A stretch of DNA of 64,000 nucleotides, from positions 2,580,001 to 2,644,000 of the forward strand of contig NZ_CP143258.1 of NCBI RefSeq assembly GCF_036320655.1, written 5' to 3'. The translations under genes were made by a program, and so were the position numbers. Within the stretch, counting starts at the first letter, position 1. The number at the start of each line of letters is the position of its first letter. This DNA comes from Porphyromonas pogonae. Lineage in GTDB: Bacteria; Bacteroidota; Bacteroidia; Bacteroidales; Porphyromonadaceae. The notes under the pieces were generated by a model. That model was not told the DNA's origin. It worked only from the letters and a program-made list of their open reading frames with translations, and did no database searches. Below, in pieces: positions 1 to 64,000 of the stretch.

Positions 1-169
1 TACGTCCTCCCTGCGACACGATCTCTTCTATGCGATCATGTATCTCTTTGTCACCCTGTTTGCGGCTTCCGGAATAGAATGAGTCCGGTGTTACATTGAG
101 AATTCCCATTACAAGAGGGTCATTGAGGAGTAGTAGCCTTCCGTTAAGATTGAGTGTCTGAGGTTTCAT
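1..169 (-). CDS. folP: Dihydropteroate synthase, N-terminal part (cut by window edge)
   Basis: The reverse strand from the ATG at 169 reads a protein starting MKPQTLNLNGR and containing MGILNVTPDSFY, the pterin-binding signature at the start of dihydropteroate synthases. These enzymes join p-aminobenzoate to hydroxymethyl-dihydropterin diphosphate in folate synthesis. Only about 56 residues are inside the window. The folK gene supplying its pterin substrate lies at 5579-6073 in a different operon. The call rests on one strong motif, so the family is nearly certain. Confidence 0.93.
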   Translation of the reverse strand, partial: MKPQTLNLNGRLLLLNDPLVMGILNVTPDSFYSGSRKQGDKEIHDRIEEIVSQGGR

Positions 170-436
170 TCGTGTTTAAGTTTTGTCCAAAGTTAACCAA
201 TTCCGTGTAACATTATTATCACTCATCACCAAAAAAGTAAAGATCACTCTGATGCTACATTGCCCCGCATCGCAGAGTTATAGATGACAAGTAAATATTT
301 ATCCGTATCACAGGCCACTCTCAAGTGATCATTTGGGTCACTGTCATATGGCATGGCGTATAGTAGCCTGCGCACTAAAGAACTATGTTTTTACTAAATA
401 CACTACAGCCCACACGACACACGGAGGAGATGTCTG

Positions 437-455
437 TTTTGACAAATTGTCAAAA
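437..455. promoter_or_regulatory. Perfect 9-bp inverted repeat TTTTGACAA-A-TTGTCAAAA
   Basis: Two 9-bp arms are separated by one base. The right part (443-457, CAAATTGTCAAAATA) is identical to the conserved box of non-coding module A near 11873-11888. It could be an operator or a relic of that module. There is no gene within several hundred bases downstream, so the function is unknown. Confidence 0.45.
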
Positions 456-770
456 TAAGTAACCGGAGCAAGAGAGATAAGATTTGATATAATCAATTCA
501 TATTAAAGAAACTAAACAAATTAATAATCAATAAGAACACTCCAAAATCGGCCTTGTCTTAGTTACAACACTCGGCTTATTTGTACAGAGTTCAAATAAG
601 GGAGCAAGTTTGATGGACGAGAATCACAAGAAAAGCACACCTTAATAAATAACACATCTGCAAAATGTACGATAAATAAATATTCAAATAATATAGGCGG
701 CTTATAGCTTATATTTTTAGAGAGGCAGAAGCAAATTGTAAATTGTATATGAGGATGACAATCCGATCCT

Positions 771-890
771 AATAGGTCTATCGACTTGATACGATAGGTA
801 AGCCGACTATATAGGATAAGTCGATCGTCCGTATACGATAAATCAATTGACCGTGTAGGATAGGTCAGCCGACCGTGTATGATAAGTCGG
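771..890. repeat. 22-bp tandem repeat array 1, about 5.5 units
   Basis: Units start at 771, 793, 815, 837, 859 and 881 (the last partial). The rough consensus is GATAnGTCnnnnGACCGTGTAn. Units are diverged, but the period is exactly 22 bp and each carries a small central dyad, for example TCAATTGA in the fourth and GGTC-AGCC-GACC in the fifth. The sequence is unrelated to the CTAGTTAG-type arrays at 11978 and 50964, yet the period is the same. Confidence 0.85.
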
Positions 891-1294
891 AGCACTTATC
901 GGACAGGGATATTGGGCCATTATGTATTCTTTGAGGAAATATAAGTGTGGAATAGCTGCCAGAGCTATGGAAAAAGCTCAGAAGAGGGCTCATGAGATAC
1001 AAGAGTTACCTGTGCTATGTGCGTAATAGGCAGTAGCAGACTGTAGATCGTAGCGATAACATATTAGACGGATTTGTTCTCATATTCAAAATAGGGATAA
1101 TGGGTGCAGCTCTTGTTATTTACAAAGATACAACATCGTTTACCCTTTTGTCAAGCCCCCGAAAAAGAGCGTTCAGCTCATCAGTAGGTAAAAATCGGAT
1201 AAGGCTTGAAAAAGTGACAAAATGATAGTCATAACCTCCTTTTTGCCGCAAAGAATAAACATTGAAAGAATATAGTACGGACAAAGCCTATGAT

Positions 1295-1481
1295 GAGACC
1301 GTTGCATAGCAGGCAAATCGCTTCGTTGCTTGCGAGATTCGCCCTTGGTCATTTACCGGAAGTAAACTCCCTGTGCACTCACTCTTAGCGCCTTGCACTT
1401 TACCCTCTCTGCCCGGTCAAAGTGTCTTTTGTCGGCTTTGCCTCCAAAATCCACGAGACTGTTGACTTTTGCAACAGTCTC
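1295..1481 (-). mobile_element. MITE copy 1 (187 bp), target duplication ATGAT
   Basis: This is one of eight near-identical 187-bp elements. Ends are GAGACTGTTGCA and the complement of GAGACCGTTGCA, imperfect 12-bp terminal inverted repeats. ATGAT at 1290-1294 is repeated at 1482-1486, a 5-bp target duplication. A 10-bp-stem hairpin lies at the GAGACTGTTG end. It has no transposase. The insertion is in minus orientation downstream of the ppdK terminator. Confidence 0.93.
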
Positions 1482-1710
1482 ATGATAGTAGAGAAGATTC
1501 CTATCGCAAGTATGACCCATAACACAATACCCCAAACGCTATTCATACTGAAAGCATCCAACTACCACAACACACCGGCTACAAGATTCCATAAAAAGAG
1601 TTTCTTCACCTTGGTATTGATCGTCGGTTTTACTACAACCATCGGTTTGATCATATATTATTGGGGGTATGAGGGTGTGGCCGATAGTTTTCCCAAACTT
1701 ATCGCAGATG

Positions 1711-1752
1711 AAAAAAGGAGCCCTTACCGGCTACCACAGTCGATAAGGGCTG
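1711..1752 (-). terminator. Rho-independent terminator of ppdK
   Basis: The perfect 8-bp stem AGCCCTTA/TAAGGGCT is followed on the minus strand by a run of T (plus-strand A run at 1711-1716). It lies 27 bp beyond the ppdK stop codon. Confidence 0.85.
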
Positions 1753-1778
1753 ATACAAAAAACTAAAAAAATTATTAC

Positions 1779-4505
1779 TTATTTTTCTTCTTCCAGTACA
1801 GCTTGTGCCGCTGCCAAGCGTGCTATGGGTACACGGAAAGGAGAACATGATACGTAGTTGAGACCTATACGATGGCAGAATTTTACTGATGAAGGCTCAC
1901 CACCGTGCTCACCACAGATACCGCACTTGAGATCAGGGCGTGTACTGCGTCCTGCATCCGTAGCCATTCTTACCAACTTGCCCACTCCATTCTGATCCAA
2001 TACTTGGAAAGGATCCACTTTGAGTATCTTCTTATCAAGATAAACAGGCAGGAATGATGCTATGTCATCACGTGAGTAACCGAACGTCATTTGAGTAAGG
2101 TCATTGGTACCAAATGAGAAGAACTCTGCTGATGATGCAATACGATCAGCCGTAAGAGCAGCACGTGGTATCTCTATCATTGTACCCACCTTGAAGTCTA
2201 CAGAAGCACCTCTCTCTTTGAATAGCTTTTCGGCCGTTTCTCGTATTACCGTCTCCTGAGCCTGGAACTCATATAGGATACCGGTGAGGGGTACCATGAT
2301 CTCGGGCAAGCACTTTACGCCCTCGGCCTGAAGCTCCAAACATGCGCCGAGGATGGCACGTGTTTGCATCTCAGTAATCTCCGGGTAAGTATTACCCAAG
2401 CGACAACCTCTATGCCCCAGCATCGGATTGTGCTCGCACAAACTCTCGACACGCTGGCGTATGGTGTGTACGGATACACCCATGGCTTGAGCCATTTCCT
2501 CTTGTCCCTTCTCATCATGGGGTACAAACTCATGCAAAGGAGGATCCAATAGACGCACTGTCACAGGATATCCATCCATAGCACGGAAGATACCTTTGAA
2601 GTCTTTCTCTTGGAAAGGCAGTATTTTATCCAGTGCTTTCACGCGCCCTTCGGCATTTTCCGATAAGATCATCTCACGCATGGCTCTGATCTTCTCGCCT
2701 TCGAAAAACATGTGCTCGGTACGGCAAAGACCTATACCTACAGCTCCAAATCCGCGAGCGATGGCAGCATCGTGAGGTGTATCGGCATTGGTTCTCACTT
2801 TTAGCTTGGCATACTTGTCGGTAAGCTCCATGAGCTCTCTGAAATCATTGTCCATCTCAGCGGCACGGGTCTCCACCGAGCCCTCATATACCTTACCGGT
2901 AGAGCCGTCGATAGAGATAAAATCACCTTCGTGCAGTAATTTACCATCGATCTCTACGGTACGTTTTTTATAATCGATCAGTAACGATCCTGCACCGGAT
3001 ACACAGCACTTACCCATACCACGGGCTACTACTGCTGCATGTGAGGTCATACCTCCGCGAGCGGTAAGGATACCCTCGGCAGCAGACATACCGGCAAGAT
3101 CCTCAGGTGATGTCTCAATACGCACAAGTACTACATTTTTACCTCCTGCATGCTGCTCTGCTGCATCGTCGGAGAAAAAGACAATCTGCCCTGATGCTGC
3201 ACCGGGAGAAGCCGGTAGCCCCTTGGTAAGAAGATGTGCGGAAAGAAGAGATGTGTGATCGAATACAGGGTGCAATAGTTCGTCCAGTTTGTTGGGATCA
3301 ATACGCTTGAGAGCTTCCTTCTCGGTGATAAGCCCCTCACGCATGAGGTCCATGGCAATCTTGACCATAGCCTTACCGGTGCGCTTACCATTGCGAGTCT
3401 GGAGGAACCACAACTTACCTTCCTGCACCGTATATTCCATGTCTTGCATGTCCCTGTAGTGCATCTCTAAGTTGTGTTGTATTTCATCGAGTTGTTTGTA
3501 GATCTCCGGCATAGCCTCCTCCATTGAGGGATATTTATCAGCTCTTTCAGCTTCAGAGATACCCGCTCTTTCTGCCCAGCGTTGCGACCCGATCTTGGTG
3601 ATTTGCTGTGGCGTGCGTATACCGGCTACCACGTCTTCGCCTTGAGCATTGATGAGATATTCACCGTTGAAAAGCTTTTCGCCATTGGCAGCATCACGAG
3701 AGAAGCATACTCCGGTAGCGGAGTTCTCACCCATATTGCCAAATACCATAGCCTGCACATTCACCGCAGTACCCCACTCTGCCGGGATACCCTCCATACG
3801 TCTGTAGAGGATGGCGCGCTCATTCATCCAAGAATTGAAAACCGCCATGATAGCTCCCCAGAGTTGCTCTTCGGGAGAAGTGGGGAAGTCTTGACCCGTT
3901 TCTTCTTTTACGGCAGCTTTGAAGCGTTTTACCAAATCTTTCAGGTGGGCTACGCTCAACTCGCTATCCAAATGAACACCGGCTTCATGCTTTACGTCTT
4001 CAATAATCTTCTCGAAAGGATCGATGTCTTCTTTACTTGTAGGCTTGAGTCCCAGCACCACATCGCCGTACATCTGTACGAAGCGACGGTAGGAATCCCA
4101 TGCAAAACGCTCATTGCCCGTTTTTCTGATTATGCCCTCAAGAACTTCATCATTGAGTCCCAGATTAAGAATAGTGTCCATCATACCCGGCATAGATGCA
4201 CGAGCTCCTGAACGCACTGAAACCAGAAGGGGATTTTCGGGGTCACCGAATTTGGAGTTCATCAAAATCTCAACATGTTTTAGTGCTTGCTCCACTTCGG
4301 GGCGCAATAACTCTACAACCTGATCCTTGCCTATCCGGAAGTATTCGTTACACACGTCGGTGGTAATAGTGAATCCCGGAGGTACGGGTACCCCTATTAG
4401 ATTCATTTCCGCAAGATTTGCTCCTTTTCCTCCCAGTAGGTTGCGAAGATCAGCTTTGCCTTCGGCTTTTCCATTGCCGAAAGTGTAAACTCGTTTTGTT
4501 TCCAT
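1779..4505 (-). CDS. ppdK: Pyruvate, phosphate dikinase
   Basis: The 908-residue protein interconverts pyruvate, ATP and Pi with phosphoenolpyruvate, AMP and PPi in the cytosol, a usual C3 node in anaerobic Bacteroidota. The N-terminal ATP-grasp domain begins with GGKGANLAEM. The central swivelling domain carries the phospho-accepting histidine in GGMTSHAAVVARGMGKCC. The C-terminal PEP/pyruvate TIM barrel ends with the GICGEHGGEPSS signature. Length fits the family (about 880-910). The start METKRVYTFGNG at 4505 is preferred over an upstream ATG at 4544, whose extra 13 residues are not family-like. It is transcribed alone, with its own terminator at 1711-1752. Confidence 0.97.
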   Translation of the reverse strand: METKRVYTFGNGKAEGKADLRNLLGGKGANLAEMNLIGVPVPPGFTITTDVCNEYFRIGKDQVVELLRPEVEQALKHVEILMNSKFGDPENPLLVSVRSGARASMPGMMDTILNLGLNDEVLEGIIRKTGNERFAWDSYRRFVQMYGDVVLGLKPTSKEDIDPFEKIIEDVKHEAGVHLDSELSVAHLKDLVKRFKAAVKEETGQDFPTSPEEQLWGAIMAVFNSWMNERAILYRRMEGIPAEWGTAVNVQAMVFGNMGENSATGVCFSRDAANGEKLFNGEYLINAQGEDVVAGIRTPQQITKIGSQRWAERAGISEAERADKYPSMEEAMPEIYKQLDEIQHNLEMHYRDMQDMEYTVQEGKLWFLQTRNGKRTGKAMVKIAMDLMREGLITEKEALKRIDPNKLDELLHPVFDHTSLLSAHLLTKGLPASPGAASGQIVFFSDDAAEQHAGGKNVVLVRIETSPEDLAGMSAAEGILTARGGMTSHAAVVARGMGKCCVSGAGSLLIDYKKRTVEIDGKLLHEGDFISIDGSTGKVYEGSVETRAAEMDNDFRELMELTDKYAKLKVRTNADTPHDAAIARGFGAVGIGLCRTEHMFFEGEKIRAMREMILSENAEGRVKALDKILPFQEKDFKGIFRAMDGYPVTVRLLDPPLHEFVPHDEKGQEEMAQAMGVSVHTIRQRVESLCEHNPMLGHRGCRLGNTYPEITEMQTRAILGACLELQAEGVKCLPEIMVPLTGILYEFQAQETVIRETAEKLFKERGASVDFKVGTMIEIPRAALTADRIASSAEFFSFGTNDLTQMTFGYSRDDIASFLPVYLDKKILKVDPFQVLDQNGVGKLVRMATDAGRSTRPDLKCGICGEHGGEPSSVKFCHRIGLNYVSCSPFRVPIARLAAAQAVLEEEK

Positions 4506-4815
4506 GTCGATGTTTTTTCTATGAGTATTATGTAAAAAAATCAAACTTAATATCTCTTAAATGTGCTTTAAAATACGTTTTGTCTTAAAAATGTATCCTT
4601 TGTGGTTTTCGATTTTAAAAAATACTTGGTAAATATACGAATAAAAGTAAAATTGCAATCATGACTTTGCGATTTAAGTCTGTTTTGTAGTATAAAAAAA
4701 CATAAATCCGCCTCAAAAGCATCCATTAGGCTACTTTTGAGGCGGTATAAGTTTAGTAATGGTGTTGTTAGCTCTTAGTTTCTACCAATATAGAACGCGG
4801 TCAGTACACAAATTA

Positions 4816-5487
4816 TCAATCCACAATGTGCATTTCATACAGATCTTGCTCGGCGGGCACATCTGATTCTCCGGAGATAGTCCTATAGAGCATAATACTG
4901 TAGATATAAATAAGAGGTAATGTGAATATAGTACCGATCCCTAAGCAGATTAGCCCCAGCAATGTCAAGCCAAGAGAAATAATGTAGTAGAGCAGCACTT
5001 CCCAGAAGTTGTTCTTGGTAATTTCCCAACTGCGGGCAAAAGCCTCTGAGAAGCCTTCTTTCCTGTCAATATATGCCGTAACGGAAAAAGTGAGTCGGAT
5101 CATAATCCAAATACCGGGAATGATAAGAAATATAAACCCAACAAAAAGCATGAGAGCATAAAGCACGGAAATTACAAATACGGGAATCCACAACTTAGGC
5201 ATCCAGAAGTTGCGCTTGATCTCATTATTGGTAAGTTTATGCCCCCTTGTAATTTGCAAAGCTGTACGTATTATACCGATTTGGAAGATGAGGGCAATAA
5301 TAACCATAAGGATATTTGACATAAACACGACCGAATAGCTGCCAATCTGCTGGGCATTTTCCACAGAAAAATAATTGACCACATAGATGATAAAATAGAT
5401 CAATGTGAATACAATGAGTATCTTATTCTCCATGAGTAGCCGCCAAGACCTTTTGATGGCGTCCGAGTGATTAAAAGAATAATGCAT
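4816..5487 (-). CDS. Multi-pass inner-membrane protein, function unknown
   Basis: The 223-residue protein has about six hydrophobic segments, near residues 22-40, 50-72, 95-130, 160-185 and 185-205. A soluble N-terminus MHYSFNHSDAIKRSWRLL and a mid-protein segment AFARSWEITKNNFWEVLLYY form an internal repeat-like pair (A-x-x-x-SW). That pattern is seen in small Bacteroidota membrane proteins of the DUF975/glycerophosphodiesterase-membrane-domain type. I cannot assign an activity. It sits between ppdK and folK, 91 bp from folK. Confidence 0.75.
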   Translation of the reverse strand: MHYSFNHSDAIKRSWRLLMENKILIVFTLIYFIIYVVNYFSVENAQQIGSYSVVFMSNILMVIIALIFQIGIIRTALQITRGHKLTNNEIKRNFWMPKLWIPVFVISVLYALMLFVGFIFLIIPGIWIMIRLTFSVTAYIDRKEGFSEAFARSWEITKNNFWEVLLYYIISLGLTLLGLICLGIGTIFTLPLIYIYSIMLYRTISGESDVPAEQDLYEMHIVD

Positions 5488-5578
5488 AGTTCCAGTTTGC
5501 TATTAATAGTTAATAATTGTGTCCTCGTATGATGATATTACTTAATGAAGAAGCAAGCACCCATGAAAATGGGAAGCA

Positions 5579-6073
5579 TTACAACTTCATATCCCTAAAG
5601 ATATTAATTATTTGCTTTCCACAAATAGGATGAATAAAATCAGGAGCAATCTGAGCCAATGGCTTCATCACAAACTCTCGACTGCACATCAATGGATGGG
5701 GGATGATGAGACGGGGAGTATTGATAATCTCACCACCAAAAAGCAGGATGTCAATATCAATGGGTCTGTCACTGTAACCGCTATCGGAAGTAGATTTAAC
5801 GTTGCGTCCAAGCTCTCGCTCAATTCCTTCAGTGATGTCGAGTGTTTGGAATGGAGACAATGATGTTTGCACCTTCACTGCAGCATTGAGGTATTTATTG
5901 TCAGAGTCATATCCCCATGAAGCAGTCTCTATAAAATGAGAGAGAGCAAGGATATCTCCCACTCTCTCTCCAATAAGTTTGACAGCCGATCTGAGAAACA
6001 TTTCCCTATGCCCCTCGTTGCTTCCTAATCCCAAGCAGACTACGTTATAAGAAGTATCGGGCAATTTCATCAA
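5579..6073 (-). CDS. folK: 2-amino-4-hydroxy-6-hydroxymethyldihydropteridine pyrophosphokinase
   Basis: HPPK transfers pyrophosphate from ATP to hydroxymethyl-dihydropterin, the step before FolP. The 164-residue protein has the N-terminal LGLGSNEGHREMFL motif, the pterin-loop region and the C-terminal signature SDRPIDIDILLFGG (RxxDIDil) followed by IPHPLMCSREFV. Two adjacent Met codons (6073, 6070) are possible starts. It is the last gene of the minus-strand run ftsX-DUF3098-uppP-truB-queA-folK, 28 bp after queA. Confidence 0.96.
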   Translation of the reverse strand: MMKLPDTSYNVVCLGLGSNEGHREMFLRSAVKLIGERVGDILALSHFIETASWGYDSDNKYLNAAVKVQTSLSPFQTLDITEGIERELGRNVKSTSDSGYSDRPIDIDILLFGGEIINTPRLIIPHPLMCSREFVMKPLAQIAPDFIHPICGKQIINIFRDMKL

Positions 6074-6101
6074 TCAAGACTGTTATTTATAAATGTATCT
6101 A

Positions 6102-7151
6102 TCAAATAATAAGCATTGCATCACCATATCCGCCGAAGCGATACTTGTCTTTTACGGCTACTTCATATGCTTTCATGACGTTGTCATAGCCTCCGAAAGC
6201 AGCAGTCATCATAAGTAAAGTAGAGTACGGCATATGAAAGTTTGTTATCAGCGATGTAGGGAGGTTGAAGTCATAAGGGGGGAAAATAAAACGATTGGTC
6301 CAACCTTCATATTCTTTCAAATGACCATCTGTACTTGCTGCCGTTTCCATAGCTCTCAAGGTGGAAGTACCCACGACACAGACTTGTTTGCCTAAGTCAT
6401 GTGAACGATTTACAATATCACAAGCGTCTTTGGGAACAACCATTTGCTCACTATCCATCTTATGCTTGGTAAGGTCTTCTACATCGATCTCACGATAGTT
6501 GCCCAATCCGTTGTGTACTGTGAGAAAAGCCATGCGACAATCCTTGATCTCCATGCGTTTGAGTAGTTCACGGCTAAAGTGCAAATTGGCGGCAGGAGCC
6601 ACTACAGCACCCTCCACCTCAGCAAAAAGACTTTGGTAGCGCTCTGCGTCGTCAGCATTTACCGCACGATCCATATACTTGGGTATAGGCGTTTCTCCCA
6701 GGTCAAAGAGTTGCTTCTTGAACTCTTCATGAGATCCGTCGTAGAGGAAGCGCACTGTGCGCCCACGTGAGGTGGTATTGTCTATTACCTCGGCCACCAT
6801 GCTATCGTCCTTGCCAAAGTAAAGTTTATTGCCGATACGTATCTTACGTGCAGGGTCGACCAAAACATCCCAAAGTTTGAGTTGACTATTGAGTTCTCTA
6901 AGCAGGAAAACCTCAATTTGCGCTCCCGTCTTCTCCTTATTACCATAGAGACGTGCGGGGAAGACCTTGGTATTATTGAAAACAAAAACATCGTCTTTAT
7001 CGAAGTAATCCAATATATCTTTGAATATACGATGCTCAATATCACCAGTCTCTTTATGAAGAACTAATAATTTCGATTCATCCCTGAAGTGTGTAGGCTT
7101 CTTGGCGATTAAATTATCAGGAAGGTCAAATTTGAATTGTGAAAGCTTCAT
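6102..7151 (-). CDS. queA: S-adenosylmethionine:tRNA ribosyltransferase-isomerase
   Basis: QueA moves the ribose of SAM onto 7-aminomethyl-7-deazaguanine in tRNA to make epoxyqueuosine. The 349-residue protein has the family start [17 protein letters not shown], the internal [13 protein letters not shown], the [14 protein letters not shown] segment and [18 protein letters not shown], ending [10 protein letters not shown]. Length is normal. It lies 16 bp downstream of truB, placing two tRNA-modification genes side by side. Confidence 0.97.
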
Positions 7152-7167
7152 GTCTATATATTTTTAT

Positions 7168-7917
7168 TTATTTATCCGTTTGAGAAGTGATCGAGATGTC
7201 ATCAAGAGGAACATAATTGGCCAGAAAAAGCTCTATATCTTCTACTTTGATGCAATTGTCGATAAGAGCATCCCCCACTCGGGTACGACGCAGAGAAGCC
7301 AGGTGTCCGCCGGAACCCAGCGCTTCGCCGATATCACGAGCCAGAGCCCTGATGTAAGTGCCCTTGCTGCATACTACACGAATAGTAATCTCCGGCAGAG
7401 CGAAATCCAATAACTCTATATCATCTATAACAAGTTCGCGTGACTTGAGTTTAACTTCCTTGCCGGCTCGTGCCAAATCATAAGCCCTGTGACCGTTGAC
7501 CTTACATGCACTGTATGCAGGTGGGACCTGCTCGATGCGACCGATAAATTTTTTGGTAAGGATCTGGATCACTTGTTCACGAGTAATATGTTCATAAGGG
7601 TATATAGCATCGGGCTCACTCTCCAGATCGAAAGTAGGAGTTGTGGCTCCAAGCCTTATTACCGCAATGTATTCTTTCGTCCCGGTCTGTAACTCATCAA
7701 TGCGCTTTGTACACTTACCTGTACATAGTATCATCACACCCGTAGCCAACGGGTCCAATGTACCGGCATGCCCCACTTTGAGCTTCTTCACTCCAAGATG
7801 TCGGGATGCCTGATAACGAAATTTATTGACCAAATCAAATGAACTCCAGGTGAGTGGCTTATCAAAATAAAGGATTGCCCCTTCTTTGAGATTTATTGGC
7901 TCTTTGATATCCTTCAT
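7168..7917 (-). CDS. truB: tRNA pseudouridine-55 synthase
   Basis: TruB isomerises U55 in the T-loop of tRNAs. The 249-residue protein carries the catalytic motif GHAGTLDPLATGVMIL with the active-site aspartate, the RLGATTPTFDLE segment and the CSKGTYIRALARDIGEALG motif. It begins 4 bp after the uppP stop codon, so translation of the two is probably coupled. The start MKDIKEPINLKEG suits family alignments. Confidence 0.97.
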   Translation of the reverse strand: MKDIKEPINLKEGAILYFDKPLTWSSFDLVNKFRYQASRHLGVKKLKVGHAGTLDPLATGVMILCTGKCTKRIDELQTGTKEYIAVIRLGATTPTFDLESEPDAIYPYEHITREQVIQILTKKFIGRIEQVPPAYSACKVNGHRAYDLARAGKEVKLKSRELVIDDIELLDFALPEITIRVVCSKGTYIRALARDIGEALGSGGHLASLRRTRVGDALIDNCIKVEDIELFLANYVPLDDISITSQTDK

Positions 7918-7921
7918 CTTA

Positions 7922-8764
7922 TCAATGTGTTAAAGGCACCCCGGCCAGTAGCATGATCATAAAGATCACGGATACAATGATACGATAGTAACCAAAGACC
8001 TTAAAGCCCTTGCGCGTAACATAATCGATAAAAAAGCGTATAGCAAGCATGGCTACAATGAAAGCCACCACATTGCCAATGATGAGCGTGGTCATATTCT
8101 CTCTGAAAATCTCTATGCCAAACTCTTTATATAATTTGTAACCTTTGAGTAGTGTGGCTCCGAACATAGTAGGTATAGCCAGGAAAAAGGAGAACTCAGC
8201 TGCTTGTTTCCTCGAAAGCTTTTGTTGCATACCTCCCATGATAGTTGCCATGGACCGTGATACCCCGGGGATCATGGCTATACACTGAAAAATACCCACT
8301 ACAAAAGCATTCTTATAAGTTACCGAGGGTTTGTCCGATGCTTTGAAATATCGATCAAGAGCTATCATCACAATACCACCAAGAAACAACATGATCACTA
8401 CAACCCAGATATTACCCAAAAGCATGTCTATATATTTCTCCAACATCAGACCTGCAATTGCGGCAGGGATGCAGCCAACTATAATAAGGGCATAAAGACG
8501 CCAACCTGTCAAACTTTTATCCCGTGTACCATCACCTGTGGAGACTGCTTTAGAGCTATCGAAAGTAAAAAACCTCCTCCAATAAAGCACCACAACTGAC
8601 AAAATGGCTCCGAACTGTATCATTACAGTGAAAGCTCTGAGATAAGGGGTATTTTCCATCTGCAAAATACCTTCTGAAAGGATAAGATGTCCTGTACTTG
8701 ATACCGGGAGAAACTCAGTAAGTCCCTCGACAATAGCCAATATAATACTTTGAATAACTGTCAT
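7922..8764 (-). CDS. uppP: Undecaprenyl-diphosphatase (BacA type)
   Basis: This integral membrane phosphatase regenerates undecaprenyl phosphate, the lipid carrier for peptidoglycan and surface polysaccharides. The 280 residues hold both signature loops, GLTEFLPVSSTGHLIL near residue 15 and PGVSRSMATIMGGM near residue 165, with about eight transmembrane helices. The start MTVIQSIILAIVEG at 8764 is chosen. The longer frame to 8815 adds 17 residues not typical of the family. Confidence 0.96.
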   Translation of the reverse strand: MTVIQSIILAIVEGLTEFLPVSSTGHLILSEGILQMENTPYLRAFTVMIQFGAILSVVVLYWRRFFTFDSSKAVSTGDGTRDKSLTGWRLYALIIVGCIPAAIAGLMLEKYIDMLLGNIWVVVIMLFLGGIVMIALDRYFKASDKPSVTYKNAFVVGIFQCIAMIPGVSRSMATIMGGMQQKLSRKQAAEFSFFLAIPTMFGATLLKGYKLYKEFGIEIFRENMTTLIIGNVVAFIVAMLAIRFFIDYVTRKGFKVFGYYRIIVSVIFMIMLLAGVPLTH

Positions 8765-8852
8765 ACGATAAGAAAATGATAAGCACGGAACTACCTCGCC
8801 GACATACAAAGTCACGATCTATGGCTCCGAACGTTTTTTTGTAATAAACTAT

Positions 8853-9071
8853 TTATTTGTTACGACCCGGTTTGGTCAGAATAGCATAAATCATCAGCAC
8901 AAAGCCTATCATACAGATGATAGGTGCCAATACAATACGTCTTGAACTGAAGATATCAGGATTAAAAGATACTCCATCGGCAGATCCACCACCGGACATC
9001 AGGACAAATCCAATCAAAATAATGAGCACAGAAGCACCCATCAAGATATAATTCTTTTTACCGTACAACAT
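8853..9071 (-). CDS. Small two-helix membrane protein, DUF3098 family
   Basis: The 72-residue protein has two transmembrane segments (about 8-26 and 46-66) joined by a loop with SFNPDIFSSRRIVLAPI, typical of DUF3098 proteins of Bacteroidota. The molecular function is unknown. The family is found between ftsX and uppP in many members of the phylum, as here, so a role near division or the cell wall is a context inference. Confidence 0.88.
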   Translation of the reverse strand: MLYGKKNYILMGASVLIILIGFVLMSGGGSADGVSFNPDIFSSRRIVLAPIICMIGFVLMIYAILTKPGRNK

Positions 9072-9167
9072 ATTTGAGTACTATTAAATAATTTCCCATG
9101 CGAGCTTCGCCGGGTTTTCATTCTGTTTATCAATAAAAAAGTGCTGCCCGAGCATACACGGTAATAG

Positions 9168-10049
9168 TCAGATCAGATTGATCTTACCATTGTTCATGCG
9201 GATATATTTCCTTGCAGCAAGCCAAGAAGTAAAGGCCGAAATCAGTATGCCCAATATCACTAAGGCAGCAGCAAGAATTAAGAGCTGATCTGATGGCAAA
9301 TAATTCATTATCTCTGTAAATGCATAGATCTGTATAGCCCAAAGACACAAACACCAAAGCCCCACAGAGAATAGGCCTCCCAAAAAACCATCCAACATGC
9401 TTTGCCCTACGATAGGGCGCTGTATAAACCACGGTCTGGCTCCCACCAAAGACATTGTTCTGATTTGGAACCTTTTGGAATAGATGATGAGGCGAGTAGT
9501 ATTATTGATTTGAATGTAGCTGATAATAAGCTGTATTATAGCTACACACAATAAAATAAGCTCCCATGTATGCATATTACGGCATACTTGCTGCAATAAA
9601 TCCTGACGGTAAGTAAGTCCCGCATCAGCATTCCACCGTCGTAATGTATTTTCTACTTTGGTCAAACTATCAGGGTGGGTATAATCCGCCTTTAGGTTGA
9701 TCTCAATTTGAGATTGGAGCGGATTGTATCCCAATACATCTACAGGATTTTCACCCAACTCTTTTTCCAAATCCTGAGCAGCATTCTCCGGGGATATAAA
9801 CTTACAGCTCCGTACAAAAGGCTGCTTACTGATATAGCTGTATATTTCAGAATTCTGAGCTTCAGAGTTACCCTGAGGCAACAACAAAGTAAATGAGATC
9901 TGCTCTTTGACCTGATTTTCAATCTGATTGCCGCCAATCTTGGCCAATCCGACCCCGCCCAATATGAAGAGGGTGAGCATAATACTTACGATGCTGAGCA
10001 ATCGTGTGTGAAAGAACGCCGTAGAGCGCGATTTTTTCTTTTGTGTCAT
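9168..10049 (-). CDS. ftsX: Cell-division protein FtsX
   Basis: FtsX is the membrane subunit of the FtsEX ABC-like complex that links the divisome to peptidoglycan hydrolases. The 293-residue protein has an N-terminal helix (FHTRLLSIVSIMLTLFILGG), a periplasmic domain (about 45-155), then three C-terminal helices. The segment SKRFQIRTMSLVGARPWFIQRPI matches the FtsX core. The start MTQKKKSRSTAFFHTR at 10049 is chosen because a promoter ends about 20 bp upstream. Residues of the longer frame to 10169 would lie upstream of that promoter. No ftsE is seen next to it. Confidence 0.94.
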   Translation of the reverse strand: MTQKKKSRSTAFFHTRLLSIVSIMLTLFILGGVGLAKIGGNQIENQVKEQISFTLLLPQGNSEAQNSEIYSYISKQPFVRSCKFISPENAAQDLEKELGENPVDVLGYNPLQSQIEINLKADYTHPDSLTKVENTLRRWNADAGLTYRQDLLQQVCRNMHTWELILLCVAIIQLIISYIQINNTTRLIIYSKRFQIRTMSLVGARPWFIQRPIVGQSMLDGFLGGLFSVGLWCLCLWAIQIYAFTEIMNYLPSDQLLILAAALVILGILISAFTSWLAARKYIRMNNGKINLI

Positions 10050-10071
10050 ACTTTGTAAGAAAGCTTTTGTA

Positions 10072-10103
10072 CAAATGTATACCCTACAAACTACAGACTC
10101 AAA
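10072..10103 (-). promoter_or_regulatory. Bacteroidota-type promoter of the ftsX operon
   Basis: On the minus strand TTTG (10100-10103) lies about 20 bp before TACATTTG (10079-10072), matching TTG-N20-TAnnTTTG. The predicted transcript starts near 10065, giving a leader of roughly 16 nt before the ftsX ATG at 10049. Confidence 0.75.
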
Positions 10104-10591
10104 GCTTGGATATGTACACAATGAGCCCAATTTGCATGCAAATTTAATAATTCCGTCAAGCTCTGGCAAACATATTGGATTTTAATCTGTGTGCAGCAAG
10201 GCATATGATCACCAATTACTCCTTTTATATTTATTAAAAACAACGTCAATGCTGATATTATTTTACAATATTAGAGGAGAAATATTAGAATCTAACTAAA
10301 TAAAATATAGAGCCAAATTTCCATCCAATCTTTATATCCAAGGCTTTATACGACTTAATTAATATAAATATATTATTTTAAGTCCAAAAGCATATGGTTT
10401 TCCATCAAAATATGTGTAAATTTGCATGTGTTGTCTCAGATTATACTTTTTCCCTCAATTTATTTTTTCCTAAGTAGGCACCGGAAAGTATATTTACCAC
10501 TTCTTATATTTTTTATATATACTGCATCGGATATGATGCAGGCTATTTGACACTATTTATTTGCTCGCTGCAATAATTTACATACAGCTAT
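10104..10591. other. AT-rich intergenic stretch, no feature seen
   Basis: No open frame with coding character, tandem repeat or terminator is seen between the ftsX promoter and the terminator at 10592. Confidence 0.5.
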
Positions 10592-10631
10592 AAAAAAAGC
10601 AGCCACCCATGCTCTCACGAGTGGGGTAGCC
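10592..10631 (-). terminator. Terminator-like hairpin with U-tract
   Basis: On the minus strand GGCTACCC pairs with GGGTGGCT (two wobble pairs) around a 14-nt loop, followed by GCTTTTTTT. No gene ends nearby, so it would end an RNA started upstream on the same strand, near 10938. Confidence 0.6.
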
Positions 10632-10938
10632 GCAGACACTATTGAACTATATAAAAAAGAGAGAAACGTTATTTTCTCCTTAAACCAAACAAAATCAGTA
10701 TGGTTTTTTGCATCCCCTCACATACGAAGGGATATGACTTATCTTGTAAAAACTAAAAATCTTTTATTCGTGAGATATATCTCTTTTACTCACAATGCGG
10801 TCGTTTCCAAGAGCACAGAATTAAGCAAAAAACGCATTTAGGTCGTAATCAGACTTGCTGAATCTTTATACCTACGTAAAAATCTCACAAAAAAGAACCT
10901 GTTTTTTGTCCTCTCTTGAAAGATTATGTTTACTTCAA
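10592..10938 (-). ncRNA. Candidate minus-strand small transcript, about 347 nt
   Basis: A good promoter at 10945-10975 and a U-tailed hairpin at 10592-10631 bracket a region without a sizeable gene. I see no RNase P, tmRNA, SRP or riboswitch signature. A stem-loop (CATATCCCTT/AGGGGATG) lies near 10711-10736. A 14-codon frame MQKTILILFGLRRK starts at the end of this stem after GAGGGG. The product could be a regulatory RNA, a leader or a micro-protein mRNA. Confidence 0.4.
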
Positions 10939-10944
10939 CAAGTA

Positions 10945-10975
10945 CAAATATATTACTATAATGCCTTTTTTGCAA
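10945..10975 (-). promoter_or_regulatory. Bacteroidota-type promoter, minus strand
   Basis: On the minus strand TTG (10975-10973), 20 bp, then TATATTTG (10952-10945), an exact match to the TTG-N20-TAnnTTTG form. It drives no visible gene. Confidence 0.6.
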
Positions 10976-11680
10976 TGTTATTGTTGCAAAAATCGGCTAT
11001 TTTCACATTATTTACAAATATGAAACAAAAAATTATCCTTTTAAGGTGTATTTATACCCAAATTTGTTAATATGAAAGAATACTTATACCTAAAACACCT
11101 ATGAATAGTGTTCCTATTATTATTTAGTATGTGTTTAAGCTGATATGGAATGTTGCCCGAAGCTTCGAAATAAGGACTATAATTGGCTAAACAATTGAGA
11201 TCTGACACCAAAAGGCCCTTCCATAAAATAAGAAAGCAATTCATTTTTACAGACATTCTTGATCATAGAGATATTAAAGTGAAGAGGTTAAATACAATCC
11301 GTTTATATCAATGAATCAGATTAATATATATGTTTTATCTTTTAATACAATCAACAAAGAGAGTAACTAAGAAGGATTATTAAGGCTGATATTATCTGTA
11401 AACAAACTCCCATCCTCAGCAATGGTTGAACCCAAAGCGCAAAAAAATGCGGTGTGTATGATAATGTTGATGTTTAAGATTATCCTTCTGCCATTAATTT
11501 CAATTAGCTTGTTTCTCGTCTTAATATCTACTTCAAATTTGCAACTTAGAGGTTTCAAATAGGCCTAATTTAATTTGAGAATAGTTCTTTTATCGGATGG
11601 TTGCATCCTCATACTTGATTAAGATAAACACACGGTTAGTATATTCTTACGAGTAGAGATAAAAAATATGAGAAGAACTC
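10976..11680. other. AT-rich intergenic stretch, no supported gene
   Basis: Two short reverse-strand frames (71 and 63 codons) have no ribosome site, promoter or recognisable domain. Nothing else is evident before the module A promoter. Confidence 0.5.
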
Positions 11681-11711
11681 TTGACAAAGGGGGTAAGATA
11701 TTGTATCTTTG
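11681..11711 (+). promoter_or_regulatory. Promoter of non-coding module A
   Basis: CTCTTGACAAAGGGGG begins a TTG-N20-TATCTTTG promoter (TTG 11681-11683, TATCTTTG 11704-11711). The promoter of module B at 50653 has the same CTCTTGACAAAGGGGG block. Transcription would start near 11718. Confidence 0.75.
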
Positions 11712-11717
11712 TCATAA

Positions 11718-11956
11718 TACCAATTTACTTTTTATACCCAGCAAATGAGCGTTCACACAAATAGTACACTTCACAATAATATAGGTAAGTATTTATTTTT
11801 CCCTATACGTTGCTTGTATATGCAGCTATTAGAAGTTACATTTTGTCAAAATAGGAGTAAAAGGAAGAAATATCAAATTGTCAAAATACAGTAAACACAT
11901 CTGAAACAGATCAAAAAAGCCGTAAAGGGATATTATCATTCTCTTTACGGCTTTTT
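11718..11956 (+). ncRNA. Candidate small RNA, module A (about 239 nt)
   Basis: A strong promoter and a strong terminator bracket about 239 nt. Box 11868-11887, containing ATATCAAATTGTCA, matches 19 of 20 bases of module B and ends exactly 26 nt before the terminator in both. The stretch before the box is not conserved between the modules. A 49-codon frame (ATG 11745, stop 11894) exists here but has no counterpart in module B, which favours an RNA over a protein product. Confidence 0.6.
11913..11956 (+). terminator. Rho-independent terminator of module A
   Basis: The perfect stem AAAAAGCCGTAAAG/CTTTACGGCTTTTT has a 14-16 nt loop and a terminal T run. Confidence 0.9.
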
Positions 11957-11977
11957 AGTGGAAATATTTCTAAGAAC

Positions 11978-12109
11978 GATTTTCTTAACTTGACTTCATT
12001 ATTTTTCTAACAAGGTTGTGCTATTTTCTTAACTACGTGGTTAGGTTTTCTTAGTTAGAAAATTAGCAAAGCCTAACTAGAAAAATATATACTCCTAGTT
12101 AGAAAAATA
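11978..12109. repeat. 22-bp tandem array of module A, six units
   Basis: Units start at 11978, 12000, 12022, 12044, 12066 and 12088. All are exactly 22 bp with the core CnTA(A/G)(C/T)TAG at unit positions 7-15, flanked by TTTT on the left and AAAAATA on the right. The last two units are CCTAACTAG and CCTAGTTAG versions. The core is a dyad, so the array is six evenly spaced palindromic sites, two helical turns apart. Confidence 0.9.
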
Positions 12110-12674
12110 TTGAGAGTATCTTGATAATCTATTTTTACAATTATTAGGTAATGTAACACCACATAGGTTTTACTAAATGATCCATTATAGCCACCAAAAC
12201 AACCCTTTTGATTGTATTTAACCACCAAAAATATCTATTTAACAAATAATACTCTTACCTTTCTTGTCAGATTATACTCTCTCATCGATATAATAGACAG
12301 ATTTACGTGAGAGATAATTCATTCCTGCGAACAACATCTATTTCAGCTCTAACCTCTATATTACAGAGCCATAACCTCCTTTTCCAAAAATCCCAACGAA
12401 ACAGAACAAATTATTTTGCTTAAAGAAAGGAATTACTTTTTCAAAGAAAGTTATGTGGAGCCTCATCTGAAGGAAAACCTCATGACGTTTCTTTCAAGAA
12501 ATTGTGATAATGTTCTTTGCTATCGGAAAATCCAAACTCGATCAAGACATCAATGCACAAAAACAGTCGAGAAAACCTGATTCCGCTGAACAAGCACCAC
12601 ATTATAGAGGATATGAAAATTTAGCCCTGAGATCCGGACATTAAATCACAAAATCTCAAGGCTACAAATATTTT
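12110..12674. other. Intergenic stretch, no feature seen
   Basis: There is no coding frame, repeat or terminator between the module A array and the oxidoreductase terminator. Confidence 0.5.
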
Positions 12675-12707
12675 GAAAAAATCCGCCCCTCTCACAATTG
12701 AAAGGGG
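12675..12707 (-). terminator. Terminator of the NADH:flavin oxidoreductase gene
   Basis: On the minus strand CCCCTTTC pairs with GAGAGGGG around AATTGT, followed by CGGATTTTTT. It lies 51 bp beyond the stop codon. Confidence 0.8.
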
Positions 12708-12757
12708 AAATGGATATTCCAGCAATATTTTAGAATAAAAAAATGAGGTACAACAGA

Positions 12758-13909
12758 TCAGAAATTATCCATGTTGAGCTCTGTTTTCTTTGTAGGAAAC
12801 CAGCCCGGACGTGAAGTTATCATTTGCCACATAGTTTCGGGGACTTTGAGTTCTTTACGCTTATCGACACAGAGTTCGGTCTCAATCTCATTTTCTTTGC
12901 CACTCTCCAGCTTTTCCAGCCAATGCGGTTCCATAATAAGTTCTCTTCCCATTGCTACTAATGGAATACCTGATGACAAAATTTCTGCTGCATCATCAGG
13001 TGTATGTACTTCCCCCACCCCAATTAACGGGATGCGATCTTGCAAAAATTCCTTGATCACCAAAGTACGAGCCCTTGTATCCTCAGGATTCCTCATGGAA
13101 GGAGAATTGAAACTCAAAGTTGAAATATGAAGATAATCCAAGTCTTTGTTAGCCAAGGCATCTACTAAATGAAGGGTATCCTCGATAGTAATACCCGGGG
13201 TTTCAATCTCCTCAGGAGATAAGCGATATCCTATAATAAAAGGTCGGTCAGTAGTTGAGCGCACTTTTTCCACCACTGCGTCTACAACAGCAAGCGGAAA
13301 GCGCATTCTATTTTCAAGACTTCCACCCCACTTATCAGTGCGTCTATTAGAATGTGGCGAGAAGAACTGCTGGATAAGATAAGTATTGGCTCCATGAATT
13401 TCTACACCCTCATAGCCTGCTTTTACAGCCCTCACTGCTGCCTGAGCATATGCTTCGATAAGCATCTCGATTTCATCGGGCTCTAATGCACGCGGCTCTA
13501 CCAAACCATCTCTCTCAGCTTTTACTGCACTTGCACTTACGGGCAATGTTCCGGGAGGTAAAGTATTGGTAGGACACATACGCCCACCATGGTGAATTTG
13601 AAAAACCACTTTGGCTCCACGTGACTTGAGAGTATCGGCTATTTTGCGCATGCTGGGGATCTTATCATCAGAGTCAGCGCCAATTTGTCCTGTAAAGGCT
13701 TTCCCTCCCGGGTGAATATAAGCACATGCTGGCAAGATAAGCCCTGCTGTAGCGGCACGTTCTTTATAATACTCCAATTCTTCATCAGATACCATACCAT
13801 CGTCATGGCCTGAAAAAGTAGTCATAGGTGCCATAACAATTCTGTTTTTCAGTTCAATACCGCATTTGGGAAAACGGAAAGAAGAGAATATAAGCTCTTT
13901 TGTCTTCAT
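12758..13909 (-). CDS. NADH:flavin oxidoreductase, old-yellow-enzyme family
   Basis: The 383-residue FMN-dependent TIM-barrel enzyme is of the OYE/YqjM type, which reduces activated C=C bonds with NAD(P)H. Seen in the sequence are the FMN-binding start RIVMAPMTT, FQIHHGGRM with the paired histidine region, EIHGANTYLIQQFFSPHSNRRTDKWGG and the phosphate-binding VGEVHTPDDA...VAMGREL. It lacks the C-terminal Fe-S and FAD domains of dienoyl-CoA reductases. The start MKTKELIFSSF at 13909 is preferred over 13948. It stands alone between gene-poor flanks. Its physiological substrate is unknown. Confidence 0.93.
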   Translation of the reverse strand: MKTKELIFSSFRFPKCGIELKNRIVMAPMTTFSGHDDGMVSDEELEYYKERAATAGLILPACAYIHPGGKAFTGQIGADSDDKIPSMRKIADTLKSRGAKVVFQIHHGGRMCPTNTLPPGTLPVSASAVKAERDGLVEPRALEPDEIEMLIEAYAQAAVRAVKAGYEGVEIHGANTYLIQQFFSPHSNRRTDKWGGSLENRMRFPLAVVDAVVEKVRSTTDRPFIIGYRLSPEEIETPGITIEDTLHLVDALANKDLDYLHISTLSFNSPSMRNPEDTRARTLVIKEFLQDRIPLIGVGEVHTPDDAAEILSSGIPLVAMGRELIMEPHWLEKLESGKENEIETELCVDKRKELKVPETMWQMITSRPGWFPTKKTELNMDNF

Positions 13910-14763
13910 AAGAAATATATCGTTAATAATTATGTACAGATAAAACAATCAATCAAATCAATGGGTTTTCCACATTTTACAATATAGAAGAAATTGCGAT
14001 TGATGCATTGTCTGGATTATTATGAAAAATATTCTATGAAAAACAAGAAGTAAAAGGCACAACTCAAAAAACGGGTTATGATTTGGAAACGAGCGGATAT
14101 GTTTTATCTTTACTATTCTTCTACAAAACACTAAGAACGCTTACTTGAATATAAAAATCTTCATTACAAAGAAAGAAAAACGCACCCTTTTTCTCTCACA
14201 AAATGATAATGAATATATGACTGTCGCATATGGGGATACGGAGAAAGATTGCATATGCACATTAATTATACTGCATTGTCAGCTATAATCGTAAGTTGTA
14301 ATACCTTTTCGGTAAAGATTTCATAATAGACATGCCCACTTTACAAACTTGATTCCGGTGGATCATCACATGTCGAAACATGCGGAAGAATTATTCATCC
14401 CAATGGATTTATCTGTGTTGCGAAAAAAGTATATCTCACAATCAATTACGCTAAGTCATGACAACACTATTGTGAATTGTGAGGATATTTCAGTAAGTCA
14501 TTCGTCAGAGATAAAAATGAATTATTGGAGGGCAAACTGGATGCCTATAAAGAAACGCTTGGAACGAAGGCAAAAGCCAGAGCGGGAATAACCGTAACAA
14601 CAAAATAATATGGGATTAATAGAACGCGTAAAATGCTGACTAAAAGAAACAAATACTATAGTAAAAAATCTTTTTAAAACATCAAAAAATTCTCTATTGT
14701 AGCTATCTTTTTTATTCTAAATGATCGTCCCTTAAAAAGCATATTTGAGCGAAATAATTTTTA
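13910..14763. other. Gene-poor intergenic stretch
   Basis: The only frame of note is 80 codons on the plus strand (14349-14591), with no domain, promoter or ribosome site. No repeat is seen before the MITE at 14764. Confidence 0.5.
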
Positions 14764-14950
14764 GAGACTGTTGCAAAAGTCAACAGTCTCGTGGATTTTG
14801 GAGGCAAAGCCGACAAAAGACACTTTGACCGGGCAGAGAGGGTAAAGTGCAAGGCGCTAAGAGTGAGTGCACAGAGAGTTTACTTCAGGTAAATGACCAA
14901 GCGCGAATCTCGCAAGCAACGAAGCAATTGGCCTGCTATGCAACGGTCTC
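14764..14950 (+). mobile_element. MITE copy 2 (187 bp), no target duplication
   Basis: It has the same termini and length as the other seven copies, with the start hairpin GAGACTGTTG/CAACAGTCTC intact. The flanks TTTTA and AAGTT do not match, so the 5-bp duplication has decayed or was lost by recombination. Confidence 0.92.
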
Positions 14951-15108
14951 AAGTTTGTGCACCTACTGATACAATAACTTGCAGATTTACAAGAGGAGTT
15001 GTAATATTATATTATTGATAATCTGCACATAGTAAGAGACGCTGTTTTTAAGAGCCTATGAATTAATGGCAATTGCGATTAGGTTTATTAGTAAATAAGT
15101 TGTTATAT
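14951..15108. other. Short intergenic stretch before the exb terminator
   Basis: Nothing is recognisable between the MITE and the exb operon terminator. Confidence 0.5.
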
Positions 15109-15139
15109 AAAAAAGGCATTCCCTTTAGAGGAATGCCTT
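15109..15139 (-). terminator. Terminator of the exbB-exbD operon
   Basis: The perfect 10-bp stem AAGGCATTCC/GGAATGCCTT is followed on the minus strand by six T. It lies about 32 bp beyond the last exbD stop. Confidence 0.92.
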
Positions 15140-15170
15140 CATAAATTTCGGAAGTAAAATCTAAAAATGA

Positions 15171-15656
15171 TTATTCTTCTGTTTTTCTACGATCTTCTCG
15201 AGCAGAGTAGCTAATATTGAGCGCATCTGCACGACGAAGTTCTTCTTTTACATCAGAAACGATCTTCATTCTTGTATTCTTGTCTACCTTCAATGATACG
15301 GTCATCAACTTTTTACGTTCATCTTTGATCTTACCCTGCTCCCCTTTTACATAGCTGTACACAGCTTTAGGATCTTGGGTAATTTGTTCATTGATCTGTA
15401 TACAAGGCTTTGTACCATACATAGCCTGATACGCCTCAGTAGGAGGACCAATATAGATGAATGTTACCAATGACTTCTCTTCGAGCTTAGTCAATTCGGT
15501 AGCGTTAGGCAAATTGTTGTAAGAAACCTTAGCCGTTACCTCACGAATTGTCGTAACCATCATGATAAAGAACAAGAATGCAAATACCAAGTCAGGTAAT
15601 GAAGAAGTATTCAGTTCCGGCATTTCACGACCACCGGCTTTGCTAAATTTTCCCAT
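15171..15656 (-). CDS. exbD: ExbD/TolR-type biopolymer transport protein (second copy)
   Basis: The 161-residue protein has one N-terminal transmembrane helix (LPDLVFAFLFFIMMVTTIREV), where the aspartate in SLPDLVF takes the place of the proton-conducting Asp of ExbD. A periplasmic domain follows. ExbD dimers in the ExbB pentamer use the proton gradient to drive TonB. The gene overlaps the preceding exbD by one base (TAATG), so translation is coupled. It is the last gene of the operon. Confidence 0.92.
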   Translation of the reverse strand: MGKFSKAGGREMPELNTSSLPDLVFAFLFFIMMVTTIREVTAKVSYNNLPNATELTKLEEKSLVTFIYIGPPTEAYQAMYGTKPCIQINEQITQDPKAVYSYVKGEQGKIKDERKKLMTVSLKVDKNTRMKIVSDVKEELRRADALNISYSAREDRRKTEE

Positions 15657-16279
15657 TATTGCTTCTGTTTTGTTAGGTTAGACAATGGCATCTCCGAAAT
15701 GTGCATCGGATATGCTTCTGTAACAGCTTTTTGCTTAGAAGGAGGTAGTTCATTAAACTTCTGATGGAAGTAAGTCATTGCAAATTTATCCCACACTTCA
15801 TTATAAGCTTTCATCAGCTCATTCTGTACGCTTACGTACATCTGGTAGCTGGTTTCAATCTCATTCTTCAGTGAGATAGCATATGCATTTGTTACTACCT
15901 TCAGATTACCAAGACCCGGTATATCACGAACTTCTTTTTCTGGAAGGTCAGGACGATCATTGGGATTCATGATAAACTCCACCGCCATATCTTTTAGCTT
16001 GCTTATATCAACGTCAATCACATTATCAACACCGCCAACTTTTCTCGAAACCCCGATTTTGTCATTACGGTCCACAAGGATACGCATAATGTTACGGTCA
16101 TTGATTTCAATAGGTTGTTCGTTCTGTTCCTGCTTCGGTGAAAGCGGCGGAAGACGGCGCTTAAGACCTCTATCAGTATCCATTGATGTTGTAATCAAAA
16201 AGAATATAAGCAACATAAAAGCGATGTCGGCAGATGATGACCCGTTAAGGGCGGGTACTTTTCTTTTCTTTCTAGCCAT
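15656..16279 (-). CDS. exbD: ExbD/TolR-type biopolymer transport protein (first copy)
   Basis: The 207-residue protein has the single helix SSADIAFMLLIFFLITTSMDTD, with the conserved Asp in the helix start, and an unusually long periplasmic part of about 165 residues. The C-terminal 80 residues, rich in K/E/Q and aromatic residues, have no match known to me in ordinary ExbD and may be specific to Bacteroidota. Paired ExbDs after ExbB are the usual arrangement in this phylum. Confidence 0.92.
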   Translation of the reverse strand: MARKKRKVPALNGSSSADIAFMLLIFFLITTSMDTDRGLKRRLPPLSPKQEQNEQPIEINDRNIMRILVDRNDKIGVSRKVGGVDNVIDVDISKLKDMAVEFIMNPNDRPDLPEKEVRDIPGLGNLKVVTNAYAISLKNEIETSYQMYVSVQNELMKAYNEVWDKFAMTYFHQKFNELPPSKQKAVTEAYPMHISEMPLSNLTKQKQ

Positions 16280-16320
16280 GATGCTTTTTGTTTTTAATTC
16301 TGATTATTTGATTACGTTAT

Positions 16321-16797
16321 TCAATGTTTGCCGGCAAGCGTTTTACGAACGGTGCCCCAGATAATAGCTACAACAACCAATGTGAACATTGTATAGATTG
16401 AATACAAGAACATATCGGAAATCTTGAGCCAATGAGGAGTATTGAATTTTGCAGAATCAATATTGAGGTTTGCCATCTTAGTGGTGTCACCTATAGCATA
16501 AGAAATCAAAAGCACAATCACAAGAAGGGCAAAACCTCCCATAGATATGAGTGCCGATTTCTTATCGTGTTTGAAAGCATTGATAATACCCATAAGAGCA
16601 AAATATAATGCCGCTATAACACAAACAATAAATAATATATATGTCCAACTCAAAAGTAATCCAGTGAATTCGTAGACTTTATTCTCCCCTTCCATGTGCG
16701 AACCGCCAAAGAAGAAGATCAAAACGACAATAAGACTGATACCTATTGATGCTAATAAAGTCCAGCTGGATACTTTTCTGATTTTAGTAACAGCCAT
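16321..16797 (-). CDS. Four-helix membrane protein of the exb operon, function unknown
   Basis: The 158-residue protein has hydrophobic segments near residues 12-31, 47-70, 83-103 and 128-148. It has no recognised domain. It is placed between exbB (16 bp away) and the two exbD genes (42 bp away), so it is co-transcribed with the motor. An accessory or assembly role for the ExbB/D complex is inferred from position only. Confidence 0.8.
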   Translation of the reverse strand: MAVTKIRKVSSWTLLASIGISLIVVLIFFFGGSHMEGENKVYEFTGLLLSWTYILFIVCVIAALYFALMGIINAFKHDKKSALISMGGFALLVIVLLISYAIGDTTKMANLNIDSAKFNTPHWLKISDMFLYSIYTMFTLVVVAIIWGTVRKTLAGKH

Positions 16798-16812
16798 GAT
16801 CTTTATTTTTTA

Positions 16813-17652
16813 TTAGATTCTTTTGTATTTGAGGTTGTATTTGATAACCATATCAAGAAGAGTGATAGAAGCATCTTCCATACGGTTCAAGATAGCTTCA
16901 ACCTTAGAAAGGATATAGTTATAGAATACCTGAAGGATAAGAGCAACGATCAAACCACCTATAGTGGTGATCAAAGCCACTTTCATACCACCGGCAACAA
17001 CCGTGGGGCTGATATCACCTACTTTTTCGATTTTGTCGAATGCCATAACCATACCTACTACAGTACCCAAGAATCCTAAAGAAGGAGCCATTGCGATGAA
17101 AAGAGTGATCCATGAAAGGTTCTTTTCCAAAAGGCCGGCTTGAACGCCTCCGTAAGATACTACAGATTTTTCTACAACGTCGATACCTTGATCGATTCTC
17201 ATCAAACCTTGGTAAGCGATAGAAGCAACAGGACCGCGAGTGTTACGAGCGATGTCTTTTGCACCTTCTACGTCACCACGATCAAGAGCAGCCTCAAGAT
17301 CTTTAAGGAGTTTTTCGTTGTTGATATCTGCGAGGTTCAAATAGATGATACGCTCAAGACAGATAGCAAGACCAATGATCAAAGTAATAGCTACAAGACC
17401 CATAAAGTCTGCACCACCCTCAATAAATTTAGTCTTCAACGCTTGATGGAATGATTGGTTCTCGGCAGCCTCGGGAACAACAGCTTCAGGAGTTGCAGTT
17501 TCAGCAGTTGCTTCTTCAGTAGTTGGAGTTGCTGCAGAGTCTGTAACAGCGGTAGTTGTTGCAGCAGGAACAGAGTCCTGGGCTATTGCCACGTTGTTAA
17601 ATCCTACGGACAGAAGAGCCATGCACGCAATAGTTGCAAATAACTTTTTCAT
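16813..17652 (-). CDS. exbB: ExbB/TolQ/MotA-family proton channel with extended N-terminus
   Basis: The 279-residue protein has a cleavable signal (MKKLFATIACMALLSVGFNNVAIA), a T/E/A/P-rich periplasmic spacer (about 25-70), then the three-helix MotA/TolQ/ExbB core. The core has the conserved LGFLGTVVGMVMAFD pore helix and a last helix starting ALITTIGGLIVALILQV. The acidic spacer is typical of Bacteroidota ExbB. It is the first gene of the four-gene operon that powers TonB-dependent outer-membrane import. Confidence 0.95.
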   Translation of the reverse strand: MKKLFATIACMALLSVGFNNVAIAQDSVPAATTTAVTDSAATPTTEEATAETATPEAVVPEAAENQSFHQALKTKFIEGGADFMGLVAITLIIGLAICLERIIYLNLADINNEKLLKDLEAALDRGDVEGAKDIARNTRGPVASIAYQGLMRIDQGIDVVEKSVVSYGGVQAGLLEKNLSWITLFIAMAPSLGFLGTVVGMVMAFDKIEKVGDISPTVVAGGMKVALITTIGGLIVALILQVFYNYILSKVEAILNRMEDASITLLDMVIKYNLKYKRI

Positions 17653-17735
17653 CGTGATTTGTTTTTGAATTAATAGTTCTTTTGTTATTGTTTTTTTAAT
17701 CTCTAATTCTCAATGACGTTAGTGTAACAAATATG

Positions 17736-17823
17736 CGGAGAGAGCGGGATTCGAACCCGCGAAACACTTTTGGCGTTTACACACTTTCCAGGCGTGCCTC
17801 TTCAACCACTCGAGCACCTCTCC
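17736..17823 (-). tRNA. tRNA-Ser (anticodon GGA)
   Basis: The minus strand folds as a class II tRNA of 88 nt: acceptor GGAGAGG/TCTCTCC with discriminator G, D-arm GCTCGAGTGGTTGAAGAGGC, anticodon loop CTGGAAA (anticodon GGA), a long variable arm and T-arm GCGGGTTCGAATCCCGC. The 3' CCA is not encoded. It sits between exbB and tatD on the same strand. Confidence 0.97.
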
Positions 17824-17977
17824 AATTATATTCAATATCCATTATTATGTAACTCTTAATCAAACCTATAAAAAGAAACACCTACTTCCTTAAAGTTTTT
17901 AATTAATAAGATTACACTGATTCAACCGCAAATCTATGTTTTTTTCGTCACTTATCCTCTATAATTACCCTACTTTT

Positions 17978-18769
17978 TTAATTTTTAGGTGAAATATGTT
18001 CACATTTAAGAGAAAAAAGTCGCACGGCGTTAGCGGTAGTTATATTTTTTATATCATTTACTGCCTTTCCATATAAATTGGAGATAAATTCCAAGGTATA
18101 TATAAGGAAAGCGGGTTCGTTGCGTTTGCCTCTTTTGGGTACAGGCGAAAGATAAGGTGCATCAGTTTCTATCAGAAGCCTATCCAATGAGATGGTGTGA
18201 ATAATATTCTTCAGATGTGAATTCTTAAATGTAACTACACCATTGATACCAATCATAAAGGTAGGTAATCCAATGATTGTTTTCAACGCATCCTCATCGC
18301 CCGTAAAACTATGGAATACACCTCTGAGTTTGTCCGAGCCAACTTCATCAATGCACTCAAACACCTCTTTAAAGGCATCTCTAACATGTAATATTACCGG
18401 CAAATCCATATCTTGTGCCCATCGTAGCTGAGTCACAAGAGCATCTTTCTGCTGGCTAATAAAGGTCTTATCCCAATATAAATCAATACCGATCTCACCG
18501 ATAGCCACAACATGGGTTTGCATCAATGCGTTTTTTATCTCTTGCAGTTTACTCTCATAGTCAGACTTCACCGATGTAGGATGTAGTCCCAAAGCCAAAG
18601 ATGTATAATGAGGATATTGGCTGTGTAAAGATAATATACGCGGAAGGCTTTCGACATCAATATTAGGTAAGATCAGATGCGACACACCTGCCTGACGAGC
18701 ACGAATGATTACATCAGCTCTATCATCATCAAATTCCGGCTCGTAAATATGGGTATGAGAGTCTATCAT
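17978..18769 (-). CDS. tatD: TatD-family metal-dependent deoxyribonuclease
   Basis: The 263-residue TIM-barrel hydrolase has its metal ligands visible: the HxH pair in MIDSHTHI, the glutamate in IGEIGIDLYW, histidines in VILHVRDA and GVFHSFTG, and the aspartate in IETDAPYLSP. Family members are 3'-5' DNases (TatD/YcfH). It starts 11 bp after the prenyl synthase stop, so the two are one transcription unit. Confidence 0.95.
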   Translation of the reverse strand: MIDSHTHIYEPEFDDDRADVIIRARQAGVSHLILPNIDVESLPRILSLHSQYPHYTSLALGLHPTSVKSDYESKLQEIKNALMQTHVVAIGEIGIDLYWDKTFISQQKDALVTQLRWAQDMDLPVILHVRDAFKEVFECIDEVGSDKLRGVFHSFTGDEDALKTIIGLPTFMIGINGVVTFKNSHLKNIIHTISLDRLLIETDAPYLSPVPKRGKRNEPAFLIYTLEFISNLYGKAVNDIKNITTANAVRLFSLKCEHISPKN

Positions 18770-18780
18770 CCTAAGTAAGT

Positions 18781-19767
18781 TTATACCGACCTTGCAGACA
18801 GTTTTTTCACCAAATCATGCAGGGGTATAAGATGCGATGGTTCACATGAGAGATTCTGAAGAATACGATCAGCATCTTGCCCGTAATCATTAATCAGCTT
18901 AGACACATCTTTGTCCACACCCAAGGCCTCATATAAAGCTACTACGGATTTGTATTTACGCTCTTTGTCAGCCATACCCAAAGACAAGAGATTATTGAGT
19001 TCTTTGCGTTGCATTTCATCAGCCTTATTCATAGTCTTGATGAGAAGCATGGTCTTCTTGTTATTGGAGATGTCTCCGCCAATGGGTTTTCCAAAAACCT
19101 TCTCATCGCCATAAACATCCAAAAAATCATCTTGAAGCTGGAAAGCTAATCCGAGACTTATACCAAAATCATAAAGTAAGTCTGCCTCCATAAGCGAAGC
19201 CCCACCGTAAATAGCACCTATTTTCAAGGCAGTAGCAAGAAGCACGGCGGTCTTTAGTCTAATCATGCGCAGATACTCCTGCTCCGTGACATCATCTCTG
19301 TCTTCAAACTCCATATCATACTGCTGCCCCTCATATATCTCCAAAGACATCTTATTGAACAGATCCAGGGTCTGCGCGATAAGCTCTTTCCGTGAGGTAC
19401 CGGCAAGCAATACATAGGCTTGTGTAAGCATAGCATCGCCCGAAAGGATGGCTACATTACCGCCCCATTTCTTATATACCGTGGGCTTACCGCGTCGTAT
19501 AGGAGAGTTGTCCATAAGATCATCATGGAGCAGGGTAAAGTTGTGAAACACCTCAAGCGCCAAAGCCGTGTTCATCACCTGCTTCACAGCTTCTTTACCG
19601 CCGAATGCCTGAGCGGCTATACAGCACAGCATAGGCCTTAATCTCTTACCTCCGTTTGCCAGGCTGTATTTTATAGGTTCATAAAGTTTATTAGGTCCCG
19701 AGGTATTAAAAGATATGTTTTCCACACCCTCTTCTACAAGAGTCAAAAGTTCCTGATAAGTATACAT
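18781..19767 (-). CDS. Polyprenyl (farnesyl/geranylgeranyl) diphosphate synthase
   Basis: The 328-residue all-alpha trans-prenyltransferase condenses isopentenyl diphosphate with allylic diphosphates. The first Asp-rich motif is LLHDDLMDNSPIRRGKPT and the second is LQDDFLDVYGD, followed by FGKPIGGDISNNKKT. Product length cannot be read with certainty, but size and motif spacing suggest a short-chain enzyme. In this region it would feed the undecaprenyl and quinone pathways. It is followed by tatD and preceded by tonB with a hairpin in between. Confidence 0.92.
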   Translation of the reverse strand: MYTYQELLTLVEEGVENISFNTSGPNKLYEPIKYSLANGGKRLRPMLCCIAAQAFGGKEAVKQVMNTALALEVFHNFTLLHDDLMDNSPIRRGKPTVYKKWGGNVAILSGDAMLTQAYVLLAGTSRKELIAQTLDLFNKMSLEIYEGQQYDMEFEDRDDVTEQEYLRMIRLKTAVLLATALKIGAIYGGASLMEADLLYDFGISLGLAFQLQDDFLDVYGDEKVFGKPIGGDISNNKKTMLLIKTMNKADEMQRKELNNLLSLGMADKERKYKSVVALYEALGVDKDVSKLINDYGQDADRILQNLSCEPSHLIPLHDLVKKLSARSV

Positions 19768-19809
19768 GGACGGATTTGAATAATTTATGGAGTACTATAT
19801 TAGAGACAA

Positions 19810-19840
19810 GAGCTGCATTCCCGATGAAGAAATGCAGCTC
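19810..19840 (-). terminator. Hairpin between tonB and the prenyl synthase gene, no U-tract
   Basis: The perfect 10-bp stem GAGCTGCATT/AATGCAGCTC has no run of T on the minus strand. It could attenuate transcription from tonB into the next gene or be a processing site. Confidence 0.55.
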
Positions 19841-19877
19841 TCTCTAATGGGAAGCATTGAGATAATCTATCAATGCC

Positions 19878-20576
19878 TTATGAGTTTAGTTTGAATACTA
19901 CAGGCAGAGTGAAACGAGCACGAACGGCTTTACCTTGCTGCATACCCGGTTTCCACTTAGGCATGGCTTTCACCATTCTCATAGCTTCTTTGTCAAGCTG
20001 AGGGTCAACACCTCTTGCTACCTCAACATTGGAGATAGAACCATCTCTTTCGACAACAAAACGTACAATTACTTTACCCTGCACATTATTCTCCTGTGCG
20101 ATTTCAGGGTAATTCAAGTTGTCTTTCATCCACTTGTACATCTTTGCAGTACCACCGACAAATTCAGGGTTCTCCTCTACAATCTCAAAGATCTGCTCCA
20201 AGTTTTCTTCTGTTTTCTTAGGAGCCATTACAGGTGCAGGAGGGGGCAACTTATCACGTTCATCAGTTGAAACCAACGCTACTTTCTCTACTTTGACACT
20301 GTTGTCCATAACTTTAAATTCATCAGGAAGTGTAACCTCCACTTTTTGTTGAGGCTCTGGTTCGGGCTCAGGCTCTTCTTGTTTTTGATCCTGAATCACC
20401 AACGCATCATCAATATCTGAAATATCCAATGCCTTTTTATCGATCTTATCCGCGGCATCGCTGGTGCGTGCTTCTAACGAAACAAAAACAATCGCCAAAG
20501 CTACCACCAATCCTAGTAGGAAGGACAAACCTTTTTGATTTTCAAGATTTGCTTGAGGTGATTTTTTAATTTCCAT
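19878..20576 (-). CDS. tonB: TonB energy-transducer protein
   Basis: The 232-residue protein has an N-terminal anchor helix (GLSFLLGLVVALAIVFVSLEA, about 15-36), an acidic/proline spacer (EEPEPEPEPQQKVEVTLP), then the TonB C-terminal domain from about 145. That domain includes VGGTAKMYKWMKDNLNYP, VQGKVIVRFVVERDGSISNV and MPKWKPGMQQGKAVRARF. It transmits proton-motive force from ExbB/D across the periplasm to outer-membrane receptors. A minus-strand -7 element TATTTTTG at 20620-20613 is a likely promoter. Confidence 0.96.
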   Translation of the reverse strand: MEIKKSPQANLENQKGLSFLLGLVVALAIVFVSLEARTSDAADKIDKKALDISDIDDALVIQDQKQEEPEPEPEPQQKVEVTLPDEFKVMDNSVKVEKVALVSTDERDKLPPPAPVMAPKKTEENLEQIFEIVEENPEFVGGTAKMYKWMKDNLNYPEIAQENNVQGKVIVRFVVERDGSISNVEVARGVDPQLDKEAMRMVKAMPKWKPGMQQGKAVRARFTLPVVFKLNS

Positions 20577-20940
20577 ATGCTTGCTGTGTTATTTAATATC
20601 ATCCTGTGGGGACAAAAATACAAAGTTTTTTGATGTTTTCATGATAATAGACAGAAAAAAAGGGTATTTAATAAAAAAAGAGTTTAAACTATGCGTTAAT
20701 TATCATTTTATCATCCCCTTCAAGATTATATTTAACCTTATTGTCAAACAATTATAAGATTGACATTCTCACGAGATAAAATAATGAAAAACAATATGGT
20801 CTCCCCCTTTTATATATGAGTAATAAGTTCCGGTATTCTTGCTCAACTAATGCCTGTGGCATATGCTGCACTATCCGTATATACATCCTGCAAAACCTGT
20901 AAGCATACATATTTCTAAACACACATATAAAAAAAACACT
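20577..20940. other. Divergent intergenic stretch between tonB and the small RPPP-protein gene
   Basis: It is AT-rich and contains the tonB leader. No gene or repeat is recognised. A 69-codon reverse frame (20752-20961) lacks coding character. Confidence 0.5.
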
Positions 20941-20948
20941 TACCTTTG
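20941..20948 (+). promoter_or_regulatory. -7 element TACCTTTG upstream of the small protein gene
   Basis: An exact TAnnTTTG box lies 53 bp before the ATG at 21002. No TTG is found at the right distance upstream, so the promoter may be weak or activator-dependent. Confidence 0.45.
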
Positions 20949-21001
20949 TAGCAACAAACAACTTAATATAGCTTTTTAGAGCGATTTAGAGATTATCACT
21001 T

Positions 21002-21355
21002 ATGTTTTTTGACAACATAGTATTCAGTCATTTTATACCCGAGATATTGGTTATCTTGGGGTATATTACATTTATGCTGAATCCATTTGGTGCCAAAGAA
21101 GCAAAATCTCTTCAGGACAATCAGGAGCTACGCATCATACACTTGACTGATCATAAACAGACAGTCAATAGGAGCACAGGTGCAGTATGCCATCTCTTCA
21201 GCAAAGTATACAATCGCAAGCTCCCACGGACAAAGCTTCTTTATATTCACTTCCTTCCGAAGCCCCGAATCTTTTGCCCTAAAACTATTGACGGATTTGA
21301 CTCCGACTACCGTCTCTTCATATTCAGTAGACCTCCCCCATTTATTTGCAGCTAA
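21002..21355 (+). CDS. Small membrane-anchored protein ending in RPPPF, function unknown
   Basis: The 117-codon frame has one hydrophobic segment (FIPEILVILGYITFMLNPF, about 11-29), a basic middle and a C-terminus FSRPPPFICS. It starts 53 bp after a -7 box and precedes the receptor operon by 132 bp. I recall similar short Bacteroidales proteins ending in RPPP near TonB-dependent receptors, but cannot verify this. A second frame (from about 21147 to 21392) is open in parallel and looks equally protein-like, so a frameshift is possible. Confidence 0.45.
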   Translation: MFFDNIVFSHFIPEILVILGYITFMLNPFGAKEAKSLQDNQELRIIHLTDHKQTVNRSTGAVCHLFSKVYNRKLPRTKLLYIHFLPKPRIFCPKTIDGFDSDYRLFIFSRPPPFICS

Positions 21356-21487
21356 ACGTCTGTGTTCAGTATTTTACAAGGATGCTGAATGATGCTCTTT
21401 GTGAGGTACCCGATACCCACTAAAGCATATGTCCCTTACACTTAGGGATACCAATGAGTAATTATTTACAATAAACTGCAAACCAAT

Positions 21488-23575
21488 ATGACAAAATTAT
21501 TTAGATGGCTTATACTCCCGGCTATTCTACTCCATACATTTTATATTCAGGCATCAGAACCGGAAAAGATCGATACCATACAACTGCATGAAGTGGTTGT
21601 AGAGGCATCCAAGGAACATATACAATTCAAGAGAGTTCCGGCATCTGTGAGCGTACTTACGTCTGACGAGCTAGGTTTCAACGGTGTCTACACCATGCCC
21701 AATATCAGCGTAGTCATGCCCAACCTTTTCATGCACGATTATGGCTCCAAACTTACATCATCCGTTTATATCCGAGGCATTGGGTCTAGAATAAATTCCC
21801 CTTCAGTAGGGCTATATGTGGATCATGTACCCTATTATGACAAGTCCCTCATGAATTTCGACCTCTACGACATCAATCGTATTGAAGTCTTGCGCGGGCC
21901 CCAAGGCACGGAGTACGGCAGAAACACTATGGGGGGAATCATCAACGTTACAACTAAGTCTCCTCTGCAATATCAGGGATTGGATGTAAAACTTCAGGCA
22001 GCCACCTATGGAGACTACACAGTAAGTAGTGGTTACTATGCACGCCCTACCGACAAGTTTGCTTACTCTATAAGTGGTAACTATCTGCATCGTGACGGTT
22101 TTTTCACCAATAAATTTCTCAATAGCAAAGTGGATAAAATCAACTCTTACGGCATGAGAAACAGAATGAACTATATAGTATCGTCCAAGCTATCGTTCGA
22201 GAATATCCTCAATTTTGAGATCAGCAATCAGGGTGGTTACCCCTATGCAATATACGATACAAATACCCAAAAAGTTGAAGACATCTCCTATAATCAATAC
22301 AGCAGTTACAAGAGAGGGATGATCTCCGATGCTTTTCTTGTAAAATACAATACGGACAAGTACGAGCTTACATCCGCAACATCATATCAGTTCTTCAAAG
22401 ACAACCAATCTATCGACCAAGACTTCAGTAAAGACTCCATAACCTATGTAACCCAAAAACAGAATCAGCACTTGGTTACACAAGATCTCACACTCAAATC
22501 CAAATGGAGTGAGCGTTACAATATGCTCATCGGAGTCAATGCCTTTTATCAAAATTTCGACAATAACGTAAGGGTTCATGCCTACCCTAAAAAGACTGAG
22601 ACATTCAAGACCTATGATCATGCTATCATGGGGGCTGCTCTCTTCCAGCAGACTACTATAAAAAACGTGCTGGTAGAAAACCTCAATCTGACGGCAGGTC
22701 TCAGGATGGATATGGAGCGTGACGTACTCAAATATAAATACGACCTCATTACCCCAAAAGGAACCTCTACCAAAGCAGATACCACCTTCAAGGCTTTAAA
22801 CTCTCTGGAATTCTTACCCAAACTGGCCCTTACCTACGAAATGCCCAATCATAATATCTACGGGACTATAGCCCGAGGTTACAAAACCGGGGGATTCAAT
22901 ACGAGCTTCTCCAAACCGGATGAGGTTACCTTCAAGCCCGAATATAGCTGGAACTTCGAACTGGGGATAAAATCATCTTGGTTCAATAAGAATCTGTTTA
23001 CCGAATTGGCATTATTCTATATAGACTGGAAAGACCAGCAGATCTATCGCACACTCAAGGTAGGAGGTGCCATGCTTATCAATGCGGGACACTCTGCGAG
23101 CAAGGGATTAGAGTTTAGCTTTCACACAGCTCCTATCCACGGCTTCGAACTCATGGGGTCATACGGATTCACACATGCTAAGTTCCTTGACAACAAAAAG
23201 AATGACAAAAGTGATTACAGTGGCAATTATATCCCTTATGTACCACAAAACACATTGTCAGTACAGCTACGTAAAACTTTTGCATTAGCACCTAATGGTT
23301 TTGCCGACAAAATCATACTTTCATCCTTATATAAGGGTGCGGGCAATTTCTATTACAATGACGCCAATACACTTAAACAAAAGTATTACGGACTCCTTGA
23401 CGCACGCATTAGTATCATACGCAGAGCTGTACAGATCGACCTTTGGGCCAATAATATTACAAACAAAAATTACTTGGCACACTTCTTTGTCATGGGTGCG
23501 GAAAACACGGCCTATGCCCAAAAAGGCAAGCCCTTCCAAGCCGGTGTAACTCTTTCACTAAAATTCCCGAAATGA
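21488..23575 (+). CDS. TonB-dependent outer-membrane receptor
   Basis: The 695-residue protein has a signal peptide (to about residue 22, ...FYIQASEPEK), a TonB box region DTIQLHEVVVEAS, and a plug domain (about 45-165) with VYIRGIGSR, GLYVDHVPYYD and IEVLRGPQGTEYGRNTMGGIINV. A 22-strand barrel ends FQAGVTLSLKFPK. The plug resembles yersiniabactin/pesticin-type siderophore receptors more than SusC. The stop codon overlaps the start of the MFS gene (ATGA), so the two proteins are probably made together. The substrate cannot be read directly; the HemN gene in the operon suggests a porphyrin or iron-related ligand. Confidence 0.95.
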   Translation: MTKLFRWLILPAILLHTFYIQASEPEKIDTIQLHEVVVEASKEHIQFKRVPASVSVLTSDELGFNGVYTMPNISVVMPNLFMHDYGSKLTSSVYIRGIGSRINSPSVGLYVDHVPYYDKSLMNFDLYDINRIEVLRGPQGTEYGRNTMGGIINVTTKSPLQYQGLDVKLQAATYGDYTVSSGYYARPTDKFAYSISGNYLHRDGFFTNKFLNSKVDKINSYGMRNRMNYIVSSKLSFENILNFEISNQGGYPYAIYDTNTQKVEDISYNQYSSYKRGMISDAFLVKYNTDKYELTSATSYQFFKDNQSIDQDFSKDSITYVTQKQNQHLVTQDLTLKSKWSERYNMLIGVNAFYQNFDNNVRVHAYPKKTETFKTYDHAIMGAALFQQTTIKNVLVENLNLTAGLRMDMERDVLKYKYDLITPKGTSTKADTTFKALNSLEFLPKLALTYEMPNHNIYGTIARGYKTGGFNTSFSKPDEVTFKPEYSWNFELGIKSSWFNKNLFTELALFYIDWKDQQIYRTLKVGGAMLINAGHSASKGLEFSFHTAPIHGFELMGSYGFTHAKFLDNKKNDKSDYSGNYIPYVPQNTLSVQLRKTFALAPNGFADKIILSSLYKGAGNFYYNDANTLKQKYYGLLDARISIIRRAVQIDLWANNITNKNYLAHFFVMGAENTAYAQKGKPFQAGVTLSLKFPK

Positions 23576-24786
23576 AACAAAACGATTGGGCTAAATTCCC
23601 CATACTTTTCAGTCTATACATAGCACAGTCAATACCGATGTCTTTCTTCTCCACGGTGGTACCTATCATCATGAGACAAGAACAATATTCTTTGGCATCG
23701 ATAGGATTGTTGCAACTTATCAAACTTCCGTGGGTATTCAAATTTTTATGGGCACCTGTGGTAGACAACAAAGGTCGCACATCCGGCAGTCTCAAAAGGT
23801 GGATTGTTTTCTCGGAAATGTTTTACGCATTGGTGATTTTGTGCATTGGAATGTTTAGTCTGAAAACGGACTTTAGCCTAATCGTTATTCTCATCATACT
23901 TTCCTTTATCGCTTCTGCCACACAGGACATAGCAGTAGACAAGTACGCCATCCTGACGCTGAAGAAGGAAGAGCGAGGCTTGGGTAATAGCATGCAATCT
24001 GCGGGCAGTTTTATAGGTAGCCTTTTTGGTACCGGTATCTTGCTTATGGCTTATCATTACTACGGATGGTCCAATGTTCTGCTACTCCTCTCTCTATTTA
24101 TTGTAGTGGCCGTATTGCCCTTATTGCTTAGGAAAGAGCAGTCTCCCATACAGCAAGCTACCCTTCCCTCTCGCAAGGTAAACCTCAAAGATATTGTAGC
24201 ATTTTTCTCCGCCCAGAACAATCTGCCACATATCCTCATTCTGATTTTTTATTACTCGGGTATCATCGGTATCATGACGATGCTCAAGCCTTTCATGGTG
24301 GACCTTGGTTACAGCACCAAAGAAATCGCTTTCATGCTTGGTATATTTGGCTGTTCGGTAGCTGCGCTATGCGCTTTTGCCAGCGGATTTACCATAAAAC
24401 TTATAGGGAGAAAAAAGGCTTTGTATCTCTTCTTGGGTATAAGCTTTATTACTGCATTATACTTCTGGGTTATCTCCGGTATACAATCCCCCACCCGTGG
24501 CATGCTATATATGGGTATTGCTCTTATTTGGGGAGCCTATGGATTGTCCACCGTGGGAGTATATACTATATCCATGGATCAGGTAAGACCCGGCAGGGAG
24601 GGTACCGATTTTACCATCCAGATCATGCTCACTCACCTGAGTAGTCTTTTGATATCCTCTATGAGTGGCAAAATATCGGATTTATGGGGTTATAGTAATC
24701 TTTTTCTTATCGAAGCAGGACTCTCCTTACTTACTTTTTTCATCCTATCTCTCAGCAAAAGAGAGAAAAACATCCACGCTGTATGA
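23572..24786 (+). CDS. MFS permease, RhtX/FptX-AmpG-like
   Basis: The 404-residue protein has about twelve transmembrane helices. The N-terminus FSLYIAQSIPMSFFSTVVP, the segment IGLLQLIKLPWVFKFLWAPVVDNKG and ATQDIAVDKYAILTL are typical of the PAT/AmpG branch. That branch includes the single-subunit siderophore importers RhtX and FptX that work with TonB receptors. It overlaps the upstream receptor and the downstream hemN gene by 4 bp each (ATGA), giving tight translational coupling. It is probably the inner-membrane step for the ligand taken up by the receptor. Transport direction is inferred. Confidence 0.9.
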   Translation: MKQNDWAKFPILFSLYIAQSIPMSFFSTVVPIIMRQEQYSLASIGLLQLIKLPWVFKFLWAPVVDNKGRTSGSLKRWIVFSEMFYALVILCIGMFSLKTDFSLIVILIILSFIASATQDIAVDKYAILTLKKEERGLGNSMQSAGSFIGSLFGTGILLMAYHYYGWSNVLLLLSLFIVVAVLPLLLRKEQSPIQQATLPSRKVNLKDIVAFFSAQNNLPHILILIFYYSGIIGIMTMLKPFMVDLGYSTKEIAFMLGIFGCSVAALCAFASGFTIKLIGRKKALYLFLGISFITALYFWVISGIQSPTRGMLYMGIALIWGAYGLSTVGVYTISMDQVRPGREGTDFTIQIMLTHLSSLLISSMSGKISDLWGYSNLFLIEAGLSLLTFFILSLSKREKNIHAV

Positions 24787-26159
24787 TTATTTCAGAAAGC
24801 CTTTTACATAAATATAACACGGCAGTGCCCAGATACACCAGCTATCCGCCTGCCACAAGTTTTGATACATCATTCAAGGGAGAAGATTTTGTGCGGTTTG
24901 TACAACAATCCAACCAAGCTTCGCCCCACAACATATCAATATATATCCATATCCCCTTCTGCCCGCAACGATGTCACTTTTGCGGATGCAACACGGTACT
25001 ATATCCCCGTGAAGAAAAGATAGAAGAATATGTACGCTGTGTACAAGCAGAAATCAGGATGACGGGAGCTCACGTAGATAAGTCGCGCCGTGTAACCCAA
25101 GTGAGCTGGGGAGGCGGTACCCCCAACTCCATCAAGTATGAATACATTGAGAGCATCATGAACACCCTGAGAGAAGTGTTTACTTTCGATGACGGTGCAG
25201 AGATCGCCATTGAGTGCAGTCCGGCTTATTTAGAGTTCGAGCATGTGGATCACCTCAAAGCAATGGGATTCAACAGGATCAGCCTGGGTATTCAGGATTT
25301 TCACCTTCCGGTATTGGATGCCATCAACCGCAAGCCTCCGCTTCACCCTGTGGAAGATATGCTCAAGCATATCAAATCTCAGGGATTCAAGGGTGTAAAC
25401 ATCGATCTTGTATACGGACTTCCACTACAGACGGTAGAGAGCTTTGCCGAAAACATAGCAGAGATAGCACGCTTACAGCCTGACAGGCTAGCTACCTTTT
25501 CCTATGCTCATGTACCATGGTTCAATGAAAATCAGAAAAGGCTGGAGATATATCCTTTCCCTCAACCTGATGAAAAACTGACCATGCTGGTGAATACGAT
25601 CAATTACCTCTCTGAGTCAGGATACGATGTGATAGGTATGGATCACTTCGCAAAAAAAGATGATGAGCTTGCTATAGCTCTCAGAGAGCACAACCTGCAC
25701 CGTAATTTCCAAGGCTACAATACCAAGAAGACTACCGGTCAAGTGTATGCTTTCGGAGCATCGGGTATCAGCCAGATGGATGGTGCTTATGCTCAGAATG
25801 TCAAAAGTACTCCACTATATGTATCATTGATACAATCGGGAAAATATGCTACAGAAAGAGGCTATGCTCTCACACAACAGGACAAGATCATACGCGACAC
25901 CATAGATGAGATCATGTGCAACGGCAAACTGCACTTCGGTAGTATTGCAGAGAAGTATGGAATCAGCATGGCCGACTTTTACATCTGCACAGCGTTCGAC
26001 CAAAGCAAAGTAGCTTCACAGCTACAAGACGGCATCGTGACACTAGGCACTGATTCCATAGCCGTAAACGAAGCAGGAATGATGGTGGTACGCAACATTG
26101 CAGCCGCCTTTGATCCTCAATACAAGCCTGAACAAAACAAGTACTCCAGAACTCTATAA
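24783..26159 (+). CDS. hemN: Oxygen-independent coproporphyrinogen III oxidase
   Basis: The 458-residue radical-SAM enzyme decarboxylates two propionates of coproporphyrinogen III to give protoporphyrinogen IX without oxygen. The N-terminus PRYTSYPPATSF matches HemN. The cluster motif IHIPFCPQRCHFCGCNT gives Cys-x3-Cys-x2-Cys-x-Cys with the extra fourth Cys of true HemN (absent from HemW). QVSWGGGTPN, NRISLGIQDF and the C-terminal HemN domain (GYNTKKTTG...GISQMDGAYAQN) are present. It is the third gene of a receptor-permease-hemN operon, which is unusual company for this enzyme. Confidence 0.96.
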   Translation: MIISESLLHKYNTAVPRYTSYPPATSFDTSFKGEDFVRFVQQSNQASPHNISIYIHIPFCPQRCHFCGCNTVLYPREEKIEEYVRCVQAEIRMTGAHVDKSRRVTQVSWGGGTPNSIKYEYIESIMNTLREVFTFDDGAEIAIECSPAYLEFEHVDHLKAMGFNRISLGIQDFHLPVLDAINRKPPLHPVEDMLKHIKSQGFKGVNIDLVYGLPLQTVESFAENIAEIARLQPDRLATFSYAHVPWFNENQKRLEIYPFPQPDEKLTMLVNTINYLSESGYDVIGMDHFAKKDDELAIALREHNLHRNFQGYNTKKTTGQVYAFGASGISQMDGAYAQNVKSTPLYVSLIQSGKYATERGYALTQQDKIIRDTIDEIMCNGKLHFGSIAEKYGISMADFYICTAFDQSKVASQLQDGIVTLGTDSIAVNEAGMMVVRNIAAAFDPQYKPEQNKYSRTL

Positions 26160-26215
26160 ACAATATACACGAGAATAACTCACAGAAAGAGTGCTCTCTC
26201 ATACAAATATGACCT

Positions 26216-26250
26216 CGACGCATAACCATTCTGGTTATGCGTCTTTTTGG
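26216..26250 (+). terminator. Terminator of the receptor-MFS-hemN operon
   Basis: The perfect 11-bp stem GACGCATAACC/GGTTATGCGTC has a 5-nt loop and is followed by TTTTT. It lies about 57 bp after the hemN stop. Confidence 0.9.
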
Positions 26251-26489
26251 TATTATCCCCAAAAATGTATAAGTCTTAAGAGTGTTATTATTGTTTTCCC
26301 TTCAGAAATCCAAGATAATACTCTTAAGATTTACACACTTTTTTGAGACACTATCCGTGATAGATAATAATGACAGGCCCTAATTAATGCTAATAAATGT
26401 TAAACAATCAATATGAAAGCAAAACAAAATCTTAACAAGAATGTAATTATTTGTAAACACACAAATAGAAATGCAGCGGATAGATGAAA
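26251..26489. other. Intergenic stretch between convergent operons
   Basis: It is AT-rich. No gene or repeat is seen. Confidence 0.5.
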
Positions 26490-26521
26490 GAAAAGGGCTC
26501 TCCTTACAGAGAACCCTTTTT
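26490..26521 (-). terminator. Terminator of the sigma-factor gene
   Basis: The hairpin AAAGGGCTCTC/GAGAACCCTTT has an AT-rich tail on both sides and could work in both directions. It lies 28 bp beyond the sigma-factor stop. Confidence 0.8.
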
Positions 26522-26548
26522 CAAATCAATCAAAAATATTCCTAAAAA

Positions 26549-27055
26549 CTAATACCTCATATCTTTCAACTCCTTCTGCAATTCTTGTCTTGCGAAGAAG
26601 ATACGGCTCTTTACCGTACCCAATGGAATATCAAGAGCGTCGGCTATTTCATTATATTTATAACCCGAAACATACATTGAAAAAGGTTCTTTCAACGAGT
26701 TTGAAAGGCGTTCGATAGCCTCTGATATCTCTTTGATCTCAAGGCTGCCCTCAGGAGTTTCATACCCACCCTCATTAAGTATAGACACATTATAGGGATC
26801 AACACCATAGTCTATAACAGACTGACTTCTAACAATTTTATGATAGTTATTGATAAAGATATTCCTCATGATGGTAAGAACCCATCCTTTGAAATTTACA
26901 TTATCAACAAACTTCTCCCTATTATTTAAGACTTTTAATGTAGTATCTTGCACCAAATCCTCTGCATCGGCCATATCAGCAGTGAGAGATAGTGCAAAAT
27001 TCTTCATATAATCTTGCATCCCTAAAAGTTTTTTCTGAAATTGCAGTGAATTCAT
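26549..27055 (-). CDS. ECF-type RNA polymerase sigma factor
   Basis: The 168-residue protein has the two-domain ECF layout. Region 2 contains TADMADAEDLVQDTTLKVL and a -10-reading helix around NFKGWVLTIMRNIFIN. Region 4 contains YNEIADALDIPLGTVKSRIFFARQEL, the helix-turn-helix for the -35 region. No FecR or zinc-finger anti-sigma gene is adjacent, so it is an orphan type, as seen for several housekeeping-like ECF factors in Bacteroidales. It is divergent from the DUF1232 gene. Confidence 0.93.
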   Translation of the reverse strand: MNSLQFQKKLLGMQDYMKNFALSLTADMADAEDLVQDTTLKVLNNREKFVDNVNFKGWVLTIMRNIFINNYHKIVRSQSVIDYGVDPYNVSILNEGGYETPEGSLEIKEISEAIERLSNSLKEPFSMYVSGYKYNEIADALDIPLGTVKSRIFFARQELQKELKDMRY

Positions 27056-27111
27056 AACGATTATTTTTTGTTGTATGTGAACAAATTGAGCTTTTCGATT
27101 TGTTATATTAC

Positions 27112-27141
27112 AAAGTTAAAAAAAGTTTCCAGACTTGCAAA
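27112..27141 (-). promoter_or_regulatory. Promoter of the ECF sigma gene
   Basis: On the minus strand TTTG (27141-27138) lies 18 bp before TAACTTTG (27119-27112). The leader would be about 50 nt. Confidence 0.5.
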
Positions 27142-27195
27142 TTTCATTTTTAACATTTTTAATAGATTTTCTCTATCACATAATAAATAGAAACA

Positions 27196-27615
27196 ATGAA
27201 AATCCCTTTTTCTCTTTTGAAAAGATTGCCTTCAGATCTCAAAAATCTATCGCGATACAAAGAATACTATGATGAGTCGAAACTCAAAAACAAACTCGTT
27301 CGATCCGGGATTGCAATAGGCCAAGTAGCCACAGAGGAGTTCTTATCTCTCTACTACTTGCTCAAAGGGGAGGGGCTACCTCTGACAACAAAGGAGAAAG
27401 CGATGCTCGTGGGATGTTTAGGATATTTTATTTTACCTATAGATATTATACCCGACTTCCTTTTCACTCTTGCCGGATTCAGTGATGATCTTGCAGTAGC
27501 AGCTATTGTGATGAGCGTATTGGGAGCGAAGGTAACGCCCAACGTAAGAGCCAAGGCTCATGCTAAGGCCATCAAGCTATTCTCATGTAACAAACTTGCG
27601 GCAAAGGCTCAATAA
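27196..27615 (+). CDS. DUF1232 (YkvA-like) small membrane-associated protein
   Basis: The 139-residue protein carries the DUF1232 core MLVGCLGYFILPIDIIPDFLFTLAGFSDDLAVAAIV, with the IPDFxP-like turn between two short hydrophobic helices, and a basic C-terminus. Members occur widely in bacteria, and one is reported to be membrane-associated. The biochemical role is unknown. It is transcribed away from the sigma-factor gene from a shared 140-bp intergenic region. Confidence 0.88.
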   Translation: MKIPFSLLKRLPSDLKNLSRYKEYYDESKLKNKLVRSGIAIGQVATEEFLSLYYLLKGEGLPLTTKEKAMLVGCLGYFILPIDIIPDFLFTLAGFSDDLAVAAIVMSVLGAKVTPNVRAKAHAKAIKLFSCNKLAAKAQ

Positions 27616-27811
27616 CCACCTTTTCACATTGGACCAGCATTATTGATCGTACTATAGCTCCTATACCATAGTCAACTGCATCAGAGGGTCGTACATCCAC
27701 AGCATTACAATAAAGGTAAGCACCCACATCATTCCAAAGCAAATAAAAACTGTTCGCATCATGAGAACAAAGTATTGCGCCTGGGAGTAATGTGGGTGTA
27801 ATCTTTATCAT
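27572..27811 (-). CDS. Possible small protein, 79 residues, unknown
   Basis: The reverse-strand frame MIKITPTLLPGAILCSHDANSF... to QVCYMRIA has a protein-like composition. It overlaps the 3' end of the DUF1232 gene by 44 bp. The frame extends upstream into the adjacent MITE, which would supply an in-frame ATG 29 codons earlier. No domain or promoter is evident. Confidence 0.22.
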   Translation of the reverse strand: MIKITPTLLPGAILCSHDANSFYLLWNDVGAYLYCNAVDVRPSDAVDYGIGAIVRSIMLVQCEKVVIEPLPQVCYMRIA

Positions 27812-27840
27812 TATGTAAAAACCGCACAATTTCACACCTT

Positions 27841-28027
27841 GAGACCGTTGCATAGCAGGCAAATTGCTTCGTTGCTTGCGAGATTCACGCTTGGTCATTT
27901 ACCTGAAGTAAACTCTCTGTGCACTCTCTCTTAGCGCCTTGCACTTTACCTTCTCTGCCCGGTCAAAGTGTCTTTTGTCGGCTTTGCCTCCAAAATCCAT
28001 GAGACTGTTGACTTTTGCAACAGTCTC
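27841..28027 (-). mobile_element. MITE copy 3 (187 bp), target duplication ACCTT
   Basis: ACCTT at 27836-27840 is repeated at 28028-28032. Ends and internal sequence match the family. The copy lies 99 bp upstream of lptF/G, just before a -7 element TACTTTTG (28084-28091). Confidence 0.93.
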
Positions 28028-28125
28028 ACCTTATTTTGTACGTTTCTAAGAGGCTATGCAAACATGCATTGATATAAAATGATTACTTTTGTACCTCTGA
28101 ATAAGCAGAATATTTATTCGTAAAA

Positions 28126-30072
28126 ATGAAAGTAGTCTTAAAAAAAAGAATATATACCTATATACTCCAGACCTTCATCCCTCTTCTGCTGATGACTTTC
28201 GTTATCTGCTGGTTTGTGGTGCTCATGCAGTTCCTATGGAAATACGTAGATGAAATGGTAGGCAAAGGCTTGAGTATGGATGTGCTCATGCAATTCATGT
28301 TCTATGCCGCCTTGTCATTGGTCAATTTAGCTTTACCTCTGGGTATACTCTTAGGATCGCTTATGACTTTTGGCAACTTGGGCGAACGCCTTGAGCTACT
28401 TGCTATGAAATCCTCAGGCTTACCATTGTACAAAATCATGTACCCCATATTTGTAGCCGTACTCACTGCCGCATTGGGTTTGTTTATCTTCCAAAACGAT
28501 TTGATGATCAAGTCACAGGTAAAGATGTTTACCATATTGCTATCCGCTCGCAACTCTGCACCTGAATTAGAGATCCCTGAAGGGACTTTCTACAGCGGTA
28601 TCAAAGGCTACAATATCTTTGTGAAACAAAAAGACAAAAAGAACGGCCTACTCAAAGAAGTCCTCATCTACGACCACTCTCAAGGATTTGAAAACACACG
28701 TATTATAGCTGCGGACTCTGCTCGCTTGGTAATGGATGCAAGCAAGCAGTTTCTCACTCTTTCACTCTTCAGCGGACAGAGTTTTTATAACCTCAAGAGT
28801 CAGGACTTTTCGACTATCTCCAATGACCCCAGCTCTTTTGCCAAAGAGCGTTTTACAAAAAAGCAAATAGTCATAGCATTTGACGCCAACTTCAAGATGA
28901 TCGACGAAAACGAGCTAAAGTCTCAATACGTCGGTAAAAACCTCTTTCAGTTGCAGCACTATGCTGACTCCGTATCAGTCATTGCCGACAGCGTCAGTAC
29001 TGCCAATTCCCAGGCTATATCGGCCATACAGTTTGCAGGGCGTTACAGCAGTAGCATGCCATACGAATCAGACACAACTACGACAGCCAAACAATACAGG
29101 CAAAAGATACTCGCTATAGATAACAAAAAGTCATACCCCTTAGATACACTTGCCAAAGCGAGTAATTACGAAGATAGCACATCAGCCATAGCCAATGCCA
29201 TCTCCAGAGTAGAGCTATTGGAAAGTGAGCTCAACAACAGAAAGTATCTGCAGGATGAAGAGAATTATAAATACCGCATCAATACGATAGAGTGGCACCG
29301 TAAATTCACATTCCCAGTAGCCTGCATCGTATTCTTTTTTATCGGAGCCCCACTCGGAGCTATCATCCGCAAAGGAGGGTTGGGCACTCCCATCGTGGCA
29401 TCAGTTGTATTGTTTATCATCTATTATATGATCGATACTTTCGGCTTCAAAATGGCTCGAAGCGGAGAGATAAACATTGCCCTGGGTATGTGGCTAAGCA
29501 CACTCATCTTGTTACCACTCGGATTTTTCCTCACCTATAAGGCCACCAAAGACTCCGCATCACTCAACACCGATGCTTACGCCAATTTCTTCAAGAAGCT
29601 CTTCGGACGTAAGGCTGTACGCAAAGTAGAGTTCAAAGAGGTGATTATGGTATATGCCGATGAAGAAAAGGCTCTTGCCGACATCGCTCAATTGCAATCC
29701 GATATCAAGAGATATATGCAACTGCCACTTATCAGCCAATCAGCCTTCAAGATACCGCTTCACTCGGAATACAACTATACCATCAGCGAGATAAGGACGA
29801 AGGTGGAAGCCATCATCGATGACTTGCGAAACAGTGCTAATACGCTTATCATAGTCAAACTTATGGACATCCCTCTTTTCCCGCAAAAGCTGAGCATGTG
29901 GATTCCACAGAATAAGATACTGAGTAAAGTTCTTTGGGTAATCGTCCCAATATCATTACCTTTAAGCATATATTTTGCTCACAAAAGGAAGCACATTGTG
30001 AGAGATCTCAACGTACTCACCAACGTCTTGGAGGAAATAAAAGCTATAATAAACAACGATAAGAAGATTTAA
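28126..30072 (+). CDS. LPS-transport permease of the LptF/LptG (YjgP/YjgQ) family
   Basis: The 648-residue protein has N-terminal helices IYTYILQTFIPLLLMTFVICW and SLVNLALPLGILLGSLMTFGNLGERLELLAMKSSG, the family hallmark with the coupling helix. A periplasmic beta-jellyroll (about 130-380) follows, then three C-terminal helices from about 390 (FPVACIVFFFIGAPLGAIIRKGG). The last roughly 130 residues, after about 480, form an extra cytoplasmic tail with a further hydrophobic segment, seen in Bacteroidota versions. With LptB it extracts LPS from the inner membrane. It is followed by ribBA after 17 bp. Confidence 0.93.
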   Translation: MKVVLKKRIYTYILQTFIPLLLMTFVICWFVVLMQFLWKYVDEMVGKGLSMDVLMQFMFYAALSLVNLALPLGILLGSLMTFGNLGERLELLAMKSSGLPLYKIMYPIFVAVLTAALGLFIFQNDLMIKSQVKMFTILLSARNSAPELEIPEGTFYSGIKGYNIFVKQKDKKNGLLKEVLIYDHSQGFENTRIIAADSARLVMDASKQFLTLSLFSGQSFYNLKSQDFSTISNDPSSFAKERFTKKQIVIAFDANFKMIDENELKSQYVGKNLFQLQHYADSVSVIADSVSTANSQAISAIQFAGRYSSSMPYESDTTTTAKQYRQKILAIDNKKSYPLDTLAKASNYEDSTSAIANAISRVELLESELNNRKYLQDEENYKYRINTIEWHRKFTFPVACIVFFFIGAPLGAIIRKGGLGTPIVASVVLFIIYYMIDTFGFKMARSGEINIALGMWLSTLILLPLGFFLTYKATKDSASLNTDAYANFFKKLFGRKAVRKVEFKEVIMVYADEEKALADIAQLQSDIKRYMQLPLISQSAFKIPLHSEYNYTISEIRTKVEAIIDDLRNSANTLIIVKLMDIPLFPQKLSMWIPQNKILSKVLWVIVPISLPLSIYFAHKRKHIVRDLNVLTNVLEEIKAIINNDKKI

Positions 30073-30089
30073 ACAACTAAAATATAACT

Positions 30090-31307
30090 ATGGATAACTT
30101 CCGATTAAATACAATTGAAGAAGCTTTAGAAGATTTTCGTAACGGTGAATTTGTCATCGTTGTTGATGATGAGGATCGTGAGAACGAAGGCGACTTTATT
30201 ATAGCCGCTGAAAAAGTAACTCCTGAAAAAGTCAATTTCATGATGCGCTACGGCAGGGGTGTACTTTGTGTACCTATTACAGAAGATCGTGCTGCGAAGT
30301 TGGAGTTAGAAATGCAGGTCCCTACCAATACATCTGTACACGAAACTCCTTTTACTGTCACAGTAGACAGACTGGGCAACGGCTGCACAACAGGGGTATC
30401 CATGTACGACAGGTGCCAGACCATCCTGGCGCTTGCTGATCCCAATACTCACCCGTCCGATCTGGGACGCCCGGGGCATATATGCCCGCTTCGTGCTCGA
30501 AACAAAGGTGTACTACGCCGTGCAGGACATACGGAAGCAGCAGTGGACCTGGCTCGTCTTTCCGGGCTACAACCTGTTGCAGCTCTCATCGAGATTATCA
30601 ATGAGGACGGCACCATGGCTCGTTTACCTCAGCTCATAGAAGTATCACGTGAATTCGGATTCAAGATCATTTCCATCAAAGATCTTATCGCTTACCGCCT
30701 ACGCAACGAGAGTATTGTAGAAGAGGGAGTAAAAGTAGATATGCCTACACATTGGGGGCATTTTAAACTCATTCCTTTCAAGCAGAAAAGCAACGGACTG
30801 GAGCATGTAGCACTCATCAAAGGCAATATTGACGACAATGAACCCATACTAGTAAGAGTACACTCCAGCTGTGCTACAGGCGATATCTTCGGTTCTATGC
30901 GTTGTGAATGCGGCGAGCAACTTCACAAGGCTATGAGCATGATAGAAAAAGAAGGTAAGGGCGTTGTGGTATACCTCAATCAGGAAGGACGTGGCATAGG
31001 GCTTATGGACAAGATGAAAGCATACAAATTACAGGAAGAAGGCATGGATACTGTGGATGCCAACCTCCATCTTGGGCATGATGCTGATGAGCGTGACTAT
31101 GGTGTGGGAGCGCAGATACTCAAATCAGTGGGTGTAACCAAAATGAAACTGCTTACTAACAATCCCGTAAAACGCATCGGACTCGAAGCATACGGATTGG
31201 AAGTATCGGAGATCGTACCCATAGAAGTAGAGCCCAATAAATACAATATGTTTTACATGCAGACCAAAAAAGAACGCATGGGACACACCCTTCATAATAT
31301 CAAATAA
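30090..31307 (+). CDS. ribBA: Bifunctional 3,4-dihydroxy-2-butanone-4-phosphate synthase / GTP cyclohydrolase II
   Basis: The 405-residue fusion supplies both precursors of riboflavin. The N-terminal RibB domain (1-205) has [28 protein letters not shown] and [15 protein letters not shown]. The C-terminal RibA domain (about 206-405) has the zinc site in [17 protein letters not shown], then [19 protein letters not shown] and [16 protein letters not shown]. All catalytic motifs look intact. No FMN riboswitch fits in the 17-bp gap to lptF/G. Confidence 0.97.
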
Positions 31308-31339
31308 AGTCATTCACGCCTTATAAGCCGTATAGCAGC

Positions 31340-31400
31340 CCAATAAATATCAAAGCCGAACCATGCTCTGTGTGCAAGGTTGGGCTTTGATATTTATTGG
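31340..31400. repeat. Perfect 18-bp inverted repeat after ribBA (no U-tract)
   Basis: CCAATAAATATCAAAGCC (31340-31357) is exactly inverted at 31383-31400. An inner AACC/GGTT extends the pairing. The hairpin has no T run, so it may be a 3'-end processing or stabilising structure rather than a classical terminator. The MITE at 31431 lies 30 bp beyond. Confidence 0.8.
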
Positions 31401-31430
31401 AGAGTGAGGTCATATATACTTTTACCAATA

Positions 31431-31617
31431 GAGACCGTTGAATAGCAGGCCAATTGCTTCGTTGCTTGCGAGATTCGCGCTTGGTCATTTACCAGAAGTA
31501 AACTCCCTGTGCACTCACTCTTAGCGCCTTATACTTTACCCTCTCTGCCCGGTCAAAGTGTCTTTTGTCGGCTTTGCCTCCAAAATCCACAAGACTGTTG
31601 ACTTTTGCAACAGTCTC
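31431..31617 (-). mobile_element. MITE copy 4 (187 bp), target duplication CAATA
   Basis: CAATA at 31426-31430 is repeated at 31618-31622. It is full-length, with a few substitutions relative to other copies, for example A for G in the hairpin-end boundary and TATACT in place of TGCACT inside. Confidence 0.93.
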
Positions 31618-31663
31618 CAATAGCAAAAACTATCATGTAAACACTTGTCTCCCGGAAGAATTT

Positions 31664-33124
31664 CTAATAAGCCTCAGAAACACAGCGGATCGATTGTCCC
31701 CATGTACGAGCTCTGTAAAAGGTAGATACTAAGTCCGGAGCAGTGATTATATGCCATGCGTGATTTTCAAAGCCTGTATCAGCACACCAAAACTCACCGT
31801 TCTCCCCTACACCATCAAGAGAGCCGTCATCATTGTACCTGAATCCCGCACTGGGAAAGTAACGAGAGATATCATTTTTGTTATCTTTTTCCCAATATTG
31901 AGGATTAGAAATGTTGTCCAAACTAAGCTTGCGTACCTCTACGCCTACATGTCGTGCGGTAATCTTGAGATAAATCACATTATTTTTAGACATTTTCTCC
32001 CACTTGAATACACAGGCATATTCATCATTAGATACCCCTTTCATCTTGATTCCGTAAACGATATTATTGGGTGTAGCTCTATACTGAGCTGTATAGGTCA
32101 TATTGTGACCTTGGAAGTTCACAGTTTCCGTACCGGAGTAATCACTATTGAGTTTAAAATTGGGACCTACTTTGTATAAACCCGTAAAAATCCGTCCTTG
32201 TGATGAGGTTGGGATGTGATAACCTTTGGGACAAGGATCACCTCCGTTATCACCTATATAGCTTTTTGGCGCACCATGCGCTTTCATTACCACAGAGCTC
32301 CAGGTGTCAGTCTTGGTACTCCCTGTCATCCAAGATTTATCATGTTTGTTTGTAAAGTACAAGTTTCCCCACACTCGTGCATCGTCCGGAGCGACTTGAT
32401 TATCATAGGTATCTATAGTTTCCGTTTTATTATCAAAAACCACGTTCCGTCCCCACTGGAATATACCGCCCATAGTTGTTTGGGGATCACCACTTGCAAA
32501 CTTATTTACCGCTTCGAGGTTAAACTCTGCAACATAAAAAAGTGGATTTTTATTATTTTCCACAACTAAGTGACATTCTGCTTTCACGTCGCCAATACTG
32601 GCGTATATTATTACCTTTCCGGGGCTTATAGCAGTGACAATGCCATTCTTTTCCACTGTGGCTATGGCTTTATCTGAGCTTGACCAAATAAGTGTTTTTT
32701 TAGAAGAAGGATCATCAGGTACAACATCTACACTGAGAGCAAGAGACTGTCCCACTTGCAAATTAGCTTGACTAGGCACTATACGCATAGAAGTCACAGG
32801 CTGGGGCTTCACCACTACCTTACACATGGCACGCTTCCCTTCCGCATCAGCATAAACTTCCGTCTCTCCTACACTAAGAGCTTTTACCAAGCCATTATTA
32901 TCTACGGAAGCGATTTTCTTGTCTTTGACGCTCCATGCTACCTTGTCCAAAACAAAATCGGAAGGCTCTGCGGTCAGTTTGAGCTTTTGTGATGCACCCA
33001 CTTGGATATTCAGAGAAGTAGGGTCAATAGAGATTTTTTGGAGTGATACTCTATCTTCTTTGTCACATGATACAATGAGAAGACTCGCACATATGGCAGA
33101 TATAAAATAAACGATGTATTTCAT
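31664..33124 (-). CDS. Lipoprotein with two Ig-like (BIG2) domains and a major-paralogous domain
   Basis: The 486-residue protein has a lipoprotein signal ending LLIVSC, then DKED, which fits the X-K-(D/E)2 surface-export signal described for Capnocytophaga lipoproteins. Two BIG2 domains follow (about 28-107 and 110-190, each with VAWSVKDKKIASVDNNGLV or LIWSSSDKAIATVEKNGIV). A C-terminal Fib_succ_major-like domain has GGDPCPKGYHIPTSSQG and a final GQSIRCV. It is probably a surface-exposed adhesin or binding protein. It is monocistronic, flanked by a MITE and a 22-bp array. Confidence 0.9.
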   Translation of the reverse strand: MKYIVYFISAICASLLIVSCDKEDRVSLQKISIDPTSLNIQVGASQKLKLTAEPSDFVLDKVAWSVKDKKIASVDNNGLVKALSVGETEVYADAEGKRAMCKVVVKPQPVTSMRIVPSQANLQVGQSLALSVDVVPDDPSSKKTLIWSSSDKAIATVEKNGIVTAISPGKVIIYASIGDVKAECHLVVENNKNPLFYVAEFNLEAVNKFASGDPQTTMGGIFQWGRNVVFDNKTETIDTYDNQVAPDDARVWGNLYFTNKHDKSWMTGSTKTDTWSSVVMKAHGAPKSYIGDNGGDPCPKGYHIPTSSQGRIFTGLYKVGPNFKLNSDYSGTETVNFQGHNMTYTAQYRATPNNIVYGIKMKGVSNDEYACVFKWEKMSKNNVIYLKITARHVGVEVRKLSLDNISNPQYWEKDNKNDISRYFPSAGFRYNDDGSLDGVGENGEFWCADTGFENHAWHIITAPDLVSTFYRARTWGQSIRCVSEAY

Positions 33125-33499
33125 TGCTGTAATTTTTTTGAGTTAAGTTATTGATATATATAAGCGGATGTAATCCATACATCCGGCTACTGCATTATCA
33201 TAAAACATATCTGACGATATACTGACTGTAAGAAAGATCGTTAGAGACGATGCAGAGATCAAGATTTCATTAATATATAACTGAAAGTTCGCCCATACCA
33301 ATCTCTAAAACAAAAGTATGGTATCTAAAAGTATATCTTTTTATGGTATTTTCCTGATTTCAGCTTTATATTTTTTATTCATGCACACTAAAAATAAGTT
33401 CTGAGGTTCCGGATAAGAAGGTAATGCGGTGTTATATATCTACTATCCCATAGCTTGAACAAGCTGAAAAATATTTCTAAAAAAACACCCAGATCAATC
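33125..33499. other. Upstream region of the Ig-like lipoprotein gene
   Basis: It is an AT-rich leader. A small hairpin AGCTTG-AA-CAAGCT lies near 33452-33465. I see no recognisable RNA or coding frame. Confidence 0.5.
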
Positions 33500-33587
33500 T
33501 TTGAAGTTGATCTCGTCAAAGTTTGAGATTAATCTCGTCAAATTTTGAAGTTGATATGTTCAATATTTGAAGTTGATTTCAGAGATC
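33500..33587. repeat. 22-bp tandem repeat array 2, four units
   Basis: Units start at 33500, 33522, 33544 and 33566, with the shared start TTTGAAGTTGAT (one unit TTTGAGATTAAT). Each unit is dyadic, TTTGA...TCAAA, and the second has GAGATTAATCTC as a perfect palindrome. The period equals that of the arrays at 771, 11978 and 50964, but the sequence is different. Confidence 0.85.
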
Positions 33588-33792
33588 TTCTTATTGGTAA
33601 AAAAGGAATGATTTAGCTTGGGTCATTATCATAAATTCCAATTGTAATTTTTTGCTTGTCAAGGCTTGTTGCTTATCTCACCGGTTATACCCGAATTTCT
33701 CATTTCCTACCGACATAAGTGTAATCATAAAAATAGCTTCGACGGAGCAGCATTGGCAGATCATAGCCTCTACATGGATGATAAGATTTAGT
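33588..33792. other. Short intergenic stretch before MITE copy 5
   Basis: No gene, terminator or repeat is seen. A plus-strand 89-codon frame here runs into the MITE and is judged accidental. Confidence 0.5.
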
Positions 33793-33979
33793 GAGACTGT
33801 TGCAAAAGTCAACAGTCTCATGGATTTTGGAGGTAAAGCCGACAAAAGACTCTTTGACCGGGCAGAGAGGGTAAAGTGCAAGGCGCTAAGAGTGAGTGCA
33901 CAGGGAGTTTACTTCAGGTAAATGACCAAGCGCGAATCTCGCAAGCAACGAAGCAATTAGCCTGCTATGCAACGGTCTC
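33793..33979 (+). mobile_element. MITE copy 5 (187 bp), target duplication TAGT
   Basis: TAGT at 33789-33792 is repeated at 33980-33983 (4 bp readable; the fifth base has diverged or was never duplicated). It is full-length and inserted 5 bp from a 52-bp hairpin. Confidence 0.92.
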
Positions 33980-33984
33980 TAGTG

Positions 33985-34036
33985 TGAATGAATAAGAGGT
34001 TATCCGTAATGATACGGATAACCTCTTATTCATTCA
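33985..34036. repeat. Perfect 24-bp stem hairpin after the acyltransferase gene
   Basis: The left arm 33985-34008 and right arm 34013-34036 are perfectly complementary around the 4-nt loop ATGA. This is long for a terminator, and neither side has a strong T run. It lies 24 bp beyond the stop codon of the minus-strand gene, so it probably marks its 3' end. Confidence 0.85.
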
Positions 34037-34060
34037 AAGCTGTCACTTGCTCGTGTGAGC

Positions 34061-35239
34061 TTACTCTGCTTTACCGGTACGCAACTTATTGATAGCCGGA
34101 TTGGCATACATTTGCAACATCTTATGGTATAGGAAAGGAATATCTTTGGTATAGCCTTCCTCCACCTCTATCTTGGCTACCTGACCGATAATATAATCAA
34201 TAAAAAACTGTTTTTCCTCTTCACTGTAATGTGATGCATATAGCTCGGTTTTGTTGAGCAAGTCGAGCGCCACATAATTTCCGGGATATAAGCGGTAGTT
34301 GCTATGGATCTCTTTGTCGAGTAGTTTAGCCAGTTCTTCTGCCTGGTTTTGTTTGGGCAATTTAGGAGATATACGGTCTATGATCTCATTGAGCGGGCGG
34401 GATAGCGTAAGGTGCACTCTGCCTTTATAGCCCATAACACCGCTCTTCATATTCAAGGCGTCCTCCTGAGGGGTTTTCTTATAATTCTCATTATCTCGCT
34501 TGTACTGCATCTCACGTACTTTGAGATAGTCACAAGGATCATACTCGTATGAGCAGGTAAGCGGTACTATATTAAGCTCCTTGATACTCTCAATGAAATC
34601 ACTCGAAGCACCACCCATTGCCAGCATCTTGAGGAGGCTTAGCTGTGTAGTATCATTAGCATCCTTGGCACGACCTTCACGTTGTGCTATCCACTGCGAA
34701 TTGCCCTGAACTATGTTTTCATGCATATACTCCGAGAGTTCTTTGGCGGCAAAGAGCGTGTCGCGCCCCTTGAGGTTGCGCTTGACAATAAAACTATTGT
34801 TTAGCTTGACCAAAATCTTTACCCACTCATCGAGTAGGAGATTGTCGCCTATCGCTACTTGCGGTATTTTGAGCCCTGCATCGGCAGCCAATACGTTGAG
34901 AAAAGCAGAATCAAGGATGATATCCCGGTGATTGGATATAAATGTATAAGGGGTATTACTATTAAGTTTGGATTTACCCGAAAGAGATAAGGAAAAAGCT
35001 GTATTCTCTGCGATTCTCATCACCAAGAAGAAGCTGATCCTAAGCTTAAATTCCTCCACTGTGTGGCATTCTTTGGCTTTGGCTACAAGTAACTCCCAAG
35101 GGTAACCGGAGTGCAGGTTATTAAAAGTATCCTCAAGCACAGGTAGAGAAGCAAGATAGTTCACAGCTTCGGTAACCTCACAATCCATCAGAGGTCTGAT
35201 AGATTCGAATCGTTTATTTTCGCTCTGTGTATCGGCCAT
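34061..35239 (-). CDS. Acyltransferase of the glycerol-phosphate/1-acylglycerol-phosphate type
   Basis: The 392-residue protein has the catalytic NHxxxxD motif in FISNHRDIILDSAFL (about residue 100), the second block NSFIVKRNLKGRDTLF and the phosphate-binding third block QWIAQREGRAKDANDTT. It is longer than ordinary PlsC and resembles Bacteroidota proteins annotated as 1-acylglycerol-3-phosphate acyltransferase. The exact acyl acceptor is uncertain. It is last in a minus-strand run with ddl, rluD and the PASTA gene (18-45 bp gaps). Confidence 0.86.
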   Translation of the reverse strand: MADTQSENKRFESIRPLMDCEVTEAVNYLASLPVLEDTFNNLHSGYPWELLVAKAKECHTVEEFKLRISFFLVMRIAENTAFSLSLSGKSKLNSNTPYTFISNHRDIILDSAFLNVLAADAGLKIPQVAIGDNLLLDEWVKILVKLNNSFIVKRNLKGRDTLFAAKELSEYMHENIVQGNSQWIAQREGRAKDANDTTQLSLLKMLAMGGASSDFIESIKELNIVPLTCSYEYDPCDYLKVREMQYKRDNENYKKTPQEDALNMKSGVMGYKGRVHLTLSRPLNEIIDRISPKLPKQNQAEELAKLLDKEIHSNYRLYPGNYVALDLLNKTELYASHYSEEEKQFFIDYIIGQVAKIEVEEGYTKDIPFLYHKMLQMYANPAINKLRTGKAE

Positions 35240-35257
35240 GTTATGTAATGTTTTAGG

Positions 35258-36250
35258 TTATTTTTGATCCATAATAATATCACTCAATAAAGTCTTCATT
35301 TCGAGACCTGCAGCAACAACTTGCTGGGGTAAAAAACTTGTAGGTGTCATACCTGGGGTGGTATTGACCTCAAGTAGTGTAGGTATACCATCAGGTTCGA
35401 TGATAAAATCTACACGAATAATACCTTTGGTACGCAAGTGATGATAAATTTGTGCCGTGAGGCTCTGTATGCTTTGAGTAAGCTCGGCTGAAATGCGGGC
35501 AGGAGTGATCTCCTCTACTTGACCATTGTACTTGGCATTAAAGTCGAAGAACTCATTGTGCGTTACTACTTCTGTAACAGGTAAGGGATGTATCTCCCCC
35601 CCAAGAGCATAACAACCGCAAGTGACCTCGGTACCTTTGATAAAAGATTCGACCATCACTTCATTCCCTTCTTCAAAAGCTGATTGTATAGCAGGCATGA
35701 TACCCTCCTCATCCTTTACTTTGGTAGTAGCTACACTGGATCCTCCCACATTGGGTTTTATAAAGAGAGGCAACCCCAAATCAGATACAATATCGGATGT
35801 TGAGGGAATAGTGTCACCATGGGCCAAACGATAAGCACGAGCCACACGTATACCGGGGAAAGTACTCAAGAATTTATTGCAAACAAATTTATTGAACGTA
35901 AGCGACTCTACCAGCACGTCACCCGTATTATAAGGCACACCCAGCATATCCAGATAGCCTTGTAACAGCCCATTCTCTCCGGGTGTACCGTGTATGGTAA
36001 TGAAAGCATAATCGAACTTTATATGCTGCCCTGAGGTATCCAAAAAACTAAAGTCATCGCGACATACCGGCACTACAGCTCCATCCGGGAGCGCAACTTG
36101 CCACTCATCTCTCTTAATAATCACAAGGTATGGACTGAATAAATCGGCATCCATCCATGACATGATACCGGAAGCACTTCTCAAAGACACTTCGTACTCA
36201 CCGGAGTATCCTCCGGCTACAATAGCAACATTCAATAATTTATTACTCAT
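35258..36250 (-). CDS. ddl: D-alanine-D-alanine ligase
   Basis: The 330-residue ATP-grasp enzyme makes the D-Ala-D-Ala end of peptidoglycan precursors. N-terminal VAGGYSGEYEVSLRSA, central ITIHGTPGENGLLQGYLDMLGVPY, FIKPNVGGSSVATTKV and the C-terminal IRVDFIIEPDGIPTLLEVNTTPGMTPTSFLPQ are all present. Length is slightly below the average. It is co-transcribed with rluD upstream (24-bp gap). Confidence 0.96.
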   Translation of the reverse strand: MSNKLLNVAIVAGGYSGEYEVSLRSASGIMSWMDADLFSPYLVIIKRDEWQVALPDGAVVPVCRDDFSFLDTSGQHIKFDYAFITIHGTPGENGLLQGYLDMLGVPYNTGDVLVESLTFNKFVCNKFLSTFPGIRVARAYRLAHGDTIPSTSDIVSDLGLPLFIKPNVGGSSVATTKVKDEEGIMPAIQSAFEEGNEVMVESFIKGTEVTCGCYALGGEIHPLPVTEVVTHNEFFDFNAKYNGQVEEITPARISAELTQSIQSLTAQIYHHLRTKGIIRVDFIIEPDGIPTLLEVNTTPGMTPTSFLPQQVVAAGLEMKTLLSDIIMDQK

Positions 36251-36274
36251 AGGATCAGTATTCCCTATAGCTAT

Positions 36275-37384
36275 TTATTCATTATCTAATTGAGTGGCAT
36301 AAGCCCTCCATTTATCTAAAAGAATGGTAAGATCCTCGGGAAGTTCGGAGTCGAACATCAACTCTTCTCCCGTTTTCGGATGCTTGAAACCAAGAGTCTT
36401 GGCATGCAAAGCCTGACGTGGACAAATCTCCAGGCAATTGCGTACAAACTGCTGATACTTGACAAAAGTATTACCTCGCAATATTTTATCTCCTCCGTAT
36501 CTTTGGTCACCGAATAAAACATGACCAATATACTTCATATGTGCTCTAATCTGATGCGTACGTCCCGTCTCAAGCCTACACTCTATCCACGACACAAAAG
36601 CAAGTTCTTCCAAAACACGGTAATGTGTGACGGCAGATTTGCCCATAGGACTCAATGGGGGGAACACAGTCATGAGCAAGCGATCCTTAGGATCACGCCC
36701 TATATTGCCTTCTACAGTGCCTTCGTTTTCATCAAAACGACCCCACACCAATGCTCTATATGAGCGATGCGTAGTTTTGTAAAAAAACTGACGACTCAGA
36801 TCGGCTTTTGTTTCCGGATTCTTGGCCACAACAAGAAGCCCACTTGTATCCTTGTCAATACGATGTACAAGACCTACACGCGCATCATCGGGATCATATT
36901 GCGGATCGTCTTTGAGATAAAAAGCAAGGGCATTGACCAGCGTACCGGTGTAATTGCCATGACCGGGATGTACTACCAAACCTGCAGGTTTATTAATCAC
37001 CAAGAGATCATGATCCTCATAGATAATATTGAGGGGAATATCTTCAGGGATAATCTTGAGTTCGTGTTTGGGACGTCTCAGTTGCAAAGTGATAACGTCT
37101 CTGGGCTTGACTCTGTAATTGCTCTTGACAGGCTTGTCATTGACAAAGATAAAACCCGCCTCGGCAGCTTGTTGAATCCTATTGCGAGTAGTATGTGTCA
37201 TGCGATCGACAAGATATTTGTCGATGCGTATGAGCGACTGGCCTGCATCTGCCACTACCCGGTAATGTTCATATAATTTATCACCTGAACCTTGATCAAA
37301 GTCGGCATCATCAATAGCCACTTCAGAGGCTAGGTCTTCGTCCGGGAAATCCTCTTCATATTCCAAGTCCGGGTCTTCAATCAT
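36275..37384 (-). CDS. rluD: Ribosomal large-subunit pseudouridine synthase, RluD type
   Basis: The 369-residue protein has an acidic N-terminal extension of about 35 residues, an S4 RNA-binding domain (RIDKYLVDRMTHTTRNRIQQAAEAGFIFVNDKPV), and a catalytic domain with the Asp in GLVHRIDKDTSGLLVVAKN. It also has ETGRTHQIRAHMKYIGHVLFGDQRYGG. RluD makes pseudouridines 1911/1915/1917 of 23S rRNA; RluC-type specificity cannot be excluded. It sits between the PASTA gene and ddl. Confidence 0.94.
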   Translation of the reverse strand: MIEDPDLEYEEDFPDEDLASEVAIDDADFDQGSGDKLYEHYRVVADAGQSLIRIDKYLVDRMTHTTRNRIQQAAEAGFIFVNDKPVKSNYRVKPRDVITLQLRRPKHELKIIPEDIPLNIIYEDHDLLVINKPAGLVVHPGHGNYTGTLVNALAFYLKDDPQYDPDDARVGLVHRIDKDTSGLLVVAKNPETKADLSRQFFYKTTHRSYRALVWGRFDENEGTVEGNIGRDPKDRLLMTVFPPLSPMGKSAVTHYRVLEELAFVSWIECRLETGRTHQIRAHMKYIGHVLFGDQRYGGDKILRGNTFVKYQQFVRNCLEICPRQALHAKTLGFKHPKTGEELMFDSELPEDLTILLDKWRAYATQLDNE

Positions 37385-37429
37385 GCAGTAAAATTTGTGA
37401 ATTAAAATATAATGTAACGTGATGGAAAG

Positions 37430-38149
37430 TTACCACCAGTTCTCGTTTTCGTCCTTCTTTTTCTTGGGTTTGGATTTACTTATGCTGTCGGCATTAGCTT
37501 TGAACAAACTATCTTTTTCGCTTACCCCAAGGGTATCGGCATAGTTACCTTGAATAGCAGTAGTATCCGCTACATTACCTACGACCAAAAGGGTTAGTTG
37601 CTCTTTTATAGGCACCATATCACCGGCCTTGAGCATTTTGCCCGACGGCGTACGCACCCCCTTGGCCAAATCCAAAAATTCGCCGGGGATTATCTGTACT
37701 GTCACATTGCTGAACCCTATACTATTGAGCAAAGTAATGGCTTGTCTACCAGACATATCAAGAATGTTGGGCAGAGCTTTTCTTTGAAGAGAAGTTGCAT
37801 TGATAGTGAGAAAAACGATACGTCCCGGTTTCACTTTATGTCCCGGCTGAGGAGACACATCTACAACTGCACCTTTACGGTACTCGTCGGAATAAATGGA
37901 ATCCACAACTTCATATCGCAAGCCTGCGCCTTCGAGTATTCGAGCTGCATCAGCCGTCATCTTACCTTTGACATCCGGCACCTGTATAATGGAGTTGTGA
38001 CGAGTATAAAAATCGAGACCAAACATGACTATGAAAATAATGATGAAAGAGAGTAATATCATCAGCAGTATATTGCCAATAATAGGATGTTTAGTATAAA
38101 ACGAGCTGTTCTTTAGCCCTTGTATTCTTGATTTTTTCTTATTCTCCAT
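37430..38149 (-). CDS. Membrane-anchored PASTA-domain protein
   Basis: The 239-residue protein has a cytoplasmic N-terminus, one transmembrane helix (IIGNILLMILLSFIIIFIVMFGLDF, about 25-48), then two clear PASTA domains (QVPDVKGKMTADAARILEGAGL from about 56, ALPNILDMSGRQAITLLNSIGF from about 125). A basic tail ends KKKKDENENWW. PASTA domains bind peptidoglycan fragments, but no Ser/Thr kinase domain is attached. Kinase-less PASTA proteins before rluD-ddl are usual in Bacteroidota. A cell-wall sensing or scaffolding role is inferred. Confidence 0.88.
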   Translation of the reverse strand: MENKKKSRIQGLKNSSFYTKHPIIGNILLMILLSFIIIFIVMFGLDFYTRHNSIIQVPDVKGKMTADAARILEGAGLRYEVVDSIYSDEYRKGAVVDVSPQPGHKVKPGRIVFLTINATSLQRKALPNILDMSGRQAITLLNSIGFSNVTVQIIPGEFLDLAKGVRTPSGKMLKAGDMVPIKEQLTLLVVGNVADTTAIQGNYADTLGVSEKDSLFKANADSISKSKPKKKKDENENWW

Positions 38150-38183
38150 CTTAACGAATATATTTCCCCATTATAATTTTATA

Positions 38184-38918
38184 TTAATTACGATCAATGC
38201 CGGCATTGACAAATTTCTTGAGCTCTTCCGTCCCATCCTTTTCCAATGTTTCGCTGGAGCCTTCCCAGTCCTTGACACCATCTCTCAGATAGATGATCTT
38301 GTCTCCGATATTGTGTACGGAATTCATATCATGGGTATTGATCACCGTAGTGATGTTATCTTCTTTGGTGATAGAATGTATCAGCTCGTCTATCATCAGG
38401 GATGTCTTGGGGTCAAGCCCTGAATTAGGCTCATCGCAAAACAAATATTTAGGCCCCAAAGCAATGGCACGAGCTATAGCTGTACGCTTCATCATACCTC
38501 CGCTTATTTCACTGGGGTATTTGGAAGCGGCATCTTCAAGACCAACTCTTTCAAGATAATTATAGGCTCGCTTACGTTTTTTTGCCTGAGACTCGTCGGA
38601 AAACATTTCCAAAGGAAACATCACGTTTTCCAGCACAGTCATGCTATCGAACAAGGCCGAGCCTTGAAATAACATACCCATCTCTCGCCGCAACATGAGC
38701 AAATCTGATTTCCCCATACCCACAATATCTCTTCCATCAAAAAGAATCTCTCCCGAAGTAGGGATAATAAGCCCAATCATAGACTTGAGGAATACGGTCT
38801 TGCCCGCACCACTCTTTCCTATAATCAAGTTTGTTTTGCCGGTTTCAAACACAGCATCAATACCTTTGAGAACATCTTTGTCCTCAAAACTCTTTTTTAG
38901 CGCTTTTACTTCTATCAT
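38184..38918 (-). CDS. mlaF: ABC transporter ATPase, MlaF type
   Basis: The 244-residue protein has Walker A GKSGAGKTVF, signature EISGGMMKRTAIARA, Walker B YLFCDEPNSGLDPKT and the H-loop NTHDMNS. Together with MlaE it forms the inner-membrane core of the Mla phospholipid-transport system, which maintains outer-membrane lipid asymmetry. It follows mlaE by 27 bp. No mlaD (MCE) gene is in the window directly downstream. Confidence 0.92.
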   Translation of the reverse strand: MIEVKALKKSFEDKDVLKGIDAVFETGKTNLIIGKSGAGKTVFLKSMIGLIIPTSGEILFDGRDIVGMGKSDLLMLRREMGMLFQGSALFDSMTVLENVMFPLEMFSDESQAKKRKRAYNYLERVGLEDAASKYPSEISGGMMKRTAIARAIALGPKYLFCDEPNSGLDPKTSLMIDELIHSITKEDNITTVINTHDMNSVHNIGDKIIYLRDGVKDWEGSSETLEKDGTEELKKFVNAGIDRN

Positions 38919-38945
38919 AATTGAATCGGGGCAAAGGTCAGAATT

Positions 38946-39692
38946 TTATACAAGGAGCAAATTGGTGAGTATCACATCAAAGAATAGGATGAGCACACTA
39001 CTCTTCACCACAGCATTAGTACTGGCAGTACCCACATCTAATGCTCCTCCTTTTACGGTATAGCCATAATAGCTGGACACAGATGATATAATGAAGGCAT
39101 ATACCAGTGATTTTACAATGGAGTGTAAGATAAAACGGGGTTTGAATCCGAACTGAATCCCAAACACATAAGACTCCGGAGGCAAATTATCGACCAACAT
39201 AGAGGCTACATATCCGCCGGATATACCTATCCCCATAGAGATAATACTCAGTACAGGAATAAAAAGCATAAGTCCCATGATCTTGGGCAGTATCAGAAAG
39301 TTTGCTGAGTTCACTCCCATAATTTCCATGGCATCTACTTGTTCTGTAACACGCATAGTCCCCAATTCGGAAGCAATGCTGGAGCCTACCTTACCCGCAA
39401 GGATAAGACACATGATAGTAGATGAGAACTCAAGCAATATGATCTCCCTGGCCGAATACCCTATGGTAAAGCGGGGGATCAACGGGTTAGTCATATTTAT
39501 GGAAAGCTGTATGGTGATTACAGTGCCTATAAAGAAAGATATGATAAGCACAATAGGGAGTGAGTCCAAACCCAACCCGTACATCTCTTTTACCAGCTGT
39601 CTATAAAACATGATATGCTTCCCGGGCTTTGCAAAAGTCCGTTTCATCAGGAGGGTATAATCACCCAAAGTTGCTAATGCGCTTGTTAACAT
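38946..39692 (-). CDS. mlaE: ABC transporter permease, MlaE type
   Basis: The 248-residue protein has the MlaE/DUF140 fold with about five helices. Recognisable blocks are [20 protein letters not shown], the conserved [28 protein letters not shown] and the C-terminal helix [24 protein letters not shown]. It is divergent from lptB. A minus-strand -7 box TATATTTG (39720-39713) lies close to the plus-strand box for lptB, so the two lipid-transport units share a 66-bp promoter region. Confidence 0.93.
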
Positions 39693-39758
39693 AAAATATT
39701 AATTCTAACACACAAATATAACACTTATCTTTGTAGTCTGACGATAACAATAAAAACA

Positions 39759-40499
39759 ATGATACTAAGAACAGAGGATTTAGTAAAAAGATATCGCAAC
39801 CGCACGGTGGTAAACCATGTCTCTATCGAGGTAGAACAAGGCGAGATTGTAGGATTACTGGGGCCTAACGGTGCCGGGAAGACTACAACTTTTTATATGA
39901 CCGTAGGCTTGGTAGTGCCCAATGAAGGGCGCATTTTTCTTGACGGCAATAATATTACAGAATACCCTGTGTACAAAAGAGCCAAGGCAGGTATAGGTTA
40001 TTTGCCTCAGGAAGCATCAATATTCAGGAAGATGTCTGTGGAAGATAATATTCTCTCCGTATTGGAGATGACTCCCCGGACCAAAGAGCAGCAACACGAA
40101 CGGCTGGAAGAACTCATCGGAGAGTTTCACCTCGAAAAGGTAAGAAAAAACTTGGGTGACAGACTTTCCGGAGGTGAAAGACGCCGAGCCGAAATTGCTC
40201 GATGTCTGGCTATCGACCCTAAGTTTATCATGTTGGATGAGCCTTTTGCAGGAGTCGATCCCATAGCTGTACAAGATATTCAGTTTATTGTGGCCAAACT
40301 GAAACATAAAAACATCGGTATCCTCATTACAGATCACAATGTTTACGAAACTCTCAGCATTACAGACAGAGCTTACTTACTCTTCGAAGGCAAGGTACTT
40401 TTCCAAGGAACTGCTGAGCAGTTGGCTGAAAATGAAATCGTTCGAGAGAAGTATCTTGGTAAAGATTTTCAACTCCGAAGAAAAACATTTACCGAGTAG
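39759..40499 (+). CDS. lptB: LPS export ABC transporter ATPase
   Basis: The 246-residue protein has Walker [14 protein letters not shown], signature [15 protein letters not shown], Walker [14 protein letters not shown] and the C-terminal H-loop [10 protein letters not shown]. LptB drives LPS extraction with LptF/G (a permease gene is at 28126). A -7 element TATCTTTG lies at 39726-39733. The gene is a single unit upstream of the ribosomal-protein genes. Confidence 0.95.
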
Positions 40500-40502
40500 T
40501 TT

Positions 40503-40533
40503 TTGCATAAAACAAATTTTTTTGTTTACTTTG
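40503..40533 (+). promoter_or_regulatory. Promoter of the rpmB-rpmG operon
   Basis: TTG (40503-40505), 20 bp, then TTACTTTG (40526-40533), one base off TAnnTTTG. The leader to rpmB is about 95 nt. The first part overlaps the last lptB codons. Confidence 0.6.
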
Positions 40534-40632
40534 CACCCTGATTGTGCGGAACTCAATGATGCTACGGGTAGCCGGCAATGTTGTCAGAGATACACATATC
40601 TATCTTGGAATAATTTAAAAACAAAATAAGAA

Positions 40633-40872
40633 ATGTCTAAAATTTGTCAGATTACAGGTAAGAAGGCAATGGTCGGCAATAACGTTTCGCACTCAAAGAA
40701 AAGAACGAAGCGCACATTCGACGTAAACCTGTTCATAAAGAAATTTTATTGGCCGGAACAAGACTGCTGGATACAACTGAAAGTGTCTGCAGCCGGACTA
40801 CGACTTATTAATAAGATCGGCCTTGACGCTGCCATCAAGCGTGCTGCCGAAAAAGGTTATTTAAACGCATAA
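40633..40872 (+). CDS. rpmB: 50S ribosomal protein L28
   Basis: The 79-residue protein begins [27 protein letters not shown] and ends with the L28 block [16 protein letters not shown]. It is the first gene of the small operon with rpmG (22-bp gap). Confidence 0.97.
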
Positions 40873-40894
40873 CACTAAGGGAGAATCGAAAATT

Positions 40895-41083
40895 ATGGCA
40901 AAGAAAGCAAAAGGTAACAGAGTACAAGTGATTCTTGAGTGTACCGAACACAAAGAGAGCGGCATGCCGGGTACATCACGCTACATCACTACAAAGAATA
41001 GAAAGAATACTACAGAGCGTTTGGAACTGAAGAAATTCAACCCGATCCTTAAGCGCATGACTGTACATAAAGAAATCAAGTAA
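40895..41083 (+). CDS. rpmG: 50S ribosomal protein L33
   Basis: The 62-residue protein contains the L33 signature [29 protein letters not shown] and ends [15 protein letters not shown]. The zinc-binding cysteines of the C+ form are absent, so this is a C- type L33. Confidence 0.96.
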
Positions 41084-41101
41084 TAATAGGAGACATAGAA
41101 A

Positions 41102-41251
41102 ATGGCAAAGAAAGCGGTTGCTTCGTTTAAAAAAGCTGACGGACGTACCTATTCTAAGGTTATCAAAATGGTAAAGTCTCCTAAAACGGGAGCTTACACG
41201 TTCCAAGAAGAAATGGTTCCTAACGAAGCTGTTAAGGAATACTTCAAGTAA
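41102..41251 (+). CDS. DUF4295 small basic protein
   Basis: The 49-residue protein MAKKAVASFKKADGRTY...VPNEAVKEYFK belongs to the short lysine-rich family found after rpmG in Bacteroidota. It is probably ribosome-associated, judging by context and charge; the function is unknown. An 18-bp gap follows rpmG. In many relatives ftsY comes next; here a terminator, MITE and IS follow. Confidence 0.92.
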   Translation: MAKKAVASFKKADGRTYSKVIKMVKSPKTGAYTFQEEMVPNEAVKEYFK

Positions 41252-41274
41252 AAATACTACTCAGATATACAAGC

Positions 41275-41308
41275 AAGGCTGTTACCGAAAAAAGTAACAG
41301 CCTTTTTT
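41275..41308 (+). terminator. Terminator of the rpmB-rpmG-DUF4295 operon
   Basis: The perfect stem AAGGCTGTTAC/GTAACAGCCTT has an 8-nt A-rich loop and six T. It lies 24 bp after the DUF4295 stop. Confidence 0.95.
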
Positions 41309-41364
41309 GTTGGCTCATCACAATAGCCATATTCCACTCCTGTTTCAGGAATAATCGATCAGAA

Positions 41365-41551
41365 GAGACTGTTGCAAAAGTCAACAGTCTCATGGATTTT
41401 GGAGGCAAAGCCGACAAAAGGCACTTTGATCGGGCAGAGAGGGTAAAGTGCAAGGCGCTAAGAGTGAGTGCACAGGGAGTTTACTTCAGGTAAATGACCA
41501 AGCGTGAATCTCGCAAGCAACGAAACAATTGGCCTGCTATGCAACGGTCTC
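41365..41551 (+). mobile_element. MITE copy 6 (187 bp), target duplication CAGAA
   Basis: CAGAA at 41360-41364 is repeated at 41552-41556. It lies 91 bp from the IS element that has related ends. Confidence 0.93.
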
Positions 41552-41641
41552 CAGAAGGAAGAAAGCAAAAGAAAGGCTGCCCTTATCACTCCAAAAGCTA
41601 AGGACAGCCCTACTGCCCGGTAAAAAGCGAAGAGACTTGTC

Positions 41642-42970
41642 GAGACTGTTGCACGAGAATTGTCCTTTTAATCTTGTATATATCGCTGAATATCATTATA
41701 TTTGAGATGTAAAACCGCAATCAAAACAGTCTCTATGAGTAAGGAAAAGAACACCAAGGCCCCATCTTTTGCAGAACTAGCAGTAGAACGTCGTCCCCAA
41801 GCCACCAAAAACAACTTTTTGTATCAGATTGACACCATTGTAGATTGGCGTCCCATCTCCAACTTGCTCAACAAACATTGCCTTAAGGGAGACACCCCAT
41901 TTGGCGCTTCCTCTTACCGCCCCATTATGCTCTTCAAGATCCTGCTTTTGGAGACTTGGTACGGTCTCTCAGATCGTCAAGTAGAAGAGCGAATCAACGA
42001 TTCCCTCACATGGAGTGCCTTCCTAGGGCTGACGATGGATTTCGTTTCACCCGATCACTCGACCATCTGTTGCTTCCGTCCGGAGCTTATAGAGAAAGGT
42101 TTAATGGCAAAGCTATTCAAGCTTCTCAACAAGCAACTCAAACAACATGGCATCATGGAGATCAAAGAGGGCGCCATTGTGGACGCAAGCATTGTTGACA
42201 GTCCCAACAAACCAACGGGAGGGTGTCAAATTGTGATCTGCGATGATCGAGTGGATGCTCGTAGAGATCAGGAGAAAGAGGCTGAGGAAGAATACCAGGT
42301 CAAAGTCTGCTCAACGAAACCCGGCGTAGATGAAGAGGCTCGTTGGGTAAAGAAATGCAACAAATATAGATACGGTTACAAGAAGCACGTCTTAACAGAC
42401 ACCGGGGGACTGATACATGAAGTAATCACCACAGCGGCTAATGTGGCAGATACGACACAAATCATTCCTCTTTTGGAGCAGGCTCAACTCCCCCAAGAGA
42501 CAATGATATTAGCGGACAAAGGTTACACATCCAAGAGGAACAGAGGTTATCTGTGCGACCACAACCTGATAGATGGCATCATGCACAAAGCAGTCAAGGG
42601 AGTGCCACTGAAGGAGGGTAAAAAGCAATTGAATAGGCTGATCAGTTCCATGCGATGGCAAATAGAGCGTAGCTTTGGTAGCATTATACGATGGTTTCAT
42701 GGAGGACGATGTCGCTACCGAGGATTGCTAAAACGCATTATCAGAACCTCATTGAGTCTTTGGCCTACAATCTCAAACGTGCGCCAAGGCTACTTATGCA
42801 ACAAAGCGTAAGCTAACCCCCCGATTGAAGGGTAAGCCCCCTCAAGTAGCTCAAAAATGAGCTAAATCAAGAAAATTAGAATCAAAATTCCTTCGTCTGT
42901 TCTCTAAAATCGGGCGGAAAACTGCTCGTCTTCTGTCTCTGTCTCTAGATCCGACTTTTTCAACAGTCTC
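41642..42970 (+). mobile_element. IS5-family insertion sequence (IS1126-like), about 1.33 kb
   Basis: The left end is GAGACTGTTGCACGAG and the right end (complement) GAGACTGTTGAAAAAGTC, imperfect 12-bp terminal inverted repeats around one transposase gene. The right end matches the MITE left end GAGACTGTTGCAAAAGTC at 17 of 18 bases. Flanks TTGTC and CGATT do not match, so no target duplication is visible. The size and a 5-bp duplication in the related MITEs fit what I recall of IS1126 of Porphyromonas gingivalis. Confidence 0.92.
41735..42811 (+). CDS. IS5-family transposase
   Basis: The 358-residue DDE transposase has an N-terminal DUF772-type helical region (SYRPIMLFKILLLETWYGLSDRQVEERINDSLTW). 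The catalytic Asp is in EGAIVDASIVDSP, the second Asp in ILADKGYTSKRNRG, and the Glu in MRWQIERSFGSIIRWFHGGRCRYRG. The frame is uninterrupted, so the protein could be active. The ATG at 41735 is chosen over a TTG at 41702. It is likely to act on its own ends and possibly on the 187-bp MITEs. Confidence 0.95.
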   Translation: MSKEKNTKAPSFAELAVERRPQATKNNFLYQIDTIVDWRPISNLLNKHCLKGDTPFGASSYRPIMLFKILLLETWYGLSDRQVEERINDSLTWSAFLGLTMDFVSPDHSTICCFRPELIEKGLMAKLFKLLNKQLKQHGIMEIKEGAIVDASIVDSPNKPTGGCQIVICDDRVDARRDQEKEAEEEYQVKVCSTKPGVDEEARWVKKCNKYRYGYKKHVLTDTGGLIHEVITTAANVADTTQIIPLLEQAQLPQETMILADKGYTSKRNRGYLCDHNLIDGIMHKAVKGVPLKEGKKQLNRLISSMRWQIERSFGSIIRWFHGGRCRYRGLLKRIIRTSLSLWPTISNVRQGYLCNKA

Positions 42971-43017
42971 CGATTATATTCTTTACTAACCATATCCTCA
43001 TAAATATCATTTTTTAT

Positions 43018-43509
43018 ATGAAAAATTCATTCTTAGCCCAATTTTCCTGTGCAATCCTAAGCCTGTGCACATTTACCTCTTGCGGACAATCCCTCAGCAC
43101 AAAATTTCTGGAAGGAGAATGGGTTCGTACAGACGTAATAGTAACCAAGAGTAAAAGTGAAGTTCCTGATTATTACATGCAGGCCGCCAAAGAAATTACT
43201 CGCAACTCTACGATCAAGTTTGAAAACGATTCCATTTATACAGAAACTTTCATGAAAAATAGATTTGACCCTACCACTCACCGTGAGCGCGGGGTATATC
43301 GTGTAAATAAAAGCAAAGGCCTCCTAATCACTTACCCCAAGATAATAGAATCTTTTGAAGGTGAAGGACAATGGTCTACTGAGAATATTGAGAAAGTTTC
43401 AAGCTTAACACCCAGGACATACAAAATAAAAATTCACAGTAGAGATAGTATTGATACGGAATTCAATGCTAACAACCTTACAATAACAATTAAAATGAAA
43501 CGAAAATAG
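43018..43509 (+). CDS. Small lipoprotein, lipocalin-like, unknown function
   Basis: The 163-residue protein has a signal peptide and lipobox (LCTFTSC-GQ, Cys about 22), then a mostly beta segment, FLEGEWVRTDVIVTKSK...TIKFENDSIYTETFMKNRFD...ERGVYRVNKSKGLLITYP. The pattern recalls lipocalin-like or START-type stress lipoproteins, but no family is certain. It begins 48 bp beyond the IS end, so its original promoter may have been displaced. Confidence 0.75.
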   Translation: MKNSFLAQFSCAILSLCTFTSCGQSLSTKFLEGEWVRTDVIVTKSKSEVPDYYMQAAKEITRNSTIKFENDSIYTETFMKNRFDPTTHRERGVYRVNKSKGLLITYPKIIESFEGEGQWSTENIEKVSSLTPRTYKIKIHSRDSIDTEFNANNLTITIKMKRK

Positions 43510-43804
43510 AGTCTTCTACTCTCACTTCTCTGTAGGGAATAATAATTTCTAAGCTATCTGAGATTTATAGTTCTACAGGCAAAAATGGAGAAAACACTAA
43601 AAGTTATTTACGTTATTTAAACATTATTTTACCCATACATGTTATTAATTCAAATAATTTGACTAAATTTAACACAGAATAAGTTGCAAATAAAAACATC
43701 AAAGTGATAACCGACAACTTGTACAAGCATCTATTAAATGAATAATATATGGGCTTGAACGAGAATATGAAATAAACAAATAAAGACAAAAAAGAATTGA
43801 ACAC
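43510..43804. other. AT-rich intergenic stretch between two lipoprotein genes
   Basis: No terminator or repeat is recognised. It presumably holds the promoter of the next gene. Confidence 0.5.
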
Positions 43805-44188
43805 ATGAAAAAGTCATTGAAATGTATTGGTTTTATGCTATTTGCATTAGTTGCCGTAGCATTTGTTTCTTGTAGTAAAGACACTGATCCCACAGAAGTA
43901 GATGTATTTCTCGGATCATATACAGGTAGTATATCATATATCAAAGGTGATAAAATCATCAAGCCTGACAGTGGTAAAGTTACAGTTGCCAAAGCAGGTT
44001 CAGAATATATGTTTGCATTCTCAGATGGAATTCCTGACCTCAAAGACGTGAAGTTTAACAAGAAAGATGATCATACTTGGGTTGGTATTTCTAGTGGTAT
44101 GACCGGTTTGATTACAATCTCTAAAGATAAGCTTGTAATGGCTGTAACCAAAGACGGAGCCGCATGGACAGCTAATTGTTCAAGATAG
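43805..44188 (+). CDS. Small lipoprotein, unknown function
   Basis: The 127-residue protein has signal and lipobox ALVAVAFVSC-SKDTDP, then about 100 residues rich in beta-forming and charged residues (FLGSYTGSISYIKGDKIIKP, ITISKDKLVMAVTKDG). Cys+1 SKDTD is acidic, compatible with surface export in this phylum. It resembles calycin-like Bacteroidales lipoproteins in size and layout, but no domain can be asserted. Confidence 0.8.
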   Translation: MKKSLKCIGFMLFALVAVAFVSCSKDTDPTEVDVFLGSYTGSISYIKGDKIIKPDSGKVTVAKAGSEYMFAFSDGIPDLKDVKFNKKDDHTWVGISSGMTGLITISKDKLVMAVTKDGAAWTANCSR

Positions 44189-44222
44189 CATAAGCTGATC
44201 AAACAATAGATTCCATAAAATC

Positions 44223-44285
44223 AATACTCCCTGAGGAATTTACACCGGATACACCGGAATAATTCTTCAGGGATTATTATTTTTA
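44223..44285 (+). terminator. Terminator after the lipoprotein gene
   Basis: The stem CCCTGAgGAAT/ATTCtTCAGGG, with inner pairing, is followed by ATTATTATTTTT. Confidence 0.7.
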
Positions 44286-44717
44286 AGCCCAAGCCTTGAT
44301 AGTACTGTAAAAAGGCTAATATAAAATGTATAAAGTCGAATGAAGTTTACATGAATTACATTTTGCATTCCTCACTACTCACTAATCCATAAACACTATA
44401 TTCCTTAACCCTCGTAAACAAAGCCACTCTTGTTTATCAAAAAAAATTATAATACACCTGACATATTGGCAAAGATTTTAACGTGCAAGGTTTTTGATAA
44501 AGTACCATAAGGGTTAGTCTTTAAATAACCTGACTTATTCCAGTTTTCGACTAATCATAACAACTAACTCAATATTAATATAACTTTTATGCTAACTTTG
44601 TTCGTCAATTAATGCAAGTAGCTATAGAACCTATCATTTGTAATATAGGTTAGTAAATAAAGATTTGTTATTCAATAAGCAATCAAAGACATAAGAAAAA
44701 GTTTTTTCACGATATAA
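44286..44717. other. Upstream region of ftsH
   Basis: AT-rich. A -7 element TAACTTTG near 44594-44601 is a plausible ftsH promoter. No gene is seen. The rsfS gene often found before ftsH in relatives is absent. Confidence 0.5.
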
Positions 44718-46829
44718 ATGGCAACAAACAACAAAGACAAGAAAAACAAAAAGCCTGTTAGGTTTAATGAAATGTGGATCTACGGCATTGTACTCATCAT
44801 CCTCACAGCTTTGATGTTCATGCCCGGGAGCGGTGGCATAGGCAAGGAAGTAAGTTGGAATGAGTTTCAGAATATTGCAAAGAAGCAAGCATTCAAAGAA
44901 ATCACTGTTAATAGAGATAAAAAAGACGCAGTGGGGATACTCAAAAGAAACATGGCTGACAGCGTGTTCAAAAAAGGAGAACTTCCCAACAATCGCGTAG
45001 AAAAAGCTCAGGAATATCGTATTTCTACACAAATACCATCAGTAGACAAGTTCTCTGATTTCTATGATCAGAATCAGATTCAAGCCAAAGTAAATTACGA
45101 ACAAGAAAAATTCAACTTTTGGGGAATATTCCTTAGCTTGGGACCGGTCATTCTCTTGATCGTATTCTGGATCTATATGGTTCGTAGGATGAATAGCGGA
45201 GGAAACAATGCCGGCGGAGGTGGAGGTATTTTCAGCGTAGGTAAATCTAAAGCTCAGCTTTATGACAAGAAAAATATACATGTAACCTTCTCTGATGTAG
45301 CAGGCTTGCACGAAGCCAAAGAAGAGGTGGAAGAGATTGTACATTTTCTCAAGAATCCTGAGAAATATACCCAACTTGGAGGTAAAATACCCAAAGGAGC
45401 CCTCCTTGTAGGCCCTCCCGGAACGGGAAAAACTCTTCTTGCCAAAGCTGTGGCAGGCGAGGCTCATGTTCCTTTCTTCTCTATGTCAGGATCTGATTTT
45501 GTGGAGATGTTTGTGGGTGTAGGCGCTTCTCGTGTGAGAGATCTTTTCCGTCAAGCCAAAGAAAAAGCCCCTTGTATCATTTTCATTGACGAGATTGATG
45601 CAGTAGGTAGAGCCAGAGGTAAAAATGCCAATCTCGGAGGTAATGACGAAAGAGAGAATACTCTGAATCAATTATTGACAGAGATGGATGGTTTCGGTAC
45701 CAATAGCGGTGTCATTATATTAGCAGCTACCAACCGAGCAGACATCCTTGATCAGGCATTACTCAGAGCCGGGCGTTTCGACAGACAGATTTATGTGGAC
45801 TTGCCCGACCTCAACGATCGTAAAGAGATCTTCCTTGTTCACCTCAAACCCCTCAAAACGGATACCAGCGTAGATGTAGACTTACTGGCACGTCAAACTC
45901 CGGGATTTTCTGGGGCCGATATTGCTAATGTCTGCAATGAAGCTGCTTTGATAGCAGCCAGGGAAGGACAGCAATTTGTCAATAAGCAAAACTTCATGGA
46001 TGCTGTAGACAGAGTGATAGGCGGATTGGAGAAGAAGAATAAAATCACCACAGAAGAGGAACGTCGCAGTATTGCTATACACGAATCAGGACACGCCACT
46101 ATCAGCTGGATGCTACAGTATGCCAACCCTCTGGTAAAAGTAACTATCGTACCTCGTGGTAAAGCTTTGGGTGCGGCATGGTATCTACCCGAAGAAAGAC
46201 AAATTACCACTACAGATGCTCTTTTGGATCAGATGTGTGCCACTCTCGGTGGTCGTGCAGCAGAAGAACTCTTCCTTGGAAGAATCTCTACCGGAGCTGC
46301 CAATGATTTGGAAAGGGTTACCAAGCTTGCATATGCCATGGTAGTCTATTATGGAATGAGCGAAAAACTTCCCAATATCAACTATTATGAAATGCAGAAC
46401 GAGGGCTATGGTTTCAGCAAACCATATAGCGACCGCACTGCCGAATTGATAGATAAAGAAGTCAAAGAAATCATCGAAAAGCAATATGAGAGAGCCAAAA
46501 CTATCCTCAAAGAGCAAGCCGAAGGTCATCATGAACTGGCAAGATTGCTTCTCGAAAGAGAGGTTATCTACACTGAAGATGTAGAGAAAATCTTTGGCAA
46601 AAGACAGTGGATATCACGCTCAGAGGAACTCATCACGGCTCAGGAGGAGAGAAAGAAACAATTGGGTGCAAATGAAAACACACAATTGACCCCGAGCGAT
46701 AAAGGTGAAACTCAAGTTGCACAGGGAGAAAATGCTCAAACTCCCAAAGAGGAAAGCAGTACTAAACAATATGGTGAGGGTGATGACGAAGTGGCGGCCA
46801 CCAAAGCATCATCTGACGAAAAATTATAA
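44718..46829 (+). CDS. ftsH: ATP-dependent zinc metalloprotease FtsH
   Basis: The 703-residue membrane AAA+ protease degrades misfolded membrane proteins and regulators. Two helices (about 15-33 and 133-155) flank a periplasmic domain. The AAA module follows with Walker A GPPGTGKT, Walker B CIIFIDEIDAVGR and SRH NRADILDQALLRAGRFDRQ. The zinc site is IHESGHA, with the third ligand later. The C-terminal tail is Q/E/T-rich and long, as in other Bacteroidota. It is followed by cdsA after 18 bp, the usual pairing. Confidence 0.97.
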   Translation: MATNNKDKKNKKPVRFNEMWIYGIVLIILTALMFMPGSGGIGKEVSWNEFQNIAKKQAFKEITVNRDKKDAVGILKRNMADSVFKKGELPNNRVEKAQEYRISTQIPSVDKFSDFYDQNQIQAKVNYEQEKFNFWGIFLSLGPVILLIVFWIYMVRRMNSGGNNAGGGGGIFSVGKSKAQLYDKKNIHVTFSDVAGLHEAKEEVEEIVHFLKNPEKYTQLGGKIPKGALLVGPPGTGKTLLAKAVAGEAHVPFFSMSGSDFVEMFVGVGASRVRDLFRQAKEKAPCIIFIDEIDAVGRARGKNANLGGNDERENTLNQLLTEMDGFGTNSGVIILAATNRADILDQALLRAGRFDRQIYVDLPDLNDRKEIFLVHLKPLKTDTSVDVDLLARQTPGFSGADIANVCNEAALIAAREGQQFVNKQNFMDAVDRVIGGLEKKNKITTEEERRSIAIHESGHATISWMLQYANPLVKVTIVPRGKALGAAWYLPEERQITTTDALLDQMCATLGGRAAEELFLGRISTGAANDLERVTKLAYAMVVYYGMSEKLPNINYYEMQNEGYGFSKPYSDRTAELIDKEVKEIIEKQYERAKTILKEQAEGHHELARLLLEREVIYTEDVEKIFGKRQWISRSEELITAQEERKKQLGANENTQLTPSDKGETQVAQGENAQTPKEESSTKQYGEGDDEVAATKASSDEKL

Positions 46830-46847
46830 CTGATTTATCTCCTATAT

Positions 46848-47693
46848 ATGAAACCAGTAATCAAAAGACTTATTACCGGGCTTATCTACATTGTGGTTAT
46901 CTCTATGGCCGTATTGCTCAAGAAGCCATCGCTTTATGTAGCGGTGTTTTCATTGATGATTATGATAGCCATTATGGAGTTTTGCCGTCTGGCAAAAAAC
47001 AACAGGACTCGTCCATTGAGAAGCATCCTCGATGGTATAGCAGGGGCTTATCTTTTTTCCGTAAGCCTTATCTCAGCAGTATCAGGTTTTGAACGCATCC
47101 TATTTGCTCCCTATATCTTCTACATCATCTATATTATGGTGAGAGCAATATATTCTGAGGTCAAGGGGCTACCCCAAGAACTCTCGCGTACTGTATTGGG
47201 ACAAATATACATTGCGGGCGGTATGTCATTGGCAAACTTCATCCTCTTTAGCTCTACCCCGGCAACGGCATCATTCGATCAGGCTAGAAGTACCCTACTC
47301 TTTTTCATCTTTGTGATAATCTGGATGAATGACACAGGGGCATATATAATAGGGTCATCTTTCGGGAAAAAGCGACTATTTCCATCTCTTTCCCCTCTCA
47401 AAAGTTGGGAAGGTTTTTGGGGCGGATTAGTCTTTTCAATGATCTCAGCCGCAATTTTCGGGCATTTCTTTATTGAGATAGACAAGCCTTTGTACATTTG
47501 GGTTATCTTGGGAGCACTTATTTCGGTGGGTGCTACTTGGGGAGATCTCTTTGAGTCTTCACTCAAACGTAACGCCGGGGTCAAAGACTCAGGGCGTATG
47601 CTGCCCGGTCACGGAGGTATGCTCGATAGGATAGATAGTATCCTCTTTGCTATCCCTGTAGCTTATATAGGATTTATTTTGTTCGGGATATAA
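46848..47693 (+). CDS. cdsA: Phosphatidate cytidylyltransferase
   Basis: The 281-residue multi-spanning membrane enzyme makes CDP-diacylglycerol. The signature near the C-terminus SVGATWGDLFESSLKRNAGVKDSGRMLPGHGGMLDRIDS is intact. It starts 18 bp after ftsH and is followed by a strong hairpin that ends the operon. Confidence 0.95.
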   Translation: MKPVIKRLITGLIYIVVISMAVLLKKPSLYVAVFSLMIMIAIMEFCRLAKNNRTRPLRSILDGIAGAYLFSVSLISAVSGFERILFAPYIFYIIYIMVRAIYSEVKGLPQELSRTVLGQIYIAGGMSLANFILFSSTPATASFDQARSTLLFFIFVIIWMNDTGAYIIGSSFGKKRLFPSLSPLKSWEGFWGGLVFSMISAAIFGHFFIEIDKPLYIWVILGALISVGATWGDLFESSLKRNAGVKDSGRMLPGHGGMLDRIDSILFAIPVAYIGFILFGI

Positions 47694-47721
47694 GAAACTC
47701 TGTCCCATAATATAAAATAGC

Positions 47722-47775
47722 CCCCCAAGAAAAGCGATCCATGAATTTGACTTCATGGATCGCTTTTCTTGGGGG
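47722..47775 (+). repeat. Perfect 24-bp stem hairpin after cdsA (no U-tract)
   Basis: The left arm 47722-47745 and right arm 47752-47775 are complementary along 24 bp with a 6-nt loop. No T run follows (TTGATAGG). Together with those at 31340 and 33985 it forms a set of unusually long 3'-end hairpins. Confidence 0.85.
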
Positions 47776-48083
47776 CTTGATAGGAATGAAGTAATGCGCA
47801 CATCATACAGCCTTCTATGTTTACATCTATTCAAACTATTACAACAACATTTTCACCTCAAAGCCACTTGGCACTACTCCCAAAATCGATCACAACTACA
47901 CCCATCATAACCGACCCTGAATAGAATATAAAATTTTAATTATAAGAGGAAAAGATCCTCCCAAAGATATAAATCATGCAGTATATAAGTAGATTTTTGT
48001 CATAACATGCTTTCACTATGCCATTATAATTGTACATTTGTCTTTCGATAATCAAATTTTGGCTACAATACATTATCGAAAAT
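47776..48083. other. Upstream region of upp
   Basis: A -7 element TACATTTG at 48033-48040 gives a predicted start near 48047, 37 nt before the upp ATG. Nothing else is recognised. Confidence 0.55.
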
Positions 48084-48737
48084 ATGGAAATAAAACACTT
48101 GGTTAAGGAAAATTCTCTTCTTAGCCGTTATGTATCTGAAATGAGAAATATTCAGATTCAGAAAGATAGCTTGAGATTTCGCCGCAATATAGAACGTGTG
48201 GGCGAAATTATGGCTTATGAAATCAGCAAAACTTTCGACTACAAGACTGAAGAGATCCGTACTCCACTGGGTTGTTGTTCCTGCTCACTTCCGGGAGAAC
48301 AGGTTGTAATAGGTACAATACTCCGTGCGGGATTGCCTTTTCATCAAGGATTTCTAAGCTATTTGGACGATGCTGAAAATGCCTTCGTTTCGGCATATCG
48401 CAAGTATAAAGACCGCCTCAACTTCGATATATTTATCGAATATATCGCTTCCCCTGATCTTACAGGCAAAACGCTTATTCTTGCAGATCCCATGCTCGCT
48501 ACAGGTGGCTCTATGGAGCTTGCTTTCAGGGCTCTTCTTACCAAAGGACAACCCAGACACATTCATTTGACTTCTATCATTGCTAGTCAGCAAGCCATCG
48601 ATTATCTTGAAAGTATTTATCCGCAAAGCAATATTACACTTTGGGTGGCTGATATTGACCCTGAGTTGGATGAGCATTCCTACATAGTACCGGGACTCGG
48701 TGACGCTGGTGACCTTGCTTATGGCGAAAAACTCTAA
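48084..48737 (+). CDS. upp: Uracil phosphoribosyltransferase
   Basis: The 217-residue PRTase salvages uracil to UMP using PRPP. Visible are the TPLGCCSCSLPGEQVVIGTILRAGLPFHQGF block, the PRPP loop LILADPMLATGGSM and the C-terminal uracil-binding VADIDPELDEHSYIVPGLGDAGDLAYG. The start MEIKHLVKENSLLSRYV at 48084 fits the predicted transcript start; the longer frame to 48030 would precede it. Its last 17 bp overlap the start of the U32 peptidase gene. Confidence 0.95.
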   Translation: MEIKHLVKENSLLSRYVSEMRNIQIQKDSLRFRRNIERVGEIMAYEISKTFDYKTEEIRTPLGCCSCSLPGEQVVIGTILRAGLPFHQGFLSYLDDAENAFVSAYRKYKDRLNFDIFIEYIASPDLTGKTLILADPMLATGGSMELAFRALLTKGQPRHIHLTSIIASQQAIDYLESIYPQSNITLWVADIDPELDEHSYIVPGLGDAGDLAYGEKL

Positions 48738-50637
48738 GGAGTCAAAAATCAAGGAACTCGAACTTTTAGCTCCGGCTAAAGATCTTGACACGGCTCGTGA
48801 AGCAATCCTTCACGGAGCCGATGCCATATATATAGGAGCACCTCGCTTCGGAGCCCGAGCGGCAGCAGGTGTCACCTTGCAAGACATAGCTACGCTTACT
48901 CACGAAGCGCATCGATTCAATGTAAAGATATACGTTACCCTCAATACCATCCTCTTCGAAAACGAAATGGAGGATGCCCAATCACTTATATGGGACTTAT
49001 ATCATGCAGGAGCAGATGCCCTCATCATTCAAGATATGGGCATTCTGTCGCTTGATCTGCCACCCATCCCTTTGCATGCAAGCACCCAGTGCAATACACG
49101 CACAGTAGATGATGTGATCACACTGGAGTCATTGGGATTTACACAAGTCGTGCTTGCTCGTGAACTAAATATTGAAGAAATCACAACGATAGCTTCCCGC
49201 ACTACCGTTCCTCTCGAGGTATTTGTTCATGGAGCACTCTGTGTAAGTCTGAGCGGACAGTGCTACCTTTCTCAGGCGATCAAGGGGCGTAGTGCCAATA
49301 GAGGCGAATGTGCCCAAATGTGTCGCTTACCCTATACACTTATCGATGCAGATGATAACGTAATTATCCGAGACAGACACCTCCTATCACCCAAAGATCT
49401 TAACAGGTCTACATCTATTGACCGACTTATAGAAGCAGGAGCTTCTTCATTCAAAATTGAGGGTAGGCTCAAAGGGCAGACTTATGTAAAAAACATAACA
49501 GCCCACTACCGCAATATCATAGACGCCTATATAGCCGACCACCCTGAGGGATACAAACGCTCCTCTTGCGGTACGTCTGTGATTACATTTCAGCCCAATC
49601 CAGCCAAAAGCTTCAATCGGGGATTTACTGACTTTTACTTTCACAAACCCACACACAAGCACCCTAACCAGCTTGTCATCAATGCAATATCACCCAAAAG
49701 CATAGGAGAACCTATAGGTATAGTAAAAGAATGTAAAAAAGGAATAATGAAAATGGATGCCACTACCGACCTGCATAATGGTGATGGTATCTACTATGTA
49801 ACGCAAGATGAACAATCGGGCGGAGCAAAGATAAACACAATTAATGCCAAAGGAGTTATAGGCCTTAACAATCCCATCAATCTACCTGCGGGAACAAGAA
49901 TATACAGAAACTTAGACCATAAGTTTGAAAGACAGCTTAGCTCACCCACAGCAGAGCGGAAACTAAGAATCGATATTAACCTGAGAGAAACTCCTGACGG
50001 ATTTGCTTTAGACATGTGTTGTCCTGAGCTCCAAATTGCCAAGGTAACAAACGCTCTTGATTTCGAGCATCAGCCGGCAAAAAAGTTTGATCGCCAAAGA
50101 ATACAAACTGAGTTGGGTAAGTTAGGCAATACTATCTTTACACCCGGCATCATAGAAATATCATTGGATAGCGAGCCTTTCATCCCTATGTCATTACTGG
50201 GAGAGCTCCGAAGAGAGACAGTGGAAAGCCTACTGAAAGCAATTGACATTAACCAAAGACCTTGCACCAATAAGCTTACACAGGTAATGAAGGACAAAGT
50301 ATCAGCTCTTCATACTCCCTCAGGGTTACAAGAAATCTCATATCTTGGGAATGTATCCAATAGTTTTGCCCGAAAACATTACCTACAAAGAGGATACAAG
50401 CAAGTGGCTGAAGCTTATGAGCTGAATCCCTCTTCAAATGCAATACTTATGTTTACAAAACATTGTTTACGCCGTCAGATCGGCTATTGTAACAAAGAAA
50501 ATACTCATAAAATGCCTTTCAAAGAACCTCTATTTCTCCTGCAAGATGGGAATAAGATGCAACTAAGTTTCGACTGCAAAGAATGTATGATGCATATTAC
50601 CTTGTGCAACGAGAAAAAATCGAATAACAGGAAATAA
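48721..50637 (+). CDS. Peptidase U32 family protein (RlhA/TrhP-like RNA-hydroxylation factor)
   Basis: The 638-residue protein has the U32 core with LELLAPAKDLDTAREAILHGADAIYIG, the VFVHGALCVSLSGQCYLS segment, and the Cys motif SANRGECAQMCRLPY. A long C-terminal half follows, ending in a Cys pair region (HCLRRQIGYC ... FDCKECMMH). Such Cys sets bind an Fe-S cluster in the E. coli relatives RlhA and TrhP, which hydroxylate 23S rRNA or tRNA using prephenate. The older label collagenase (PrtC) applies to family members in Porphyromonas. The precise substrate is uncertain. The ATG at 48721 overlaps upp. Confidence 0.87.
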   Translation: MAKNSKESKIKELELLAPAKDLDTAREAILHGADAIYIGAPRFGARAAAGVTLQDIATLTHEAHRFNVKIYVTLNTILFENEMEDAQSLIWDLYHAGADALIIQDMGILSLDLPPIPLHASTQCNTRTVDDVITLESLGFTQVVLARELNIEEITTIASRTTVPLEVFVHGALCVSLSGQCYLSQAIKGRSANRGECAQMCRLPYTLIDADDNVIIRDRHLLSPKDLNRSTSIDRLIEAGASSFKIEGRLKGQTYVKNITAHYRNIIDAYIADHPEGYKRSSCGTSVITFQPNPAKSFNRGFTDFYFHKPTHKHPNQLVINAISPKSIGEPIGIVKECKKGIMKMDATTDLHNGDGIYYVTQDEQSGGAKINTINAKGVIGLNNPINLPAGTRIYRNLDHKFERQLSSPTAERKLRIDINLRETPDGFALDMCCPELQIAKVTNALDFEHQPAKKFDRQRIQTELGKLGNTIFTPGIIEISLDSEPFIPMSLLGELRRETVESLLKAIDINQRPCTNKLTQVMKDKVSALHTPSGLQEISYLGNVSNSFARKHYLQRGYKQVAEAYELNPSSNAILMFTKHCLRRQIGYCNKENTHKMPFKEPLFLLQDGNKMQLSFDCKECMMHITLCNEKKSNNRK

Positions 50638-50652
50638 AAATATCTTCACCTC

Positions 50653-50684
50653 TTGACAAAGGGGGGTGACTTGTTGTATATTTG
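50653..50684 (+). promoter_or_regulatory. Promoter of non-coding module B
   Basis: CTCTTGACAAAGGGGG starts a TTG-N21-TATATTTG promoter (TTG 50653-50655, TATATTTG 50677-50684), nearly identical upstream to module A. Transcription would begin near 50691, 54 bp after the U32 gene. Confidence 0.75.
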
Positions 50685-50690
50685 TATCAG

Positions 50691-50943
50691 CACAGATTAT
50701 ATTTATTATATACACATTCATTACAGCTGTTATGAGTAGTTAATCAAAAAACATACGGGGATTCAACAATAATACTATTTTAGGGTGGGAATATTCTATG
50801 CAACTTTGCACGCATCCTGATCACGTAAATACGACAAAAAGACATTCAAAGTAAAATATCAAATTGTCATAATGTAAAAATATAGTTCATACATCAATAA
50901 AAAATCCGTAAGCGAACTTTATAAGCTCGTTTACGGATTTTTT
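50691..50943 (+). ncRNA. Candidate small RNA, module B (about 253 nt)
   Basis: It has the same layout as module A: promoter, variable stretch, box 50854-50873 (19/20 identical to A), 26 nt, terminator, then six 22-bp repeats. Frames are short and not conserved between A and B. No known RNA family is recognised. Confidence 0.6.
50899..50943 (+). terminator. Rho-independent terminator of module B
   Basis: The stem AAAAATCCGTAAGCGA/TCGTTTACGGATTTTT (one wobble) has a 10-13 nt loop and a T run. Confidence 0.9.
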
Positions 50944-50963
50944 ACAATAAAGCTTAAACGGCT

Positions 50964-51095
50964 TTTATTCTTAGTTACAACATCATTTTTTTCTAACTAT
51001 AACATATTATTTTCCTAACTAGGCAATTGAGTTTTCCTAGTTGAGAAAATAACAAAACATAACTAAGAAAAAACCGTAGCCTAGTTAGAAAAATA
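50964..51095. repeat. 22-bp tandem array of module B, six units
   Basis: Units start at 50964, 50986, 51008, 51030, 51052 and 51074, each exactly 22 bp, with cores CTTAGTTAC, CTAACTA, CCTAACTAG, CCTAGTTGA, CATAACTAA and CCTAGTTAG near unit positions 7-15. Flanks are T-rich left and A-rich right. The consensus is the same as in module A, 38.9 kb away. Confidence 0.9.
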
Positions 51096-51349
51096 ATAAA
51101 TGACATTCCTCCATAAGATAAAAACCCAAACACCCCCCAAAAAAACAAAAGCACATAAAAAGCCGGCAATATCAATTATCTTAACACTGTCAATCCAAAA
51201 TCACTATCAATACGACAATCAGAAAAAATTCATTTTTAGCTGATTTATGAGTGTAAAAGAAGAGAAAATCCATCCTAAATGAAATAAATCGGAACTGTAC
51301 CCTTTGAGTTAAAAAAGCCTTTTGTAAATAAATATATTGACACAAAAGA
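51096..51349. other. Intergenic stretch, no feature seen
   Basis: AT-rich, with no frame or repeat before the carboxylase-gene terminator. Confidence 0.5.
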
Positions 51350-51386
51350 AATGGGAGAAACATACGATGATGCTTCTCCCATTTTG
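51350..51386 (-). terminator. Terminator of the carboxylase/decarboxylase gene
   Basis: The stem AATGGGAGAA/TTCTCCCATT lies 21 bp beyond the stop of the minus-strand gene. The T-rich tail is moderate on both strands. Confidence 0.7.
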
Positions 51387-51406
51387 ATTTTAGAGTAGTG
51401 GCAAAC

Positions 51407-53263
51407 TTATTTTCTTGCTTTTCTGAAAGTATGTTTGAATTCTTCGATTTTCTCCACTCTTTTCAGACGTTGAACTTCGGGTTCAGACCAAAGTTCTTCT
51501 TTCTCCGCAGGTCGTACATAAGCCAAAGCATCTCCTTTGGTTACAGTTTTACCCTGAGCCATCACTTCTGTAAGACGACCGGTAAAATTGCTCGCTACCG
51601 GTTCAATATACCCTGCCGGTGTTTGGATAAAGCAGAATGGCTGATTAGTCTTTACTTCACTGCCCACTGCGGGTGGTACTGATTTGTCATCCAAATCAAC
51701 CTCCCAGATAATCTTACCTGAGGCCGGTGAAACGATAGCTTCCGTACCCAGACGTTTAGCTTTGAGAGCATCCTCCTCATTATAGCCTTGTTTTACCAAA
51801 GCATCGGTCTTAGCTTTTTCTACTTCGGCTATGAATCGCTCTTTGGCTACACCGCTCTTGTAATCGCGATATTGGCGATCGTGCATGGCGAGTTCGAAAA
51901 GCTCTTCGTCGTCAGGACCATATTCCCAGCCATTCTCATCCATTTCTTTACGATATTCGTCGAGAGCATCAGGATAGTTTTGCTGTGGATCATCATCAGT
52001 AAATTCAAAACCTTTTTCTTTTGCCAAAGCAACGAGTTCGGGATCAAGCTTGCCCGGAAGACGACCGGACTTACCCAAGATCATACCCCAAGTATTCTGG
52101 TCAATAGCTTGCCAGCGACCTTCGCCACGAACCATGTTGTATACATTCATCAAAGCTACGTTCTTGACATATTGGCTGAAAGGCGTTACCAATGGAGGAT
52201 AACCCAACCGAGGCCATACGTAAGCCACCTCATCAAACAACTTCACGAGCAAGTCATCGATAGTAAGTTCGGGCTCACCTTTGCCTCTGAGGAACATATT
52301 GATACCGGCATGTACCCCTTTGAGGTCAGCCATCATAGAACCCATCATACCGCCAGGCAGACCGCAACCAACCAGTAAGGATGACATATGTTTGTTAGTG
52401 GGGTCGATGAAGTATCCCAAGAAATCATCAATAAACTCCTGAGTGAGTGAACGAGCTTTCATGTAAGCATTCATATTGATTTCAGGCACTTGGAATCCTG
52501 CATCAAAAAGCATCTCACGAATAGTGATTACATCCGGATGCACTTTACCCCAAGATAGCGGCTCCATAGCTACGTCGATGATATCGGCGCCGTTTTCGCA
52601 TACTTCCAGCATAGAAGCAACAGAGAAACCTGGGCCCGAGTGGCCATGATATTCAATGATTACTTCAGGATGTTTTGTTTTAATATCCTTTACTAATCGG
52701 CCTAAAAACGCGGGACGGCCTACTCCGGCCATGTCTTTAAGACAGATTTCAGGAGCACCGGCAGCAATAAGCTCATCGGCAAGATTGGAGTAATACTCTA
52801 CAGTGTGAACCGGTGAATGAGTAATACATAACGTAGCCTGAGGTATCATACCGGCCTCAAGCGCATACTTGATAGATGGTATAATATTACGGGCATCGTT
52901 GAGACCATCGAAAATACGAGTGATATCTACTCCTTGTGCTTTCTTGACCTTGTACATCAGTTTACGTACGTCTGCTGGTACCGGGTACATACGTAAACCA
53001 TTCAGCCCACGGTCGAGCATGTGTGTTTGAATACCTGCGTCATTTAATGGTTTAGTAAACGTGCGAACTGCATTGTTTGGGTTTTCGCCATAAAGTAAAT
53101 TCACTTGCTCAAAAGCACCACCATTGGTCTCTACTCGAGCAAAGCAACCCATCTCAACAAGCACAGGCGCGATCTTAGCCAATTGATCCAAACGTGGCTG
53201 GTACTTCCCTGAGGATTGCCACATGTCACGATAAACTAGGCTAAATTTGATTTCTTTTTTCAT
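51407..53263 (-). CDS. Carboxyltransferase subunit (pyruvate carboxylase B / oxaloacetate decarboxylase alpha type)
   Basis: The 618-residue protein has an HMGL-like TIM barrel (KFSLVYRDMWQSSGKY, ARVETNGGAFEQVNLL, ICLKDMAGVGRP with the catalytic Lys, IEYHGHSGPGFSVASMLE with metal-binding His) and a PYC_OADA conserved domain (DEVAYVWPRLGYPPLVTPFSQYV). The last 90 residues have the beta pattern of a biotinyl/lipoyl domain (IVSPASGKIIWEV...GDALAYV). However, the position of the usual (E/A)MKM biotin site reads TPAGYIEP, so no acceptor lysine is seen. Biotin may be carried on another subunit encoded elsewhere. Confidence 0.88.
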   Translation of the reverse strand: MKKEIKFSLVYRDMWQSSGKYQPRLDQLAKIAPVLVEMGCFARVETNGGAFEQVNLLYGENPNNAVRTFTKPLNDAGIQTHMLDRGLNGLRMYPVPADVRKLMYKVKKAQGVDITRIFDGLNDARNIIPSIKYALEAGMIPQATLCITHSPVHTVEYYSNLADELIAAGAPEICLKDMAGVGRPAFLGRLVKDIKTKHPEVIIEYHGHSGPGFSVASMLEVCENGADIIDVAMEPLSWGKVHPDVITIREMLFDAGFQVPEINMNAYMKARSLTQEFIDDFLGYFIDPTNKHMSSLLVGCGLPGGMMGSMMADLKGVHAGINMFLRGKGEPELTIDDLLVKLFDEVAYVWPRLGYPPLVTPFSQYVKNVALMNVYNMVRGEGRWQAIDQNTWGMILGKSGRLPGKLDPELVALAKEKGFEFTDDDPQQNYPDALDEYRKEMDENGWEYGPDDEELFELAMHDRQYRDYKSGVAKERFIAEVEKAKTDALVKQGYNEEDALKAKRLGTEAIVSPASGKIIWEVDLDDKSVPPAVGSEVKTNQPFCFIQTPAGYIEPVASNFTGRLTEVMAQGKTVTKGDALAYVRPAEKEELWSEPEVQRLKRVEKIEEFKHTFRKARK

Positions 53264-53275
53264 AGAACAGATGTA

Positions 53276-54043
53276 TTATAAATGATTTATAATGTTGTGC
53301 GTTTTATCTTTTTGTTTTTCAATTTGCTGTAAAGTATGCACCCACTGGCAAGCAACTATTCCGGCGGTTTCCGCGCGAAGTCTACTGTCGCCCAGAGTAA
53401 TACCATGGTAACCCAGATTAACGGCCAGCTCTATCTCCTTCAGACTAAAATCACCTTCGGGTCCGATAAGAATAGTAGCTCCGCTTCCCGGTGGAAGGAT
53501 CGAAGCGGGTATCTCTCTCAAAGGTAATGAAGCATCATCTACACAATGAGCGATAAGCCCTGAATTGAATGTCAAAGGTCGCTTGACAAAATCTATAAAC
53601 GGTACATCTACTTCCAAGGCGGGTAGCACGGCTTTGAGAGATTGCTTCATGGCACTTATCATCACTCGTTCTATCCTCTCGGGCTTGACTGTCTTACGCT
53701 CGGAATGCTCCGTTTTCAGAAATACTATGCCGTCAATGCCTATTTCAACCAATTTTTCGACCATCCACTCCATGCGGTCAAGATTCTTTGTCGGTGCTAT
53801 AGCGATGACTATAGGGCCATTCCAGTTTCTCGACCAAATAGTGGTCTGATCAATGCTGACCATACATTCCTGACGTTTGAGAGAAACTATTGTAGCCACA
53901 TGGACTTTGCCGTGTCCGTCCGTTATCAGTATTTGATCCCCTACCTGCTTTCTCAATACTCTTCCGCAATGCATTGCTTCCGGCTCAGGCAGCTGTCCCG
54001 TTATGCCGATTTCGGGTGCATAAAACAACGGCAGTTCTGTCAT
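53276..54043 (-). CDS. rsmE: 16S rRNA m3U1498 methyltransferase
   Basis: The 255-residue SPOUT methyltransferase has an N-terminal PUA-like part (LFYAPEIGITGQL...HCGRVLRKQVGDQ) and a knotted C-terminal domain with ILIGPEGDFSLKEIELAVNLGYHGITLGDSRLRAETAGI, the SAM-binding signature. Three in-frame ATGs lie within 18 bp (54061, 54052, 54043); the third gives the usual N-terminus. It is 12 bp upstream of the carboxylase gene. Confidence 0.94.
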   Translation of the reverse strand: MTELPLFYAPEIGITGQLPEPEAMHCGRVLRKQVGDQILITDGHGKVHVATIVSLKRQECMVSIDQTTIWSRNWNGPIVIAIAPTKNLDRMEWMVEKLVEIGIDGIVFLKTEHSERKTVKPERIERVMISAMKQSLKAVLPALEVDVPFIDFVKRPLTFNSGLIAHCVDDASLPLREIPASILPPGSGATILIGPEGDFSLKEIELAVNLGYHGITLGDSRLRAETAGIVACQWVHTLQQIEKQKDKTHNIINHL

Positions 54044-54161
54044 TCCTTTCATTCCTGTCAATGGTCTTAACTAATCATTCTCAAAAATAATGAATATATC
54101 GAGATACTGGTTAACTTTGTTGCATCAATTAATGTTTTTTATCCATAATTATTTTTTTAAA

Positions 54162-54839
54162 GTGAGAATCGACATCATAACTGTGCTTCCGGAGATGATC
54201 CAAGGCTCCTTCGAAACGTCCATATTAAATAGAGCTCAAAAGAAGGGTTTGGCAGAAGTACACCTGCACCAGCTAAGGGACTATTCCAATGATAAGTGGA
54301 AACGTGTAGATGATTATCCCTTTGGAGGTGAAGCCGGTATGGTGATGAAAGTAGAGCCTATAGATAATGTTATTACCGCTTTAAAAAAAGAGCGTACATA
54401 CGATGAGGTCATTTATACCTCCCCGGATGGAGAAACATTCAATCAAGCTATAGCCAATGAGCTGAGCCTTTACAAAAATATCATCATACTCTGTGGTCAT
54501 TACAAAGGCATTGATTACAGAATCAGAGAACATCTTATCACCCGTGAGATTTCTATAGGGGATTATGTACTTACGGGGGGTGAGTTGGCGGCTGCAGTAA
54601 TTGCTGACGCTGTAGTAAGGTTAATCCCGGGAGCTATAGGAGATGCAGAAAGTGCATTGTCCGATACTTTCCAAGATGATCTATTGGCTCCCCCGGTATA
54701 TACCCGCCCGGCAGATTATAAAGGCTGGAAGGTTCCCGAAATACTCTTGAGCGGTCATGAAGCAAAAATAAACCAGTGGAAAATGGAGCAATCACTGGAA
54801 AGAACTCAACGCCTAAGACCTGATTTGTTGAAAAAATAA
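54162..54839 (+). CDS. trmD: tRNA (guanine-37-N1)-methyltransferase
   Basis: The 225-residue SPOUT enzyme makes m1G37 in tRNAs reading CNN and other codons. [12 protein letters not shown] at the N-terminus, [33 protein letters not shown] and [29 protein letters not shown] form the active site. A GTG start at 54162 gives the canonical N-terminus. Alternatives are ATG 54132 and ATG 54090, which add sequence unlike the family. It is divergent from rsmE, so two rRNA/tRNA methyltransferases share one intergenic region. Confidence 0.93.
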
Positions 54840-55068
54840 GGCTTTGCTGTATTATTGTCATATCGTGGTACTCTTTTTGTGTACTTATATATGTATTATA
54901 ATGCATAGCTATTAACAGATTAATAAGGTAAAGCTGTAAAAATATCTGCTCGTGATATACTCATCAGTCATAAAAAGCTTGTTATGAGTATATATATTAC
55001 CTTTGGAGGTAATTATGCACGAAATGATTTTGGACAGAATACTCCTATTAAAATAACATCATCAAAAT

Positions 55069-55644
55069 ATGAATAACGAGAACAAACAACACTCGAATTC
55101 TATGGAAGAAGAGGAATTGACAAATCAAATGACAGAAAGTCAGTCTGATAAGCCTGAAAGTGAAGATATGTCTGCCATAGGTGACAAGGTGACAAACGAA
55201 ATCGATGAAATAAGAAAAGAATTGGCAACTCTCAATGATAGTCACTTAAGATTAATGGCGGAATATGACAACTACCGCAAACGCACCTTGAAAGAGAAAA
55301 GCGAATTGATTAAAAACGGTGGAGAAAAAGCTTTGACAGAGCTACTCCCTGTCATAGATGATATGGAACTTGCTCTAAAAAACATCAAAGAATCCAATGA
55401 CTCCGAAGCGATCAAAGAAGGTCTGTTTCTAATTTACAACAAATTTATGGACTACCTTGGGCGACAAGGAGTAAAGGCTATAGAAACAGAAAACAAACCT
55501 TTTGATGATGAGCAATGTGAAGCTATAGCGGTAGTTCCTGCGCCAAATGAAGACAGCAAGGGTAAAATATTGGATTGCATCAAGAGCGGATATACCCTGA
55601 ACGGTAAAGTAATCCGCCATGCAAATGTCGTGGTCGGACAATAA
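55069..55644 (+). CDS. grpE: Nucleotide exchange factor GrpE
   Basis: The 191-residue protein has an acidic, disordered N-terminus (to about 45), a long coiled coil (EIDEIRKELATLNDSHLRLMAEYDNYRKRTLKEK), and the C-terminal beta domain (QGVKAIETENKPFDDEQCEAIAVVP). It releases ADP from DnaK. It lies 36 bp upstream of dnaJ. A -7 box TACCTTTG at 54997-55004 may be the promoter. DnaK is not in the window. Confidence 0.95.
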   Translation: MNNENKQHSNSMEEEELTNQMTESQSDKPESEDMSAIGDKVTNEIDEIRKELATLNDSHLRLMAEYDNYRKRTLKEKSELIKNGGEKALTELLPVIDDMELALKNIKESNDSEAIKEGLFLIYNKFMDYLGRQGVKAIETENKPFDDEQCEAIAVVPAPNEDSKGKILDCIKSGYTLNGKVIRHANVVVGQ

Positions 55645-55680
55645 ATTAAGAATTGACCTAAAGATCATATAATAATCACG

Positions 55681-56850
55681 ATGGCAAGTAAAAGAGATTA
55701 CTACGAGATACTCGGGGTTGACAAAAACGCCACTGACGATGTACTCAAAAAAGCATACAGAAAAAAAGCAATACAATATCACCCGGACAAAAACCCGGGG
55801 GATAAAGAAGCTGAAGAACATTTTAAGGAAGTAGCAGAAGCATATGACGTGCTTAGTGACCCGCAGAAACGTGCCAGATACGACCAATTTGGACACGCCG
55901 GAGTAGGTAGTAGCGCTGCAAGCAATGGTGCTGACTTTGGAGGAGGTATGTCTATGGAGGATATCTTCAGTAGGTTCGGAGACTTATTCGGCGGACATTA
56001 TGGTGGTTTTGGTGGCTTTAGTGGTATGGGCGGCATGGGAGGAAGGACTCAAAGAAGAGTAGCCAGAGGCTCAGACCTTAGAGTAAGAGTAAAGCTTACA
56101 TTGGAAGATATCAGTAAAGGTGTAGAAAAAAAGCTAAAGGTAAAAAAATACGTTCCTTGTTCTCATTGTCATGGTGAAGGGACTGAGGACAGCAACGGCA
56201 AAACTACTTGTACGACTTGTCAAGGCACCGGTACCGTAACCTCAATAAGCAATACTTTCTTGGGACAAATGCAAACCCAAAGTGTATGTCCCACTTGCCA
56301 CGGAGAAGGAGTAATCATCACAAAGCCATGCTCTCATTGTAGTGGTAAGGGCATAGAGATTGGAGAGGAATTGATTAGTTTCCATATTCCTGCTGGAGTG
56401 GCAGAGGGTATGCAGCTCACTGTAAACGGCAAAGGAAATGCAGCCCCTCGAGGTGGTATTAGCGGAGATCTTATCGTTGTGATCCAGGAAGAGCCGGATC
56501 CCAATCTTATTCGCAATGGGAATGACCTTATCTACAATCTACTTATCTCAATTCCTTTGGCTACACAAGGGGGCTCTGTAGAGGTGCCTACCATAACGGG
56601 AAAAGCCCGTGTAAAGATAGAGCCAGGAACTCAACCGGGCAAAGTACTCCGATTGAGAAACAAAGGACTACCGAGCGTAAATGGATTTGGGACAGGGGAT
56701 CTGTTGGTCAACGTAAATGTCTATATCCCCACAATACTTAACAACAAAGATCGTGAGACGCTACAATCTATGGAAGCTTCTGACAACTTCAAACCTACAG
56801 AAGAAGCCAGAAAGACTATAGACAAAAAATACAGAGAAATGCTGAGATAA
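55681..56850 (+). CDS. dnaJ: Chaperone DnaJ
   Basis: The 389-residue type I J-protein has a J-domain with HPD in [12 protein letters not shown], a G/F-rich linker ([18 protein letters not shown]), four zinc-finger repeats ([32 protein letters not shown]) and two C-terminal beta domains. It works with DnaK and the upstream GrpE in protein folding. A terminator follows at 56886. Confidence 0.97.
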
Positions 56851-56885
56851 TATTGCTCATCTGCAAACAAAAAGATAAGTCATTG

Positions 56886-56919
56886 CGGGTCGTAACCTTC
56901 ATGGGTTCGACCCGTTTTT
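56886..56919 (+). terminator. Terminator of grpE-dnaJ
   Basis: The stem CGGGTCG/CGACCCG is followed by TTTTTA. It lies 36 bp after the dnaJ stop. A -7 box TATATTTG for the next gene follows at 56922-56929. Confidence 0.85.
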
Positions 56920-56954
56920 ATTATATTTGCTTCTATTATAAAAGATATAGACAT

Positions 56955-57590
56955 ATGAACAGACTCCAAAAATGGTCTCTCTTAGTATTTATTTGTGTTG
57001 TCGGTAATGTAGCCCTTCTAGCACAAAATAAAACTAAGGAAGCCTTGGCAATGAAAAAAAATGCAGAGGCGGTGGATTTCTACATTGAAAACATGGACAA
57101 CCCTACAGAAATAAGAAAGGCTATTACGATGCTGGATGAAGCCATCGCTATAGATCCTGATTATGACATGTCCTATCTCAACAAAGCCCAATACCTGAGC
57201 ATTTGCGGAGATACCCAAAAGGCTATAACTGTACTTGAAGCTGCTGTAAAAAGATTTCCCGAGAGTTCTCGATTCTCTTTCTCTTTGGGTATGTTATACG
57301 AAAAGATAGGCCATACAGCACAAGCTAAAACGGCATTCAAACAAGCACTCCTAAAGTTTGAAGCATATGCACAAAAAGAAAAGATCGATAAAAATGTGGC
57401 AGATGCAGAGAGAGCTTACCTCAATTTTTTCATTGATCACAATGTTACGGAAGCTCTGAATAAACTAAATGATGTGGCTGCACAGCAAAAGGATGCAGAC
57501 AAATACAGCGCAGACAACACAAAATATTATATTGATGAATTATCTCAAAGTTCTTATCAAGATATTGTATCCCGATATTGGCATAGATAA
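56955..57590 (+). CDS. Secreted TPR-repeat protein
   Basis: The 211-residue protein has a signal peptide (MNRLQKWSLLVFICVVGNVALLAQ) and about three TPR-like units: TEIRKAITMLDEAIAIDPDYDMSYLNKAQYL, DTQKAITVLEAAVKRFPESSRFSFSLGMLYEK and a third, then a helical tail. It probably acts as a periplasmic scaffold; the partner is unknown. The start at 56955 agrees with the -7 box at 56922. The longer frame from 56853 runs over the dnaJ terminator and is rejected. Confidence 0.85.
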   Translation: MNRLQKWSLLVFICVVGNVALLAQNKTKEALAMKKNAEAVDFYIENMDNPTEIRKAITMLDEAIAIDPDYDMSYLNKAQYLSICGDTQKAITVLEAAVKRFPESSRFSFSLGMLYEKIGHTAQAKTAFKQALLKFEAYAQKEKIDKNVADAERAYLNFFIDHNVTEALNKLNDVAAQQKDADKYSADNTKYYIDELSQSSYQDIVSRYWHR

Positions 57591-57631
57591 AGTGAACTTC
57601 CGGGACATCAATATATATATTCCTAAGAAAC

Positions 57632-57671
57632 AAAAAGGCTCTATTTCAATTGTGTGAAATAGAGCCTTTTT
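57632..57671 (+). terminator. Terminator of the TPR gene
   Basis: The perfect stem AAAAAGGCTCTATTTC/GAAATAGAGCCTTTTT lies 42 bp after the stop. It is T-tailed on both strands. Confidence 0.95.
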
Positions 57672-57715
57672 GAGTTGAGGGCAAAGAAAATTTTTAATAT
57701 TCTTACATCCTTTTT

Positions 57716-57902
57716 GAGACTGTTGCAAAAGTCAACAATCTCGTGGATTTTGGAGGCAAAGCCGACAAAAGACACTTTGACCGGGCAGAGAAGGTAAAGT
57801 GCAAGGTGCTAAGAGTGAGTGCACAGAGAGTTTACTTCCGGTAAATGACCAAGCGCGAATCTCGCAAGCAACGAAGCAATTTGCTTGCTATGCAACGGTC
57901 TC
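57716..57902 (+). mobile_element. MITE copy 7 (187 bp), target duplication TTTTT
   Basis: TTTTT at 57711-57715 is repeated at 57903-57907. It is full-length, 45 bp beyond the TPR terminator. Confidence 0.92.
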
Positions 57903-57939
57903 TTTTTATACAATGGGCATAAATCAAAGTATTCAAAGA

Positions 57940-58599
57940 TTATTTCTGAGGCTTGAAAGTAATGGTTTTGCCATTGATCGTCAGTTCTCCGCCATCTGAT
58001 TTAGTTGTCCATTTCATTGCTTCATTTTCGTATTCAGCACCTTTGGCCCAAGCAGTAGTTTGCGGCAGCACTTGATCTTTGTAAGTATCATAAGTAATAG
58101 TTACTGTAGGCTTTTCACCGCTAGTATTATAAACAGCGCTAAGGCTCTTTCCGTCCTTACTGATAAACTCCTGTGATATGACTTGTTGCCTGCTGTTTGT
58201 CTCTTCACTTTTGCAATCAGTTTCATTGAGTGGTCTTACATTTATTACTTCAATAACTTCGTAGACACCATCGTATTCAGCAGCAAATCCCTCAGTTGTT
58301 TTACCCTTATCTACCACTTTGAGTTCTGCATATATGGGGGTGTAATGCTCTTTAGCGTCTTTTGTCAACTCCTCATATTGAGCTTTCAACTTATCGGTGG
58401 TATCCTCAACCCAAAAAGCGTCTTTGCTTCCGCAAGGAGTAAATACCTCTCCTTCATGTCCCATAACCAGCTGTCCTTTTACTGTTATATACGCTACTGA
58501 GTCTGCTGATGCTATTTCTTGAGAATCAGTTTTTTTATTTTGATGGCAAGATAAAAATGTTACTACCATCATAAATACGATCAAAATTTTCTTTTTCAT
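57940..58599 (-). CDS. Lipoprotein with NlpE/MliC-like regions
   Basis: The 219-residue protein has lipobox VVTFLSC-HQNKK. The middle part (GQLVMGHEGEVFTPCGSKDAFWVED, about 42-70) resembles the domain of NlpE-type envelope-stress lipoproteins. The C-terminal 70 residues (GKSLSAVYNTSGEKPTVTITYD...ELTINGKTITFKP) resemble lysozyme-inhibitor MliC. A fusion of the two is an inference from short motifs. It stands alone, convergent with MITE copy 7. Confidence 0.72.
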   Translation of the reverse strand: MKKKILIVFMMVVTFLSCHQNKKTDSQEIASADSVAYITVKGQLVMGHEGEVFTPCGSKDAFWVEDTTDKLKAQYEELTKDAKEHYTPIYAELKVVDKGKTTEGFAAEYDGVYEVIEVINVRPLNETDCKSEETNSRQQVISQEFISKDGKSLSAVYNTSGEKPTVTITYDTYKDQVLPQTTAWAKGAEYENEAMKWTTKSDGGELTINGKTITFKPQK

Positions 58600-58932
58600 A
58601 ATTTTGTTGATTTTAGCTTTTATTATTTAAAATATCCCATAATCACAAAAGGGGAAAGCACAAAGTTAAAAATTTATCCCACACCCGTTCAAAATGCAGC
58701 TATTTACTATGAAGTAATGTCCTACTATATAAAGGGTTTTCGGATAGCCCAATTAAACTTTTTTAAACAAAACATAGTAGGTCACACAACATCCCTGAGA
58801 ATAAAGTCATTTCACACCCTAATTATGCACTATTTATTCTTAATTTTAACACTTATAAACGAATCATATTTGTATATTTGTTTGTATAGTATGAGGTACG
58901 GTTGTAATTATCACCAAAATAGAAATAGCTTT
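58600..58932. other. Divergent promoter region between two lipoprotein genes
   Basis: A plus-strand -7 box TATATTTG lies at 58873-58880, 53 nt before the ATG at 58933. The open frame upstream of that ATG back to 58717 would precede the promoter and is not used. Confidence 0.55.
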
Positions 58933-59751
58933 ATGAAAACTTTGCACTACATCATATACTTAAACTTAACCTTGCTCCTTGTAAGTGCCTGTGGCAACCA
59001 GAATAACAAGCACAGGAAAGATGAGATCAATAATGTCCCTACTACCAAACAACAGGGAACCAAAACTCCCCTATTGGGAGAAAGAATCAGAGGTAATGTT
59101 TTACTTAAGGCAAACCCCAATGGATATGATATTGCCGAACTTTATGATAGCACACAAGTCTCTTGCACTCCTCTTAAAAATGGGTGGTATCAGGTGGGAG
59201 TCATATGCTCTGTGGATATAAATAAAATGAAGGGTGGTATTTTCCGAAAAGGAACAAAACTCACAACGGACAATAACAAGGTAATAGGTATGCTCCTGAA
59301 AGATAAATCACAAGAGGAACTTTTCATGGACGATCATAATACTATACAACTTACAGGTTATGTACAGGAAAAAGACATCTACAAGGAATCTATTATAGAA
59401 AACTATCTGAACGAATTCCTCAAAGATAAAGCTTCACTTGTAAAGTCTGACTTTGACTCCGCTTTTCACTCTTTTGATTTCAAACCCTTTGATATAATGT
59501 CTCCCTACGAGGGGTATCTGATGTATGAAAATTGGATAGAAGATCCGTCGCCTATCAGCAGAGTGCTCATCCTTTTTAAGGATAAGAATTTTGTAGGATT
59601 GGTACATTCACGACCAATTGAGCCCTTGTCGGCTATGAAAGATTATAAACTGGAAAGGGATCTGAAACTCCTAGTATTTGAAGATTTGCCAAAAAATTCT
59701 CTAAAAAAAGTAATGGATGATATAAACGAATTTCTCACACATTCTGATTAA
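58933..59751 (+). CDS. Lipoprotein with SH3-like N-terminal part, unknown function
   Basis: The 272-residue protein has lipobox LTLLLVSAC-GNQNNKHRKDE and a low-complexity linker. A segment (GNVLLKANPNGYDIAELYDSTQVSCTPLKNGWYQVGV, about 55-95) has the pattern of bacterial SH3 domains. The rest, to the C-terminus, is mixed alpha/beta without recognised motifs. The start at 58933 is chosen because it gives a clean signal peptide behind a -7 box. It is likely periplasmic or surface-anchored. Confidence 0.78.
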   Translation: MKTLHYIIYLNLTLLLVSACGNQNNKHRKDEINNVPTTKQQGTKTPLLGERIRGNVLLKANPNGYDIAELYDSTQVSCTPLKNGWYQVGVICSVDINKMKGGIFRKGTKLTTDNNKVIGMLLKDKSQEELFMDDHNTIQLTGYVQEKDIYKESIIENYLNEFLKDKASLVKSDFDSAFHSFDFKPFDIMSPYEGYLMYENWIEDPSPISRVLILFKDKNFVGLVHSRPIEPLSAMKDYKLERDLKLLVFEDLPKNSLKKVMDDINEFLTHSD

Positions 59752-59949
59752 TCCCAATAAGGGGGAGTGAGATTGGACTAATGTCTGTATATTATATCAC
59801 AACACTTTACAACGGATTTCAGCAAATCAAACAGTGTAAAGAAATCTCCTTTTGTGCAGTTTCTGTGATCAGGATGATTGATAATTGGCAATAATGTATT
59901 AAATTTGGCAGGAAATTTCAGATTGTTTCATATCTATAATACGATAATT

Positions 59950-61446
59950 ATGGCTGTTCTCATCAATGAAGTTTCCCACACATTCGGAGAGTATTTACTA
60001 GTACCGGGTCTTACTACACGTGAGTGTACCCCACAAAACGTCAGTCTCAGGACGCCCCTGATCAAACATAAAAAAGGGGAAGAATCCAAAATAAATCTCA
60101 ACATACCTTTTGTTTCGGCTATCATGCAGTCTGTATCCAATGATACACTGGCTATAGCATTGGCAAGAAATGGAGGGCTTTCTTTTATTTTCGGCTCTCA
60201 AACAATAGAGGAACAGGCTGAAATGGTGAGTAGAGTAAAGCGTTTCAAAGCCGGGTTTGTACAAAGTGACTCTAATGTTAAACCTCACGATACATTGGCC
60301 AATGTATTGGATATAAAGAAACAAACCGGGCACTCTACCATAGGAGTTACTGAAGATGGAACACCCAACGGTAAACTTATGGGCATCGTAACCAGCCGTG
60401 ACTATCGCTTGGGAACGGATTCTCTATCTATGCGCGCAGAGGAATTCATGACACCAATTGATAAACTCATCGTAGGCAAATATGGAATTACTCTCAAAGA
60501 AGCAAACAATATTATCTGGGAACATAAACTGAATACCCTGCCTATCATTGACGAAGAAGGGCATCTGAAACACTTTGTATTCCGCAAGGACTATGACAGC
60601 CACAAAGACAATCCTATGGAACTTTCCAATAAGGAAAGCAAAGAGTTACTTGTGGGTGCGGGGATAAATACAAGGGACTATAAAGAACGTATTCCCAAAC
60701 TTATAGAAGCAGGAGTGGATGTACTTTGTATAGATTCTTCCGATGGTTACTCAGAATGGCAGTCTGAAACTCTCAAATGGGTAAAAGAGACTTATGGAGA
60801 CAAAGTACCCATTGGAGCAGGCAATATTGTGGATGAAGAAGGGTTCAGATATCTTGCCGAGGCTGGAGCTGACTTTATCAAAGTAGGTATAGGTGGGGGA
60901 TCCATCTGTATAACACGTGAACAAAAAGGAATTGGTCGCGGTCAGGCAACATCTGTTATGGATGTGGCAAAAGCTCGTGACAACTATTATAAAGAAACTG
61001 GAGTGTACATCCCAATTTGTAGCGATGGTGGTATTGTGCATGATTACCACATGACTCTTGCTCTGGCAATGGGAGCCGATTTTTTGATGATGGGACGTTA
61101 TTTTGCTCGTTTCGACGAGTCTCCCACACGTAAGATGAAGATCGGGAACAATATGGTGAAAGAGTATTGGGGCGAAGGATCGAACAGAGCTCAAAACTGG
61201 CAAAGATATGATAACGGAGGCTCTGAAAATCTCAAATTTGAAGAAGGCGTAGATAGCTATGTTCCCTATGCAGGAAAGCTCAAAGACAATCTCAATGTGA
61301 CTCTCAGTAAAATCAAAGCTACTATGTGTAGCTGTGGTTCTATAACGTTGCCACAACTCCAAACTACAGCAAAGGTAACATTAGTTTCCAGCACGTCTAT
61401 TGTAGAAGGTGGTGCTCATGATGTTATTCTGAAAGAAAGAGGATGA
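59950..61446 (+). CDS. guaB: IMP dehydrogenase
   Basis: The 498-residue enzyme oxidises IMP to XMP, the committed step of GMP synthesis. The TIM barrel is interrupted by two CBS domains (about 95-215). The catalytic loop has the active Cys in [20 protein letters not shown]. The flap ends [22 protein letters not shown]. The usual bacterial GPGSICTTR is replaced by GGGSICITR, and many stretches ([45 protein letters not shown]) match the protist Tritrichomonas foetus type as I remember it. It overlaps miaA by 4 bp (ATGA). Confidence 0.96.
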
Positions 61447-62381
61447 TTACCATAGTGGGCCCTACTGCTTCGGGTAAAACTTCTTTTGCTGCTCATCTGG
61501 CAGAACGTATCAATAGCGAAGTAATCAGTGCCGACTCCCGACAAGTTTATCGGGGAATGGATATCGGGACAGGCAAAGACCTGTCAGATTATGAGGTGAA
61601 CGGTAAACATATACCGTATCACCTCATTGATATTTTACCGGCAGGATACAAATACAACCTTTTTGACTTTCAGCACGACTTTCACAAGGTTTATGACAGT
61701 ATGCTCCGACGTGGGATCAAGCAGCCTATACTTTGTGGAGGAACAGGAATGTACGTCGAAGCAGTTCTGAAAGGTTATCATCTTCCCGATGTTGAACCCA
61801 ATGAAAGTCTTCGAGAACAACTTAAAGGGAAGTCTTTGGATGAACTCACTCGTATATTGCAAAGTTATGGCCCATTGCACAACAAAACAGACGTTGACTC
61901 TGCCCAAAGAGCCATAAGGGCAATAGAGATTGCAGAATATATATTACAAGAAAAAAAAGGAAAAAGCGACAAATCAATTTACACAGAGTTTAAGCCTATA
62001 GAGAGTCTGATCTTGTGTACTCACCTATCGCGGGATGAAAGAAGAAATCGGATCAGTGAGAGATTGAAGAAAAGAATCACAGAAGGTATGACTGATGAAG
62101 TAGAGCATCTGATTAGTCAAGGTGTAAAGCCCGAAGACCTTATTTATTATGGACTCGAATATAAATTTGTCACTCTTTATTTAACAGGACAAATAACATA
62201 TCAAGAGATGACTAAAGACCTCGAGATAGCTATACATCAATTTGCCAAAAGACAAATGACCTGGTTTAGAGGTATGGAAAGAAGGGGTTTTACATTGCAT
62301 AGAATTCCCGCCTTAGCCCCTATGTCTGAAAAAATAGAGCGCGCTCTTGAGCTTATGCATCAATATCATTATGAATATTAA
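61443..62381 (+). CDS. miaA: tRNA dimethylallyltransferase
   Basis: The 312-residue enzyme puts the dimethylallyl group on A37 of tRNAs reading UNN. The P-loop [42 protein letters not shown] and the C-terminal [12 protein letters not shown] are present. It overlaps the upstream guaB by 4 bp (ATGA) and the downstream kdsA by one base (TAATG), so the three are a translationally linked operon. Confidence 0.96.
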
Positions 62382-63214
62382 TGGCACCACAATGCCTCAA
62401 CAAGATAAATACAATGATCACATATAAAGATCTGGTAAAGTCATCACGATTCTTCCTAATGGCGGGTCCATGCGCCATAGAAAGTGAAGAAATGGCTATG
62501 CAAATTGCGGAGAGAATAGTAAATATTACGACCAAACTCAATATCCCATACATATTCAAAGGGTCATATAGAAAAGCTAATAGATCCAGAATCGATTCTT
62601 TTACCGGTATTGGTGACGAAAAGGCGCTGAAGATACTCGGTAAAGTAAAAAGCACCTTTGACATTCCGGTAGTAACCGATATCCATGAAACGCACGAAGC
62701 AGCTATGGCTGCCGAATATGTGGACGTATTACAAATCCCTGCATTTCTCTGTAGGCAAACAGATTTGATAGTCGCTGCTGCCAAAACCAATAAAATCGTA
62801 AACATCAAAAAAGGCCAGTTCTTATCCCCCGTTGGGATGGAACATGCAGCTAAGAAAGTAACAGACTCGGGTAATAATCAAGTTATCTTGACAGAGCGTG
62901 GCAATTCGTTTGGATATGGTGATCTCGTGGTAGACTTTACTAATATCCCTCAAATGCAAAGGAGTGGATTTCCCGTAGTCATGGATATTACTCACTCACT
63001 GCAACAACCCAACCAAAGTTCAGGAGTAACAGGAGGGAAGCCTGAACAAATAGAAATCATAGCCAAAGCAGCCATAGCAGTAGGTGCGAATGGAATCTTT
63101 ATAGAGACTCATCCCAACCCTGCGATTGCCAAAAGTGATGGGGCCAACATGTTACCATTAGACCAATTGGAGGGATTGCTCCACAAACTCATCCGCTTGC
63201 AAGATGCTCTCTAA
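62381..63214 (+). CDS. kdsA: 3-deoxy-8-phosphooctulonate (KDO-8-P) synthase
   Basis: The 277-residue TIM-barrel aldolase condenses PEP with arabinose-5-phosphate for lipid A core synthesis. LMAGPCAIESEEMAMQIAERI, YIFKGSYRKANRSRIDSFTGIG, DVLQIPAFLCRQTDL, VNIKKGQFLSPVGM and ERGNSFGYGDLVVDF are the family motifs. Starts at 62381 or 62414 (MITYKDLV) are possible. The second gives a more standard N-terminus; the first is coupled to the miaA stop. Confidence 0.95.
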   Translation: MAPQCLNKINTMITYKDLVKSSRFFLMAGPCAIESEEMAMQIAERIVNITTKLNIPYIFKGSYRKANRSRIDSFTGIGDEKALKILGKVKSTFDIPVVTDIHETHEAAMAAEYVDVLQIPAFLCRQTDLIVAAAKTNKIVNIKKGQFLSPVGMEHAAKKVTDSGNNQVILTERGNSFGYGDLVVDFTNIPQMQRSGFPVVMDITHSLQQPNQSSGVTGGKPEQIEIIAKAAIAVGANGIFIETHPNPAIAKSDGANMLPLDQLEGLLHKLIRLQDAL

Positions 63215-63221
63215 TCAATAG

Positions 63222-63408
63222 GAGACTGTTGCAAAAGTCAACAGTCTTGTGGATTTTGGAGGCAAAGCCGACAAAAGACTCTTTGACCGGGCAGAGAGGG
63301 TAAAGTGCAAGGCGATAAGAGTGAGTGCACAGGGAGTTTACTTCAGGTAAATGACCAAGCGCGAATCTCGCAAGCAACGAAGCAATTGGCCTGCTATGCA
63401 ACGGTCTC
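63222..63408 (+). mobile_element. MITE copy 8 (187 bp), target duplication AATAG
   Basis: AATAG at 63217-63221 is repeated at 63409-63413. It was inserted within 8 bp of the kdsA stop codon. It carries a T in the hairpin end (AACAGTCTT). Confidence 0.93.
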
Positions 63409-63487
63409 AATAGGATAGAAAATATGGAAATTCTTTTGTAAGGTTTTCAGCCCTAAAAGCATTTTTTAGTATTAAAGATCTTCATAC

Positions 63488-63525
63488 AAAAATAAAGGAT
63501 GTCAATTATGACATCCTTTATTTTT
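63488..63525 (-). terminator. Bidirectional terminator before the tyrosine-kinase gene
   Basis: The perfect 17-bp stem AAAAATAAAGGATGTCA/TGACATCCTTTATTTTT has a 4-nt loop and lies 20 bp beyond the minus-strand stop. It can serve both the kdsA operon and the kinase gene. Confidence 0.93.
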
Positions 63526-63544
63526 ACTATCAGATAGATTTTCT

Positions 63545-64000
63545 TTAATTGCCTTTTTTAAACATTCCTAATAGCTTTTGGAAAATATTCTTAGGCTTAT
63601 TCTGTGTCTGACTGTTATTGCCATAGCTATATCCGTAACCATAGCCACCGTAGCCATATCTCTTACCATAGCCATAGTGACTGCGTGCCACCTTCTTGAG
63701 GTCGACGCCATTGATTACGATAGAAATATTGGGCAACTTATGCTCACGATACAAAGTATTGATAAGTTCGAAAGCACTCTTTTCCGTGTAATTCTCACGA
63801 GACACATATACAGTCGTATCAGCTATACGTGATGCGACCAAAGAGTCTACAACCAACCCTACCGGTGCACTATCAATAATTACATATTCATAATGCTGTC
63901 TGAACTTTTTCATCAACAGATCCAATGCGGGACGATCCAAAAGCTCTGCGGGATTTGGAGGAGTTGCACCTGCATTTAGGATATGAAGATTTTCAGTTTC
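63545..64000 (-). CDS. Wzc-type tyrosine autokinase, C-terminal part (cut by window edge)
   Basis: The last 151 residues are visible, entering the window at ETENLHILNAGATPPNPAELL and continuing to the BY-kinase core YVIIDSAPVGLVVDSLVASRIADTTVYVSREN (Walker B-like DSAP). A C-terminal tyrosine cluster (about ten Tyr in YGYGKRYGYGGYGYGYSYG) is the autophosphorylation site typical of Wzc/Ptk proteins that control polysaccharide export. The gene continues beyond the window. Capsule or EPS genes may lie beyond the right edge. Confidence 0.93.
   Translation of the reverse strand, partial: ETENLHILNAGATPPNPAELLDRPALDLLMKKFRQHYEYVIIDSAPVGLVVDSLVASRIADTTVYVSRENYTEKSAFELINTLYREHKLPNISIVINGVDLKKVARSHYGYGKRYGYGGYGYGYSYGNNSQTQNKPKNIFQKLLGMFKKGN

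Follow-up and report, generated by a model that had tools for sequence, protein, structure and literature searches.

Dispersed leader-array modules with 22-bp-phased dyads in Porphyromonas pogonae, candidate docking sites for a DNA-binding protein

Modules A and B, described here, are two of about 60 dispersed sites in the genome of Porphyromonas pogonae, a single contig of 2,916,423 bases (2.92 Mb), and both lie in the window, the stretch of 64,000 nucleotides that was analysed (positions 2580001-2644000). The dispersed unit consists of two parts. The first would be transcribed independently over about 240 nt, from a promoter of its own to an intrinsic terminator, and holds a short ORF of about 35-55 codons and two conserved boxes; the second, probably the working part of the unit, is an array of dyads. 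Our preferred reading, to which we give slightly less than even odds (roughly 45%), is that the arrays are cooperative docking sites for a putative dimeric DNA-binding protein, one per stretch of chromosome, with chromosome organisation or insulation as the likeliest role.

Anatomy of the modules in the window

The promoter of the TTG-N20-TATCTTTG form, the terminator and the six-unit array that a preliminary description had proposed for module A are all present where it had placed them (Table 1). The promoter is of the Bacteroidetes -33/-7 type, with GGGGG within its spacer, and the array starts about 19 nt past the terminator. From the predicted start to the terminator end, the unit measures 241 nt in module A and 254 nt in module B, lengths predicted from sequence alone that stay near the 239 nt first suggested, and the whole predicted transcript of module A folds with z = -5.3. 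The 20-nt box before the terminator is likewise found in both modules, but the distance is 28 nt in each as measured here, not 26. The six palindromic cores exist as dyads, although the exact form CTA(A/G)(C/T)TAG given for them occurs in only 2/6 units of A and 2/6 of B; a wider core, CTTAACTAAG, with T/A arms, describes the units better. Module B (50653-51100) indeed repeats the layout of module A, except that its box 1 is unrecognisable and it has no long first-ATG frame.

Table 1. Modules and arrays in the window, numbered from its first letter. Model R1 was built from array alignment A2 (17 copies) and model R2 from A1, an alignment of the 3' part of the leader (21 copies).
Feature	Position	Strand	Remarks
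Module A promoter	11681..11711	+	TTGACA 11681-11686, TATCTTTG 11704-11711
Module A short ORF	11745..11894	+	49 codons + stop; spans box 1 and box 2
Module A box 1, TTACATTTTGTCAAAAT	11836..11852	+	alignment A1
Module A box 2, ATATCAAATTGTCAAAATAC	11870..11889	+	starts 34 nt after box 1 start
Module A intrinsic terminator	11913..11957	+	GCCGTAAAG stem and T run
Module A class 1 array	11978..12114	+	six quasi-palindromic cores, 22-bp pitch, orientation >>><><; R1, 98.1 bits
Module B promoter	50653..50683	+	
Module B leader, 3' part	50829..50944	+	box 2 (50856-50875) and terminator; R2, 71.2 bits
Module B class 1 array	50964..51100	+	six cores, 22-bp pitch; R1, 86.9 bits
Module C	760..1154	-	module-A-type promoter at 1154, directed leftward, with a class 3 array behind it; R2 leader absent
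Orphan class 4 array	33500..33577	+	22-bp unit TTTGAAGTTGATCTCGTCAAAA; no leader

The class 3 array of module C has a 22-bp unit like TATAGGATAAGTCAATCGACCG; a tandem repeat is called at 810-888, and the array extends over about 760-900 by eye. A box-like ATCATTTTGTCA lies upstream of the module C promoter. Outside the window, class 4 arrays (CAATCTTTGAGAATGACCTGGT type) follow R2 leaders, near 648 and 811 kb (647.7 and 810.9 kb).

Copies across the genome

Compared with its own genome by blastn (E up to 10), module A retrieves 124 pieces at about 40 places. The query itself aside, these copies are 66-94% identical to module A, mostly 66-81% over the longer matches. Model R1, which finds class 1 and class 2 arrays genome-wide, returns 114 matches (E up to 1), a number that counts many arrays twice, once per strand, with array scores of up to 105 bits (E 4.5e-30). 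With model R2 there are 64 matches (E up to 0.1): 47 were counted as leaders (45 at E up to 7e-6 and two weak), and the remaining 17 are weak and on the opposite strand of leaders. The list of 60 sites, which extends the repeated architecture first suspected in the window to the whole genome, was compiled by hand from the blastn, promoter, R1 and R2 matches; arrays split by insertion sequences were merged and leader-only sites were added. Its systematic genome-wide coverage is of class 1 and class 2 arrays and of R2 leaders, and so of class 3 and class 4 arrays only where such a leader adjoins them.

Two modules located 15 kb apart are near-identical. Between modules L051 (1893 kb) and L049 (1835 kb), the sequence from box 1 onward into the array hardly differs and the promoter-proximal parts are unlike, as if the 5' part of the gene had been exchanged at box 1. 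At four places (L045, L052, L128 and L135/L275, near 1740, 1960, 1499 and 2569 kb), similar insertion sequence ends of the GTCG(C/T)CCCTTAAAA type join array cores at CTAACTA, as judged by eye, as if the cores were a preferred target for those insertion sequences.

The modules measure about 440 bp and contain no ORF long enough for a transposase or a regulator ATPase; ORFs of 302-453 aa within four of them are, by eye, separate insertion sequences. The idea of a non-autonomous MITE-like element must nevertheless be considered, in which the array would be the transposase-binding end and the minimum distance between sites would reflect target immunity, known from Mu and Tn7, the transposases of which recognise sites of 22 bp. 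About 60 dispersed copies with a leader seen only in this genome, together with the near-identical pair and the L051/L049 pair, agree with it. Against it, no terminal inverted repeats or target duplications were noticed by eye at module ends, the identity of the copies indicates that they are old, and the anatomy has been kept while the sequence diverged. With the further evidence given below, we regard this origin as somewhat unlikely, although it comes second among the readings considered.

The leader

Among the loci examined, the module promoter pattern gives 34 matches, three of which were rejected by eye and 31 kept. As a marker of the family, the promoter is of no use: TTGACAARGGG...TGTTGTATCTTTG matches 33 stretches in other genomes, no module was seen by eye among the 22 displayed, and similar promoters are present in other Bacteroidetes. 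The starts of box 1 (TTACATTTTGTCAAAAT) and box 2 (ATATCAAATTGTCAAAATGTA) are separated by 34 nt in almost every copy where both boxes are called, and box 2 is followed by the terminator after 26-29 nt in copies with both parts, with one exception of 54 nt. Changes on both sides are seen in 7/15 pairs of the terminator stem, in support of covariation. An RNA stem between box 1 and box 2 is not supported: 88.5% of its cells pair, but none of its pairs shows both-side changes.

The preliminary description had seen no conserved gene in the transcript, and this is now doubtful, because the frame opened by the first ATG remains open to box 1 in 24/35 leaders against 4.3 expected (P = 3e-16, dinucleotide-preserving shuffles; a promoter is present in 41 leaders, of which 35 are testable). 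The two most similar copies differ at three sites of the ORF, all three synonymous in the first-ATG frame and none of them in either of the others, and six more distant pairs include some with an excess of third-position changes and some with no difference between frames. The frame ends at the boxes in any of the three phases, with endings such as LHFVK, TFCQN...YQIVKM and YILSK. As copies differ in the frame in which the boxes are read, the boxes are conserved as nucleic acid and not as peptide. Comparison of five leader peptides with Pfam matched no family.

The preliminary description knew of no described family that fits. As regards RNA families, Rfam 15 returns nothing in the window at gathering score except one tRNA, and the 15 matches obtained in an E-value scan over 11600-12200 all fall far short of their gathering scores. 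A plasmid or phage origin of module A is not supported either: neither the 72,556 plasmid records nor the 50,697 phage records contain a match to the module.

In 31/35 arrays tested, all chosen for having a nearby leader, 15-21 nt separate the end of the R2 match from the start of the array. The coupling is not obligatory, as about ten other arrays of this genome have no adjacent leader. The terminator located between the two parts would keep the unit's own transcription out of the array.

These features could also be read as a family of small regulatory or peptide genes, for which the array would serve only as a downstream insulator, an attenuating element or an operator. The excess of open frames, the synonymous differences of the closest pair with the third-position excess in some others, and the presence of a promoter and a terminator at a tight distance from the array are consistent with this possibility. 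Nevertheless, 11/35 leaders, module B included, have no open first-ATG frame, the phase of the frame end is variable, the peptides tested lack Pfam relatives, and arrays occur without such a leader both at those ten sites and in other genomes (148 by R2; none in the loci read). We therefore place this reading third, as an improbable one.

The array

In all 22 six-core arrays checked in P. pogonae, A and B included, every step is exactly 22 bp. Seventeen arrays align over 141 columns without internal gaps, one row ending short, and six cores are present in 23/30 of the arrays scanned (one spurious seventh core was set aside), most commonly in the orientation order >>><><. The cores are degenerate and 10 bp long, the spacers 12 bp, and the dyads 16-18 bp. 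Half-sites follow one another at alternating distances of 12 and 10 bp, close to one helical turn each; going by the sequence, this would let dimers line up on one face. In the mechanism we propose, each dyad would bind a dimer, and a pitch of about two helical turns would put the dimers on one face of the helix, allowing cooperative binding.

One leader type precedes three array sequences (classes 1, 2 and 4), and its promoter precedes a fourth (class 3). Class 2 arrays, of the TTTTAACTAAAA type, follow the leader at, for example, 129.6 and 558.6 kb, and class 3 arrays (at 760-900 in the window and near 2292 and 2884 kb) have the module promoter without an R2 leader. All four classes have a 22-bp unit despite their unlike sequences.

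Spacers 1 and 4 complement each other more within an array than between arrays, to a degree reached by 19/10000 shuffles for the 19 class 1 arrays alone and by 0/5000 when all 22 arrays are considered. The other five spacer combinations show nothing in the 19 class 1 arrays; with all 22, a few further pairs reach 18-182 of 5000, which the mixing of classes may explain. The complementarity suggests that half-arrays tend to be inverted, a tendency that would also suit the end of a MITE-like element.

An RNA fold of the array is not supported, with a consensus energy of only -3.6 kcal/mol. The lack of a stable fold, together with inner positions that vary without pairing (by eye), argues for DNA half-sites rather than RNA hairpins. 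Nor do the arrays have the make-up of a CRISPR array: CRISPR repeats are near-identical and about 25-40 bp long, and the unique spacers between them are comparable in length, and here the cores are degenerate and 10 bp long, with 12-bp spacers. The 94 neighbour proteins represent 153 Pfam families, and no cas family is among the 25 most frequent.

Distribution and conservation in relatives

The preliminary description had called for a covariance-model search of relatives, and its two halves ended differently, the array being found in relatives and the leader RNA in none of 148 other genomes. Module A as the blastn query gave no good relative in 25 other genomes of the genus, only one 27-base match (E 4e-4), and with strict filters R2 gave only matches of E 0.03-0.05, in seven of the 148 genomes. 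The coupled small gene thus appears, from these searches, to be confined to P. pogonae. In contrast, R1 matches 11 other genomes at E up to 0.01 and, although modelled on the arrays of P. pogonae, finds arrays in G027 (E down to 2.6e-11), G021, G023, G024, G025 and G001. Twenty loci in these six genomes have other cores and, by eye, a unit of 22 bp.

A pattern of two TTTC-N8-GAAA dyads separated by a gap of 3-9 matches in 43/149 genomes, 13/26 within the genus and 5/12 in the sister genus; P. pogonae itself has no exact match, as its own cores do not fit. The gap is always 6 among the matches listed for G001, G003, G004, G005, G006, G060 and G096, is 5 in the four matches of G143 (21-bp pitch), and varies in scattered single matches elsewhere. 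Fixing the gap at 6, for a 22-bp pitch, retains 28/28 of the matches found with the free gap in G006, 93/95 in G025 and 63/65 in G096. Matches of the control, the reversed pattern (AAAG-N8-CTTT pairs with a gap of 3-9), are clustered too, numbering 74 in G004, 40 in G096, 21 in G067, 17 in G066 and 16 in G016, so that arrays with other arms may exist in G004, G016, G066 and G067; with the gap fixed, the control matches drop to 1-2 in G096 and G006. A fixed pattern of three dyads was found in 10/393 evenly drawn Bacteroidales genomes, with 70 forward matches in G023 and 40 in G096. The latter genome is of another family, and the matches listed for it amount to at least 21 array loci. In 20 loci of G001, G004, G005, G006 and G096, every step is 22, although the finder allowed 21-23.

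Two array types, TTTCC-N6-GGAAA and GAAACTNNAGTTTC, coexist in G025 (2.52 Mb), where the inner dinucleotides of the half-sites seem, by eye, to be drawn from a small set. The three-dyad 22-bp pattern was also seen in eight viral stretches (IMG/VR, L263-L270).

The settings of some of these arrays revive the question of mobility. In G023 and G024 they lie inside an element with AGGGCTGACGCATTATA-like ends, and in G006 inside a repeated element (by eye); because of these MITE-like surroundings, spread by transposition is also in play, as the MITE-like reading would have it. On the other side, four arrays of G096 have no shared flanks by eye, and arrays at loci shared by G001 and G025 keep their arms. 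Eight of 11 G001 loci share some neighbour genes with a G025 array (20 G025 loci compared). Across the eight pairs, those arm positions that played no part in finding the arrays are identical in 48/48 cases, inner positions in 129/144 and spacers in 110/144 (arms against spacers, Fisher p = 4e-5). The flanks are identical at 2733/3640 positions, and the pairs L231/L255 and L233/L262 align poorly outside the array. Between P. pogonae and its relatives, one locus has two shared neighbour genes with G025 (near 1052 kb) and one with G006 (near 2036 kb), all other neighbour matches being single genes or transposases; array loci are therefore common mainly to close relatives.

In the clean G001/G025 alignments, differences in array length are of 22 or 44 bp. 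Such unit-sized indels would be expected of a functionless minisatellite expansion, with the 22-bp unit as a product of slippage, and tandem repeats are common in the genus, BrickBuilt being an example (PMC4596501). This explanation appears very improbable to us, as it would leave unexplained a single unit length for unlike sequences, within one genome and in several families, as well as the mostly fixed orientation order, the six cores of most arrays, and untargeted arm positions that are invariant while spacers drift. For the same reasons of pitch, orientation and arm conservation, the arrays are not the random AT-rich microsatellites that the preliminary description had named as one of its possible refutations; simple microsatellites have units of 1-6 bp and lack any larger fixed pitch.

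Chromosomal placement

The smallest distance between any two of the 60 sites is 10.7 kb. No gap is shorter than 10 kb (11.0 expected) and 17 gaps are of 10-20 kb (9.0 expected), giving P of about 4e-7, an analytic value that assumes uniform placement, for a test made after the gaps had been seen and on sites compiled by hand. Adding the orphan class 4 array leaves the result unchanged, and adding three weak matches as well introduces one gap of 9.7 kb (P 3e-7), between a site and a weak array match at 657.4 kb (E 0.034) that had been left out of the list. Same-type TTTCC arrays of G025 are at least 14.4 kb apart (P = 0.014), with different types as close as 1.9 kb, and one gap between same-type arrays of G006 measures 9.0 kb. 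Only in P. pogonae is the spacing strong, the gaps of the CTNNAG-type arrays of G025 and those of G001 and G006 not being informative. A minimum distance of this kind is also what target immunity of a MITE-like element would produce.

The suggestion of an origin-type site found no support, with some 60 copies and no origin-terminus bias for 53 arrays of P. pogonae (KS p = 0.33; dnaA at 132 kb), and with this even spread replication-linked placement was rejected. Of the two genomes tested for imbalance between the left and right halves, G001 shows one (2 vs 13, p = 0.007) and P. pogonae none (23 vs 30).

The genes flanking 49 arrays are convergent in 11 cases, divergent in five, tandem in 29 and undecided in four. 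In the 25 most frequent of the 153 Pfam families that the 94 neighbour proteins represent, nothing recurs except transposases (10) and common receptor domains. In other families, ten array neighbours bear no relation to one another, nine of them having a Pfam match and the tenth none. Control of one gene class is not supported, none having been found among these neighbours. Two of the 94 neighbour proteins match the Pfam family Thiol_cytolysin.

Comparison with known repeat families

The closest likeness is with BrickBuilt, a MITE of P. gingivalis with a 23-nt minisatellite, IS5-like terminal inverted repeats, a tail and promoter activity in its leader (PMC4596501). Both are dispersed and intergenic, occur in the same genus, and consist of a leader with promoter activity, predicted in the present case, followed by a tandem array of variable unit sequence. 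The present modules differ in having a 22-bp unit, usually six of them, and a terminator between leader and array. The 23-nt BrickBuilt unit, AGAYCATARTATCCTCTCRTRTG, has no match in the P. pogonae genome with up to two mismatches, and 112 forward matches in G006. Among the copies listed, inspection of the ends by eye brought no inverted repeats of the BrickBuilt type, GAGACCTT(C/T)GCA, to notice; similar ones occur in separate elements inserted in or beside modules. The module thus resembles BrickBuilt but is not BrickBuilt, failing on the repeat sequence. The same source mentions 22-nt tandem repeats in P. gingivalis W83 (PMC4596501). These have the same unit length, and the 22-bp TTTCC-N6-GGAAA arrays of G006 may correspond to them; their core is different, and the passage that mentions them neither describes them as phased dyads nor links them to other species (PMC4596501).

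Among the systems of other bacteria, the present arrays differ from REP and BIME elements, which are short intergenic palindromes in many copies, by their 22-bp pitch, 16-18-bp dyads, lack of a consensus RNA fold and coupled leader. Mu and Tn7 end sites, plasmid iterons and Noc sites are 22-bp protein-binding repeats or TTTCC...GGAAA palindromes, and their proteins are multimeric. In comparison, the arrays found here are chromosomal and number dozens, and no transposase, Rep or Noc-like partner was identified. In the literature searched, which lies outside most subscription journals, the arrays as phased dyads, their spacing and the leader gene are all undescribed, and by title nothing on Porphyromonas and nucleoid occlusion bears on the subject.

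Discussion

Unlike sequences that share a pitch, constrained arms beside free spacers, orientation rules and wide spacing together point to a multimeric DNA-binding protein, and protein binding, one of the functions first suggested for the dyads, is still their best reading. As the sites are strewn one per stretch, never less than 10.7 kb apart, chromosome organisation or domain insulation would be a likelier role than control of neighbouring genes. Chromosome organisation is accordingly our first choice, ahead of a mobile element with immunity and of a small-gene family with an accessory array. This ranking must be interpreted cautiously: the 21-bp pitch in G143, the absence of an origin-terminus pattern, the MITE-like settings, array loci common mainly to close relatives, arrays that lack an adjacent leader and a spacing that is strong in only one genome all count against docking.

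More tentatively, we propose a chromosome-organising system of Bacteroidales in which fast-evolving dimeric proteins would read 22-bp-phased dyads, the recognition sequence varying by species and within a genome while the helical phasing stays fixed. In P. pogonae, most arrays would be coupled to a tiny peptide gene and the sites mutually exclusive within about 10 kb.

To our knowledge, nucleoid organisation in Bacteroidetes is largely open. Sequence-specific sites spaced genome-wide, with a pitch kept across families, would offer a handle on the nucleoid, and the array DNA could serve as protein bait. The multicopy small ORF, for its part, would represent a new family of small proteins in sequence that annotation would call intergenic.
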